Assembly: GCA_964016985.1 (NCBI GenBank)
Contig: OZ024825.1
Location: forward strand, 34,750,057 to 34,814,056
Source: Anodontia alba
Lineage: Eukaryota; Mollusca; Bivalvia; Lucinida; Lucinidae
DNA length: 64,000 nucleotides
Reading direction: 5' to 3'
Shown here: piece by piece, positions 1 to 64,000 of the stretch
Numbering within the stretch: the first letter of the stretch is position 1
Layout: the number at the start of each line of letters is the position of its first letter
Translations under genes and position numbers: made by a program
The notes under the pieces: generated by a model
Told to the model about the DNA's origin: nothing
The model's input: only the letters and a program-made list of their open reading frames with translations
Databases searched by the model: none

Positions 1-674
1 CATTAAGGTTAACCCCAAAGACTTCTGTCGGTATACCAACAGACAAAGGAAAGACAATCGGGGTAACCCTCCTCTCAAAAGGAGAAATGGTAGTGGTTTG
101 GCTGATACTGAGCAGGCTTAGGAGTTCAATGGTCAGTTTACAGATGTATTCTCCAAAACTTCGGAAAATGAGGTCCCTCTACTTGAGAAGTCAGCTGCGC
201 CTATGAGCGACATTCACATTTCAAATGAAGGTGTTATAAAAATGATGAAAGGTTTAAATCCCTCAAAGGCTTTGGGACCTGATGAAATTCATCCTAGAGT
301 CCTTAAAGAACTTGCGGTAGAACTTGGTCCTGTATTTGCTCATTTGTTCTAACAATCTCTTGATAAGGGTGAAATCCCCAAGGAATGGTCTTTGGCTAAC
401 ATCTGTCCACTTTATAAGAAGGGCGACAGAGCTTTACCAAGTAACTATCATCCAGTGTCCTTGACATGTGTTCCTTGCAAGATGCTTGAACACATAGTAT
501 GTACAAATATTATGGCTCTTGATGAATACAAGCTTCTGTCAGACAGGCAACATGCTTTCAGGAAGAATTGTAGCTGTGAAACTCAGTTGATCGCAGTAAT
601 AAATGACTGGGCCAAAATTTTGGATGCAGGAGGTCAAGTAGATACATTTATATTGGACTTCGAGAAGGCCTTTG

Positions 675-981
675 TTTGTTTGTGTTGAGGTTTTACGGCC
701 CAGTCAACCCAATGGGGTCATGTCGAGCGCGGTCAGTTTACCTAACCACACGTTTACTTGGCAGGCTTAGTCTTCTAAGCGGTTAACCAGTATTGTGCAC
801 ATTCTTTCGCCAGAAACTGACAACTGCCCTTCTTGAATCAGCGGAAGGGAGAGAATGACCGTAGAAAATATTTCATGATCAATCTCCACGAAAGAATGTT
901 GCCGACCTCGGCGGGGGTTGAACCCGCGACCTCCTGGTCTCCAGTCGGACGGCGCATCCAACTGAGCCACCGAGGCCGGCA
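675..981 (-). mobile_element. SINE-A copy 1, tRNA-derived, inserted in LINE A
   Basis: A 307-bp SINE on the minus strand. The 5' head (right end, about 905-980) is tRNA-like with A and B boxes, followed by a body, then a tail reading CCGTAAAACCTCAACACAAA with a short (CAAA)-type end at 675-690. The direct repeat AGAAGGCCTTTG flanks it at 663-674 and 982-993, a perfect 12-bp target site duplication. Body-related copies lie at 36709-36917 and 47529-47728. The insertion site is inside the LINE RT codons. Confidence 0.9.
914..969 (-). promoter_or_regulatory. Internal Pol III promoter of SINE-A (A and B boxes)
   Basis: On the minus strand, TGGCTCAGTTGG (958-969) fits the tRNA A box and GGGTTCAACCCC (914-925) fits the B box, with tRNA-like spacing. 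In the tRNA-like head, the T-arm stem pairs around the B box. This is the internal promoter expected of a tRNA-derived SINE, not evidence for a working tRNA gene. Confidence 0.75.
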
Positions 982-2000
982 AGAAGGCCTTTGACACTCC
1001 TCCTCATGAACCTCTGAAATGCAAACTCCATGGATATGGCATAAGTGGAAAAACTTCAGTAAGGATTGATTCATTTCTGAGCAATAGGTTTGTAGTCAAT
1101 GGAGCAAAATCTCAATGGGCACCTGTTTTGTCTGGTGCAGGGCACTGTTCTCAGTCCACTGTTGTTTCCTTGTATATAAATGACATCATGGTTGGAATAG
1201 AACCTGAGATTTGTTTGTTCGCTGATGACCGTGTCTGCTAGATTGATAGCACTGAAGACACATCGAAACTCCAAAAGGATATTGATCAACAGGGCAAATG
1301 GGCCAGGAAATGGGGTATGAGGTATGAACTGTAACATTATGCAGCTGACTAGGAAGCAGATAAAAAAAGATCAATGCAGTTTACTCCTTAGAAGAAACAG
1401 TCCTCAAAAATGTGGATAATATTAAACACCTTGGTGTGACAATTTCTAAGGATTTGAAATGGAATACTCATGTAAGCAATGTTTGTACAAAAGCAAACAG
1501 AACTCTTGGTTTCTTAAGACGTAATCTATTGTCATGCCCCCAAGATGTTAAGGAGACAGCATACAAGGGGTTGGTACGAGCAATCCTGGAGTATGTTAGC
1601 CCTGTTTGGGACCCACATGGAATAGTAGTCCAGGAAGAATTGGAAAAGGTTCAGAATTGTGCAGCTAGGTTTGTGACTGGAAACTACAACTTTGAAACTG
1701 GAAGTATGACTAGCATTCTTGAACAGTTACAGTGGGAGTCTCTTCACAAGAGACACAAAGGTAGTAAACTCATATTGCTATTCAAAGATCTGAAAGGTAG
1801 AGCAAGTATACCTTGTGACGACCTTCAACCCCCAAATAAGTGCAGTAGGAATCAGCATCCAATGGCATTTCAAGTGCTGTATGTTAGAACTGACATTTAT
1901 AAGTAGTTTCTTTCCAGACACTATTAGGGTTTGGAATGCACTCCCTGCATCTATAATCTCCTCTGCTGAAAGTTCTGCCGATCCTGTCGCTAGATTTTGA

Positions 2001-2285
2001 TTGTGTTGGGGTTTAACGACACGTCAACCCTTGAGGGTCATTTTGTGTCGTCTCCCAGAGAAAGGGAGAAAAGAGATAGAAGAGAGAGTAGAGGAGATGA
2101 AAGAGAGGGACAGGGAAGAAAGAGGAACAGGAATGAAAGTGAAAAAATAGAAGAAATAAAAACATTCCCCCTCTACCCTTACCCACTACAAGGATAGTAG
2201 GCCTTGCCCAACTGTAAGCCAATATCAGTTGGACACCCCGGTGATGTAAGATACACAGCACCTTCGCACCACCTGACCACCCCCT
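2001..2285 (-). mobile_element. SINE-B copy 1 (short interspersed repeat)
   Basis: Minus-strand copy of a roughly 290-bp repeat. Its 3' end reads TCGTTAAACCCCAACACAA and its 5' end starts near GGGGTGGTCAGG. The same sequence lies on the + strand at 32534-32826 with a clean target duplication, and a 3' fragment at 47287-47347. The middle is purine-rich here (pyrimidine-rich on its own strand). The head has a possible A-box match (TGGTCAGGTGG), but I see no good B box, so the tRNA origin is uncertain. It lies directly behind the LINE A stop codon. Confidence 0.75.
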
Positions 2286-2400
2286 GTAGCTAGACTCACA
2301 TCACTTGTGAGATCTAGAGACTAATCTTTGCAATCAGTGCCCCTGGTGAATGAATGTCTATTGATGTATCACCAGTAAAATATTCTGATTCTGATTAGGA

Positions 2401-3585
2401 CATTCACAATAACCAGCATTTTCACTAGTCAAAGTTTACCCTCGTTGCCTAGACTGTACATGGTAAAAGCCAATTTGTTACTCAAAAATGTCAATATTCA
2501 TTATGAAAATCAAGTATTATCATTTCTCAGTCATAAAATATTAGGTTGATAATCCATAGTGGCTATCTACATTACACATTAAGGATAATCCGTGACATGT
2601 TTGGGGGGCCTGCAGATTATCCTTAACTTCCATGCTTCTATTTTGGTGAAAACCCTCATTTTAGACAAGACAGGAAAATTCCCAATTTTCATAACAGGTG
2701 TTACTCTGATGTTAGTGGCAAATATCCATACAAAGAAAAGCCACTGAAACATCGGAGAAGATTCCGATTAGATGTAGGTAAGCAAGGAGAACATTCCAAT
2801 TTCTTGTGTCATCAGCTGAACCTTCTGAAGACACCCTCCAAAGATTTGGGACAATGGTCAGAACTTGAGACCAATAGCCCGTTTGAAATCCTTCGTGAAA
2901 TAACGTCTTATGGCGTATCAACATAATCAGTTTCAGATATGACAACATGCAGAGAACTGGACTGGAGAATGCAGGTTCCTGGCCTGTGACGTTGTGTGTT
3001 TACTACTTGTCATTCGTGTATACCTGGATGTTGAACAATATAATTTGATCCAGATATCAATAATTCAAAGTACACGGTTCTTGGTCAGTAGCTTTGAACG
3101 TTACACAAAAACTGTGTAAAATTTATGCATTCGCAAATTTGACAGAACGACGTGGCGTAGAAGTGCACTGGTATTAGCTTTTCAGTCGCTACTATCATCC
3201 ATAAATTAAAATCAACATATCTAATTGCATATTTTCTGCGTATTATTTTTCTGTTATTTGATTAAAGCTCTAATAAAACAATTCTTTAATAATATCTTGC
3301 ACTTGACTTAAACAATCAGGAAGAACATCGTTTTTCTTTAACGTTCTAAGCATCAAGTTCTTACACCCGGCTTAAACCGCACTGGATTCCTGTTCCATTG
3401 GGGTTGCCTAAATGCCTAATAGACACGAAATGACGCGAAAACTCAAACAAAAAACAAAACAAAAAACAAAAAAAAAAAAAAAAAACACTAGAATTTGTTT
3501 TTCTACAAAAACATAGATGTCTCTCCCCTTTTTGGTGTCATATTTTCTTGTACATTCAGCGAACATTTATATTAACTAATGAGAT
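2401..3585. other. Unassigned intergenic DNA
   Basis: No gene or repeat is recognised apart from an A-rich stretch at about 3448-3487. Open frames are short and have no motif. Confidence 0.5.
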
Positions 3586-4965
3586 TCCAAGGGAAATAGC
3601 TCAAAAGTGTAAATGCAAGAGTTATCGTTCTTGAGTTTTGCACATCGTCTAATGTTGATTGATATTCATATAAAGTTTCATTAAGATGTCTTGAACGGTT
3701 TTCAAGTTACAGAGTGGACACTTTTTTATGATGGACAAATTTCAAGGGAAATAATTAAAAAAGTATAAATGCAAGAATTATGGTTCTTGCACTCTGAACG
3801 TTGTTTAATGTTGTTTGATATTTACATGAAGTTTCTTGAAGACATCTTGAGCAGGTTTCAAGTTACAGAGCTGACATGATTTTGTGACGGTCAATATTCC
3901 AAGGGGGAAAAAAACTAAAAAAAGTATAAATGCAAGAGTTATGGTTCTTGCACTCTTCATGTCATCTAATATTGATTGATATTTATATGAAGTTTCGTGA
4001 AGATAGCTTGAACGGTTTTCAAGTCAAAAAGCTGACACGATTTTGTGACAGAGTCCAAGGGAAATAGCTCAAAAAAGTATAAATGCAAGAGTTATGATTC
4101 TTGCGCTTTGCATGTCGTATAATGTTGTTTGATACTTATATGAAGTTTCCTGAAGATAGCTTGAATGGTTTTCAAGTTATTGAGCGGACACGATTTTGTG
4201 ACAGAGTCCAAGGGAAATAACTCAAAAAGGATAAAGATAAGAGTTATGGCGCTTGTGCTCTGCACCTCGCCTAATGTTGATTGATATTTATATGAAGTTT
4301 CGTGAAGATAGCTTGAATGGTTTTCAAGTTATAGAGCGGATATGATTTTGTGTCAGAGTCCAAGGGAAATAACTCAAAAAGTATAATGCAAGAGTTACGG
4401 TTCTTGCGCTCTGCACATTATCTAATGTTGATTGATATTTATATGAAGTTTCGTGAAGAAAGCTTGAACGGTTTTCAGTTTATAGAGCGGACAAGATTTT
4501 GTAACAGTCCAAGGGAAATAACTAAAAAAGTATAAACGCAAAAGTTATGGTTCTTGCGCTCTGCACGTCGTCAAATGTTGAATGATATTTGTATGAAGTT
4601 TCATGAAGACAGTCCAAAGGAAATAACTCAAAAAGTATAAATGCAAGAGTTATGGTTCTTGCACTATGCACGTCATCTAATGTTGATTGATATTTATATG
4701 AAGTTTCGTGAAGATAGCTTGAACGATTTTCAAATTATAAAGCAGACACGATTTTGTGACAGAGTCCAAGGGAAATAACTCAAAAAGTATTAATGCAAGA
4801 GTTATGGTTCTTGCGCTCTGCACGTTCTCTTATGTTAATTGATATTTATATGAAGTTTCTTGAAGATAGCTTGAACGGTTTTCAAGATATAGAGTTGACA
4901 TGAGTGTGACAGACAGGCAGACGACAGACAGACGCCCGGGGGAAATCAATATGTCTCCCAACCCT
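3586..4965 (+). repeat. Tandem array T1, about 150-bp unit, nine units
   Basis: The phrase TCCAAGGGAAATAACTC followed by AGTATAAATGCAAGAG recurs at about 3586, 3741, 3897, 4053, 4206, 4358, 4507, 4612 and 4764. Spacing is mostly 149-157 bp; one unit is shortened to about 105 bp. Each unit continues with ATTTATATGAAGTTTC and GAACGGTTTTCAAG. The array closes with a GACAGACAGGCAGACGACAG stretch, then a G-run at about 4970-4990. This is a dispersed array type familiar from bivalve genomes. It is non-coding. Confidence 0.85.
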
Positions 4966-4984
4966 TAAGGGCGGGGGGGGGTGG

Positions 4985-5691
4985 GGGGGGGAGAGAGACA
5001 TAAAAAAAAAATAGTTAAAGAAGAAGACAGTGGGCGCACTCTTTTCTCACAGCTGATTCGCCGCGGTTAACTGCCTAACACACTCTTTTTTCCAACCGAG
5101 TCAGCCAGTGGTAAACGGGCTTAGCCCATTTGCGCTGCCAATTAATAGGTTAGGTGGCTAAAAGGCTAAAAAAACATGGCGGACAAGTAAATTTGTTTGA
5201 TAAAAAGATGACACTACCAGATACTCCAAATATGTAGTGCATGCGATAATGGTCTGAATCGAAAATAAATTTTAGAAAAAAAGAGGGTCAAAATGTAACC
5301 TGAAGAAGTTTTGGAATTTCTCTTTAGTTGAGCCTATGAGATTTACATGTTGTCAGGAAAACTTTGTGATGATGATGATGATGATGATGGTGAAGATGAT
5401 GATGAGGGTGTATGTTTGGTGCAAATTTTTGTGCAGATCGGATCAGATATTTGTTCTTCAGTTTTTAAATAAGCTCTCACAGACAGGTTTTGCTCGGACA
5501 TAAAGTGGTTGTAGCACTTCCTTCCAGAAATAAGAAGACATGAGCAATAAATAATGACAATACAAACTGCCCTTTTTTCTGGATAAAATTTGAGATATAT
5601 TTTAAATGCTCATCAAGACATCTAAAATACACCTATATATCATAAAGAGCAACTCTTGAAGGGGGGGGGGGGGTGGGGGCGGGGGGGAACA
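4985..5691. other. Unassigned DNA with short simple repeats
   Basis: Contains a GAT-rich stretch at about 5370-5405 and a G-rich stretch with GT interruptions at about 5660-5690, which abuts the Naiad fragment. No gene seen. Confidence 0.5.
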
Positions 5692-7010
5692 ACAACAACA
5701 AAAAAAACTTGATCCCGGTCTAAACTATCTGAGAGCAAATACTTCCTATGAAATTCTCGAATACCTAGTTTAAGGTGAAGTAAAGACGTCTTTGGTTTAG
5801 GAAGAAATAAATTAGTATTTTGACAATGGAAAGAAATACGTTAATTGACTATGAACATTCTCAAAATGCTCAGTTTCCATTCTTTAAGGGCTGAATGTTC
5901 AACATACTCTTGCTTACACCATCGATTACCGGATTCATTCAAGGCAGCAGCGATGTCTTCCCTACATTTATTGAAATCAATATTAGAAGAAAATTTGTAT
6001 TTCGGTCCTTTATATTTCGGAATCTAGAATCAGGAAATATTTCTAAATTCCCAGTGACTGTATGACCTGCTGCTGGATAGCAATATACTGAGTCTTTACA
6101 ATCTTAGATCAGGAGTAGTTGTGTCAATATTGAGATCTGAAACAAGTTTATTAAAATTAAATATGATAGGTCGAACAGGTTTGTTATACTTATAGTAAAA
6201 AAAGGTAAGAGACAAGTCCAGGGAGTGCCAAAATCACAAACCGCAGCCCTTCCCAGACACCAAGAGGAAGAGGAAACAGACAAATCCAAACAAGCACAAA
6301 TCGAACAAACGTACGAAAAGCACTAAGATTAGCTCTCTCTTCCCCAAGCGAGGTAATCGCAATGCTAAAAGGACTGAAAAACACAAGGACAAAATGACAC
6401 AAGGTAAGACATAAAACAAATCGCCTCGTAGAATAAACCACAAAGCAACAAAGAGTAAGACTAACACCGGGACAACCGCCTTATAACGGTCAGTAGAGTA
6501 AACCACCTGGGGGTTTAAAGCACTTTTACAGCTAGCCAACCACCCTGGGTCCCGATGCTACTCTTAATACAGAAATACATAAAAATTCGGTTTGCATAAA
6601 GGCTCCCAACTCAATCAATGCATCAAAGCGAAAACATAAAAATTAAATTAATCACTATAATAAACAAAGACGAGTACCCATGGCTAATTCTATTGTATGC
6701 CAGAGTAAATGAAAACCAAAGGTTGAACCACGGCAGGCCAAGCCAAAGACATATCGTTAAGCCCCAACCCACTGGTTAAAGTTTTAGGAAGAGGCCGTCA
6801 TTAATTATGGGTGTTTCAGTATTTTGAAAATAAGTTGGATTGGATGAAATAACCGACTTGTCCCGGAAGATACTTGGCAAATCAATAAAACCCATCTCTT
6901 TATTTACGAAAGAAATATTGACAAAATGAAGTTTGAGATTAATTTGTTTGAAAACCTAATTTGTCGAGTGAGATTGTATAGAAATATATGTTGTTTCTTT
7001 TGTTTGTTTG

Positions 7011-7012
<2 letters not shown>
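5692..7012 (-). pseudogene. Old Naiad-type Penelope-like fragment, interrupted
   Basis: Minus-strand remnant of the middle of a Naiad polyprotein. The right part (6809-7012) encodes FIDLPSIFRD and YFQNTETPI; the left part (5692-6202) encodes YKYNKP, FNFNKLVSDL, the region around the CxC motif (only DCKD-like residues remain), AGHTVTGNL and RWCKQE. These match the same stretch of the near-complete copy at 12244-16904 in order, with many substitutions. A 606-bp Naiad 3' piece (6203-6808) interrupts it between the codons of TPI(I) and YKYNKP. Ends lie at a G-run/AAC stretch (left) and a (TG)n tract (right). Frameshifts and stops make it non-functional. Confidence 0.8.
6203..6808 (-). mobile_element. 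Naiad 3'-end piece nested in the older Naiad
   Basis: Minus-strand copy of the Naiad 3' end: the last codons (MTASS-like) near 6795-6808, then the whole 3' UTR to its terminal CTCTTACCTTTTTT at 6203-6215. It is collinear with 12244-12850. It is a 5'-truncated insertion, or the pseudo-LTR half of a tandem insertion. Confidence 0.85.

Positions 7013-7080
<68 letters not shown>
7013..7080 (+). repeat. (TG)n microsatellite
   Basis: An uninterrupted run of about 33 TG units directly beside the right end of the old Naiad fragment. Any long CVCV peptide read here is an artefact of the repeat. Confidence 0.95.
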
Positions 7081-7083
<3 letters not shown>

Positions 7084-7855
7084 GCTACATTATCTCATTT
7101 TTATTTTTTTTAATCAATTCAAACATTTACATAATAGTTACAAAGACAATATTCAGACACATATATATATTTTGTTTTGTTTCTGGACATTTTCATTATG
7201 TTTCATACACTAAGTAAAATGAAAACATAGAGGACGACAGTAACAGGAAGGAAAAGAAAGAGGAAGGACAGATACTCGCATTCTATGTTCACTGCTTTCA
7301 TTGCGATCAAATGACTCGCAAGATAATCAAATTCTAAACAATGATGGCTGCCTATATTTATCCTTTCTGACTCTACTATCATTTTAATATAAAGATGTAA
7401 ATAGCAATAACACGTCGGTGACTATAAAATGGGAGAAGGGTATCTTTTGTGGACGTGGGCAGCGACGACCCTGATTACCCTGCGCCTCTGTGCAGTCCAG
7501 TCTTGGCCCTCGATGTCTCTTTGAACTTTAATCGGGTATAACAAATTCCACGACCAAGTGACAAAGTGTCAAGACACACACATTAAAATATATATGGCTC
7601 ACTGACAGACCCATTAAAGACACTTTTTGTGTTGTTCCCTCTACTGAAGTTGCGGGACTAGGTATATTTACTTATTTACATTTAACCTGCGACCGGGTAA
7701 AATATCAGAGCAGATGAAATTTGACTCATTTAATCTTATTTTTCTATCTGGAAATAGGGCTTGACATTTCATGCAAACCATGTATCTCCTTGGGAGAGTA
7801 AGTACCATGCATCTCCCTGGGAACATAAGACAATAGGGCCATGACGGTCCTGTAA
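7081..7855. other. Unassigned DNA
   Basis: No gene recognised. Around 7760-7830 there is a short tract containing GACATTTCATGC, a phrase also seen in MITE family R (26735, 32215 and 59880 regions), so a decayed copy may be present. Confidence 0.4.
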
Positions 7856-8040
7856 GGCTCACCTGATATCATAGCACATTAAGAACCTGACCAAGAAAAT
7901 GTTCAAAGCAAACATTCTGACCAAAATTCATGATGATTATGTTAACAAGTAAAACAATGTAGCATGTCTGATGGACCGTGAAATATAGGTGAAGGTCAAA
8001 TATGGATGACTGCACTCAAGAGGCCACGCTAAGATGTATG

Positions 8041-8786
8041 CATGTGTTAGGTATCACTGGCAGTAGGAGCAATAGTTACTGAGAAGTGACCTAAACACAA
8101 ACACTTAACAAAGTCAGTGGGCCGTGAAATAGAAGTTATGTCAAATATGGATGACTGCATTCAAGAGGCCATGCTAAGATGTATGCAAGTGCCAATTATC
8201 ACTGCTGTAGGGCCAATAGTTACTGAGAAACTGCCTAAACGTAAAACTTAAGAAATTCACTGGACCATGAAATACAGGTCATAAGTGACCCAGTTCCAAA
8301 CTTCACATAGAAACCTAGACAAACATTTTGAGCAAGATTTATGATGATTACTTCCAAAATGTGACTTCTAGAGTGTTAACAAAGGTTTGCTTTGATTTCT
8401 CTCTGTGACCTCTGCATGTGTTAGGTATCACTGGCAGTAGGAGCAATAGTTACTGAGAAGTGACCTAAACACAAACACTTAACAAAGTCAGTGGGCCGTG
8501 AAATAGAAGTTATGTCAAATATGGATGACTGCATTCAAGAGGCCATGCTAAGATGTATGCAAGTGCCAATTATCACTGCTGTAGGGCCAATAGTTACTGA
8601 GAAACTACCTAAACGTAAAACTTAAGAAATTCACTGGACCATGAAATACAGGTCATAAGTGACCCAGTTCCAAACTTCACATAGAAATCTAGACAAACAT
8701 TTTGAGCAAGATTTATGATGATTACTTCCAAAATGTGACTTCTAGAGTGTTAACAAAGTTTCCCTTTGATTTCTCTCTGTGACCTA
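8041..8786 (+). repeat. 374-bp near-identical direct duplication in T2
   Basis: The block starting CATGTGTTAGGTATCACTGG at 8041 starts again at 8415 and follows the same sequence with only a few changes to about 8786. The two copies are far more alike than neighbouring T2 units, so this is a recent tandem duplication spanning more than one unit. Confidence 0.9.
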
Positions 8787-8978
8787 GTATTTGACCCCAA
8801 GTGACCCAGTTTCAAACTTGACCTAGAAATCATCACGACAAACATTTTGAACAAGATTCATGATGATTGCTTCAAAAATGTGACCTCTAGAGTGTTAACA
8901 TTGTTTTCCTTTGACAGACATTTTGAGCATGATTTATAATGATTGCTGCAAAAATGTGACCACAAGAGTGTTAACAAG

Positions 8979-9971
8979 AAAACATTGATGCAAAGCATCA
9001 ATACGCCGGGAAACTAATCTGTCATGCATTACTTAGCTCCCTATAGATCGTAGTATAGTGAAATAATGTTATAATTTATGAAAGGTTGTAATTATATAAA
9101 TTATCGCAATACTCAACGATAAAAACATTATAGACATTATCAGAGCTATGTCTGTTTTCTAGCCCGCATACATAATTACATGTCGCCATCCATAGCCTAG
9201 GCCGAACATACTATATCCTAAATCATCTATGTAGCAATGTTTCGTTCTTTTCTCCACTCATAACGTTTTCTTTCGGCCCAAATCTTTCCATGCTTGAATA
9301 TCAAATTAAACCCTATTATTAAACCAGCTTATAATCCGTTCGATTTGAGAATGCATATTTCCAATCGTAAACAAAGAAAAATATCTTTTGTTTCTTCTTC
9401 GTAGTAATGAAAAAAAAAACAAAATGAAAAAATTTCAAACGTGTAAGAATATTGACAGCAACAAGCTCATTTCAGGTCGAATGGTCGAATTGGCGCTCCT
9501 ACGGAAAAACTGCTCATTTCTCTTTTAAATGAGCAAAACCCATATTGCTACATTCATTCTACACAGTTCTTCCCATTTTTTATTTCACTATATTACCAAT
9601 AGCACAGTTCTCTGCTGCAAAAGTGACATTTTGTTCTTGTGTTTTTCAGTCCTTTTAGTATTGCGATTACCTCGCTTGGGGACGAGAGAGCTAATCTTAG
9701 TGCTTTTCGTGCGTTTGTTCGATTTGTGCTTGTTTGGATTTGTCGGTTTCCTCTTCCTCTTGGGGTCTGGGAAGGGCTGCGGTTTGTGATTGTGGCACTC
9801 CCTGGACTTTTCTCTTACCTTTTTTTGAATAATAAAAAAGTGGGAGGCCAATAGTTATATATCACCCCACTAAGAACCCCATAAAATTGGAAGAAAACCG
9901 ATGTTCTTCAAATGCATACAAATTTTATAAAAACAACCTTAAATAGATACGCCGGGCTCCAGCCCGGCGTA
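8979..9971. mobile_element. 993-bp hairpin-ended element inside T2
   Basis: Flanked by AACAAG at 8973-8978 and 9972-9977, a probable 6-bp target duplication in T2 sequence. The left end carries the hairpin TTGATGC/GCATCAA (8985-9001) then TACGCCGGG. The right end is a perfect 11-bp hairpin, TACGCCGGGCT/AGCCCGGCGTA (9948-9971). No transposase is seen. A Naiad 3' fragment (9625-9830) sits inside it. The class is unknown. Confidence 0.65.
9625..9830 (+). mobile_element. Naiad 3'-terminal fragment
   Basis: Plus-strand copy of the last 200 bp of the Naiad 3' end, from TTTTGTTCTTGTG through CGATTACCTCGCTTGGGG to the terminal CTCTTACCTTTTTT. A severely 5'-truncated insertion. Confidence 0.9.
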
Positions 9972-10076
9972 AACAAGGTCTTTCTTTGATTTGGCCCGAT
10001 GACCTAGTTTTTTTTACCCCAAGTGACCCAGTTTCGTACGACCTAGAAATCAAGACAAACATTTTAAGCGATATTC

Positions 10077-10184
10077 CCCAGCAAACATACAACGTGGTTA
10101 CAACGTCATTACAATGTCGCAGCAACGTCACGACGTTGCAGCGACGTTGTAACGACGTTGATGCAACGTTGTGTGTTTGCTGGG
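10077..10184. mobile_element. 108-bp palindromic MITE (CCCAGCAAACA ends)
   Basis: Ends are inverted: CCCAGCAAACATACAACG and CAACGTTGTGTGTTTGCTGGG (about 21 bp). The interior is built of repeated CAACGT/ACGTTG words, so the whole element folds on itself. It interrupts a T2 unit. It is non-autonomous; this kind of end is widespread among animal MITEs. Confidence 0.8.
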
Positions 10185-10810
10185 TCGTGACAAGTATTTC
10201 AATAATGTAACCTCTAGAGAGTAAACAATAGTTTCCCTTGATTTGGCCTGGTGACCTAGTTTTTAACCCCAAGTGACCCAGTTTCAAACTTGACCTAGAA
10301 ATCATCAAAGCAAACATTTTGAGCAAGATTGATGATGATTTCTTCAAAACGTGACTAGAGTTTTAACAAGGTTTTCCTTTGATTTGGCCTGGTGACCTAA
10401 TTTTTGACGCTAAGTGACCCAGTTTCAAAGTCAACCTAAGGAATATCAAGGCAAACAATTTGAGCATGATTCATGATAATTGCTTCAAAAATGTGACCTC
10501 TAGAGTGTTAACCAGGTTTTCCTTTGATTTGGCTTGGTGACTTAATTTTTGACCCCAAGTGACCCTGCTTCAAAGTCTACCTAAAGAACACCAAGAAAAC
10601 CAATATGACCATGATTCATGATGGTTGCTTCAAAAATGTAACCTAAAAAGTGTTAACAAGGTCTTCCTTTAATTTCGCCCAGTGACTTATTTTTTTTTTT
10701 ACCCCAAGTAACCCAGTTTCAAATTTGACCTAGAAATCATACAGACAAACATTTTGAAGAAGATTCATGATGATTGCTTCAAAAATGTGACCTCTAGAGT
10801 GTTAATAAGG

Positions 10811-11289
10811 GATGAGATGCATAAGGAAAGCACTTTCAGGTAGCACTCTGTAGCGATTTGTTCTTGCTATGCTACGGTCCATTTGATGGGAGCCCTTTTT
10901 AAAATGTCTGCCAAAATGACACGATTTTCAAACTGGGAATTTCTCGTAAAAAGCTAGCGGTGCTTGCTGCAGCGATTGGTTTTGTGTTCTATTGTCCTTT
11001 ATGCACAATGCACTTCGTCCAAGAACAACAACAACAACAACAAAAAAAAAAAATAAATAAAAAAAAAAAAATTAAAATAAAAAAAAAACATTTAATTTCT
11101 TAAAATGGGCACTGCCTACGTCGGGTGCCGCCATTTTGTTTTGTCTGGTTGCTATGCAACGTTCTGTTTCAGACACCGAGGCAGCTCCAAACACAGTTAC
11201 AAAGTGCCACAAAGCGCTTTTTAGTAACATACCGTTGCATAGCGAAGTGCTACGAAGCGCTCTGTAACGCTCACCTTATGCAACTCATC
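10811..11289. mobile_element. 479-bp MITE inside T2
   Basis: Inverted ends GATGAGATGCATAAGG (10811-10826) and CCTTATGCAACTCATC (11274-11289) bound an interruption of the T2 array. The inside has A-rich runs at 11040-11095 and partly inverted words (AGCGCTT, GTAGC) but no transposase. Confidence 0.65.
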
Positions 11290-11797
11290 ACAGGTTTTCC
11301 TTTGATTTTTACCCGGTGACCCAGTTTTTGAACCCAAATAACCCAGTTTCAAACTTGACCTAGACGTCATCAACACAAACATTTTGAGCAATATTCATGA
11401 ATTACTTAAAAAATGTGACCTCTGGAGTGTTAACAAGGTTTTCCTTTCATTTGGCTCGGTGACCTAGTTTTTGACCGCAAGTGACCCAGGTTTGTACTTA
11501 ACCCAGAAATCATCAAGACAAACATTTTGAGCTAGATTCATGATGATTACTTCAAAAATGTAGAGGGTAAACAAGATTTTCCATTGATTTGACCTGGTGA
11601 CCTAGTTTTTTTTATCCCAAGTATTTTTAACCCAGTATTGAATATGACCTAGATTTCATAGAGGCAAACATTCTGAGCAAGTTTCATTAAGATTGGGTCA
11701 AAACTGTGACCTCTAGAGTGTTGACAAAATACTTATTGACGACGGACAGAGAGTGATCACAACAGCTCACCCTCAGCTTTCGCTCAGGTGAGCTAAA

Positions 11798-12243
11798 AAT
11801 ACCTCAGAATGCTAATGGTTATATAAAGAATATCTGTTTGGCTGTTTTTAATTAATTGTTGTCGTTGCTATTAACACCATTATTATGTACTTAAGAGACG
11901 CATATTGTTCAGTTGTCCGTGCACAAACTTTGTCGGCTATCGAGATTGATGAGTCACTGGTCTTAGAACACATGATAATCAGCGCCTTATATGAGTGAGA
12001 TAATCACATAAAAAAGGCGCCGTAGGTTAGAGGGTTAGTTTGCGAGCTTAAAGGGTCAAAAAAAAAAAAAGATGTGGCTCGATCATTAGTCTTATCACTG
12101 AGAAGAGATTGGGTACAACAAAATCTAGTAAACTGTCAATAAACAATAGACAGGTAGAGACAGGGTAATTTAATACTAGCATATTTATTTGATCCATAGG
12201 TAATATCCCATCCAAAGTATTTATGACCCCTCAGAAGGGCTAT
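11798..12243. other. Unassigned DNA between T2 and the Naiad
   Basis: No gene or repeat recognised. TTTATGACCCCT at 12220-12231 resembles TTTATCACCCCT at 16912-16923 on the other side of the Naiad, a possible but imperfect target duplication. Confidence 0.4.
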
Positions 12244-12734
12244 AAAAGGTAAGAGAAAAGTCCAGGGAGTGCCACAATCACAAACCGCAGCCCTTCCCAG
12301 ACACCAAGAGGAAGAGGAAACCGACAAATCTAAACAAGTACAAACCGAACAAACGTACGAAAAGCACTAAGATTAGCTCGCTCTTCCCCAAGCGAGGTAA
12401 TCGCAATACTAAAAGGACTGAAAAACACAAGAACAAAATGACACACGGAAAAACATACAACAAATCGCCTCGTAGAATAAACTACAAAGCAACAAAGAGA
12501 AAGACTAACACCGGGACCACCGCCTTAGAACGGTCGGTAGAGCAAACCACCGTGGCGTTTAAAGCACTTTCACAGCCAGCTAACTTCACCCTGGGTCCCG
12601 ATGCTACTCTTAATACAGAAATACATAAAAATTCGATTCGCATAAAGGCTCCCTACTCAATCAATGCATCAAAGCGAAAACATAAAAATCAAATTAATCA
12701 CTATAATAAACAAAGACGAGTACTCTTGGCTAAT
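12244..12734 (-). repeat. Naiad 3' pseudo-LTR
   Basis: A 491-bp direct repeat, nearly identical to 16414-16904. Ends with CTCTTACCTTTTAT in element orientation. Includes an imperfect hairpin, GATTA-c-CTCGCT / AGCGAG-c-TAATC (around 12370-12404). It holds the 3' UTR where a SECIS would be expected if the TGA codons are read; I could not pick one out. Antisense open frames here are non-coding shadows. Confidence 0.9.
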
Positions 12735-12830
12735 TCTACTGCATGCCAGAGTAAATGAAAACCAATAGTTGAACCACGGCGGGCCAAGCCAAAGACATAT
12801 CGTCAAGCCCCAATCCACTGGTTAAAGTTT

Positions 12831-15800
12831 TACGAAGAGGCCGTCATTGAGTCTGAGGCCCGAACCGCCGTCGTGCAATTAAAGAGTGAAGCATAGCCAT
12901 CAACAATGATTGGGTTGACAACTAGGCATGCAGTCTGCCGCATAAGATCCAGGCTATAGCCAATTCTTTTATAACGGTTAATAAGTTTTCTGAATTGCTC
13001 CGAAAAGTTAGATTTACCTACAATTTTCCTAAATCTGTACACTAAGTCACCGTAAAATTCGGGTTCCGATATACCTTGTTGCAGAAGTGTTTTCAGACTG
13101 ACGCTATATTTTTCTAACAAGGCACTGTGTCTGCGATAAAATTTCGAAAACGCCTTACGAAGTTTAAAATAACGATAGCCCTGCCTAAGAAGTTTGGCAG
13201 TAAGGGCTTTATTACGGTAGTTAAACTCATAAAGATTTGAAGAAGCTCTGGCGAATCTTATAAGTTGAGATATGTATACCCCATATGAGGTACGCCGGGA
13301 GACATCGCCATCCAGAAAAGGGAAATTGACTATATCAAAATCAAAATCGTCCCGTTTATCATAAATTTTGGTGGAAACTGTACCATTAGATATACATAGA
13401 TTCAAATCCAAAAACGGTGCCTCGGTATCGGAAGAATTTGCTCTATTTAATTGGAGTTCTGTAGGGTATATCCGGTCCACCATTTGGTCAAAGTAAATAT
13501 TGTCAATATTTAATAAATCGTCAAGGTATCTTGAAGTTGAATTGAAAACCTCAATAATGTCAGCCTGATTTTCATGTGAGAGAGACTTCATGAAATCTCT
13601 CTCAAAACAAAAAAGAAACAAATCTGCAACAAGAGGAGCACAATTAGTTCCCATCGGAATACCAATAGTTTGTCTATAAAGTTTAGTTCCAAATCTAATA
13701 AAATATTATCCAAAAGATAAACAAGGGCATCACAGACTTTTTGACACGACCATAAATTGTGATTATTATATACATCAGAAGTGAAAAAAGCACATTCTTC
13801 GTTGCAAGCCAAATATTGGGTATTCTCCCGAATAAACGTTCGGTTAATTAAATCAATAAGTTTATCTTTTATAAGATGATGAGGTAACGTAGTATACAGT
13901 GTAGAAAAATCATATGTAGACAATTTAGAAGCCTGAAAGTTTTTAGATTTAAATTTATTGAGAACATCATTAGAATTTTTAATTGACCAAAAATAGTTAA
14001 TTCCGTCCCTTTCGTAAACAGTATCATAGTATCTAATCCAATGTTTTTAACAGCAGTAAGGCATGAAGTTAGCAGTTTGGACAAAACAGTAGTCTTACAA
14101 GAACTAGAATTAGCAATGAAACGTGTTTTATAAGGTCGTTTATGAAGTTTCGGTAACCAATATAACGTAGGAAGTCCGTCTTGCTTTTCTTTAATACTCA
14201 CTGCAAACTTAGCAGTAATATCGATAGAATGGGTATTGATAATAGATCTCTCGTCAGTAGAAATCCGTTCATACGTTTTGGTACTACCAAGTTCTTGTTT
14301 TAGAGCATTGATATATTAAAGTCGTCACACAACAACAACATTATTAGCAGCTTTATCAGCTGGAGCCAAAACATACTTCCTATGAAATTCTTGGATACCT
14401 TGTTTCAAATATAGAAAAGATAATTTAGGCTTAGGAGGGAGAAGATCAAGGTTATTAGAGTAAAATAACACACGTTCATCAATGATCTTAAAATCTTTAA
14501 TTTCCAGTTATTTAAAGCATTGGATTCAACATGCTCTCGTTTACACCAACGCGTATAATAATCATTTAAAGCACTGGCAATTGTTTCCCGACATTTACTG
14601 AAATCAATGTGGGCTGGGAATCTATATTTAGGTCCTTTTGAAATAACTGAACGGATTCGTGAATCAGTTATAATCTTCAAGTTACCAGTGACAATATGAC
14701 CCGCTGGTTGATAACAAAATTTAGAATCTTTACAATCTCAAGAATCAGGGTAACTAGTTTCAATATCAAGATCAGAAACTAATTTATTGAAATTTAGTAT
14801 AGTATTACGGATAGGTTTGTTATATTTACAACAAATAATAGGAGATTCCGTGTTTTCGAAATATGAAGGTATAGCTGATATAACATTATTATCTCGAAAT
14901 ATGCTAGGTAAATCTATGAATTCAATACCTTTATTAATGAATGGAATTTTGATGAAGTGTTTAATGTGGTTAATTTCAGAATCAATGTAAGGACGAAGAG
15001 CATGTTGAGTATAACATCTAGTAAGGAGAGCTGCTTCATACAAATCATGTTATCTATCATAAAATTTATTCGCCTCATCATCTAACTTACGTAATGAAGA
15101 AACAGACAGTGAAGCTAGTTTAGAAAGCATTTGATGACGTCCAGAATTTAAGAGAATATTTAAATCAAAAAGAGATAAAACAGTTTTATGTTTTCGTTTA
15201 AAATTGCCATTTTTGCGCTTACCATGGGATCGTTTATTGCGTTTTTTAATATCTAAAAGGGAAAAAGCATCGAAATCCGGCATGTTAAAAATATTTCCTA
15301 CATGGTAAATATTATCATTAAATCCAAGTGGAAAAGGGATTTGTAAACGTTTAATCCATTTAAATCATGTTCATGTCTTAAAATATTTTTTAATCTTTCG
15401 GTAGAACTGGACTTGTGAATAAGTTTTTCAACAGGTTGAACCAAAACTTTACTAGATGATCATGAATGACCAGTACTCCGGAAATGTTGATAAAGAAACG
15501 TATCAATTTTCTTTGTTTTTTTTTTTTATATTAAGCAAATGTTCCTTAAACCTTGTTTTAAGAGCCCGTTTGGTCTGTCCAACATACTGCACTCCTCAGC
15601 CTCCTTCGCTGCAAGTGAGAACATATATAACATCCTCTGATTTTCAGTCTAAATCAGAGATATTTACAACTGAAAATTGTCTATGATTAACTGAGGAAAT
15701 TATAGTTGACCGACAAATTAAATGATTGCAGCAGGTGCTACTCTTGGCATTGCACTTAGAAATATTAGGGTATATACTGTTCCTTTTCTACGGATTCTTA

Positions 15801-16042
15801 TATTTTAGAAGTATAGGAGATTTAATTGGAGAAAGTCTAATTCTAAGGTGATTACTGAAAATATTATAATTGGAAGCGCCATATAAATTTATAGATGATA
15901 CAGAGTGAAGTTTCAAAGGTGAAAGGTTAACAGTAGGTAACAGAGAGTTAAATCTAGCAGTAGAACGGGGAATCTGTAAAGAAGAAGCAGAATGTAGCCT
16001 AACAGGAGAAATAGTAATTTTTAATCTGTTAGTGATACTCAT
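12831..16042 (-). pseudogene. Naiad GIY-YIG endonuclease-reverse transcriptase with in-frame TGA codons
   Basis: The retroelement polyprotein would nick target DNA (GIY-YIG) and copy its RNA (RT). N-terminal Ser-rich leader from ATG 16040-16042; Cys/His-rich stretch; VIY (15623-15631) and YVG (15578-15586) of GIY-YIG, with TRFKEH after it; linker with HSTGHS, FNKLVSDL, DCKDSKFCYQPAGHIVTG; RT landmarks TLYWLPKLHKRPYKTRFIA, YDFSTLYTTLP (motif A), GIPMGTNCAPL (motif B), YLDD (motif C, 13517-13528) and PFLDLNL. In-frame TGA at 15644-15646, 15596-15598, 15460-15462, 14738-14740 and 14325-14327; four sit where the family has Cys. Real lesions: TAG 15788-15790, TAA 15050-15052 and 14316-14318, and about five single-base frameshifts (near 15525, 15370, 14500, 14055 and 13680). 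Probable selenoprotein-type ORF, now broken. Confidence 0.82.
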
Positions 16043-16413
16043 ATAGTTGTAAAGGAAGTAATACCATTAGATAAAAAGCAGTATTCGTACCGGCTATTAT
16101 AGGCAGTAAGTAGCGATGCAAACAGGCGGTAGGACCGATGCATACAGAGTATAACAACAACCGACAATACATAACTAAGTCTAATACAAGTCTAAAGAAA
16201 CGTAAAGTAAGAAATTGTTATAAACGGAATACGAATACCGGTAAATATCTAACCTTCAATGAGGTATAAATTAGAATCATGAGGAAGAGGAATACGAAAG
16301 GTGATTGTAAAGTGCAAACTCTGGCACATGAAATAATAACACCATTAAATGAATGTACGGGGAGACTTTCTAGGGTCTCCACACGGCACAAACACAACAG
16401 GCGTGGTATGCAA

Positions 16414-16904
16414 AAAAGGTAAGAGAAAAGTCCAGGGAGTGCCACAATCACAAACCGCAGCCCTTCCCAGACACCAAGAGGAAGAGGAAACCGACAAATC
16501 TAAACAAGCACAAACCGAACAAACGTATGAAAAGCACTAAGATTAGCTCGCTCTTCCCCAAGCGAGGTAATCGCAATACTAAAAGGACTGAAAAACACAA
16601 GAACAAAATGACACACGGAAAGACATACAACAAATCGCCTCGTAGAATAAACTACAAAGCAACAAAGAGAAAGACTAACACCGGGACCACCGCCTTAGAA
16701 CGGTCGGTAGAGCAAACCACCGTGGCGTTTAAAGCACTTTCACAGCCAGCTAACTTCACCCTGGGTCCCGATGCTACTCTTAATACAGAAATACATAAAA
16801 ATTCGGTTCGCATAAAGGCTCCCTACTCAATCAATGCATCAAAGCGAAAACATAAAAATCAAATTAATCACTATAATAAACAAAGACGAGTACTCCTGGT
16901 TAAT
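16414..16904 (-). repeat. Naiad 5' pseudo-LTR
   Basis: A direct repeat of the element's 3' end placed at its 5' side, as usual for tandemly inserted Penelope-like elements. About 1% divergent from 12244-12734 (for example A/G within the ATTCGRTTCG word). The sequence between it and the first ATG (16043-16413) is non-coding leader. Confidence 0.9.
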
Positions 16905-17254
16905 ATGCCTCTTTATCACCCCTGCTGGGATCTCATAAACACTTCTTAATGACACGCCTTTGATGTCTCTTCCATACCACTTAGGTAGGGGAAATAAAAT
17001 CTTTAGTGAGTGGTATTGTGCCGTGTGGCGGCCGTAAAAAGTCTCTCCGTACATCATCATAGTGCTGGTTATATTTTGTTGCGGGTCGTCTTGTCGGCCC
17101 GCAAATATAGGAGTTGAGCTAATCACACATCAAATTCGGGAATTATACCGAACCGGAAGCGGGTGCATACTAATCTACAGTATTTCCGGTATTCATAGAG
17201 GTATTCCCGGTAATCTTAAAGGTTTATGTGTTTGACACAGTATAACATCAAAAG
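16905..17254. other. Unassigned flank of the Naiad
   Basis: No gene recognised. Ends in the CAAAAG target duplication (17249-17254) of the next element. Confidence 0.4.
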
Positions 17255-17977
17255 TATGGTGGCATATAACTGACATCTAAATATTGAGATACTGAGTCGA
17301 CTTTTTCTGCTTTTATGTCGACTTAAGATTTATGACCTGATGCTATATCGACTCGTTGATAATGGTTATCGCGACTGCAGGTCATTATACTGTCCAGAAG
17401 TCATCCACAACGTCAGCACCACGAAACACTTTTACAACTATATGTCGACATTATAATTTCTATCTCGACTTCCGGTCATGTTATGTAGTAGGATTGTTGA
17501 AAAGATAATGATAGTCAGATAGTGACTATGCCGGTCGAAATATTTAAATTCAGGACGATGTGACGTATTAAGTTTAGGGATTGATATAGTGTATGGTGGC
17601 ATCTAGATGTTATATAATTATCGTTTCTTGTAAACAACCCTGCGATTGCATTAAGACTGGCGCTGCCTGTGTGGTTTTGGTCCAAAAATAAACTTTCACG
17701 ACTACGAAAACGTATCTCAACTCTAAGTGGCAAATCATAATATGTAAAAGAACCGGAAGTCGAGATAATAAAAAATAGTAGAAAAAAAGTCGTCATACAA
17801 TGTTAACACGCTTTGTTTTCTTGAAGGCAGCTTAGAGCATTAATACGACTCGCAGACGCGATAACCATTACCAACGGAAGTCGATGTAGCATCAAGTCAT
17901 AAATTGTAAGTCGACATAAAAGCAGAAGAGGTCGACTTAGTATCTCAATATTTAGAGATCAGTTATATGCCACCATA
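17255..17977. mobile_element. 723-bp TIR element with CAAAAG duplication
   Basis: Long imperfect terminal inverted repeats of about 120 bp: the left starts TATGGTGGCATATAACTGA, the right ends TCAGTTATATGCCACCATA. CAAAAG flanks at 17249-17254 and 17978-17983 form a perfect 6-bp duplication. Both arms contain several GTCGAC words and CGCGATAACCATTA. No transposase frame is visible, so it is non-autonomous. The superfamily is not recognised. Confidence 0.85.
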
Positions 17978-17983
17978 CAAAAG

Positions 17984-18421
17984 TACTTGGCAGATTTTAA
18001 TAATTTGAACACCAAATTAACGGCAATCATCTAATCTACAAAAAATTTATATAGTAGTCGTGCATCGGATAACGAATAGAATAGAATATTATAGCCTCCC
18101 TCTCTTAAGCCTAAAGTCCCATAAAAACATAAAAGAACAGTGGCAAACAGTATAGACCCAGATCAGACGCCGTATTTTTAGACCGCGCAAAACGCGGCAG
18201 TTGATCTAGGTCTACTCTGTATTAGGGATAGAAATCTTTATAATACATGATAATTACGGGGAATGGCTACAGCATCCTTTTTTTTTTTTTTTTTTTTTTT
18301 TGGATTACCGAAAGTCTCTATCGCAGAAGAGTAGCAAGGGAGATTATAAAATACTCTTCTAGGCCTGACTGACTGATCAGATTTTTAACGCTACCAGGCA
18401 ACTGAGACATATAGAGGCAGC

Positions 18422-18452
<31 letters not shown>

Positions 18453-19960
18453 TCTAGGCCACTGCGAAGTACACTTTATCATTCACTCAATTATAAGAGC
18501 TAAATGCTTGTTTCGATACAACGACTTTATTTCATTATTGTCATTGTATGATGCTAAATGAAAAGTATATCACAGTTCAATATATTGGCCTGCATTCAGT
18601 AGCATAAAATTTTACTTCAGTGTCTTCACCTCGGTCTTCATAGCACAGTGTTGAAAACGGAGATAAAGTATGATTATTTATAATGTATGTGAATTAAGGG
18701 AGAATACTCGATTCATTTTTTTTTTTTTGTACAAGTATCGGCTTTCAAAAAATCCGAAAAAACATAATAACATAATAAGTTTACAAATCCAAAGAAGTGC
18801 TATGGATGATATTTGTTCAGGATTTGCCTACTGGCCTTCAAGATACTCACATTTGTTCATTTGTAACAGGCAAGATAATGATATACTAGATGAATTATGT
18901 AAACCAATGTTCCTTAAGAATATCGCTATGAAATAGAAGTTTTATTGATATCATCATTTATTTTTTCTTGGTGGAGTATTGCTATGAATAAGAATTCTAG
19001 CAACAAGCAAGAATTTTGTGCACAGACATAGTATAGAAAAATAAACCTTACTTTCATTAAAACTTGCAGTTCAAAGCTTATTCGGACCTTGAACTTCACC
19101 TTGAAGTCACTATCATTTTATTACACCTTAGTGCTGTCTTTGAGGTAGCTTAGTGAAAAGCCGATGCAAGTCTGATCTCTGGTTAATGATGAAGTGAACA
19201 TTACTTGCAAACTTGTCTACTCACACTCTCACCAATTTCTCTTAAAAAAAAACACAAAACAAAACAAACAAAAAAAAACAACAACAACAAAAACAAAACA
19301 AAACAATTCGGACACCCTTTAACTATGAAATGAACCTGTCCTAAGAGTACCTTTACTGGCATTAAAATGAAAGCATTCCATTGTCAAATTAGCATATACT
19401 AGCCCAGGACTCCCCCACCTAGTGATCTACTATAGTCAAAATGTTGAAAAATACAGGATAAAAGTAACAGTCAAGAAACAAAGACCGCGGCACATATTAT
19501 TTGTGTATACAACAGAGGTAACTTCGACAGTTCGGAATGAAATTAAATTAGGAAAATAACGAGTTATTCAGGTTAGTTCAGTGAATACTGATACGTATGC
19601 CATCATGTGCGGTATAATTGTCATAGCCGTACGTGCAATTGTTGAAGCCAAACGACCCGCTAGCGTTTTGAAAAAGCTAATTACGTGTTTCCTTTGGGGT
19701 CATTGAGCCCATCCTGGTTGCTTAAGCCGGCGCTAGGGGGCGTATGCAGCCTCGCAAACTACAGTGTTTCTCCGATTTTCATGATTTTGTGTATTCTTTG
19801 TTTCCAAAGGCAATCATTTTTTGACTTTTATTTTAAGGTTGCCGGATGGATCCTAGCTCTGGTCATCGACTGAAAAACTCACTGTTTTATCAGCAGGGTA
19901 TAGGTTAATGGCAGCGAAGGATTGGCTTACAACTCACGAAGATAATGTAGATTCATAAGG
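17984..19960. other. Unassigned DNA with hairpin repeat and microsatellites
   Basis: Holds a foldback repeat of family S at about 18140-18225 (TAGACCCAGATCAGAC with an inverted TGATCTAGGTCTA), a T-run at 18279-18300, a (TC)n tract at 18427-18453 and A-rich tracts near 19245-19305. No gene recognised. Confidence 0.5.
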
Positions 19961-19962
19961 GT

Positions 19963-20777
19963 TCAAGACAACTAGGCCCAAAGGCAACTCAACCCAGGAC
20001 AACTCGGCCCTTTAAAAAAAAGTCGGCCAAAGACAACTCGGCCCAAATCGGCCCAACCAGAAGACAACTCGGCCCAAGCCGAGCCAACTTGAAAAGACCC
20101 CTCGGCCGAATAAAAAAGAATAAAGTGTTTTGTTACATTAACATATACCCTTTTTCCCTTTTTCTTTTAAACAAAGGCTAAAACGCGTTCACCACGGACA
20201 ATATTACTACATGCAACGCAAAAACACAGACATAATAATTGTCAGTATTCGAGTTTTAGATATATTGTATATATTGCACGCAAAAGATACCAAAACTTGA
20301 TTTGAAGCTTCAGAACATTTTGCTTTTATTTATTCAGATCATGCCAGCAAATAAAAGAAATTATTTCAACATAAGTTCGCAATTTCCTGATGTTCAAACT
20401 TACTTCTCATTAAGCATTGTCGGTTAAAGGAGGAAAACGAATCCTTTTGTTGCGAATTCTCACGTAATAAATTTCCATGCCTGTCGTTAATTGAACATCA
20501 ACTATATTAACATGTAATTAAATTAAGCATTGAAATATTTTTGTAAATTAACTGATTACAGGAGAATAACCGCTGATTAATACCGTTAAAGGCGACCGCG
20601 AATATTTTTCCTTTTACTTTTATTTATTTATTTATTTATTTATTTTTTTTTTTTTTTGTCTTTTAATTCATCGATTTTTTAAAATTATTTTATTTACTTT
20701 ATTTCATGACAGAAATTAGAGACTTGGATGGATGGATGGATGGATGGATGGATGGATGGACGGACGGACGGACGGAC

Positions 20778-20852
<75 letters not shown>

Positions 20853-20970
20853 CTATTCTGATTCTTAAGTGCCGAGGGGTCTAAAGTTGAGGCGATAGGC
20901 CGAGTTGTCTTCTAAGTTGGGTCGAGTTGTCTTGGATCGACTTTTTAATGGGCCGAGTCGTCCTGGGCCG
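19963..20970. mobile_element. Foldback element with ACTCGGCCC phrase repeats
   Basis: The left arm (19963-20110) repeats GACAACTCGGCCCA-type phrases about six times with variants. The right arm (20866-20970) repeats the inverted phrase (GGGCCGAGTTGTC and variants) at least three times. The interior is AT-rich and ends in (GGAT)n and (GATA)n microsatellites. The TIRs are therefore made of short subrepeats, as in foldback-type transposons. No coding capacity. Confidence 0.7.
20731..20851 (+). repeat. Compound GGAT / GGAC / GATA microsatellite
   Basis: (GGAT)n, then a few GGAC units, then a long (GATA)n tract, inside the foldback element just before its right arm. Confidence 0.95.
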
Positions 20971-20975
20971 TAATT

Positions 20976-21778
20976 CCATTTAAAGTGACCATACCAACGG
21001 GGGAGCTCCATAGTTACAGTAACAGATTGTGGCTTCATCCTCTGGTGCCTCGAGAGGTCTGTGCTTCGTGATTATGACTTTTCCTGTGTATCTTCAATCG
21101 TGTTTTTTCCTGAATATCTTCATTTGTATTTTCCCAGTTATATATATTTAAGTCTACGATATTTCCTAAAGGGCTTCGCAAAAAGTTGTACGACCATGAG
21201 ACGCCGAAGGCGTGTTAAGAGTGGCGTAGGCAAGAGAGAGGAAGAGCACGAGAGGGCATCTCTCTCTCGTTAAGGATGTTCGGAGTTCTCCTCCGAGAAA
21301 ACTTTTCGAGTTTGGCACCTCTATATTAGCATTTTTAAAGCATTTCGGCGACGTTTCTGTCTAGTTTTTCCGAGATCTTTTTTGAAAGATTGTTTCCTAA
21401 TTTTCGTTTAAAAAGAGTTTTAAGAAATGTATGTTAATTGTGGATACACCAAGTCTAAGGTATCTAAGAACTATTTGTTTCATTCGTTTCATCGTAATGT
21501 GAATACGACCTTTCCTTAGTCCTTGATGCCTGAAAGCTTCTTTTGACTGGATTGTTTTCACACTAAAATTATGCCGGGAAAGCTTAAAGGTCTCGAGCAG
21601 ATTTGGAACAGGAGATATATCCAATATGAACATATACAACGGGTTTCAGAAATAATAATGGACGGAAAAGAAACATCCAAAGGCTTTATGCATAAAAAGC
21701 CGCTACCATGTTCCCTGATATATATTAACTATAAACGATTAGGCCATGGAATGAAAGCAATGGATTTTTATGCACAGG

Positions 21779-21835
<57 letters not shown>

Positions 21836-21904
21836 AACAACCTTTTTTTCATTTTCCATTTATTTGTTTACATCAAAATGTAAAAGAGCGCCCCCCCCCC
21901 TCCC

Positions 21905-21936
<32 letters not shown>

Positions 21937-23255
21937 TTTGTTTTTAATTTACAATGAATTAAAGATCGAGCAGGTACAAATACTTTGATTCCTCAGTCCC
22001 TTATCGTAATATTTTGGTGATGATTATTTCAATCAAATGCGTGTCAGTCTAATGACTGCATTGTTTGGTACGATGTGCGACCGGAGCTGTTCTCACACCT
22101 CAGGCAGGCAATGACACTGATCTCTCAAGCACACGTTACCGATAATTTCAGCAGAGCGCAGAGTGCATAATTTCATCAGTACATTTAGGCGGTTCCTTTG
22201 ATCGCGCCGTAATACGAAAGCAGAAAAAAAAAAAAAATAAATAAAATAAAAAAACGGCCCCAAAAAGTGGTGCGGCCGATAACATGCTCGCTCAAAAAAA
22301 AAAGTGGTCCGGTCATGGCCTTTTATCCTAGCACAATAAAATACAGTGCTATCTTTATTCTAACTTTATTTTATTTCTATGCAAGACAAATGAACATTAG
22401 TCATGTGTAAGTAACAATAGTGCGATCCTGAAGTATGAAAATCATATGTTATTTCTTCCTAGGAACTTTACTTTTTCGTTCAGGTGGTAAACAAAGCAGA
22501 TCGAGACAAATCAAAATGTTTTGTGAAAATGATATGCAAAAGGGCAGCTGGCGGGGTGTTGCGGGGAATGAGTCCGTTCCGGTCCGATGTGGTAAATGGT
22601 TATTGTCTGTTCTTGTCGCTAAATAGGAGACCCAGAAAAGCCCAAGGGGAAGGCGTGCTGGAAAGTAAGTGTAATATCAACTTAAAAACACTTTTCAAAA
22701 CTTCAAGCAAACATCTGTGGTAAGGTTAAGATATTTCATATTTTACTGCATAGTTACGTTAAGTTGTCACGATGAAGAAAGCATTCTAAGAAGAAGAAAA
22801 AAAAAAAAAAAAAAAAAAAATGAAATAGTATCGTGACGAGTACAGGACGGGTGGGGTACCAGTAACACCGTTTCATCACAGTTCACAAATGTTATCTGTT
22901 GTTGCTTTCCCCCCGTTATTTTCATGTTGATAGTTTAATGCTTATATTTTGTTTACTATAATCATAGCTTAGGTTGTTGACTCTTTTTTTTTTTTTTTTT
23001 TTTTTAACTAGCTCGTCTATATATTGTAACCGTTCAATGACCCTGACCTTTCATCAGATTGGAGTTCAAGGTTATTTATTTATATTGTCATTGTCATTAT
23101 TATATTGAGAACATCAGTCAGGTATGTAGATCTATTCCCCAATATGTTTAGATATTTGCTGTAATTTTGCTATACTTTTGTTGTGTTTTAGGCAGATCAT
23201 ATAAACTTTTGACAGAACATTTACAAAGGAACAAATTGGTGTTTAATTAGGTTGG
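20976..23255. other. Unassigned DNA with microsatellites
   Basis: Includes (AC)n at 21779-21834, a C-rich then CA-rich tract at about 21890-21935, and A- or T-runs at 22222-22240, 22797-22820 and 22983-23005. Short open frames here are low-complexity or have no motif; I do not call a gene. Confidence 0.5.
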
Positions 23256-23261
23256 GTATAA

Positions 23262-23370
23262 TCTGCAGACCAAACCATGCAGACCAGTGGACCATGGACT
23301 GGTCTGCAGTGGACCAAAAGGGGACATTTTGCAGACCAAGTATCTTGCAGACCAGACTTTGTGCAGACTA
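23262..23370. repeat. Cluster of TGCAGACCA phrases
   Basis: Variants of TGCAGACCA appear about six times, and the inverted GGTCTGCA once, within 110 bp. It resembles one arm of a phrase-type foldback element. No partner arm is seen nearby. Confidence 0.5.
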
Positions 23371-23374
23371 TATA

Positions 23375-25005
23375 GTGAATAATTTTAATAAAACTTCTTT
23401 ATTTATGCCTTAATTAAAAATGTTGTTTTTATTTATTTAGTTTTATTGATTCCTCCTTTCACTTTGGAAAATAGAAGAGCAGAATAAATGAATTTTCCTT
23501 TATTCTTAAGATTGTATGAAAATAAATATAATTTTCTCTTCCTATTCAGTCTTTGGAAGAATCTTAAAGCAAATAATATGATAAAAATGAGCCTGGCTTA
23601 GAAACAAATAATGGAATAGAAAAGTGTAAAAAAAAAAAAAAAAAGCAAAAAAAGAAGTTGAGAGAATGGTATTTAATATTCTCACCAGCATTTTACAATA
23701 ATGACAATAAAATAATAAATAATACATGGATATTCAGAGATTCAGTGTCAAATATCTATTCCTAAATATCATTACGTTAACACTGAGATATCCAAACAAA
23801 ATCATTATCAGACATCAAGTTAATATTTAAAAAAAAATGTAAGAGGACATCAGAAAACAATGCAATCGTCAGGATGGATGATGCAATTTTTTGGTATTGT
23901 GTATTTGTAAATGTACTGAAGCTTACATAAAACACACTAAAAGCATAATGATATATTAGCACATATTTACATGAAAACAAAATTATAATTTAAATGTAGA
24001 AGTTAAACAACATAAATATGCACTCCTTTTGGTAATTTATATTTATATTGACTAATTTTTCCGGATGATTCATAGTTAATATATACATGAAAACAAAATT
24101 TAGAACATAATAATCTGTTACTTTAATAACCCTAAGTATTGGGACAGATAGGCTATTGCAAACAGTGTAGACCCAGATCAGATGCCTCAGAATGTGATGT
24201 CTGATCAGGGTCTACATTGATTGCCATACATACCTGTTGGACCATATTTTTACAACTTATATACACCTACAATACATATATATATATTTATTTATTTACT
24301 TATTTATTTATTATAAAATGATTTACACTGAGATGTTTTGGTACTTCATGAAGGAAATATTATATTTATTGAACCAGTCCTATTATATTTATTGAACTGA
24401 TCCTATTATATTTATTGAACTGGTCCAAATATCAAAATTGTTTTTATCTCCGATTGAGTAAATAATGTTGTTCTTTCTTTCAATTATTGTTTCTTTCAAT
24501 GAATTTATTTATTCATTTATCAATATAATTTTCTTGTGCAATTGTTTAAATGTCATAATTAATTACATTTTTTTAATTTCTTTTAATTTTTGTTTGTTTC
24601 TGTGAATTGTTTATAAATTGTTTGTTGTTTTGTCTTAATTATGTAATTTTGATTTTTGCCCTCGGTCTCTGCTCTGTGACAGTATTTGTGTATAATTGCA
24701 TTTTACTTGTCTGATAATAAAAAATAATGTTTGTGTTGTTGGTTATATTTCACAAATATTTTAATATGTTATTTTCTTTAAATCTTTGTAACTTCCAGTG
24801 ACTCACTTGTTGTCAAGGTTTATATTTTGTCTGTGTTTTTAATCCATCTGTCTATCACAAAATTTTGTAACTTGAAAACCATTCAAGATATTTTCGCAAA
24901 ACTTCATAGAAATCTTAATGACCAACTTCGGATTAATTTTTATTTAATTTTTTATTTTTTATTTTATTTTTTTTAGTTATTTCCCTTTGAACTTTCTTTT
25001 CACAT
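23375..25005. other. AT-rich unassigned DNA with one family S hairpin
   Basis: At about 24125-24245 there is a foldback of family S: GTGTAGACCCAGATCAGATG and an inverted CTGATCAGGGTCTACA, with outer words AGTATTGGGACAG. The rest is AT-rich with no recognised gene. Confidence 0.5.
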
Positions 25006-25009
25006 TACA

Positions 25010-25345
25010 TGAGAACTACAACTAGAATGTGCAGTCTTTGGCACGCCATTGCAAAATCGTCACGCTCTGTGCTAATGTTGCTAATAGCGTGACGGATGAA
25101 CTCGCTCACCCACTATCTTACCATGAGGGGAAGTCATGTAGCAAGTTTGGTTAATTCTGCCCAGTGGTTTAGGAAGAGATAATAGTGTGATGGAAAAATG
25201 CATAGACTTACCAATGGATGGAAAAACAATGTTGCTCTTGCACACCCTTACCATGTGGGAAAGTCATGTAGAAAGTTTGGTTAAATTCCACCCAGTGCTT
25301 TAGGAGATGGCATAATGGACAGACAAACAGACAGAGGCATTCACA
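25010..25345 (+). repeat. Dispersed bivalve-type repeat, decayed
   Basis: Two related units contain GGGAAAGTCATGTAG or GGGGAAGTCATGTAG, AGTTTGGTTAA and CCCAGTG, then ACAGACAAACAGACAG. The layout resembles T1 and T2 ends. Confidence 0.5.
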
Positions 25346-25543
25346 TATTGCCATCATGTATTTGTGCCCTGCCACAAAAAGTCTGTCATGTTCATGTCTT
25401 TATTTATGCATTCTTTCCCTTTGATTTCATTTTTGACAAAGTTAGGGCACTTGCTTGATTTAAACACAGTGGGGGGAGGGAGTGGGGTGGGCGGGGGTGC
25501 TTGCAAGGCTTTTAATTTAAAAAGCATGGGGATAATGAAAACC

Positions 25544-25619
25544 TCAGAAAGCCCAAAAATCAAGGTAACCGCGATGAAGTTGACTTAGTCTTGCAAACCT
25601 TGAGTTTTGGGCTTTCTGA
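25544..25619. repeat. Inverted repeat, hairpin
   Basis: Arms TCAGAAAGCCCAAAA (25544-25558) and TTTTGGGCTTTCTGA (25605-25619), 15 bp each, with further CAAGG/CCTTG pairing inside. Probable small MITE remnant. Confidence 0.7.
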
Positions 25620-26734
25620 CTTTTTTTATTGTGGTTCTGACGTAAGGACAAGCTCCTGTGCTGTGACAAACCAACTTTAAAACTGTGCTGGATATTTTGA
25701 TGAAACTCCATAGAAATATTAACTAACACTGCGGGGTCAAAGCTGGTCCAGATATTTAGGGCGTGACTTCCCCCTCCCGGGGAAAATGGGCTCTACTTCA
25801 ATAGCTGACCAAACAATAACAAAACAAAACTACAAAACAACCACCTCCTCCCCGCCCCCCCGCACCCCTACCCCCTTCCTACGTTAGTTTAAAAGCATGC
25901 GTTTCCTGGAAAATTGTTTGTTTAAAGAATTGACCATTTATACGGAGTTGTCAAATAAACGGTCAGCTGACATGTCGAAAGACTCAATTATTGATTAATT
26001 ATCGGATTAACTTTACAGGTGTCCAATGAAAACACTTTATCAATTTGTTTTTAGCAACAGATGTATAGGTAATATGGCGTTTTGATTTTTAGACAGCAGT
26101 TAATCTCTCGAAGATTAGTCTGACAGGTAAATCGTCCTGGTAGGTAGAAATGGTCAATTGGGAGAAAATATCACAGAAAAACTTTCTCCTTCCTGATCAG
26201 ATCGTACAGTCGGGAGAATACAACAAAATCGTGAGATATCACATGTATGATTTGCCAGAATTCCATGTTTTTCGCAACCAAATGTCAGCATATTCAGAAC
26301 ATCAGCTCCAATAGGCGGAGCATAGGGATGTGGCATGAGTCAGTGATTGACAAACGAGTGCCACTTCCCATCATTGTGACAGTTATTCATGCGTCGATTG
26401 ATGTTTCTGATGCGCAATCAGCTGTTTATTACAACACTACCCAGCAGGGAAACAGTAAATTGATTATGGGAACATCGGCACCAGTTTGTCGCTTTACCAT
26501 TACTATTCAGCAGGATGGCACTGGCAAATTTTCAGGGCAAAGTTTTTTTCGCTTTTCAAGCCCAAGTTGGCAAAATGAGCCCCCACAGGGCGACTTCTTT
26601 GCCCAAGTCGCCCTGTAACTTATTCCCTGACACTGGGTGGGTGACATGCACAACACACACACACCATAATTTAATCCAAAAGTAGGAGGCTTAAATCCAT
26701 AAGGAGAGGATAGATCTGCAAAATGATCCATTCA
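25620..26734. other. Unassigned DNA with a perfect small hairpin
   Basis: A perfect 11-bp inverted repeat, CAGGGCGACTT / AAGTCGCCCTG, lies at 26586-26615. A 123-codon frame on the + strand at 26247-26618 runs into it; it has no recognised domain and I do not call it a gene. Confidence 0.45.
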
Positions 26735-26905
26735 TTGCTTAGCATGCAGGATAAACGTTCCAGCAGATGACATTTTGGAATGTTTACTTACTTTTCCTGG
26801 AAAAAAGACTGACATTTCATGCAAATTGTCTCCTGATGTTTTGCATGAAATGTCAAAGCCTATTTTCTTGGAAAAGCAAGAAAAATCAGTTTGTCATCCA
26901 CAGAA
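26735..26905. mobile_element. MITE family R copy
   Basis: Foldback repeat with GACATTTCATGC and the inverted GCATGAAATGTC around a short centre, flanked by TTTCCTGGAAAA / TTTTCTTGGAAAA. Related copies: about 32215-32460, 32480-32900 (split by SINE-B), 42545-42650, 45945-46145, 59880-60045, 60300-60430 and 63430-63550. Confidence 0.65.
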
Positions 26906-27302
26906 TTGGCCAGAAAAGTGGTAATGTTTAAAAAGGCATTAAGTAGAAGGCCATGGTGGAAGAATAGAAGGCAATTTTATATTTTTCCTATTAATGAAAA
27001 GTCTGCAATTACGGAATTAATGACAATAATCCATTATTCAGTCAAAAACTCAATAAACACTCGTCAGGCCAGTAACCATTGCTCAGACTGACACTTCAAG
27101 GCAAACATACATGTACATTATCAAAAACAACTTTTGATTTTCAGAAATTGTTGCATAAAGGTAATGGTGCCTGATAGCCTTGCAGTCGTAGGGACATTGT
27201 TCTTCTCCAAACCCAAGAAAGCATTGAGGCTGAATCTTGGTGTATATTATAGCATTCGGGATAGGAGGTCTACTAAGTTTGCTCAAATGATAGTTGACCT
27301 TT

Positions 27303-27440
27303 GACCTTTTTATGGCCAAGCAGTTAGTGCTTCTGACTTCTGATCACAAGGTCTTGGGTTTGAATCCTGCTAGAGTCTGAATTCAGTTCATGACATAACC
27401 TTTTATAATCACCCCTTCATTTTCTCTCTTGTAGAAAGAG
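27303..27440 (+). mobile_element. tRNA-derived SINE head, third family
   Basis: TGGCCAAGCAGTTAG fits a Pol III A box and GGGTTTGAATCCTGC a B box, about 35 bp apart, in tRNA-like order on the + strand (27313-27373). The downstream body is short and unassigned. It is different from SINE-A. Confidence 0.6.
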
Positions 27441-27988
27441 TCCTAAAACTCCAAATCAGGGTCACACAGCTCCAGATAACTTTTTCATAATAAGGTGGGT
27501 TTTTCACATCACGAAAACACGCCTATATAATTTTGACCCCCTTAAACCCCACTTTTCATAACAAAAACACGCCTATTCAAATATATAGAAAATTTTCACC
27601 TCTGAAAATTTTCGATAAAAACTCTGATATTTTTCATATTTCTGCTCAAAACATAGATTGTGGCTACTCGTTACTGCCTCAGCAGGGCAGTTCTAATGAG
27701 TACCCACAATCTATGTTTTTTTTAGCAGAAATAAGAAAAATAATGTGTACCCTTTAAACCCCAGTTTTACTATATAAAAGGTGGGTTTAAGGGGGTCAAA
27801 ATCCTATAGGCGTGTTTTCGTGATGTATATAGTAAAACTGGGGTTTACAGGGGTATACATTAGTTTTCTTATTTTGCTAAAAAACATAAAATTGTGGGTA
27901 CTTGTTAGAACCATCTTGTTGAGGCAGTTCTAATGAGTACCCACAAATCTAAAAAATTTCCTTTTCTCATTGTAAAATTTTCACTATA

Positions 27989-29955
27989 CAGTGTAACCTC
28001 GATATGTCGAAGTCCAAGGGAATTAAGAAACTACTTCAAGTTATCTAAAGTTCCAGATAAGCAAATTGTGACATCACCAATATACATGTACAAACTGAGC
28101 ACTTTGGTAGAATCAGCATTTCTACAACGTACATGTACGTTTCAGTATGGAAGTACATGTGCACATAGCCATACTGTTGCTACTGAAAACAGGATTGGAA
28201 TGAAGACATAGTAAAAATCAGTTGACTTTGTTTTATTTCCATTTTAAAAGTAAATCATTTTAACAAACAACAAAACAAGCTGATACAATATATGCGTATG
28301 AGAACATACAATTATAGGGAAGCAACCACATGCATAAAACAGCAGATCGTAATAGCACATTACACTGTAATAGTGTCTCTGTGTGAGTTACTCATTTATG
28401 ACACTAATTTTGAGATGGTGACAACAGAAATTAAAGAATGTATATAATCCCTCTCATCAAAAGAAGCTGCTAACAGTGCTCAGTTAATAAAAATTGAAAG
28501 TCGCCGCTAATTGCTTAGAGGCTATAGCCGCTAATTGCTTAGAGGCTATAGTCGAACGCACCTTGCCTGTGACGCAGGGCTCGAGAAAATGTCGGTTTTT
28601 CGGTTCTGAACCGATTTTCGTATTTCTGAACCGATTTTGACTAACAGAGGATGATCAAAAATCGGTCCAGTTTTTAACGATATTTTGAAAAAAATCGGTT
28701 CGAAAATTTTCGCCAAGTCGCTAAATTGTGTAAACAAACTGACCTTTTCCCACAGATAATCCAAGCGTGTATTCATAAAATACCTCGAGGGCCAGTTATT
28801 GGACCGGCTCATTATTGAAATAGGTGAATCAGATTTGTCCACACAGGCGGTTCTATTATCTTATCGCAGCGAAATTTGATCCGCTTATAAAAATTATGTA
28901 ATCAAGTGAAGCGTAAGGCGACAGCATATCGGTGTTTTTGATATGTAAAGGTAATTTGCAATATGATTGAAGTGTGAAAAGCAAGTGTCAGGTAATACAG
29001 TTTATATCATAGGTAGATGCGACCAGCGAAGAGTCTGATCAGTTTGCGCTAATGCCTTCTGTAGGTTTTGTTATGCGCTGGCTCATAAATGTAGTGGCCA
29101 ACGCAGCACAACGCGAATATAGCTTTTGATCGCCGATTGTTTCCCTTTAGTACTCTTCAGTAACTGAGTGACCCGGATATTGGGAAAATGAAAGTAGATG
29201 AAATATGGCGTGTCTGAACGGTGGGAGCAAAATTGCTGTTTATAATCGAGATACCGATGTTAATATTAATTGAACAAGTGTTGAAGCAATATTGGTATGT
29301 CAGTCGTTGTGCTAATAACGAACTAGCACCCTGTATTTTGAAACTGAAAAATAATACCGAATGGAAACAAACGACCGTTACGGAAATTACCGAAAATCGG
29401 TTCGGCAATTTCCGTTTTTGGGGCGAAAATATGCTGGACCGATTTGGATTCTTCAGTTTCTCGAGCCCTGCAGTGTGACGTATACACATAACCAAGTCAA
29501 TTAGTCTACACAACAGCTGATCAGTAAACAATATGTCTGCATCGTTTACACGCTTTAATCGGATATTCGCAACAATGGATTAATGTGAGCTCAGTTAAAG
29601 GCTATTATGCAGTGATTTAAAGGTAAATTACTTTGTTTGTCAAACAAATTGTTAGACTTTTGCATCACAGAAGTAAAGGAATTACGCAGCCGTATTTAAA
29701 GTGATTGACAAACAAAGCATGGTGCCTCTTTGGCCGACAAATTTTGACTTCGACACAAGCGGTGGTAAAATAATGTAAAACTGCTTATCGGGAATAGAAA
29801 ATCACTTCGAAATAGCAGTCTTAATGTTAACCGAGTTCGACACAAATGGGGTCGAAAGGCAATAAAATATAGGGAAACTGTTTGGGAATGGAAGATCACT
29901 TCGACATAAGTGGTGCTTTCGAGATAAGCAAGTTGGAGATAACAGGATGCACCTG
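27989..29955. mobile_element. Pogo-like (Tc1/mariner) element, non-autonomous
   Basis: The left end, CAGTGTAACCTCGATATGTC, and the right end, whose complement reads CAGGTGCATCCTGTTATCTC, are related inverted ends of pogo/Tigger style, flanked by TA on both sides. The interior has repeated ATCACTTCGACATAAG-like words but no transposase. A second element with related ends lies at 37528-38949. A hAT-like element (28575-29470) interrupts it. Confidence 0.7.
28575..29470. mobile_element. hAT-like element, 896 bp, nested
   Basis: Inverted ends CAGGGCTCGAGAAA and TTTCTCGAGCCCTG. The flanks CTGTGACG (28567-28574) and GTGTGACG (29473-29480) agree at seven of eight positions, close to the 8-bp duplication of hAT elements, with two extra bases on the right. 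Both arms carry repeated ACCGATTTT-like words. No transposase. Confidence 0.55.
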
Positions 29956-30164
29956 TATTTGAATAGGCGTGTTTTCGTAATGAATTAAAACGCAATGATA
30001 TTTTTCCACAAAAGCATATGTTGTGGACACTCGTTAGAAGTGCCTTGCAGAGGCACTTCTAATGAGTACCCACAACATATATTTACATGGAGAATTAAGC
30101 AAAATAAATGGATACACCCTCTTGTCTGGAGTTATGCATCACTTTTTTTTTATTTTGCCCATAG

Positions 30165-30293
30165 GTTATGCTGAGATCTCTCGTCAGAATTGCCAGTTCT
30201 CCACTTCAGAAAGTTTACAGTAATAGCAATATTATTGTGACCGGTGCCTCTAGATTAATAGCGAGACCTGTTGCTGGAAATATCCTTCGAATT
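30165..30293 (+). CDS. PRDX3: PRDX3 coding exon 1 (presequence)
   Basis: ATG at 30168-30170 opens [11 protein letters not shown]..., 42 codons with several Arg/Lys and no Asp/Glu, typical of a mitochondrial targeting peptide. Donor GTGAGT at 30294. The exon probably begins at 30165 after a polypyrimidine tract and CATAG, implying an upstream non-coding exon. Confidence 0.85.
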
Positions 30294-31032
30294 GTGAGTT
30301 GTTTGTTCTCTATTGCTGCTCTCCTAGGCCCAGATGTTCAAATCTAACGATGTCGTTAGTTAACAAATGGTTAAAACTTTGATAATAAAATATGGCAAAT
30401 ATGCTAATATTTTTGCTGACAAAATGTGAGTAGCTTTTGCATTTGCAAAAGCTACTCACATTTTTTTGCAAAAATATCTGTGAATTAGATATTGTACTTA
30501 CTAGAACAGTTAACATTTTGACCACTAACAAGCTTGTTAAGCTAACAATGCTTTGAACACCTGGACCCTGGTCAAGTATTTGGTATCAGCTTTGACTAGA
30601 TACTGATCAGAAGAGCTACTGTTGTGACATCTCTTTGCTGCTTTACTGATAGAGCTTTGGATAAGGTGGGTTTTTTTTTTTTTTTTTTTGTTTGTTATTT
30701 CAACCAAACAGAAGTGATGTTTTTCTTATTTCAGAAAGACATAGCTCCAAATAAAACCCCTTTCTAACCCAGATTTGGAAGAGTTGTTGATATTTTTATT
30801 ATTCCAGCACAAAATTTAATATGTTGTATGTACTCATTAGAAGCATTTTGTGATGTCACAACATAAATTTCATTGAGAAATAATGATAATAATAATAAAA
30901 AAAGCACCCAGAAATAATGATAAAAATATCCATTTAGATACCCCTTTTCTCTAGAGCTCCTGTAAGAATTAAGCCTGGACTATATTAAGTTCTACTGGTT
31001 ACAACAGCTAAAGCCCCGCCTCCACCCCCCCC

Positions 31033-31066
<34 letters not shown>

Positions 31067-34000
31067 ACCTTTTTTTTTTTATTATTATTTTGTTGTTTTC
31101 TGGGTCCAACCTTTTGCATTCTTCCAAATCTTTGACCTCAGTAAAATTGTAATAAAAAATATTGAAGAAAAAAAAAAAAGTTGCTTATTGAAGTTGTGAT
31201 ATTGGGTTTGTTGAGAAAGCAGAATTATTCTGTTTTGGTTGCTATGGTGATGGTATGTGACAGATTACTGTTCTGTATTGGAAAAGAAGCTGCTATTGCT
31301 AATAATTGGTTGTCTGATTTTAATTCTTAGTGATAACAATAAACATGCACAGCTCCAGGTAAGGCATTTTTTTCAACTAAAAATATTGATAGTTTCTTAT
31401 TTCTCCACAAAAGCATATGTTGTGGTTACTCATCAGAAGTGCCTCACTGAGGCACTTCTAATGAGTACCAGCAACATGTTTTCTTGGAGAAATAAGAAAA
31501 ATATGTACCTTGATATGCCCTCTTACCTGGAGATACAAACGAACAGGTATTACTTTATCAGAAAGAATTGCTAGGGAAGACTTATTGAAGTGAAATCTGC
31601 AGGGAGTCAGTCAGTAGTGTTTTGAATGTACTTTGCCTAAGTATTCAGACAGATAGGCCTTAGAAAATAGTGTAAACCCAGATTAGATGCCACAGAATGC
31701 AGCATCTGGTTGGGGTCTACACTTTTTTGCAACTCATCCGTCAGTTTTCAGATACATCAGCAGAACTTGTTGAAATTTTATGACCAAATAAGGTGTCCGA
31801 ATATTCTGGGGATATACATTAATAGATCGGATGTATAAGTTGTATTTGAAAGAATTAGAAAAATTGTCTGAAGCTGCCAGTAGGTCTGACACTTCACAGC
31901 AGATGTCAAAGGTAGGCCCTGTAGCATTACATTTAATTGGTAATGCTGAAGGCTTTAACCCTCAGGGCCCAGTTGTTCAAAGCTAACGACATCGTTAGTT
32001 AACGATTCGTTAAAATTTACATCGAGTGATACACAAATATGCTGAAATTTTTTGCTGAAAAAATGTGAGTAGCTTTTGCAGTGCAAAAGCTACTCACATT
32101 TTTTCAGCAAAAAATATCAGAATATTGTATATTGAATCCGCTAAAACAGTTAACGAAATGACCCTTAACGAGCTCGTTAAGCTAACGATGCTTTGAACAA
32201 CTGGGCCCTGGGTTTTAAGCATTATTGTAGTGGATGAAAGTCTAATTTTTTAAATATTGGTTTTCAGCAGAAATGAGGCTTGACATTCATGTGAACTGTC
32301 TACTATGCTAGGCAGGTGATGCACATGAAATGGCAAGCCTCATTTTTATCTGAAAAAAAAAAATATATGTATATATATAAAACTTTCAAAAATATATGTA
32401 TAGATAAAATTTTCAAAATGTAGTCTGCTGCAGTTATGATTGGCACTTTAAGGGTTAATTAACACTAAGCAGGCTATGGACAAATTCAGCAGATGACAAA
32501 TTGATAACCTGTTATTTTATTTTCTCCATAAAAGGGGGTGGTTGTGTGTGGCAAAGGTATCATGTATCTTACGTCACCGGGGCATCCAACTGATATTGGC
32601 TTGCAGTTGGGCAAGGCCTGCTATCCTTGTATCAGGTAAGGGTAGAGGGGGGATGTTTTTATTTCTTCTGTTTCTTCACTTTCATTCCTGTTCCTCTCTC
32701 TTCCCTGACCCTCTCTCATCTCCTCTACTCTACTCTTCTATCTTCTACTCTTTTCTTCCTTTCTCTGGGAGATGACACAAAATGACCCACGAGGGTTGAC
32801 GTGTCGTTAAACCCCAACACAATCAATTTTCCCCATAAAACAGAAAATAGACTGACATTTCATGCAGCTTGGTCTCTTAATCATAGCGCTAGATAAGGGG
32901 TGAGGGTGTGGCAGGTAAATATTTTTCTTATTTACAAAATGTGTTGTGGGTACTCATTAGACCTTGGCTAGACACTTTTTACGAGTAACAAGTGTCCACA
33001 ACATATGTGTTCTACGGAGAAATAAGAAAAATAGTAATACTTTTTTGTTGAAAAAAGCACCTTAGCTACAGTTGTACAGCTATGAAGTCTAACTTGTTAA
33101 GTATACATGTATTGTTCATGACTGTGTTTTTATTATTTCAGCCTTTATCAACAATGACCCAAAAAACTAAGTGCTGTAGGCCAAAATTAAAATATTTTTG
33201 CTTCCCCTTGCCCAACTGACCCATCAAAATTGGCCCTGTTCAAAATATTTTTTCATGATTTCAGAATTGAAAGTATTTTTTTCTTTATCAATTTTATACT
33301 AGTAGTTTGGAGATTTTTTAAGTGCATTCTACTTTTTATGTATTATTTGATAGCAAACTGGAGAATCGAAAATCTTTTTTTTTTTTAAATTAAGAGATTC
33401 ATAGGATTATGAAGGCTATCATTCTTAGGAACGAAAATTATTTTCTTCAATGAAAGTAAAAATAAAAAATAATTTACGAACCAACTGACCTTCTTGTTAC
33501 AGATCAGGTTGGGTAAAAGAAAACAAACAATTTATTAAGGTTGGCCTTGGCTTATCTAGAGCTACAACATTATAAGAAAACGTATTGTTCATGACTGTGT
33601 TTTTATCATTTCAGTCTCTATCAACAATGGCCCAGACTAAATTGACAAAGGCTGCACCTGAGTTCAGTGGCACTGCAGTAGTGAATGGAGAGTTCAAACA
33701 AATATCACTGGCAGACTACAAGGGAAAATATCTTGTATTCTTCTTTTATCCTTTAGACTTGTAAGTTGTTACATTTGCCTTTTTCACTTCATGTAAGTTA
33801 TGACACATGTTTTAGCGTTTGTCTCATAGCTCCAGATAAGCTGTTGTTTTGCTACTGAAAAGGAATGATATTTTTCGTATTTCTCAATGAAAACATTTTG
33901 TAGGTGCTCATCGGTGAGGCGCTTCTGATGAGTACCAACAACATGTTTTTGTCGAGAAATAAGAAAAATATTATTTGGACACCTCTTTTTATCTTGAGCC

Positions 34001-37000
34001 ATGTGCTTATCCTAATTTTACACATAGATGTATCAAATTATAGTACGTGCGTGCATGACAGTGATGACTCAGAAAATGCATTTCTTTCTAAAGGCAAAAT
34101 AGCTCCAGCCAGACTGCTCCAGATAAGCGGAATATCCAGACAAATATTTATCTTATTTCTCCAGGACATTGTTTGTTGTGGGTGTTCGTAAGAAATAGCT
34201 CATTGAGATACTTCTGGTGAGTGCTTAAAACACGTTTTCTCGGAGAAATAAGGAAACTAACAAAACCTTTTGATTCAGAAAACGACCTTATCTGCATCCT
34301 CGAAAGGGAGAGCAAAAATTGAAATAGTTTTGTTACAGTATAATATCCATATCAGAAATATTGCAGATTGGGCAAACAAAAAATGTGTGTGTTTAGGGTA
34401 ACCTGACCCTACCTTATTTACCCGCTGAAGCATAGCAGTTTTTGTTGCACACCTTTTCCAAGAAAAGCAAGGGAACATAGCTAGTATTCTGGGCCCAGTT
34501 GTTCAAAACATTGGTAGCTTAACAAGCCCATTAGTAGTCAAAATGTTAACTATTAAGTAAAATATCTAATTCACAGGTATTTTTGCTGAAAAAATGTGAG
34601 TAACTGTTGCAAATGCAAAAGCTACTCACATTTTTTCAGCAAAAAATATTAGCATATATGCCATATTTAATGGTCAAAGTTTTAACGCTACGTTAACTAC
34701 GAGGTTGAGTCAATAAGTAACCAGCCTAACTTATTTCCGGTCGAGATCCACCTTTTCTTTTTCGATGTAATTGCCCTCTAGTGTGATGCACTTAGACCAA
34801 CGGTGTTCAAGTGCCATCAGCCCAGAACTGAAAAAGTCAGGGTCCTTTCCATTGACCCACTCCTCATCTGCCATCACGACTTCTTCATCAGACCAGAAAT
34901 GAAGTCCATGGATATCCTTTTTCAAGTTTGGGAATATGAAGAAGTCGCTAGGAGCTAGGTCAGGCGAATAGGCAGGATGTGGTATTAATTCATACCCGTT
35001 TTGCTCTACAGCATCCATTGCAACTTTGCAAGTGTGGACTCTCGCGTTGTCCTGTTGCAGCAAAACACCTTTAGAGAGTTTACCTCGGCATTTTTCACGG
35101 ATGGCGGTTCTCAGCTGGTCTAACAAGTTTGCATAGTACACTCCAGTTATTGTACTTCTCTTGGGTAAAAAGTCCAACATAAAAATGCCTTTTGCGTCCC
35201 AAAATACTGTGGCCATCACTTTGCCAGCAGATGGTTGCGTCTTGGCCTCGGGGACCCAGGCCCTACCCACTCTGAGCTTTATTCTCTGGCTCATAATAAT
35301 GAACCCAAGTCTCATCTGCAGTCACCAGATGCAAAAGAAAATCATCTTTTGACCTAAAACGCTTCAACAAGGCGCTGCATACTGATGCTCTGGTTGCCAT
35401 TTGCTCATCGCTAAGGGATTTGGGGACCCAATGGGCTGTTAGCTTGCGCATACTTAAACGATCATGTAAGATTGTTGAAACGCTACCATGTGAAATGCCT
35501 AATGCCTGCGCTATTTCTTCCACCTGAATTCGCCTATCAGGGTATACAAGATCCCGAACTTTCTTACACATTCCTTCGTCCGTGGCATCCAGTGGGCGTC
35601 CAGACCTGGCTTCATCTTCTAAAGACGTTCTACCGCGTTGGAATTCTCCTACCCAGAATTTAACCTGAGCATAAGATGATGCAGAAGACCCATAAACATC
35701 GGCTAACTCGCCGTGTATTTCCTTGCCTGTTTTACCTTTTAAATACAAGTACCGAATTACAGCACGGTACTCAACTTTAGATGAAAAGCATGCCTTTGCA
35801 TCACTAGCCATGTTTGACATTCAATATCTTATTAAAGAATGACTCGATACGCCTGTAATTTTGTACCCATGTATAAATCATATATTGAAACAAAGCATGA
35901 AAATCGTGACCGTCTCGGTCCATCAGAAATGGGATAGGCTGGTTATTTATTGACACGTCCTCGTAGCAACATCGTTAGTTTTGAACAACTGGGCCCTGCT
36001 CACTTGCTGTAGTTCATCCAGCAACAGCAAACTGAGGAACCATCATTTTTGTCAATCTCTGCTGGTATTTTTGATAAATAATGTATGAGCCTTCAGTATG
36101 AGAAAATGTACCCTCTGACAGGCACCTAGTGAAGACTAAGATGATGCTGTGCATTTGTACCTGTAGAAGTCTTTGATCCTTGGCTTTCCAAAGAGTATGC
36201 AGCAAAGACTTGTCAGCATGCAGCAAAGACTTGTCAGCATGCAGCAAAGAACATGCAGCAAAGACTTGTCAGCATGCAGCAGAGACTTGTCAGCCTGCAG
36301 CAAAGACTTGCCAGCATGCAGCAAAGACTTGTCAGCCTGCAGCCAAGAGCATACAGCAAAGACTTGGCAGCATGCAGCAAAGAACATGCAGCAAAGACTT
36401 GTCAGCCTGGGCTGACAAGTCTTTGCTGCATGCACATAACTGAAAATACATTTTCTCACATTTTATCTCAAATGCTGTTTTTTTTTTTTCCTTTCAGTAC
36501 ATTTGTATGCCCAACAGAAATAATTGCCTTCAGTGATAGAGCTGAGGAGTTCAGAGCTATTAACTGTGAGGTTGTGGCATGTTCTACTGACAGCCACTTC
36601 TCCCATTTGGCATGGTAAGTTACTTCAGAATACCTAAGACAGAAGCAGTTTAAAGCAAAACATAAGCAGAAATTTCTTTTTATTCTTGGAAATATTTATA
36701 ACTTTGTATTCATGAAATATTTTCTATGGTCATTCTCTCCATTCCGCTGATTCAAGAAGGGCAGTTAGTTATCAGTTTCTTGTGAAAGAATGCACACAAT
36801 ACTGGTTAACTGCTTAGAGGACTAAGCCTACCCAGTAAAAGTATGGTCAGGTAAAGTGATCACGCTCCACATGCCCCCATTGGGTTGACTGGGCCGTAAA
36901 ACCTCAACACAAACGTAACTTTCCGAGGAATAACCTTTTATTAGGGCTGATTTTCATGCCAAATTATGACTATCACAATAATATCACTATCAGAGAAACC

Positions 37001-40000
37001 CCTATCATAATGATATTTCTATCAAGGGTCTAATGTCACTATGCATCACGATACTATCAGCATTTCTAAATCAAATGAATTTCATTGATTTTATAAAGAC
37101 CAGAATGCCTTTAAATATACTTAACATTACTGCCCTCTTAAATATCAGCTTTGCCATCATTTTAAAAGCATTTTTGCAAAGCAGAAGCCCTTTCTGTTCT
37201 CACTCTGTAATTTAGACATACGGTAGACTAAAAAGCTTCAGAATGGTATTATAGAAGGAGAAAATGTACAAGGACAAAAACTGTCGATAGTTGAAGAGAC
37301 TATCGACAATAGTTACCGATAGTTAAAAAACACTATCATGGCAGCCACTATCATGATGCATGGTATTTTGATGTATCGTTACACCAGTGACCACTACCTT
37401 TTATTTTTGTAGTTTGTAAATATGCATTAACCACTTCCATTGAATCATTTTTTGACTGATGCTCAAAACTGGCATAATGCATGGGTAAACTCAGAAGACT
37501 CATTACGAAAACATGCCTATTCAAATACAGTCGACTCTCGTTATCTCGAACTTCACGGGACCTGATAAAAATGTTCGAGTTATCAGTAGTTCGAGACAAC
37601 CAAATTGTGACGTCATAGGTATGACGACTGTTCGCCTCTCTGTTCGCCAAACGTGCTTGGAAGGCACATGTATATGGCAATTTAAATAATTTACGCGTAC
37701 TTCAGTTTGCATTGTTTCTGTTTGTTTTAGGAGATGCATTGGTTCTCTTGGAATAATATCATCAAGAAATGTTGATAATAATAAATTTCAAACGTCTCTT
37801 GTTATCTTTTAATACTCCTGCAAATTAGGATTTCCATTTGAGCTATAAATAAATTACTGGTTTCCGGGTTATGTTAGCTATACGTTATGAACTGGTTTGG
37901 ATTAGCTCCCTTCGCATAGACGACACGATAAAGAGTTGTCTGGTTTCCGCTTTTGCATAAAACGCTTACAATGTTAAGTGGCAGCTGTAAGCTAGTTTGG
38001 ATTATCTCCCCTGGCATAAACAAACCCTCTCAGCGCGGCAAATTGTAGATCCTGCAGAGAAAGCTCGTTATGAACCATCTCATCTGGACCTACACTATTT
38101 GTGCGGGTATCCGTACAAGTCTACAGGGTCGGAAGGGTTAACATCGGTACCCACGTGTAAAACGTCTATTTGAGGCCGTGCACGACAACTCCTATTAGAA
38201 AACTGTGCGACTGTCAAAGACTCGGATCAGCCTGCACGCCCACGAATTTTCCATTATACGCATGAGCCTTATTTGGGCTTACCAAAGAGCACTGCCTGAC
38301 CAAAGAGTAACAAGCGAAGATTCAGACTTAGCTAGCCTGATCAATACAGGCTGATTTGAGTCGGAACCTGTCGCGCACTGACTTTTCTTGAAGACGCTCA
38401 TATCATTCAGACGGACAGTACTCAATAGTGAAGAGCATATCTAAACAATAAAATAAAGAAACTTCGTTGATTGATCTTCCATAACACTATTCTGAGCCGC
38501 TTTTTATCTTACAAATCAATGACACGAGACGGTGTTGAGCGCCGCGTGTCAAACCTGACTCGACACGCACGTGATTTCATAATTACGGATTTTAGACATT
38601 GTTTGTGTTGTTTGTAATTACCTGGACAAAGGGGAAAATTAAACTATTGATTTATTTATCAATGGCTATTATGATTTTCATTAACTGAGAGACGGGCGGC
38701 GCCGCATCTTACATTTTGTTTTCCATCGTCATGGTCCGAGTTCGAGATACGCGGTAGTAAAAACTGTGAAAAATAGGTTCAGGGACTGAAAATGATGGAC
38801 GAGATAGCCGAAGTGTCGACATAAAAGTAGTTCGACATACGCGAAGCTGAAATACAATAAATACATAGGGAAAATAATCGGGACTTAGAAATCAGTTCGA
38901 CATAAGTGATAGGATCGAGATAAGAGGGGTCGAGATAACGAGTCGACTGTATAATGAAAATTTTACCACCAAAAAATTAAAATTTTCAGACAAAAAAAAA
39001 TCTGGTATTTTTCATATTTCTGCTCAAAACATAGATTGTGGGTACTTGTTAGAACTGCCTCACAGAGGCGGTTCTAACGAGTACTCACGATCTATGTTTT
39101 TGAGCAGAAACAAGAAAAGTAATATATACCCCATTAAACCCCAGTTTTGCTATATAAAAGTGGGGTTTAAGGGGCTCAAAATTATATAGGTATGTTTTCA
39201 TGATGTATTTAGGAAGAGTATTTGATGACAGTTCTGGGCTTGTTTTCTCAGTTTCTTCATGAAACATGCATTGTGGGTACTCATCAGAAGTACCTCTGTG
39301 TTCTAATGAGTACTGACAACATACATTTTATATCAGAATTATCACCAAGTACTCCTTAACAAGTTTCTGTACATACGTTTACAGGATTAACACACCCCGA
39401 AAACAAGGTGGGCTGGGTAGCATGAACATCCCACTGCTGGCAGATACAACACTTGAAATTTCAAGAACTTATGGTGTGCTGAAAGAGGATGAAGGGATTG
39501 CCTTCAGGTATTGTAAATATTCTTTTGATATAATTATGCATCAACACAACCAAGCATAATGCAGAACCAGTTTGAATTTCAACCAGCAATTGAAAGTATC
39601 ACATTTACCCTAAATAGTGGGACACCTTTACTCATTACCATAGTTCCAGATAAGGCACTTTTTCAACCAAAAAGTAATGGTATTTTTTCTTTTATTTCTC
39701 CATGAAAACTTATGTTGTGGGTGCTCTTTAGAAGTGCCTCAGTGAGGCACTTCTAATGAGCACCCACAACATAAGTTTTATGGAGAAATAGGAAAAATAT
39801 TTGAGGCACTTCTAATGAGTACCACAACATACTTTTTCCTGGAAAAATAAGAAAAAAAGTATTGTGGATGCTCCCTCTGGAGCTATGATTACAGTACGTG
39901 TCTTGAAATTTTTCTACCTGGGTCCAGTTGTTCAAAACTAATGATGTCATTAGTTAACGATTCGTTAAAATTTACATCGAGTGATACTCAAATATGCTGA

Positions 40001-43000
40001 AATTTTTTCCTGAAAAAAATGTGAGTAGCTTTTACAGTGCAAAAGCTACTCACATTTTTTCAGCAAAAAATACCAGAATTTTGTATATTGAATCCACTAA
40101 AACATTTAACGAAACGACCCTTAACATTCTGTTGCAACTGATCTGGATCTACACTGCTTGCGCAGACCCATATACCCCAATACTTAGGGTTATAACATTA
40201 TTCAAACTCTTACATTTGTGTACAATGCTTCTTTATTTAGTGTCTTATTTGGAAAATGAAACACAATAAAACAGAGTCAAGATCTGAATTGGATAATATA
40301 TATTTTTAATGTTTTTGTGGTGCCTGTGTTAGCATGGATGTTTTAGATATATATATGCAAGTTTCCATCTGTTTGTTCAACCATGTACTTACATCCACCC
40401 TAGCGTTCAACATAAATGAAGTCTGCAATCTGTAAAACATTGTTTTATCTCACTCAGCTAAACAAGGATGACAACTCACACTCTCGTAGTGCTTCTTATC
40501 CCCACACTTTTTCTAAAAAGCGTCTGGGATATTGTTATCGCCTCCGTCCGTCTGTCCGTCCGCCTGTCCGTTATGTTATCTCCTCCCAAACCGCTGGACA
40601 GAATCCAACCAAATTTGGTGAGTGGCTTGCTTACACAAGTGGGGTGTGCAAGAGCACGTTTATTTTTGGCCCCGCCCCCAGGGGCCCTGGGGAGGGGTCA
40701 AAAGGTCAAATATTGACAATTTCCATTTAAAGATTTTTATGCGAAAATGTACACATATACTCAGTAGTGATAGATGTAAAACATATTGAACGGGATTTAC
40801 TTTGTGACCCCAGGAACACCCTTTGGGGTGGGACTTGGGGGAGGTGAGGCGGGGTCAAAAATTAAGTTCCTCACAACATGGTCATGTGGCATATCAAATT
40901 GAAGGGAATGATGAGTAGAATAACATACAAGTAGAATTTTGCCTGGTTGCTTAAAACTATGCTGTGTGGTACAAGGGCAATTTCTGCCAGAAGCGTGGGG
41001 ATTTGCGATGGCGTGCCATCGACTGCGCGATCTAGTTTTCACATTTTATTATGCAGATGCGACATGGATTTCAACAAAATTTTTTATATTTATTTAATAT
41101 GAACCTTCTGTTATTTTCTTTTTTATGGATGTGTATTTGTGGTTTGCATAGGAGTATCCAGATAAATGGTTTTTATATCTCTCGATGAAAACTCATGTAC
41201 ATATTCATAAATATGAAAGACATACCTCGAGATAAGAGGGCCCTCATACCATGTGCATAACATAGGCCCTTATCAGCCTGCAAAATCACACAGGCTGATC
41301 AGGGCCTTCATTGCCCGCTTACAGAATCAATGAGTATTGTAGTATGTGTCAATGAGCAGAGAATGTCCAGATCAGACTGCACAGATGTGCATGCTCATCT
41401 GGAACTTCGCTGTTCACATTTGGCATAAGGGTCTTTTTACCATGTTGCGCATCATGTTAGTTTGTTGTTCTATTCTTTTTTATTTTATTTATTTATTTTT
41501 TTATTTTTTATTTTTTGTTAATAAGATAAATATTAAGTTCTTTGCGGTTGAAAAAAGTGTCTTAACTGGAGATGTAGATACAGGGGGATACAGCCAAATT
41601 TTATGTATTTCTGTATTTCTAGGGGTTTGTTCGTCATTGATGACAAAGGTAACTTGCGGCAGATAACTATCAATGATCTTCCAGTTGGCCGCTCAGTTGA
41701 TGAGGCATTGAGACTTGTCCAGGCTTTCCAATTTACAGACAAACATGGAGAAGGTGAGTGTTTTACTATGTTACCTTGTATATTTCATCTATACTGTATA
41801 GAGTGAAGCTCTAGATAAGAGAGATATCAGATAACTATTTTTCTTATTTTTCCATGAAAACATATGTTGTGGGCACGCATTAGAAGTGCCTCAGTGAGGC
41901 ACTTCTAATGAGTACCACAATATATGTTTTCATGGAGAAATAAAAAAATACCAACTTTTTTTAGTTGGAAAAATTGCCTTGTCTGGAGCTTTGTACAGTA
42001 AATGGCATGGATTAAAACATTCAGTTCATCTTTATCACAGAAAAACTGTAGAGATAATAGGTTTGTCTGTGAGGAAAACAGTGCTACAGTATATACCCTA
42101 AATATTCAGACAGACCTGAGCAACAGTGTAGACCAATTAAAATTCCACAAAATGAGGTGTCTGATGAGACTCAACATTATTTGTCACTCATGCAGCAGTT
42201 ATAGACACATGGAGTTGTTCAAATATTAGGACATAGCTCTTGATAAGATGCTTTTTTTATTTCAGTCCAAAAGTATTGATACTTTTCTTATTTCTCCGCG
42301 AAAACATATATTTTGGGTACTCATTTGAAGCGCCTTGCTGAGGCGTTTCTTATGAGTACCACATCCAGCATGTCTACGTGCATTGTCTTAAGTCGTTTAT
42401 ATCACATGAACTAATTATAAGAAGGTCAAAAGTACTTGCCCTTTGATTGGTCTCTGTCTTCTGGTGTTTTAGCTTGTTGGAGTGAAACTTAGGTTAAGCT
42501 TGTCTCTTTCCTTGCATTGACCGTCCATTTTTAATGCTTGTCATGCTAGGTAATAATTTCAGCTGACAGCATTTTGAAATATTTTTCTTTTCTTTTTTTT
42601 TTTCTCAGAAAATAGGAGACCATTTACATGAAATGTCAAATTCTTTTTTGCTCCTGCAGAGTTCAGGCGAGTTTCCATGCGCTGTCTGTCGCACTGGAGT
42701 GGGCAGCAACAGTATCTTCTGCAATGGCTGCAAGCACTGAGTGCACAAGAAATGCAGTGGGCTCAAGCGCTTGAAAAAGGACCCTGACTATAGATATACA
42801 TGGTGCCAGGAAACTGCACGCCCCTTGGATGGCAGACCACAGAAGGAAGTCCAGGTCAGACCTGACAAGCTTGAGGTGGTAGCTTCCTTTTGCTACCTAG
42901 GAGACATGCTCTCAGCAGCAGGTGGCTGTGAACAGTCAACCACAACATGTGTGTAAACCGCCTGGAAGAAGTTCAAGGATCTGCTACCAGTCCTCTCTTC

Positions 43001-43731
43001 ACGCCACCTCTCTTTCAAAACACGTGGCCATGTGTACAGCTCTTGTGTGCGGAGCGCAATGCTCCATGCCAGCGAGACTTGGCCACTGACAAAGCCAAAC
43101 CTCCAGCGTCTGCAGCAAAATGACAGGGCAATGATCAGACAGATCTGCAATGTCGGGCCGCAAGACATTGTCACCACCAGGTCCAATGATCTACTTGTGC
43201 GGCTTGGCATTGAGGATCTGGACCTCATTCTGAAGGAGAGAAGACTTCGATTGTATGGACATGTGGAACGCTCCAGTGGTGCAATCAAGACAGCCTTTGA
43301 CATACAGGTTGATGGAAAGCGTGGGCCTAGGAGGCCCAAAATGACATGGAAGCAGCTGACCCATAGGGATTGCAGAGAGTGGAAGCTCTCGGCTATCAAC
43401 CCTCATGATAGACGTACCTGGAGATCTGGTGTGAGATCTGCCATGTGTGCAGCAAGCCAGCTATCAGGAAGGGGGCCCACTGATGTGGATGTTGCCCCTG
43501 TACCTGCAGGTTAATCAAAAATCCGATTATGATGATGATGATCTTTTATGGGGAAAATACATGTACAAAAAATATCAGTTAGCCCAGAGAGTGGTAACGG
43601 TTAAAAGCCTTTGCCTATATTGTATTTTTTTTTCTGTCATTTTAGTGTGCCCAGCAGGCTGGAAACCAGGAGCAGATACAATGAAACCTGACCCAAAAGG
43701 TAGCAAGACCTATTTCAGCAAACACAACTAG
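30165..43731 (+). CDS. PRDX3: Mitochondrial 2-Cys peroxiredoxin (PRDX3-like), six coding exons
   Basis: Thiol peroxidase of the mitochondrial matrix that reduces H2O2, regenerated by thioredoxin 2. The coding exons join as 30168-30293, 33615-33760, 36498-36614, 39385-39507, 41623-41753 and 43646-43731 (729 nt, 242 residues). All introns are GT-AG with phases 0, 2, 2, 2 and 1. Residues 1-42 are a Lys/Arg-rich, acid-free presequence. Landmarks: PLDFTFVC with peroxidatic Cys95 and Thr92, WINTPRK with Arg135, GGLG (138-141), VCP with resolving Cys216, and YF (237-238). GGLG and YF mark the hyperoxidation-sensitive eukaryotic class. PRDX3 rather than PRDX1/2 rests on the presequence exon. A 5' UTR exon is likely, because an acceptor (TTTTGCCCATAG) ends at 30164. 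The poly(A) site is not certain; AATAAA-like words occur near 46970. Confidence 0.93.
30326..30569. mobile_element. MITE family P copy 1 (foldback), intron 1
   Basis: Ends GGCCCAGATGTTCAAA / TTTGAACACCTGGACCC. The centre is a long hairpin, TGTGAGTAGCTTTTGCA and its complement. Lies just after exon 1. Confidence 0.85.
31020..31082 (+). repeat. C-run followed by T-run
   Basis: About 45 C with few interruptions, then about ten T. Low-complexity, and a likely place for assembly error. Confidence 0.9.
31350..31535. mobile_element. MITE family Q copy, intron 1
   Basis: Foldback with ends AGCTCCAGGTAAG / CTTACCTGGAG and the core palindrome AGAAGTGCCTC-ACT-GAGGCACTTCT, flanked by CTTATTTCTCCA / GGAGAAATAAG. 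Confidence 0.85.
31965..32208. mobile_element. MITE family P copy 2, intron 1
   Basis: The best-preserved copy: GGGCCCAGTTGTTCAAAGC to GCTTTGAACAACTGGGCCC, about 244 bp. Subterminal CGTTAGTTAACGATTCGTTA words and the central 33-bp-arm hairpin around GTAGCTTTTGCA. Confidence 0.9.
32534..32826 (+). mobile_element. SINE-B copy 2, full length with target duplication, intron 1
   Basis: A 293-bp copy from GGGGGTGGTTG to CCCCAACACAATCAA. Flanks TTTTCTCCATAAAA (32520-32533) and TTTTCCCCATAAAA (32827-32840) form a 14-bp target duplication with one mismatch, inside a family R MITE. The body has the pyrimidine-rich tract TTCCTTTCTCTGGGAG. Opposite orientation to copy 1 at 2001-2285. Confidence 0.9.
32892..33075. 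mobile_element. MITE family Q copy (diverged), intron 1
   Basis: Core words TTGTGGGTACTCATTAGA and GTGTCCACAACATATG, with GGAGAAATAAGAAAAAT on the right. The palindrome is partly eroded. Confidence 0.65.
33111..33175 (+). other. Decayed duplicate of the exon 2 acceptor and start
   Basis: ATTGTTCATGACTGTGTTTT, then an ATTATTTCAG acceptor and a frame reading [10 protein letters not shown], repeats the sequence at 33583-33645 (acceptor plus SLSTMAQTK). After about 65 bp the two copies differ, and no peroxiredoxin sequence follows here. It is either a broken partial duplication of exon 2 or a cryptic acceptor. Confidence 0.7.
33615..33760 (+). CDS. PRDX3: PRDX3 coding exon 2
   Basis: Acceptor TTATCATTTCAG ends at 33614. 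Encodes [12 protein letters not shown], then [24 protein letters not shown] and FFYPLD, the start of the peroxiredoxin fold. Donor GTAAGT at 33761, phase 2 (TT|T of Phe91). The internal Met is in frame and could start a cytosolic form. Confidence 0.95.
33828..34003. mobile_element. MITE family Q copy, intron 2
   Basis: Ends CATAGCTCCAGATAAG / CTTTTTATCTTGAGCCATG. Core TGCTCATCGGTGAGGCGCTTCTGATGAG. About 70 bp after exon 2. Confidence 0.75.
34115..34300. mobile_element. MITE family Q copy (diverged), intron 2
   Basis: GCTCCAGATAAGCGGAATATCC at the left, TCTCGGAGAAATAAGG and ACGACCTTATCTG at the right. The palindrome is eroded. Confidence 0.6.
34700..35963 (-). mobile_element. Mariner transposon, 1264 bp
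   Basis: TIRs of about 28 bp: CGAGGTTGAGTCAATAAGTA at the left and, on the other strand from the right, CGAGGACGTGTCAATAAATA. TA flanks at 34698-34699 and 35964-35965. It contains one transposase gene in two frames. It lies in intron 2 of the peroxiredoxin gene, opposite in orientation, inside a family P MITE. Confidence 0.95.
34731..35820 (-). pseudogene. Mariner transposase, one frameshift
   Basis: Cut-and-paste transposase of the mariner family. Starts at ATG 35818-35820. The N-terminal helix-turn-helix region spans residues 1-110 ([11 protein letters not shown] at about 65-75). Catalytic D,D34D triad: [20 protein letters not shown] and [11 protein letters not shown], with 34 residues between the second and third Asp. 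The reading passes from the first frame (to 35263) to the second (from about 35280, [11 protein letters not shown]) by a single-base frameshift just after ENKAQS. The length is close to the usual 340-350 residues. All three Asp remain, so it is only lightly damaged. C-terminal [13 protein letters not shown] residues run almost to the TIR. Confidence 0.93.
36198..36432 (+). repeat. 21-bp minisatellite before exon 3
   Basis: About eleven units of GCAGCAAAGACTTGTCAGCAT (21 bp), some shortened to about 12 bp (GCAGCAAAGAACAT). The last unit is inverted (GACAAGTCTTTGCTGC, 36413-36428), so the right end can fold back. Peptides read through it are repeat artefacts. Not a CRISPR array: there are no unique spacers. 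Confidence 0.92.
36498..36614 (+). CDS. PRDX3: PRDX3 coding exon 3 (peroxidatic Cys)
   Basis: Acceptor CCTTTCAG ends at 36497. Encodes [18 protein letters not shown] and [17 protein letters not shown]; Cys95 is the peroxidatic cysteine. Donor GTAAGT at 36615, phase 2 (TG|G of Trp130). A 21-bp minisatellite ends 65 bp upstream. Confidence 0.97.
36709..36917 (+). mobile_element. SINE-A copy 2, 5'-truncated, intron 3
   Basis: Matches the body and tail of the 675-981 SINE in the opposite orientation: TCATTCTCTCCATTCCGCTG, then ACAATACTGGTTAACTGCTT, then the tail GGGCCGTAAAACCTCAACAC. The tRNA-like head is missing. Confidence 0.9.
37500..39205. mobile_element. MITE family Q copy (long type) split by a pogo-like element, intron 3
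   Basis: Left stub ACGAAAACATGCCTATTCAAA (37506-37525), then TA and the pogo-like element, then TATAATGAAAATTTTACCAC and the core (CATAGATTGTGGGTACTTG with its inverted partner, 39020-39110). The match to 27550-27700 shows the interruption. Confidence 0.8.
37528..38949. mobile_element. Pogo-like element 2, 1422 bp, intron 3
   Basis: TIRs CAGTCGACTCTCGTTATCTC and the inverted GAGATAACGAGTCGACTG, flanked by TA. It shares words with 27989-29955 (CAAATTGTGACRTCA near the left end, repeated TTCGACATAAG near the right). No transposase is seen, so it is non-autonomous. At about 38090-38360 there are family S-like GATCAGCCTG words. Confidence 0.85.
39210..39345. mobile_element. MITE family Q copy (eroded), just before exon 4
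   Basis: TGTGGGTACTCATCAGAAGT and TTCTAATGAGTACTGACAAC form the inverted core. It ends about 40 bp before exon 4. Confidence 0.6.
39385..39507 (+). CDS. PRDX3: PRDX3 coding exon 4 (GGLG motif)
   Basis: Acceptor CGTTTACAG ends at 39384. Encodes [20 protein letters not shown] and [15 protein letters not shown]. Donor GTATTG at 39508, a weaker but acceptable GT site; phase 2 (AG|G of Arg171). Confidence 0.95.
39643..39890. mobile_element. MITE family Q copy with partial internal duplication, intron 4
   Basis: Ends CATAGTTCCAGATAAGG / CCTCTGGAGCTATG. Core AGAAGTGCCTCAGTGAGGCA. The right arm GAGGCACTTCTAATGAG occurs twice (39737 and 39803). Confidence 0.85.
39920..40130. mobile_element. MITE family P copy 4, right end missing, intron 4
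   Basis: GGGTCCAGTTGTTCAAAAC at the left and the central hairpin around GTAGCTTTTACAGTGC. The right TIR is replaced after ACGACCCTTAAC. Confidence 0.85.
40510..41040. repeat. Dispersed repeat with CCGTCCGTCTGTCC and GGGGCCC words, intron 4
   Basis: Begins with TCCGTCCGTCTGTCCGTCCG and contains CCAACCAAATTTGGTGAGTG and a TTGGCCCCGCCCCCAGGGG tract. It ends near GATGGCGTGCCATCG. This is a bivalve-type dispersed repeat; open frames in it are not genes. Confidence 0.6.
41623..41753 (+). CDS. PRDX3: PRDX3 coding exon 5
   Basis: Acceptor TATTTCTAG ends at 41622. Encodes [37 protein letters not shown] and TDKHGE. Donor GTGAGT at 41754, phase 1 (G|TG of Val215). Confidence 0.96.
41805..41998. mobile_element. 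MITE family Q copy, intron 5
   Basis: Ends AGCTCTAGATAAG / CTTGTCTGGAGCT. Perfect core AGAAGTGCCTCAGTGAGGCA. Starts about 50 bp after exon 5. Confidence 0.88.
42225..42370. mobile_element. MITE family Q copy, truncated, intron 5
   Basis: CATAGCTCTTGATAAG at the left and core GAAGCGCCTTGCTGAGGCG. The right arm stops after GAGTACCACA. Confidence 0.7.
42660..43545 (+). pseudogene. LINE B: 3' end of a non-LTR retrotransposon with a PHD-like finger, intron 5
   Basis: The C-terminal part of a LINE ORF, same strand as the host gene. 42664-42840 encodes a Cys/His finger (CAVCRTG, FCNGCKH, VHKKC, WCQ) of PHD-like spacing with TGA in place of the usual Trp. 42850-43515 encodes [16 protein letters not shown], then [51 protein letters not shown] and a stop near 43513. 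A TAA breaks it near 42953. The 3' tail is (GAT)n-like at 43525-43541. The insert is 5'-truncated and begins inside family R MITE sequence. Confidence 0.85.
43646..43731 (+). CDS. PRDX3: PRDX3 coding exon 6 (resolving Cys, YF tail)
   Basis: Acceptor GTCATTTTAG ends at 43645. Encodes [19 protein letters not shown] then SKTYFSKHN and TAG at 43729-43731. Cys216 is the resolving cysteine. The 3' UTR begins at 43732 and soon enters MITE sequence. Confidence 0.96.
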
Positions 43732-43892
43732 GACTGAGAAGAAAACTTACCTTATTCGAGAGATAAGAGCTTACCAGACTGAAGAACTCTTTAATTCAAT
43801 CTGATACCAAACTCACAAACTGAAGAATTCTTATTACAAATTAATTAGACATTTTAGCATTTTTGAAGGCTTAGTTTTAGTTTATTACTGTA

Positions 43893-44080
43893 ACATGGTT
43901 CCAGGTAAGGGGTTTTTCTACCGTAAATTGTTATTTTCTTTTTTTCTCCATGAAAATATATGTTGTTGGTACTCATTAGAAGCACCTCACTGAGGCACTT
44001 CTAATGAGTACCCACAACATATGTTTTCATTGAGAAATAAGAAAAATATTTGCCTGATACCCCCTTATCTGGATGTATGC
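43893..44080. mobile_element. MITE family Q copy, 3' flank or UTR of PRDX3
   Basis: Ends CATGGTTCCAGGTAAGGGG / CCCCCTTATCTGGATG. Core AGAAGCACCTCACTGAGGCA. Well preserved; about 160 bp after the stop codon. Confidence 0.88.
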
Positions 44081-44760
44081 TACATTACTTACATCCATTG
44101 TTTATTGTAAACTTTTCCAGCTGACATACAGTGATCAGTTAGTTATGTATCTGCCATCACCTTCAATATTCTTTTAAGCAATATTCAGCCAGACTTGTTT
44201 TTCATTATGACTTGCTTTTTCTCTAAATGCTGAAGCAGTTTAAAGGAAACCTGCTAGTAATATTTGTCACGTGCCCTCCACGTTTTTTTTTATTATTGCT
44301 ATCCACTTTAACAGTTGCTTCTTTTTGCTAATGCTGGATACAGATTATGTAGCTAGTGAGATCAAAGAACAAAAGTTTCAAAGTTTTATTTAATTGTATT
44401 CTGAGCATATTGTGTCAACTTAATACAGTGAAAATTAGGTCACATTGTATTTAAACTTTTCAAGGTTTAATACTCTAATGAAACAATGGCTTAGCATAAT
44501 AATATGCATGCATAATAATCAGTTATACTGACATTTTATCTCTTTTTAGACCAAACTTGGAAAAATAAGAAAAAATATGCTAGAATTGTTACCAAATACT
44601 CCTCAACAAGCCTCGGATAATATTAGTATTGAATTAGATTATGAGACTGATTGAAGGAAAGTCTCACTATATTTTCACCTGACTTGCCAAATTTAAGCAG
44701 GTGAAAACTTACAAAACCAGTATTTAGAGTTGAAGTTCTTAAAACCATAAACAGTATCCA

Positions 44761-45003
44761 GGGTCCAGTTGTTCAAAGCGTCGTTAGCTTAACGAGCTCG
44801 TTAAGGATCATTATATGTTTTAGCGGATTCAATATACAATATTCTGATATTTTTTGCTGAAAAAAATGTGAGTAGCTTTTGCAATGCAAAAGCTACTCAC
44901 ATTTTTTTTTCAGCAAAAAATTTCAGCATATTTGCGTATGACTCGATGTAAATTTTAACGAATCGTTAACTAACGACGTCGTTAGCTTTGAACAACTGGG
45001 CCC
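44761..45003. mobile_element. MITE family P copy 5
   Basis: GGGTCCAGTTGTTCAAAGCG to CTTTGAACAACTGGGCCC. Central hairpin GTAGCTTTTGCAATGCAAAA. Nearly the inverse orientation of copy 2. Confidence 0.9.
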
Positions 45004-45247
45004 AGGCTTTAGCAATGCGCACATTGTAAAATTATTAACTATATTGTCAGTTGTTTGTATTTCACTGGTGACAGAGTACTTAAAATAGTTATTTAAATTA
45101 TTGATTAAAAAAAAAAAGTTAGTTGTTCTAATATGTAGGTGCAAACCATTATAATTATCTTTAATCTAAGAGACACCAGTTTAGAAAGTCACTAAGCAGT
45201 GTCTCTTGATGTTTTTGTTAATTTTATTTAAAAAAATTGTGTTCCTC

Positions 45248-45435
45248 ATAGCTTCAGAGAAGCATTTTTTTTTTCACCCAAAATTTGAAAAAGAATTGGT
45301 ATTTTAATCTTATTTCTCTACAAAAACCTACATTATGCATACTCATTTCTGTTGAGTACCCACAACATATATTTTGGTGGAGAAGTATAAAAAAAAAATA
45401 TGGCTACACCCTCTTATCTGGAGCTATGGTTCCTG
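45248..45435. mobile_element. MITE family Q copy, core partly deleted
   Basis: Ends CATAGCTTCAGAGAAGC / CTCTTATCTGGAGCTATG. The GAGGCACTTC palindrome is missing; TACTCATTTCTGTTGAGTA is left at the centre. Confidence 0.75.
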
Positions 45436-45687
45436 TCTTCAGGGAGAAGCAGATTTTTTTTTTAATATAATAATTCCATGGTTTAATTATCATAAAATGC
45501 TCTATTAGCAATTGCAACCCTTGATTGTTTGCTTGAAGTAATCAAAAGAAAATGTTATCTTTTTTGGGCACAAATTGCATTTATTCAGATGCTAGTAATT
45601 GTGTTGTGGTTTTTTGGAGCTTGTCAATATCTGCCCACCAGTTGCATATTATATTGCATTCCAGTAGGATGAAGAAAGTGTTATGCT

Positions 45688-45920
45688 GGGCCCAGTTGTT
45701 CAAAGCGTCATAAGCTTAACGAGCTTGTTAAGGGTCATTTCGTTAACTGTTTTAGTGGATTCAATATGCAATATTCTGATATTTTTTGCTGAAAAAATGT
45801 GAGTAGCTTTTGCAAAGCTACTCACATTTTTTCAGCAAAAAATTTCAGCAGATATGTGTATCACTCGATGTAAATTTTAACAAATCGTTAACTAACGACA
45901 TTGTTAGCTTTGAACAACTG
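45688..45920. mobile_element. MITE family P copy 6
   Basis: GGGCCCAGTTGTTCAAAGCG to CTTTGAACAACTGG. The right end is clipped by a few bases. The centre is shortened to GTAGCTTTTGCAAAGCTACT. Confidence 0.88.
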
Positions 45921-45944
45921 GCTTTTTATTACCTTTGTGAGGAA

Positions 45945-46145
45945 AGATTCATTTATTCCTTGATAATGCAGCATTAATCTTCCTACACCCTCTGCGAAAT
46001 TCAGCTGACAGTGACATATTTTTTTTTTTTTCATTTCCCAGAAAATAGGGTAGACATTTCTATTTACATGAAATGACAAGTCCTATTTTCTTGGAAAATT
46101 TATGAAAAAATATTTCAAAATGCCTGCTGAAATTGTTACTTGTTG
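45945..46145. mobile_element. MITE family R copy
   Basis: TCATTTCCCAGAAAATAGG with GACATTTC, and the inverted ACATGAAATGACAAG with CCTATTTTCTTGGAAAAT. Confidence 0.6.
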
Positions 46146-46191
46146 TGCTGAGTGTTAAACTTAAGACTGCCAGTAATTATTATGTTTTCAG

Positions 46192-46388
46192 AGGACTTGG
46201 TTAAGGAGGAGTATTTTGTGGTAATTCGGGTAAAGTTTTTCATATTTCTACATAAAAAACATAAGTTGTGGGTACTCAGAAGAGCCTCACTGAGGCGCTT
46301 CTAATGAGTACTCACAACATACGTTTTTATGGAGAGCTGGAGAAAATTATCCTGGAATTATCACAAATCCTCCTTAAGAAGTCCTCTG
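46192..46388. mobile_element. MITE family Q copy (diverged ends)
   Basis: GTTGTGGGTACTCAGAAGAG and GCGCTTCTAATGAGTACTCA form the core. The outer ends are GGACTTGGTTAAGGAGGAG / CTCCTTAAGAAGTCC. Confidence 0.7.
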
Positions 46389-46511
46389 TGTTTTTGTGCT
46401 TTATCATACAAGAATTTTCATACATAGTGCTATATACTGTTTCCCAGTACTTGCCATTTTTATTGCTATATTTTGAAATGCTTTGGAAAAGATGTTGTTC
46501 AAGATATGGTC

Positions 46512-46722
46512 ATGGCTCCAGATAAGAGGCGTATCCAGAAAATTGTTTTTCTTATTTTTCCTTGAAAACTTACATTATGGGTACTCATTAGAAGTGCCTT
46601 GAGGCACTTCTATTAGAAGTGCCTTGAGGCACTTCTAATGAGTACCCACAATGTAAGTTTTCATGTAGAACTAAGAAAAAAATCTATGTTTTTGGTCGGA
46701 AAAATGCTCATCTTGAGCTCTG
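46512..46722. mobile_element. MITE family Q copy with duplicated core
   Basis: ATTAGAAGTGCCTTGAGGCA occurs twice in tandem (46589-46640), with GAGTACCCACAATGTAAG after it. Left end GGCTCCAGATAAGAGG; right end TCATCTTGAGCTC. Confidence 0.85.
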
Positions 46723-47286
46723 TGTGGTGCAAATGATACAAGCTGGACCAAAACCAAAGAAACAATATGACATTTGGAACAGCCAAGATCCGTACAGTTG
46801 ATCAGTCAGCTGTTTGGGTGATGTAAGGAATGCGTAAAGAGTGAAGTTAAGATTGTGCAGATGGGCAGGCTGATATAAATCTTCCCTGTTCAAATATGAC
46901 ATGTTGTTTTTTTACTTGTATTCAATCATGTATACTGCAATTGTCACCAGAAAATGTAGTAAAGTGCAGAAATAATAAAAGTGCTTGAATGTAAAGTTTT
47001 CTTTTCTTTTATATCAATCCCGTCCGCTAGTGAAACGGACATATTGGCAAAAGCAGGATTCAATTTGTCCATAATTTCGTTACATTGCTTGTTGGGCTAT
47101 AACTCATTAATCTCTGGAATATTTTCATGAAACTTCATACTCTAAGCTTGGTGAGATGATGTGTCATGATATATTTGTCCTTGCCATGTACAACGGGATG
47201 TAGCAATCTCGTTTCATTGAAAACCACACTTAAGTGGATTGAACACACTTTCAGGAGAGGAAACTCAAAATTGTTTTTGTACCTTT

Positions 47287-47347
47287 CTGACACAAAATGA
47301 CCCACAAGAGTTGATATGTTAAACCCCAACACAATAAAAAAAAAAAA
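47287..47347 (+). mobile_element. SINE-B 3' fragment
   Basis: CTGACACAAAATGACCCACA, then GTTAAACCCCAACACAATAA and an A-run: only the tail of the SINE-B family. Confidence 0.8.
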
Positions 47348-47528
47348 ACCTTTCTGAAAAGGGATCTACTCTAAAAGGAAGGAATTTGCTCCCTGTGGGG
47401 AAACAAGAACAAGAAGCTACTGAAGTTGTTTTCCTTGTACAAAATGGTGTAAAATCTACCAGATGTAGCCATTCCCTTTAATCACTCCTCTCCAGCAATC
47501 ACGCAGCATAGTTCCAGAAAAAAAAATC

Positions 47529-47728
47529 ATGGAGATTGGTCATGATATATTTTCTACGATCATTTGTTCCCTTCCACTGATTCTAGAAGGGTAGTTGTCA
47601 GTTTCTGGAAGAAGTTTGTGCACAAGACTATTTAACTGCTATGCCTGCCCAGGAAAAAATGTGATTAAGTAAAATGTGGGCTCAAATGACCTTTTTAAGT
47701 GCTGACTGGGCAGATAAACTCCAAACTA
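47529..47728 (+). mobile_element. SINE-A copy 3, strongly diverged
   Basis: Follows the SINE-A body in order (CATGATATATTTTCTACG, CTTCCACTGATTCTAGAAGG, TGACTGGGCAGATAAAC) with many changes. The head is not recognisable. Confidence 0.7.
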
Positions 47729-47734
47729 ACCAAC

Positions 47735-47885
47735 CAAGAGGGGTGCCAGGTAAATAGTTTTCTTATTCGCGAAAACTTAGGTACTTATTACAAGTGCCTT
47801 GGTGAGATGCTTCTAGTGAGTACCCTCAACATTTTGTTGTGAGGGAATAAGAAAAATATCTACCGTACTTTTAGGTTGAAACATA
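47735..47885. mobile_element. MITE family Q copy (diverged)
   Basis: GTGCCTTGGTGAGATGCTTC core with GAGTACCCTCAACATT and GGGAATAAGAAAAATATC at the right. Confidence 0.55.
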
Positions 47886-48131
47886 TTTTGACCATATATT
47901 CAGAGTAGTTCACCTGTTGAATACAAAATTCAGCCCCAAGATATTCTATCAGTTATGTTTGCAGTCCTATATGATGTGTATATGGCCACTTACCTATTTT
48001 ATACTGAAGACACACACACTATATATAGGAAGAGTCAAATTTCAATTCCGAATAAACCATTAGTTAGTTTTTATGGGATGGGAGAATGAAAGTTTGTGCG
48101 CGAAATCTGGGTCACATGACCAGGATGGCTG

Positions 48132-48785
48132 CCATAAGGTCAAATTGGGTCACTTAGTCATTTGTATGGAAAAAGGCAAAACTGGATTTTCTGAAACTAT
48201 TTATGCAATTAGCTAAAGAATTTTCACAGATACCAAAGGTAAAGGTCATTTACTGACCTTGGTCCTGGGATCCTCATTCCGTAGTTTAGTAGTTTTAAAA
48301 TCTCTCGGCTGATTGAAGCCAAACTGCATATAGCCTCATTGGGGTTAAGAAATAAATGTTTGGGATCTGGGTCACATGCCAAAGATGATCGTTATGCCTA
48401 TATATGGTAAAAATATAGATCGATCTTCGGTGAAGTTGATGTGGGAACTCTATTACCCAAACATAACTGAATATATAATCAACTTACACAATTGTTAAAA
48501 GAAAAATATAAGAAAGTGAAACACTATAAAACAATTAACAAAAAGGTCCACATTGAAAATACCACATTGCAACGGTCAGGAATGAATTGGAGAAGTTAAC
48601 AGTATCCAGGACCAAGGTAAATAAATGACCTTGACCTTTGGTATGTATGAAAGTTCATTTAGCGGACTGCGTAAATCAACTTTGATGTCACAGGTTACAA
48701 CAGAATCAGAAAATCCAGTTTCACCTTTTTCCCCCGTACAAAAGACTAATTGACCGAATCTGACCTTACCATAAAAATTAAAGGT
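48132..48785. mobile_element. Long inverted-repeat element
   Basis: The left arm (48132-48295), with AAACTGGATTTTCTGA, AAAGGTCATTTACTGACC and TTGGTCCTGG, reappears inverted at 48596-48785 (CCAGGACCAAGGTAA, TCAGAAAATCCAGTTTCACC). Arms are about 165-190 bp and imperfect, with a spacer of about 300 bp. No transposase. True ends not determined. Confidence 0.6.
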
Positions 48786-48899
48786 CATCATTTGAACAAT
48801 CTTGATAAGAGCCACCAATGCTGCACACCAAGATACAAGGTCATCGGCCATTCAGTTCCTGAAAGGAAGACTTTCAAAGATTTTTACCATATATAGTAC

Positions 48900-49985
48900 T
48901 GCTAAGATTAGTAACATCCTAGTGAACATGGGTTTCACTACATTTAGACATTGTGTTCACTAATAGTGAAACTCAGAGTAGACTACAGTTCTTGATTTGC
49001 TAACTTGGTGTTCAATCCATGTCTCCCTGCAAAATGTATAGCATGCCAAACTAACAAGGCTACTACAAAACAAATCTGTCACATAAATGGCTCATAATTG
49101 TACTTCTGGATAAATGAATGAAAAAATGAATGAATGAATGTAAATATACATTTTAGTAATAAATATGCGACTGGATTTTGTAATGATATCAAAGAAAGAA
49201 AGAAAGAAAAAAGAGCTATAATCTGAGAGAAAGAAATATAAATTGTGAGAGAGAATGACTGAATTCAAAGACCTTTTAGTTCTAAATATTCAACTTGATT
49301 TTGTAATGATATCAATCAAAAAAAAAAAATACAAACTGAGAAAGAAAAAGATAGTAAGAACAAATATCAAGTGAGAAGGAAAAGAAAAAAAAAAGTTGAA
49401 AGAAATTAAACGAATGAAAGCAATTATCGTGAAAATAAATAAATAAGGTGATTAAAACGGTAATAAATATTGCATGTCAAACTAACGTTTTACAAAAAGA
49501 TCCGCGAAAAAATCTCATAACTGCTATTACGATGTATTATTACCAGGTGTTCTCTGTAACTGATGCATTTCTATATTTGATCCGGGCCTTTATTTCCCAC
49601 AAAAAGTTACCTTAAGTATTCAGACAGCTTAACTCTTTGCCAGACTTATCGTAAAATTTGACCACGCCAGTTTTTACCACCTGTCTAAAAATTGCGGGAT
49701 AAGTGGCAAACAGTGCAGGCATTGATCATTCAGCGATGTTTGATCTGGGTCTAAACTGTTCAGGTTTATCAGTCCAAACACTCAGGGTAACTAGAGTATG
49801 TATGCCATAATTTATGAACAGCATCAGAACAGTCTTATTTTAGTCTTCTATGTATGTATGTATGTATGTATGTATGTCCAATCACTCAAGGTAACTAGAG
49901 TATGTATGCCATAATTTATGTACAGCATCAGAACAGTCTTATTTTAGTCTTCTAGGTTTGTATGTATGTATGTATAATAATAATT
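48900..49985. other. Unassigned DNA with simple repeats
   Basis: Includes GAAT-, GAAA- and GTAT-type microsatellites (49100-49140, 49190-49210, 49850-49875, 49960-49975). A 90-bp segment around 49780-49845 is repeated at 49890-49955 (GGTAACTAGAGTATGTATGC). No gene seen. Confidence 0.5.
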
Positions 49986-49992
49986 TCTGCCT

Positions 49993-50105
49993 TAACCCAG
50001 TCAGCATTCTATGTAAATCTATATCTGGCCGTCATCGGCCCGTCAGGGTAGCTGACGGGCCGCTGACGGCCCGATGTAGATTTACGTAGAATGCTAGCTG
50101 GGTTT
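49993..50105. repeat. GC-rich foldback MITE
   Basis: Outer AACCCAGTCAGCATTCTA / TAGAATGCTAGCTGGGTT and inner GGCCCGTCAG / CTGACGGGCC arms make a nearly complete palindrome of about 110 bp. Confidence 0.8.
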
Positions 50106-51283
50106 ATCTGGAATGCTGGTCGGTTATCAGTGAGTCGTTTGCAGTAAATAAAAAATGAGTTAATTTAATTTGTTGTTTGTTCGATTTTTTTCACTTCAAA
50201 ATGTCCTTTCACCAGATGCAAACATCGACGACAGAGATCAGAATGTGCATCTGATAGGACTTTCTTTTTCGTCGATATATCTGCAGTATTTAGTGATCCT
50301 GCGCACGTAATGTAGATCTGAATGCGCAAGATCATGTGGGATTTCGTTGCCTGCGTCTGGCATAAGGATTCCTTTTCTTTTTGTGTATTGAATGTTAAGA
50401 CTGCAATACCCTCCCTCTTCCCGCCCCGCAGCCGCCCCCCCCCCCCGCCCCTCACACCCCTCCCGCAAAATGTATTTTTATGGAATATACTTACTGTTTT
50501 CAGCAAGTCCGTCGTTCAGTGATTTCGTTTGCAATTAAATTCTTTCTATATCACTTCAAAACCGTCTGTCGGATTTTGCTCAGATTTAAACAATTTATAA
50601 GTGATATGAAAATCGGAACAGAAAGGTCAATTCTACAAGAGTTAAGTGTCTTTGTGATACTTACTTTATACTGTTTGTATAAATGACTACTGTCCTTTCG
50701 ACATCTCTTGGAAAGAAGTTTTTTGCTTGGCGTTTTATTTTAAATGAAAATATTTTGTTCTGATTGACCATATCTTATCAGAAACCATTTGTCTTTTATG
50801 TTTCTGTGTTTTTTTTCTCAAATATTTACACAAAAATTAAAGTTACGGCCAAAAGTTGGTTTGACCTATGCAATTTCTATAGTAAAGTGATTTTTTGGAA
50901 TGTTTGTCTAAGAAAATATTTTTTACTTTTCTTTGCTGAATTTGAATTATTGACGTTTTACAACAATATTGTGAAAATTTCAGAAAAGTTGAACAGGGGG
51001 AACTTGTTGAAATTTGGGCTCCTAGTTACCTACCCTACAGATTTCTGCATGGTTTGGCTCATTTTTACTATGGGAAAAAGTGAAAATATTTAATTTTTTA
51101 AAAACCAATGACTAGAATAAAATGTTTTACACATAGGTAGTTACGACAAAAGATTTTGCATTAAATCATGACAAAAATTTGCAAATTTACTTCTTCTGTG
51201 TAAAGCGTCAAGCAAAAAACGACTTTCTGAAAGATGTTGAAAGCACAGTAATTGTACAAACATTGTGAAATAAACTCCTATTA
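50106..51283. other. Unassigned AT-rich DNA
   Basis: Frames of 60-113 codons occur on both strands but show no family motif; one runs through a C-rich tract at 50430-50465. No gene is called. Confidence 0.45.
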
Positions 51284-52182
51284 ATTATGCCCCCAACTTT
51301 GAATGTTACTTCTGGCTTGTTCGTTCTTTCGTTCGTTACGTTCGTTCGTTCGTCACGCTTTCTTGTGCATAGCATAACTTTAGAACCATGTATGCTAATG
51401 TTTTGAAATTTCATATATCGATTCCTCATGGAAAAATAGGTGACCCGTATTTTTTTTTCTTATCCGAATTATCTCCCATTTTAGAGTTATTTCCCTTTTA
51501 ATAAAATAACATTGAATCTCGTTAGCAAGATATATAAAAAAGTATTTGAGCTAGAGCCTTGATATTTGGTACATTGAATGGAACTGAGGAGGATCACTTG
51601 ATTAAATTTTCAACCAATTAAATGAAATGTTGTTGGAGTTGTGGCCCTTTGCAATTTTTTTTTGTCATTTAATGTTGTTGCTTTCTTGTGCATAGCATCA
51701 CTTTAGAATCATTTGTGCTAATGGTTTGAATTTTCATATATGGATTCCTTATGAAAAAAATATGTGACCCGTATTTTTTTCTTATACGAATTCTTATACG
51801 AATTATCTCCCATTTTAGAGTTATTTCCCTTTTAATAAAATAATATTGAAATCTCGTTAGCAAGATATCTAAAAAAATAGTATTTGATCAAGTGCCTTGA
51901 TATTTGGTATACTGATTGAGACTGAGGAGGATGATTAAATTTGCACCCAATTAAATGAAATGTTATTGGAGTTACGGCCATTTGCATTTTTTTGGGCATT
52001 TAAGCTTTATTGTGCATAGCATAAGTTTAGAATCATGTATGCTAATGTTTTGAAATTTCATGTATGGATTCCTCATGAAAAAATAGGTGGCCCGTATTTT
52101 TTTTTCTTTTCCAAATTACCTCCCAGTTTAGAGTTATTTCCCTTTTAATAAAATAATATTGAAGTCTCGTTAGCAAGACATC

Positions 52183-53790
52183 CCTCAAGAATTCAAGGAT
52201 GCAATAATTATCCGCCTATTCAAAAGGAAAGGGAATCCTCAAGTCTGTGACAATCATCGAGGCATCTCTTTATTATTGCTGGGAAGATCCTTGCTAGGGT
52301 CCTACTGAATCGATTGAATGAACACCTTGAACAGTCATGGCTTCTACCAGAAAGCCAATGTGGATTCAGGAAAGACAGAGGAACAATAGACATGATCTTT
52401 ACAGCACGACAGCTTCCAGAAAAATGCCAGAAACAGAATGTGGACCTCTACATAACCTTTTGAACCTTACAAAGCATTCGACACAGTCAGTCGTGAGGGA
52501 CTTTGGAAAATCATGGCAAAGTTTGGGTGTCCTGCCAAATTCATAGCAGTTCCATGATGGTATGCATGCAAGGGTCCAAAATTATGGAGAGTTTTCTGAT
52601 CCATTCCCTGTGACAAATGGAATTAAGCAAGGCTGTGTACCAGCTTCAACACTGTTCAGCATGATGTTTTCTGCCTTGCTAACAGATGCTTTCCAGGATG
52701 GTGACAATGGTATAATTATTAAGTATTGCTTTGATGGGAAACTTTTCAACCTAAGAAGGTTGCAAGCTAAATCCAAGGTGCAGACAGAGGTGCTAGACGA
52801 GTTCTTCTTTGATGATGACATGGCAAAGGGTGCTCCAACAGAAGAGAAAATGCAAAAAAAGGTGTGGATCAAGTATCTGATTCATGTGACAGCTATGATC
52901 TCACAATCGGCATCAAAAAGACTGAGGTAGTATATCAGCCAGACCTGGAAAGTCTTACAAGGAGCCTACCATCGCAGTGAAAGGTCAACGACTGCAAGTG
53001 ATAGACAAGTTCACCTAGCTTGGAAGCACATTGTCTAGAGTTGTGCACATTGATGATTAAGTCAATGCTAGGATTGCCAAAGCTAGTGCAGCATTTGGCC
53101 GGCTACGTGGAAGTATTTTGGACCGAAGTGGAATTAGACTTAACACAAAGCTGAAAGTACACAGACCGGTGGTGCTGCTAATACTATTATACGCATGCGA
53201 AACTTGGACAGTTTGCCAAAAGACTGAACCACTTCCATACAAGCTGTCTTAGAAAACGTGTAAAGATCAAGTGGCAAGACAGGATTCCAGACACAGAAGT
53301 CCTGAAAAGGGCAGAGATGCAGAGTATACATACTCTTCTGAAATTGGCACAGTTAAAATGGACAGACCATTTTACCAGAATGCCTGATGAACGTTTGCCA
53401 AAGAAAATCCTCTATGGAGAACTTTAAGTTGGAAAACGCTCCCATGGTGGTCAGAAGAAGCCATACAAGGACACCCTCAAAGCCTCCCTTAAAGACTTCA
53501 ACATACCAACAGAGTCGTGGGAACACATTGCACAGGATCGAACAAAGTGGCGAGGCCTTATAAGAAGGGGAGCTGGTGAATACGAAGCAAAAAAGAATCA
53601 GCGAAGCTGAGCAGAAACGTGCACAGCGGAAAGCTACAGGTAAGGCATCACCAAGAGAGCTTTCTTCCTCCGACCTCTCTTGTTCTATCTGCAACAGGCA
53701 GTTTAGAGCTAAGATTGGTCTTATCAGCCATCTTAGAACACACAAATATGAACACATCACACAGATGATTAGGATTGATCATTGTCAGTA
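52183..53790 (+). pseudogene. LINE C reverse transcriptase pseudogene with C-terminal C2H2 finger
   Basis: The RT part starts at PQEFKDAIIIRLFKRKGN and HRGISLL, then CGFRKDRGTIDMI, KAFDTVSREGLW (motif A), NGIKQGCVPASTLFSMMF (motif B), and a damaged motif C where FFDDDM replaces YADDM (about 52805-52822). Then a thumb region (FGRLRGS, LYACETWT), KDTLKASLKDFNIPTESWE, and a C-terminal zinc finger CSICNRQFRAKIGLISHLRT-H (53675-53740). A C-terminal C2H2 finger is known in some invertebrate LINEs. Multiple stops and frameshifts are present (for example near 52270, 52465, 52555, 52928 and 53250). Non-functional. Confidence 0.9.
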
Positions 53791-53807
53791 ATGACAGACG
53801 AAAGAGA
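52183..53807 (+). mobile_element. LINE C: 5'-truncated non-LTR retrotransposon in T3
   Basis: A 1625-bp insertion flanked by TAGCAAGACATC (52171-52182) and TAGCAAAACATC (53808-53819), a 12-bp target duplication with one mismatch. It encodes the RT and C-terminal parts of a LINE ORF. The interruption is plain because the T3 unit resumes after it. Confidence 0.93.
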
Positions 53808-55197
53808 TAGCAAAACATCTCAAAAAGTATTTAAGCTAGAGTATTGATATTTAGTATCCTGATTGGGACTGAGGAGGAGATCACCTGATTTAACTCCAAA
53901 CCAATTAAATGAAATGTTGTTGGAGTTATGGCCCTTTGCAATTTTTGGCCATTTAATATTGCTGCTTTATTGTGCATAGCACAACTTTAGAACCATGTAT
54001 GCTAATGTTTTAAATTTTCATATATGGATTCCTCATGAAAAAATAGGTGGTCCGTATTCTTTTTCTTATCCGAATTATTTCCCATTTTAGAGTTATTTCC
54101 CTTTTAATAAATAACATTGAAATCTCGTTAGCAAGATATCTAAATATATATATGAGTTAGGTCCTTGGTATTTGGTATACTGATTGGGATTGAGGAGTAG
54201 ATAAACTGATTACATTTTCAACTAATTAAATGAAAATGTTGTTGGATTAATGGCCCTTTGCAATTTCTGGCCATTTAATGTTGTTGCTTTCTTGTGCATT
54301 GCAAAAGCTTGGAATCATGTAAGCTAATGTTTTGAAATTTCATATATGGATTCCTCATGAAAAAATCGGTGACCCGTATTTTTTTCTTATCCGAATTATC
54401 TCCCATTTTAAAATTATTTCCCTTAAATAAAATAATATTGAAATCTTGAAATCTCGTTAGCAAGTTATCTCAAAAAGTATTTGAGTTAGAGCCTTGATAT
54501 TTGATAAACAGATTGGAGCTGAGGAGGAGATCACCTGATGAAATCTTAAACCAGTTAAATGAAATGTTGTTGGAGTAATGGCCCTATGCAATTTTTGGCC
54601 ATTTAATGTTGTTGCTTTATTGTGCATAGCATAAGTTTAGAACCATGTATGCTAATGTTTTGAAATTTCATGTATGGATTCCTCATGAAAAAAGAGGTGA
54701 CCGTATTTTTTTCTCATCCGAATTATCTCCCATTTTAGAGTTATTTTCCTTTAAATAAGATAACATTGAAACCGTTAGCAAGATATCTGAAAACGTATTT
54801 GAGCTGGAGCCTTGACATTTGGTGTACTGATTGGGACTGTGGAGGAGAGCATAAATTTTCGACCAATTAAATGAAATCTTGTTAGAGTTATGGCCCTTTG
54901 CAATTTCTGGCCATTTAATGTTGTTGCTTTATTGTGTATAGCGTAACTTTAGAATCATGTATGCTAATGTTTTGAAATTTCATATATGGATTCCTCATGA
55001 AAAAAATATGTGACCCGTATTTTTTTTTCTTATCCGAATTATCTCCCATTTTAGAGTTATTTCCCTTTTAATAAAATATCATTGAAATCTCGTATATGTG
55101 TACTGTTGTTACCGTCATGGGCAAGCTATGTTGGAGTCAAGCAGTGTTAGAGTCAGGCAGTTGGGGGCATAGTAATTTACAAACACCAGCTCTAGTT

Positions 55198-55905
55198 AAA
55201 GCTTGCATTGGATCTTTCAACACCTTGTAGAAATGGTGCAGCCATATTGAAGATGTGCATGTGGAAGTTTGATGCTGATTTTTTTCAACGAACTGACAGG
55301 GACTAGAACTTGCCGATTTTCCGAGTAATTCTTATTATACGATATTTTGTAGTACGACTTACAGTGCGTACTTTGTGTAATCGACTCCTCTTACAGCTTT
55401 TATTGGATCTGTTCAACGCTTTGTAGAACTGATACAGATCGACATAGTTAAGATGTACCTGTGGAAGTTTGATTCTGAAAAAAAAAAGAAAAAAAAGAAA
55501 AAAAGACAAATTGACAGGGTTGGGAACTTAATTACCCATTTTCGGAGTAATTCTTACTTTATGGTGTTTGTATTATGACTTATAGTACATACTGTCTTTA
55601 AATAACTCCTCTTACAGCTCTTATTGGATCTGTTCAACACTTTGATGCAGGCATATTGACGATGTGCAGCCGGAAGTTTGACATTTTTTCCCCAAACTTA
55701 CAAGTTTCGGAGTGATTCTCACTATATGTTGTTTGTATTATAGCTTATAGTATACACATTGTGTAATAAACTCCTTTTACAGCTTTGACGGGATCTTTTC
55801 AACACTTTGTAGAAATGATATAGGCTCTGAGGAGGTAGGCGTTTTGAAGATGTGCATTCGAAAGTTTGATGCTAAAAATATTTTTTGAGAAACTTACAGG
55901 GTTAG
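55198..55905 (+). repeat. Short tandem array T5, about 190-bp unit
   Basis: Four units carry TTGGATCTTTCAACACTTTG-like words, GATGTGCATGTGGAAGTTTG and ACTCCTCTTACAGC, starting near 55198, 55396, 55618 and 55780. The Naiad copy begins inside the last unit. Confidence 0.75.
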
Positions 55906-55906
55906 G

Positions 55907-57175
55907 ACCGGATATATACTCTACGGAACCCCAATTAAATAGAAAAAAATTCTTCCGATACCGAGGCACCTTTTTTGGATTTGAATCTATGTATATCTAA
56001 TGGTACAGTTTCAACCAAAATTTATGTTAAACGAGACGATTTTGATTTTGATATAGTCAATTTCCCTTTTCTGGATGGCGATGTCCCCCGGCGTACCTCA
56101 TATGGGGTATACATATATCAACTTATTAGATTCGCCAGAGCTTCTTCAAATCTTAATGACTTTTACTACCGTAATAAAGCCCTTACTGCCAAACTTCTTA
56201 GGCAGGGCTATCGTTATTTTAAACTTCGTAAGGCGTTTTCGAAATTTTATCGCAGACACGGTGCCTTGTTAGAAAAATATAGCGTCAGTCTGAAAACACT
56301 TCTGCAACAAGGTATATCGGAACCCGAATTTTACGGTGACTTAGTGTACAGATTTAGAAAAATTGTAGGTAAATCTAACTTTTCGGAGCAATTCAGAAAA
56401 CATTAACCGTTATAAAAGAATTGGCTATAGCCTGGATATTATGCGGCAGACTGCATGCCTAGTTGTCAACCCAATCATTGTTGATGGCTATGCTTCACTC
56501 TTTAATTGCACGACGGCGGTTCGGGCCTCAGACTTAATGACGGCCTCTTCGTAAAACTTTAACCAGTGGGCTGGGGCTTGACGATATGTCTTTGGCTTGG
56601 CCCGCCGTGGTTCAACTATTGGTTTTCATTTGCTCTGGCATACAGTAGAGTTAGCCATGAGTACCCGTCTTTGTTTATTATAGTGATTAATTTGATTTTT
56701 ATGTTTTCCGCTTTGATGCATTGACTGAGTTGGGAGCCTTTATGCGAACCGAATTTATTGTATTTCTGTATTAAGAATAGCATCGGGACCCAGGGTGAAG
56801 TTGGCTGGCTGTAAAAGTGCTTTAAACCCAGCCCTCCCCCCACCCCCCCACCCCCCCTCCCCCGGTGATTTACTTTGCTGACCGTTCTGGGGCGGTGGTC
56901 CCGGTGTTAGTCTTACTCTTTGTTGCTTTGTGGTTTATTCTACGAGGCGATTTGTTGTATGTCTTTCCATGTGTCATTTTATTCTTGTGTTTTTTAGTCC
57001 TTTTAGTATTACGATTACCTCGCTTGGGGAAGAGAGAGCTAATCTTAGTGCTTTTCGTACGTTTGTTCGATTTGTGCTTGTTTGGATTTGTCGGTTTCCT
57101 CTTCCTCTTGGGGTCTGGGAAAGGCTGCGGTTTGTGATTGTGGCACTCCCTGGACTTTTCTCTTACCTTTTTTTT
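55907..57175 (+). mobile_element. Naiad copy, 5'-truncated
   Basis: Plus-strand copy of the last 1.27 kb of the Naiad. It starts at GACCGGATATAT (matching the coding region before PTELQLNR), includes the RT C-terminus and ends with CTCTTACCTTTTTT. A G/C-rich tract (CCCCCACCCCCC, 56830-56863) replaces part of the 3' UTR. Confidence 0.92.
55910..56555 (+). pseudogene. Naiad RT C-terminal fragment
   Basis: Encodes FLDLNLCISNGTVSTKIY, VNFPFLDGDVPRRTSYG, LLRQGYRYFKLRKAFSKFYR and FRKIVGKSNFSEQFRK, about 95% like the 12.8-13.7 kb copy over this stretch. The frame breaks at about 56403 and continues as INRYKRIGYSLDIMRQTACL to MTASS at about 56550. The YLDD motif lies upstream and is absent. Confidence 0.9.
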
Positions 57176-57179
57176 GAAC

Positions 57180-57954
57180 TTAAGAAATTTCGAACTTTGC
57201 ATTACACATTTTCGAATGGCATTGTAAAATCAACTTTTTAACACTTTGCAAATATTTGTTGTACATGTGGATGTATGGTGCTAGAAATTAAAAAAAAAAT
57301 CACAAACTGAGATGGTTTTGAATAGCGATGTTCGGACGTTACGTTAGTCGCATTCGAACGGCTGCACATTGGACTACTTTGTTGCTGCTTTTTTTTAGCT
57401 TTATTATTTTTTTTATGTACTCCTACCCTCTTTACTCCCTCCCCCACCGCAAACTACTGTTTTCACGTTGTTCGTCCGTATTACTAAATACTTATCAGAA
57501 GGCAGTCTTTACCTTGCGTGGGGTATCAAATATGCACTGCTTATTGACACTTCTTGTCGAGCCTGATAGCTGATGGTCAGTTTATGGAATATATTATTTA
57601 ACGCAAACTTTTCTGATCAGAATGCACGGATATGCAGACTGATCTGGTCTTCACTGGACGTATATATCCTAATACATTTTCTCACCATATGGCATATATG
57701 ATTTGTAATCAAATACGGGTCTCTTTTTTGCCGTATGCCAGGTCATTTTCATACTTACTTGACATGCAATATGATGCTTCCCAACACATATGCGAACATT
57801 ATTTTTCAAGTCGAAATGAAAACCCCTCCTTCAAAACCTAGATATACTTTAATAAAATAGAAGCCATAAATTAATGACAAAAAGACATATCGGTGTTTTG
57901 ACAGGTGTTTAACAGGTGTCCAATATTTGTTTTTAAATAAATATCTTTAGGTTA
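57180..57954. other. Unassigned DNA
   Basis: Family S-like words (CTGATCTGGTCTTCACTGG) near 57635-57660. No gene recognised. Confidence 0.4.
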
Positions 57955-58095
57955 GTTCTCTTCTATTAAAAAATCATACGTTGCGGGTAGTCAATAGCGC
58001 CTCTACGAGGTGCTAACGAGTACCCACACCATATGTTTCTGTGGAGAAATTAGATAAATCTTTACATATTACCCCATCTTATCTAGAGCTTTGAC
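57955..58095. mobile_element. MITE family Q copy (diverged)
   Basis: GTTGCGGGTAGTCAATAGCG and GCTAACGAGTACCCACACCA, with GTGGAGAAATTAGATAAAT and CCATCTTATCTAGAGCT at the right. Confidence 0.65.
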
Positions 58096-58249
58096 TCCCA
58101 AAATGGAGTTCCAAAGGAGGATGAATCACATCAGAGCAAAAAGGGTAATTACATACATGCTGCTAAGGTGCGTATCAGCCTATGCATCTGCACAGTCTGA
58201 TCAGGTCATTGGCATTTCACCTGCAGAACCATTTGATACTAGAGGGCAC

Positions 58250-58520
58250 CATGCGAAAAGTCTCCGGACGTTTGCTTCCCCTCCCCCCACCATCTCTCAC
58301 CCCAAGGAAATTCGCTCCCTTACCCCCGCCCAAAGGAAAAATGTACTAACCGGACATTTGCTCCCCCTCCCCCACCCCTGGACGTTTGTCCCCCAGAGCT
58401 TATTTCTGGTACGGATGTTTGCCCCTCAGTGCGTATTTAACTGGTGAACATTTGCGCCCTCCTCCTCGCCCCGCCCCCCACCCCCGCCAGAAAGGGACAT
58501 TTGACCCTCACCCCAGCCTA
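58250..58520. repeat. Cluster of GGACGTTTGCTCCCC phrases
   Basis: Variants of CGGACGTTTGCTTCCCCTCC appear about five times, separated by C-rich DNA (CCCCCACC). Similar words (ACATTTGCTCTCTTAGGGAG) recur near 62080. Possibly an arm of a phrase-type foldback element. Confidence 0.55.
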
Positions 58521-58611
58521 CTGCCTAATACATCCAGCATTGTATCTTTTTGTATTATTTGTTCATTCTCAGTTCATTTTCACAACATATCATCATTCAA
58601 GAAGCTCTTCT

Positions 58612-59215
58612 TTAGCTCACCTGTACGAAAGTAAGAACAGCTATTGCACTACCGCCAGCGTCGGCGTTGGCGGCGGCTTTCACAAAATGTTAAAGTTTTC
58701 AGTCAAGGCTTTTCAGATCTTATATTTTCTAAGTAGATGGATTTGTGGTTTATATTTGGTATGATTATAGATGTTGGTCCAAAATTTTATTGAGCACTAT
58801 CCACACCCTGCTCATGACATATAGGTCAAGGTCACGGACTTAGAAATTTTATGTTTAAGTTTTGCGTCAAAGTTTTTGAGATCTCTTACTTTCAGAATCC
58901 TTGCATGGATTTACTTTATATTTTGCATGATTATAGATATTGGTGCAAAATTTTATTAAGCACTATCCCCACCCCTGCTTATAATCTAGAGGTCAAGGTC
59001 ACGGACTTTTATTTATGTTAAAGTTTTGCGTCAAAGTTGTTTGTTTTTTTTTTGTTTTTTTTTTGTTTTTTTTTTTTTGTTTGTTTTTTTCTTAATTCTA
59101 CATCCTTACATGGATTTACTTGATATCTGGCATGATTATAGATATTGGTTCAATTTTTTTCAGCACTATCCCAATTCTATGACTGAGAGGTCAAGGTCAC
59201 GGACTGTTAAAGTTT
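58612..59215 (+). repeat. Tandem repeat T4, about 200-bp unit
   Basis: Opens with TTTAGCTCACCTGTACGAAA, the same AGCTCACCTG start word as T2. Three units contain GGATTTACTTTATATTTTGC, ATGATTATAGATRTTGG, TTGAGCACTATCC and GAGGTCAAGGTCACGGACT. A T/G-rich run lies at 59037-59090. No inverted closing end found. Confidence 0.7.
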
Positions 59216-59349
59216 TAGATTTCTGTCTTTTCGGGAGATGGCAGAATCGCTCAACTATCAAATGTTTTATTACTATTCGAGTGTCAGAGATTTTAATTCG
59301 CTTGTTTATGTATGCCATCTGGCGAGCGCCCGTGTGTAAGTGACTGCTG

Positions 59350-59800
59350 AAATGAAAACATTTACAGTGATCAAAATTTCATCGACAAAAGTATTTTTTG
59401 AGAATAATGTCCTGTCATCTGTAGAAAAAAAACGAACCTTGTTACGGAATGAAAGTGAGGTCATTGAGGTTATGTGCCCGACAAACACCTGAACATTACA
59501 TTGTGTGTCATGTCAACCGTGCATTTCTTTTAAAATGATATAGAGTAAATTTATTTAGTGCATACTTATAATAGTTAAATAGATCTTATAGCACTAAGAG
59601 AAGTTTAATACAGTCAGAGAGAAAAGTATCCAGTGTATAACATCAGCTTAGAGTGAGCATAATTCCATTGCCGCAAGTATTTTTCGAGACATATGTCCTT
59701 GTCACGGAATGAAAGTGAGGTCATTGAGGTCATATGCCCGACAAACACCTGAACATTACATTGTGTGTCATGCCAACTGTGCGTTTCCTTATAAATAATA
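59350..59800 (+). repeat. Two-copy direct repeat
   Basis: CGGAATGAAAGTGAGGTCAT then CGACAAACACCTGAACATTA occurs at about 59455 and again at about 59706, spaced about 251 bp. Copies agree closely for over 100 bp. Confidence 0.8.
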
Positions 59801-59879
59801 GAGAAGTAAACTTAAATACCCGATACGTATGTTTTTTTTTTTGTTTTGTTTGTTAGTTTTTTGTTTAACCTTTACCCCT

Positions 59880-60430
59880 CTCTGAGCAAATTCAGTAGAC
59901 GACAATTTGATGATATTTTTCTATTGTATTTTTTTCCAGAAAACAGGGTTTTCTGGAAAAATAAGAAAAATATTCCAAAATATCGCCTGCTGATTTTTTC
60001 TTTGACTTGGCAGTTGGCATGTGTACTTATTATTTCTGTAACCATTTAATGAAGTACTGCAGAGGCGAAAGCTATTATCATGATTATCACACCGGTTTCT
60101 GTAAGAGAACTAGATTGTATTCCTGATAAACCCTCAGTGAGAAGCCAATCAGCTGACAGGCAACCTGCACACAACATGTTGTATACCCTATACATCATTT
60201 GCATTTCATTTGCAGAAGCATTTGATACCGTTAAGCCTAACGAGCACTATACAACAATTTCGCAGACACAAAATTCTATAACGTTTCCTTTTGCATTATT
60301 CTGCATTAAAAAGCTTTACATTTCACGTGAATCATCAAGGAGGATCATTCACATGAAATGTCAAGCCTTACTTACATCAGAAAAATAAATTTAAAAAATA
60401 ATAGAATGTCGTCTGCTGCAGTTTTGAATG
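59880..60430. mobile_element. MITE family R copies
   Basis: The first copy, 59880-60045, has TTTCCAGAAAACAGGG / TTTTCTGGAAAAATAAG. The second, about 60300-60430, has ACATTTCACGTGAATC / CACATGAAATGTCAAGCC, ending with GTCTGCTGCAGTTTTGAATG as at 32420-32445. Confidence 0.6.
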
Positions 60431-60451
60431 GCACTATTGGGGATGGGAGCC

Positions 60452-61812
60452 GGACAAAACGTCCCATGGACAAAACGTCCCATGCTATTTTTGACCAGGT
60501 GGACCAAATGTCCCACATCATTTTTTCAGGGTGGACAAAACGTCCCACATGATTTTTTCAGGGTGGACAAAACGTCCCACGTGATTTTGACAGGGTGGGC
60601 AAAACGTCCCATGCTATTTTGACAGGGTGGACAAAACGTCCCATATTCAATTAGAAGGTAGAGTTTAATTCTCTAAAAGGGAATCATTATACTTAATAAA
60701 AAGGAATTGTTCAATCTATCTAATACATAACTAATTGTTGTTTGTTGAAATGATATTAGAAATGATATTAGCTCAATCATACACAGTGTGAAAATATTTT
60801 GACTAATTACAATTAACACATTCTGATTAGGAATAGAGACCTATCTAATTAATAACTAATTGAAATGAAATAAGTACAATCTTACAAACTGGTAAGATAT
60901 TTTTACTAATTACAATTAACACATTCTGATTGGAAATTAAAGGAATGTATCAGTTAGTGTAGTTAAAGTACAAAGTGTATTGTTTTGTCAATTAAAGGTG
61001 TTGACAAGTTCAATTCATTAAAAATTGTGACAAAACAAACAGGTCAAAATAAATATATAGCCCTACATACATAATGTTGTATGCCAAAAGCAATATAGAG
61101 ATCACAGAGAATAACAAAGGCAATCAGAAGCTGTGCTTCCAAGAGTACTCGTATACTGAGAAAAGAACAACCAAATCCACGGTTAACTGGATATGCTCAG
61201 AAAGAACAGCCCCAAAATGCACTGGATCTTTAATTACAGATTTAGCTGTAAGTATATTGCATTAAAACTTATCTTATATTAATAGCGGTTCAGTATTTTT
61301 ATACAAGATGATATATCGAGTAATGAAATAATGGGTGAAAAGTGTGTTTCAGATACTATTATTTTATTGTTTCAAATGCTAACAGAGTAAGTTTAGTTGT
61401 ACACATTTTCTTATATGTGCTATCATCATAAAATTTCTTTTATGTAAAAACTGTGCTCTTAACCATGTGCTCTTTAATGATTGTGTTTGCATATTCATGT
61501 TTTGTAAATAAAAGCATCTTAATATATTTCCACATTCATTTTTTTTAGTGTTCATGGGGGTATATTGTCGCATACCTTCCAAATCCCTTCCCCCCTCCCT
61601 AACACCACCTCGAGAATATGGGACGTTTTGTCCACCCTGTCGAAACAGCATGGGACGTTTTGTCCACCCTGTCGAAATAGCATGGGACATTTTGTCCACC
61701 CTGTCAAAATCATGTGGGACGTTTTGTCCACGTTGAAAAAAATGACGTGGGACGTTTTGTCCACCTGGTCAAAAATGGCATGGGACGTTTTGTCCATGGG
61801 ACGTTTTGTCCT
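60452..61812. mobile_element. Foldback element with GGGACGTTTTGTCC phrase repeats
   Basis: The left arm (60452-60650) holds six GGACAAAACGTCCCA-type phrases with 20-25 bp spacers; the right arm (61612-61812) holds the same in inverse. Both outer ends carry a doubled phrase. ATTGGGGAT occurs at 60436-60444 and 61819-61827, a likely 9-bp target duplication a few bases outside the phrases. The interior (60655-61610) is AT-rich with no recognised gene; a 63-codon frame at 61074-61265 has no motif. Confidence 0.8.
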
Positions 61813-61827
61813 ACATTCATTGGGGAT

Positions 61828-62209
61828 AGAATCTAGTAAAATGTGATTGTCCTGATTTGTTTGTGTCGAGTCGCAGACTGATCTGAATATTCGCTGTTCA
61901 CATATGCAGTAGGCATCTTTTTCGCATGATGTGTCTCGAATAATAGAGGTAAGGGGAATGGATATACTAGGTAGATTTTCCGCTATTTTGGACAAAGGAA
62001 ACAGCTTTTGTGTCTTCCTGTTTGCCTTCCAATACACATAAATTTATCTGAAAATGGGACAACTCTAAAAGGAAAACATTTGCTCTCTTAGGGAGCAGAT
62101 TCATTCCTTTAGAATTGTCCCATTTTCCAAAGGGGGTGAGGAGGGGGGGTGGGGGGTGGGGGCGAACAGTTTTCAACAGTTGTCTCCCCTGGAAGTGTAT
62201 CCAATACTA
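61828..62209. other. Unassigned DNA
   Basis: Contains GGGACAACTCTAAAAGG and its inverse CTTTAGAATTGTCCC (62055-62125), a small foldback, and a G-rich tract at 62135-62162. Confidence 0.5.
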
Positions 62210-62213
62210 TTAA

Positions 62214-63344
62214 AGGGGAACACAACCTTAAAAGGTATTGTGCTTTAAAGTACGAGGGGTGTTCATTTAATGTTGTCATTGGGGTTCTACAGGGCGCGTT
62301 ATTAATCCCATTCACATTTCGTTTACTTCAACCCTTCGAAGTATTCTCCCTTGACGGAAACACACTTTTCAAGTCTCGAAATCCATTCTGTAAAGGCAGA
62401 AAAGTAGGCCTTTTTAGGTATACCCTGGACACTGGTAAATTGCACTACCAAGTGCACTTCGGGATTCATAACGACGACCAGAAAGGGTTTTCTCTAGTAA
62501 AGGAAACATGAAAAAGTCGCAGGGACTAAGGTCTGGCGAATAAGATGGATGAGAGAGCTGAAGTACCTTTTCCTCTTTCAAGAAGTCTTAGACAAGAACC
62601 CACTTGTGAGCAAGTGCGTTGTCATGGATAAGACACAGACCTCTTAAACCGGTTGCAGGTCTACGTTTTTCATAGTGTGCCTTTACTTTTGAGTGTATAT
62701 TACTGAATCAACTTGAACTTTCAGTAACTTTTGAAAGACTGAACGGATTAGACCGAAATTTCATCCTGTTATAGAAAATCACTCCCTCGTGAAATCACCG
62801 CAGTTTCCACATGCTCCTTACAGTCACGCGGTATGGTGGGCCATTAGTGACACAATTAAATGAACGCCCCTCGTAAATAACTTTACAAACAAGGAATTTT
62901 GACACAAATTTGAACAAAATCCGTGGAAAATTAAGTAAATTATAGGCAAGTGAATATTTTAACATTGGTGGAATGGGCGCCGCCATTTTGAATATTTAAT
63001 GAAGTTTCATAAAAAATAAAATTCATTTCATAAAGGTAGTTATTCTCATAAAGGGTTTATTTTGGGGAAGTGATTGCTTGTCACTAGAAATAAAAGATTA
63101 TCAAAAATCTGTAGCAAACTTATTCTTTAAAACTCTTTATAATTTGGTTTTGCATATCTAATTTGGGCTGTGTGACGTCACAAAGCCTACAATATGGCGG
63201 CATCCATGACAGCCATTTTAAATATACTCAAAACATCATAACGTCCTTATTTCTAGGCCGATTTTGAAAACTCTTGCATCAACATAAATGGCTTGCTAAG
63301 CACTTTACTCCAAGATATACTTACAACTTATATTGCGTTCCCCT
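62214..63344. mobile_element. TTAA-flanked element with a nested mariner
   Basis: AGGGGAACACAA at the left and TTGCGTTCCCCT at the right are inverted; TTAA lies outside both ends (62210-62213 and 63345-63348). TTAA duplication is the piggyBac hallmark, but no transposase is present. A mariner derivative (62253-62873) sits near its left end; without it the element is about 510 bp. Confidence 0.65.
62253..62873 (-). mobile_element. Internally deleted mariner, 621 bp
   Basis: TIRs CGAGGGGTGTTCATTTAATG and, from the right on the other strand, CGAGGGGCGTTCATTTAATT, flanked by TA (62251-62252 and 62874-62875). The minus strand encodes a C-terminal transposase fragment: CLIHDNALAH, then SYSPDLSPCDFFMFPLL, with D34D spacing between the two Asp. 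The N-terminal half is gone and stops are present. A different mariner lineage from 34700-35963. Confidence 0.9.
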
Positions 63345-63429
63345 TTAAGTATACATAGTTGTAAAAGTTTCTGTGATTCTTTTTGTTCATTCTTTCTTTT
63401 GCCCGATTTTTACTTTTAACGTGCTTAAA

Positions 63430-63560
63430 ATGAAATTTGCAGATGACGGATGAGTACTGGTTTGCTTATTTTTTTTCCAAACAATAAGCCTTGTCATTTC
63501 GTTGGGAATGTTCAAAGGACATAAATAATGTAATCGGCTAAAGTGTCAATCTTGTTTTTC
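63430..63560. mobile_element. MITE family R copy (diverged)
   Basis: GAAATTTGCAGATGACGGAT and AAGCCTTGTCATTTCG words of family R. Words of the same family reappear after the Naiad fragment (GAGAAAATAAAGCATGGCAT, 63936-63955). Confidence 0.45.
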
Positions 63561-63565
63561 CAATA

Positions 63566-63860
63566 AACTGTTGCTTTGTGGTTTATTGTACGAGGCGATT
63601 TGTTTTAAGTTTTGTCTTGTGTTATTTTGTCTTAGTGTTTTTCAGTCCTTTGAGCATTGCTATTACCTATATTGGGGAAGAGAGAGCTAATCTTAATGTT
63701 TTCGTTCGTTTGTTTGATTTGCGCTCGTTTTTTTTTTCGTTTTTTTTCCTTTTTTTTTTTTTTTTTTTTCTGTTTCCTCTTCCTCTTTGTAACTGGGAAG
63801 GGCTGCGGCTTGTGACTGTGGCACTCCCTGGATTTTTCTCTTATCTTTCTTTTGGCATTG
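63566..63860 (+). mobile_element. Naiad 3'-terminal fragment (diverged)
   Basis: Plus-strand copy from TGTTGCTTTGTGGTTTATT to TTTTTCTCTTATCTTTCTTT. It is about 85-90% like the others and has a long T-run at 63728-63769. The pseudo-LTR hairpin stem is not conserved here. Confidence 0.85.
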
Positions 63861-64000
63861 CATTTGAATTGTCACCTTTAGGAATGTTTTAACCATTCAA
63901 AAATGTAACAGGCAACACTTTAACATATCTTTTTTCTGAGAAAATAAAGCATGGCATTGTATGTGAAATGTTTGCCTGTATATTTTATACGAACAGCATA

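Follow-up and report, generated by a model that had tools for sequence, protein, structure and literature searches.

In a 64,000-nucleotide stretch of the genome of the bivalve Anodontia alba (contig OZ024825.1; hereafter referred to as the window), we find an inactivated copy of a Naiad-type Penelope-like retroelement. From the sequence comparisons below, we consider it highly probable (about 0.92) that the single open reading frame (ORF) of its family encodes a selenoprotein containing five UGA codons, with a SECIS at the 3′ end. Five TGA codons shared by the family, the coincidence of TGA with Cys columns, coding constraint, a SECIS-like element and a host tRNA-Sec jointly point to a dead copy of a selenoprotein-type Naiad. 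A sequence-only reading of this DNA had proposed such an element; the TGA codons prove to be fixed in the family, the Cys columns, the SECIS-like element and the tRNA-Sec agree with the proposal, and selenocysteine (Sec) is the probable decoding.

Animal selenoproteins are few, and most are redox enzymes. Naiads are N-terminal EN+ Penelope-like elements, in which a GIY-YIG endonuclease is placed N-terminal to the reverse transcriptase (RT), with a short CxC linker, pseudo-LTRs, an insertion-in-fingers domain and a telomerase-like RT fold, and which are not known to carry a canonical hammerhead ribozyme. A 2021 paper by Craig, Yushenova, Rodriguez and Arkhipova (Mol Biol Evol 38:5005) is said to describe spider and clam Naiads that independently evolved multi-selenocysteine selenoproteins. 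The selenoprotein kind of Naiad is thus reportedly already known, and the window family may be one of the clam Naiads described there; the elements of that study reportedly share with the window element the N-terminal GIY-YIG, the CxC linker, the RT-homologous part, the pseudo-LTRs and a large number of copies. A search of the open-licence literature for Penelope-like elements together with selenocysteine, with or without the word Naiad, found none among the matches listed.

The retroelement occupies positions 16904 to 12244 on the minus strand, between direct pseudo-LTRs (Table 1). Its protein reading path probably starts at the Met at 16042 and terminates, in a three-frame reading, at the TAA at 12832–12830. 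A Pfam GIY-YIG match (E 2.4 × 10−5, 25 bits against a cut-off of 22.6) covers residues 138 to 186 of a read-through piece of the window, at approximate base coordinates 15631–15481, and the part of the protein homologous to RT-bearing relatives lies downstream of it. The CxC linker motif reads U-D-C in the window copy, where U denotes TGA. The window protein is strongly homologous to relatives that bear an RT; an RT domain test of six window pieces gave no Pfam match, and RVT_1 scored 21.4 bits, under its 29.6 cut-off, in the relative L048. A profile of 27 relatives compared with solved structures yielded one match, to the GIY-YIG endonuclease 1ln0_A (E 0.0065), and none to an RT. No Rfam family, including the canonical hammerhead ribozyme, reached its gathering score in the whole window. 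The window element thus has the N-terminal GIY-YIG, the CxC linker and the pseudo-LTRs of Naiads and, like them, no canonical hammerhead ribozyme, and we assign it as an inactivated member of a Naiad-type Penelope-like family. A 170-codon antisense ORF in the pseudo-LTR was rejected as a gene, as it is fully open in only 5 of the 30 comparable copies among 39.

Table 1 Features of the Naiad-type element in the window (positions of the 64,000-nucleotide stretch).
Feature	Position	Strand	Remarks
Upstream pseudo-LTR copy	16414..16904	-	98.8% identity to 12244-12734 across 491 bases
Naiad protein reading path	12830..16042	-	Three-frame reading; five frame changes and three private stops in the window copy
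N-terminal GIY-YIG endonuclease region	15481..15646	-	Pfam match contains TGA 15598; TGA 15646 lies just upstream
TGA, probable Sec 1	15644..15646	-	Cys 149 of L048; 39 copies: TGA 38, TAA 1
TGA, probable Sec 2	15596..15598	-	Cys 163 of L048; TGA in 39/39 copies
TGA, probable Sec 3, family-A-specific	15460..15462	-	39 copies: TGA 38, gap 1
TGA, probable Sec 4, first CxC position	14738..14740	-	39 copies: TGA 37, TGG 1, TCA 1
TGA, probable Sec 5, start of reverse-transcriptase part	14325..14327	-	39 copies: TGA 37, TGG 1, TAA 1
SECIS-like element	12773..12874	-	Rfam SECIS_1 match, fold and covariation over three families; overlaps the last ORF codons
TAA, the ORF's own stop	12830..12832	-	Inside the SECIS apical loop; same layout in families B and C
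Downstream pseudo-LTR copy	12244..12734	-	Direct repeat of 16414-16904

A DNA search of the source genome (1.86 Gb, 317 contigs) gave 2,480 first-look candidates, of which 40, at 95–100% identity, were scored. These include the window itself, and the 39 others, being its closest copies, form a non-random sample of the family (hereafter family A). All five TGA codons lie on the minus-strand retroelement path exactly where the sequence-only reading had placed them, and the per-codon majority of the 40 copies contains, across 1,042 path codons, exactly five stops, all of them TGA. At the four sites proposed to replace Cys, TGA rather than TGT or TGC occurs in 37 to 39 of the 39 copies. The five TGA codons therefore belong to the family and are not damage to the window copy, and random nonsense decay of that single copy is ruled out. 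The fifth site, at 15462, just after the histidine of a GHS motif, had been called less clear; it is indeed not a Cys column, but TGA in 38 of 38 aligned copies makes it as much a family feature as the other four.

The earlier list of in-frame stops was right about the five TGA codons and lacked three others, each private to the window copy: TAG at 15790–15788 (TAT in 32 of the 39 others, TTT in 1 and gapped in 6), TAA at 15052–15050 (AAA in 38, AGA in 1) and TAA at 14318–14316 (TAT in all 39). The last falls two codons past the TGA at 14327, and the window DNA there encodes U-R-L-stop-Y-I-N, which corrects the RLYYIN previously read. The chance of at least four of five TGA codons falling on Cys columns is 2.6 × 10−6 if all codons are equal and 0.0075 when codons are weighted by their one-step opportunity to become TGA, and that of all five stops being TGA rather than TAA or TAG is about 0.002; the copy counts outweigh these figures as evidence.

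No copy among the 39 has the whole frame open, and the longest open frames, with TGA taken as sense, are 899, 887 and 849 codons. Open frames that are all shorter than the path are what would be seen in a fossil family, in which a helper element that is still intact would have copied a dead master together with its old nonsense mutations, the TGA codons. The star-like relationship of the copies, with 24 variants present in at least 4 of 40 against 1,379 singletons, is likewise expected of a burst from one source.

The relative L048, on contig QIJL01000205.1 (filed as a Flavobacteriales MAG), is an open, Naiad-like ORF of 1,013 amino acids without a stop; its structure model has a mean pLDDT of 83.3. 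We aligned it with 26 Cys-type homologues (27 rows), leaving out P0060 (the protein of L048 itself), P0049, P0050, P0057, P0058, P0082, P0084–P0087 and Sec-like ones. In nine columns, at least 80% of rows have Cys. Among them, column 15646 has Cys in all 24 rows that align (3 gapped), column 15613 in 25 of 25, column 15598 in 25 of 25 (2 gapped), and columns 14740 and 14327 in 27 of 27 each. The four sites claimed as Cys positions are thus Cys in every aligned row, and the contrary case, that these columns are not Cys in relatives, does not hold. The second Cys of the CxC motif, column 14734, is Cys in all 27 rows and remains Cys in the window family. Column 15462, by contrast with the Cys columns, is variable (V in 8, I in 6 and C in 1 of 27). 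At column 15598 of L048, a tblastn gap put AAA, whereas the alignment puts Cys. Outside the alignment, column 14740 is Ile in P0057 and Arg in the poorly aligned P0058, and a mussel-associated contig (L049) has TGT at 14327. A scan of a genome-contig collection for relatives gave two loci, and no encoded relative was found in viral contigs.

Two sister families from the same genome, each known from few copies, carry the comparison further: family B (L070, L071, L080 and L081) and family C (L082; L072 is rearranged upstream). At 15646, TGA is present in all three family-B copies aligned (L071, L080 and L081) and in L082. At 14740, family B has three TGA and one CGA (L081), and L082 has TGA; at 14327, TGA is present in four of four family-B copies and in L082. 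These three TGA sites are common to families A, B and C, one CGA apart, at an amino-acid identity of 63–71%, and ten further bodies have TGA at 14740 in nine of nine aligned and at 14327 in ten of ten. The remaining sites turn over. Column 15613 is TGA in three of three family-B copies and in family C but TGC in family A, and column 15598 shows the opposite pattern, with TGA in family A, TGC in L071, L081 and L082, and GGC in L080. Families A and B each carry an additional TGA of their own outside the Cys columns: that at 15462 in family A, where family B has Leu or Val codons and family C has CCT (Pro), and one in an LKULS stretch in three of three family-B copies. These two family-specific sites aside, the TGA codons of the three families occupy five of the nine Cys columns. 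L048 has the same domain order and has Cys at all five columns that are probably Sec in families A–C.

Ordinary decay is also plain in the genomic copies. On the aligned path, L080 has one TAA, L081 three TAA, and L082 one TAG and one TAA. A protein search of the genome gave 63 rows; of the 53 that were tallied, 50 have two or more TGA, and the stops in these 53 total 149 TGA, 40 TAG and 103 TAA.

The codon positions nevertheless differ in rate. Between the family-A majority and L082, positions 1, 2 and 3 differ at 0.233, 0.164 and 0.509 of 1,028 codons, and at 0.213, 0.148 and 0.505 of the 479 codons past the last TGA. Past the same point, the corresponding values are 0.206, 0.161 and 0.487 against L080, and 0.295, 0.228 and 0.488 against L081. 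These values indicate that coding constraint persists downstream of the last TGA. A protein ending at any of the TGA codons would lose that constraint, and its retention argues against termination. We accordingly regard a fossil family as extremely unlikely: it would have to accommodate three TGA codons shared with families B and C at 63–71% identity, third positions that differ at about half of the sites together with constraint past the last TGA (in few copies), majority stops that are TGA in all five cases, and a SECIS with covariation at the ORF end.

That SECIS-like element straddles the stop codon of the ORF. Its layout comprises helix I, an internal loop in which an AUGA (12847–12844) faces a UGA (12805–12803), helix II, and an apical loop that contains UAAAA and a mini-stem. 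All three families place the AUGA within the codons that follow Asp-Ser and close the ORF with a TAA situated in the apical loop. The sequence-only reading had proposed a SECIS search of 12244–12850 on the minus strand; the element found, at 12874–12773, lies across the ORF stop. A strongly folding segment of the pseudo-LTR near 12620–12490 (z −4.5) was considered as the SECIS and set aside, because the Rfam match and the covariation point to 12874–12773.

The proposed search for a SECIS model succeeded above the gathering score (35 bits for Rfam SECIS_1) in a sister family and below it in the window family. Family C scores 37.9 bits (E 1.3 × 10−5) and 38.1 bits (E 8.2 × 10−5). The window matches at 12855–12792 on the minus strand with 19.4 bits (E 0.66 in a 701-base search), and five other family-A copies score 19.9–22.6 bits, all under the gathering score; a 68-kb search of 14 family-A copies gave nothing at E ≤ 10. 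Family B scores 18.3 bits in one of two sources, and L080 and L081 gave no match. L048, with Cys throughout, differs from the window family in having neither a stop in its ORF nor a SECIS match at E ≤ 10. The 99-base family-A form folds into this layout (z −2.7) and the family-C form has a z of −4.9, whereas an 81-base family-A cut folds otherwise (z −2.0), and neither a 43-base core (z 0.0) nor two family-B cuts (z −0.6 and 0.2) fold better than their shuffled sequences.

Covariation was assessed over nine sequences from the three families, with a structure derived in part from the same alignment, which favours the structure. Of 251 cells, 90.8% are standard pairs, against 33–50% when the structure is slid. 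None of 500 shuffles reached the 13 cells that are changed on both sides, nor the covariation score of 0.258 (against 0.189). Five pairs are changed on both sides, which 75 of 500 shuffles reach, and the 14 further pair types are reached by all 500. The region is present in 33 of the 39 fetched stretches, some of which, such as L021, possibly owe it to a neighbour, and all three core motifs are intact in 24 of the 33. Three database proteins (P0004, P0008 and P0034) have SDSMMAPT or SDSMMVPT at their C terminus, which suggests that the same overlap of SECIS and ORF may exist elsewhere.

For a SECIS to lie over the stop codon is unusual: according to a passage of one review, cellular SECIS elements are all located in the 3′ UTR (PMC8310308). 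Coding-region SECIS elements are reported for StyGPx5 (PMC7409322) and for fowlpox GPx4 (Mix et al. 2007, as cited in PMC8310308 and PMC7409322). Like these, the window family has its SECIS in translated sequence and not wholly in a 3′ UTR; unlike these, the Naiad-family SECIS straddles the stop, would serve five UGA codons and belongs to a retroelement.

The host genome has the matching tRNA. Five places exceed the cut-off of the tRNA-Sec search, three at 77.4–77.8 bits and two at 47–49, and the anticodon at the one locus read is TCA. In 14 control genomes the same search gave matches in 14 of 14 at a loose level and in 5 of 14 over the cut-off, so only the strong matches were counted.

Homologous predicted proteins bear on how the UGA codons are decoded. 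Three overlapping searches (58; 28; 120 of 194 matches listed) gave 190 such proteins. Their MAFFT alignment misplaced the endonuclease columns, and it was used only for columns 14740 and 14327 and for the protein ends. Of the 190, 66 have their last residue immediately ahead of column 14327 and 47 immediately ahead of column 14740; these counts give no prevalence, as the queries and length windows favour fragments ending at these columns. The stops that end these homologues are presumably TGA, and the proteins presumably come from other species. Among the 39 homologues that read through column 14327 in a motif search, the next residue is Cys in 23, Trp in 15 and Phe in 1. Trp also stands at 15646 and 15613 in P0001, P0015 and P0028.

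Such translations (for example P0001, P0003 and P0028) would fit a decoding of the UGA codons as a standard residue (Trp or Cys) through a suppressor tRNA or readthrough. However, columns 15646 and 15613 are TGA rather than TGG in families B and C, and the Trp residues most likely reflect gene callers that translate TGA as Trp. Moreover, every aligned row of the Cys-type set has Cys rather than Trp at the sites, and a SECIS and tRNA-Sec are present; we consider decoding as an ordinary residue very unlikely. Since gene callers seem either to cut at TGA or to write Trp, elements of this kind are probably mis-annotated in databases.

For the preferred reading, a selenoprotein with five Sec, the mechanism would follow established selenoprotein biology. 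SBP2 and eEFSec, recruited by one SECIS, would deliver Sec-tRNA at all five UGA codons, and the ribosome, by processive Sec insertion, would make one full-length endonuclease–linker–RT protein. Sec would thereby replace four otherwise invariant Cys residues, two of them in the Cys cluster of the endonuclease, one in the CxC linker and one at the start of the RT, and one extra Sec would stand beside the GHS histidine. Termination would occur at the UAA within the SECIS apical loop, so that every ribosome that terminates would have to melt the hairpin, and the hairpin would have to form again before the next round. With UGA made sense throughout the ORF by a single SECIS, a UGA could appear, move or be lost at single sites, and families A, B and C differ in just such single-site changes, which fits a scheme with one SECIS. 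Many UGA codons read as Sec in one message are also a feature of molluscan selenoprotein P, which unlike the window element is a host protein and to which we claim no relation.

Sec may stand at these positions because it improves function there or because of neutral drift in a host that recodes efficiently. The latter, in which Cys codons drift to UGA and the SECIS becomes locked in with no redox or metal-binding gain, is compatible with a five-UGA selenoprotein, and we rate it somewhat short of an even chance. Site turnover at 15613 and 15598 makes neutrality plausible, and the family-specific TGA codons at non-Cys columns point the same way, as may the selenoprotein P work cited in PMC8230778, whose title in that reference entry names molluscs. 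Against drift, three sites stay TGA in families A, B and C, one CGA apart, though TGT and TGC are one base away.

Among the matches listed in the open-licence literature searched, we found no SECIS over a stop codon, no Cys/Sec turnover between sister families and no homologues stopping at Sec columns. The chances are evenly balanced that the family represents a transposon lineage in which a SECIS over its own stop makes UGA sense ORF-wide, Cys and Sec are swapped between subfamilies and new UGA codons arise at non-Cys columns, and that Naiad selenoproteins extend far beyond spiders and clams; this spread is suggested by the 113 of 190 homologues that stop at two Sec columns. The exact sites, the Sec and Cys patterns of the sister families and the sequence of the SECIS make the Sec reading testable. 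A high-copy element that commits several Sec residues to conserved cysteines of its endonuclease and reverse transcriptase, cysteines that possibly bind metal, would make its transposition depend on selenium supply and on how efficiently the host recodes UGA.

At the alignment columns of the probable selenocysteine codons, database Naiad proteins (set P0001-P0191) carry Trp or end exactly there, a pattern that likely reflects a systematic annotation error.

Other Naiad-derived pieces lie in the window (see table). In the diverged piece at 5739-6192, the site of the CxC linker motif reads CTAAGATTGT, 2 bases having been lost, so this site may be a former TGA codon that is now TAA. Each pseudo-LTR of the element, its 491-base direct repeats, contains a long antisense ORF. 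Of the 30 copies compared, drawn from 39 in the same genome, 5 keep the 170-codon ORF uninterrupted from end to end. A 131-base pseudo-LTR stretch (12490-12620, minus strand) has an unusually strong predicted fold (z -4.5), matched by none of 200 shuffles.

Features located in the window
Feature	Position	Strand	Basis
Diverged Naiad piece	5739-6192	-	68% identity to the element
Partial copy of the element or its pseudo-LTR	6198-6802	-	identity within 75-96%
Partial copy, as above	9623-9825	+	identity within 75-96%
Partial copy, as above	55905-57171	+	identity within 75-96%
Partial copy, as above	63569-63848	+	identity within 75-96%
Antisense ORF in one pseudo-LTR, 170 codons	12246-12758	+	ORF scan
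Antisense ORF in the other pseudo-LTR, 191 codons	16374-16949	+	ORF scan
Two overlapping ORFs	34731-35820	-	ORF scan
Array of 32-base unit	60467-60643		repeat consensus
Array of 32-base unit	61618-61796		repeat consensus

The overlapping ORF pair resembles a mariner-type transposase split by a frame change. The two 32-base-unit arrays are spaced about 1 kb apart, and their consensus units are mutual reverse complements in the GGACAAAACGTCCCA core.

Naiad sequence is also held by two contigs deposited as bacterial: L048 (QIJL01000205.1), a Flavobacteriales MAG contig with a Cys-type ORF, and L049 (positions 4950-5300), deposited as a Bathymodiolus symbiont MAG. Its presence in both is probably due to contamination from a host or another eukaryote.
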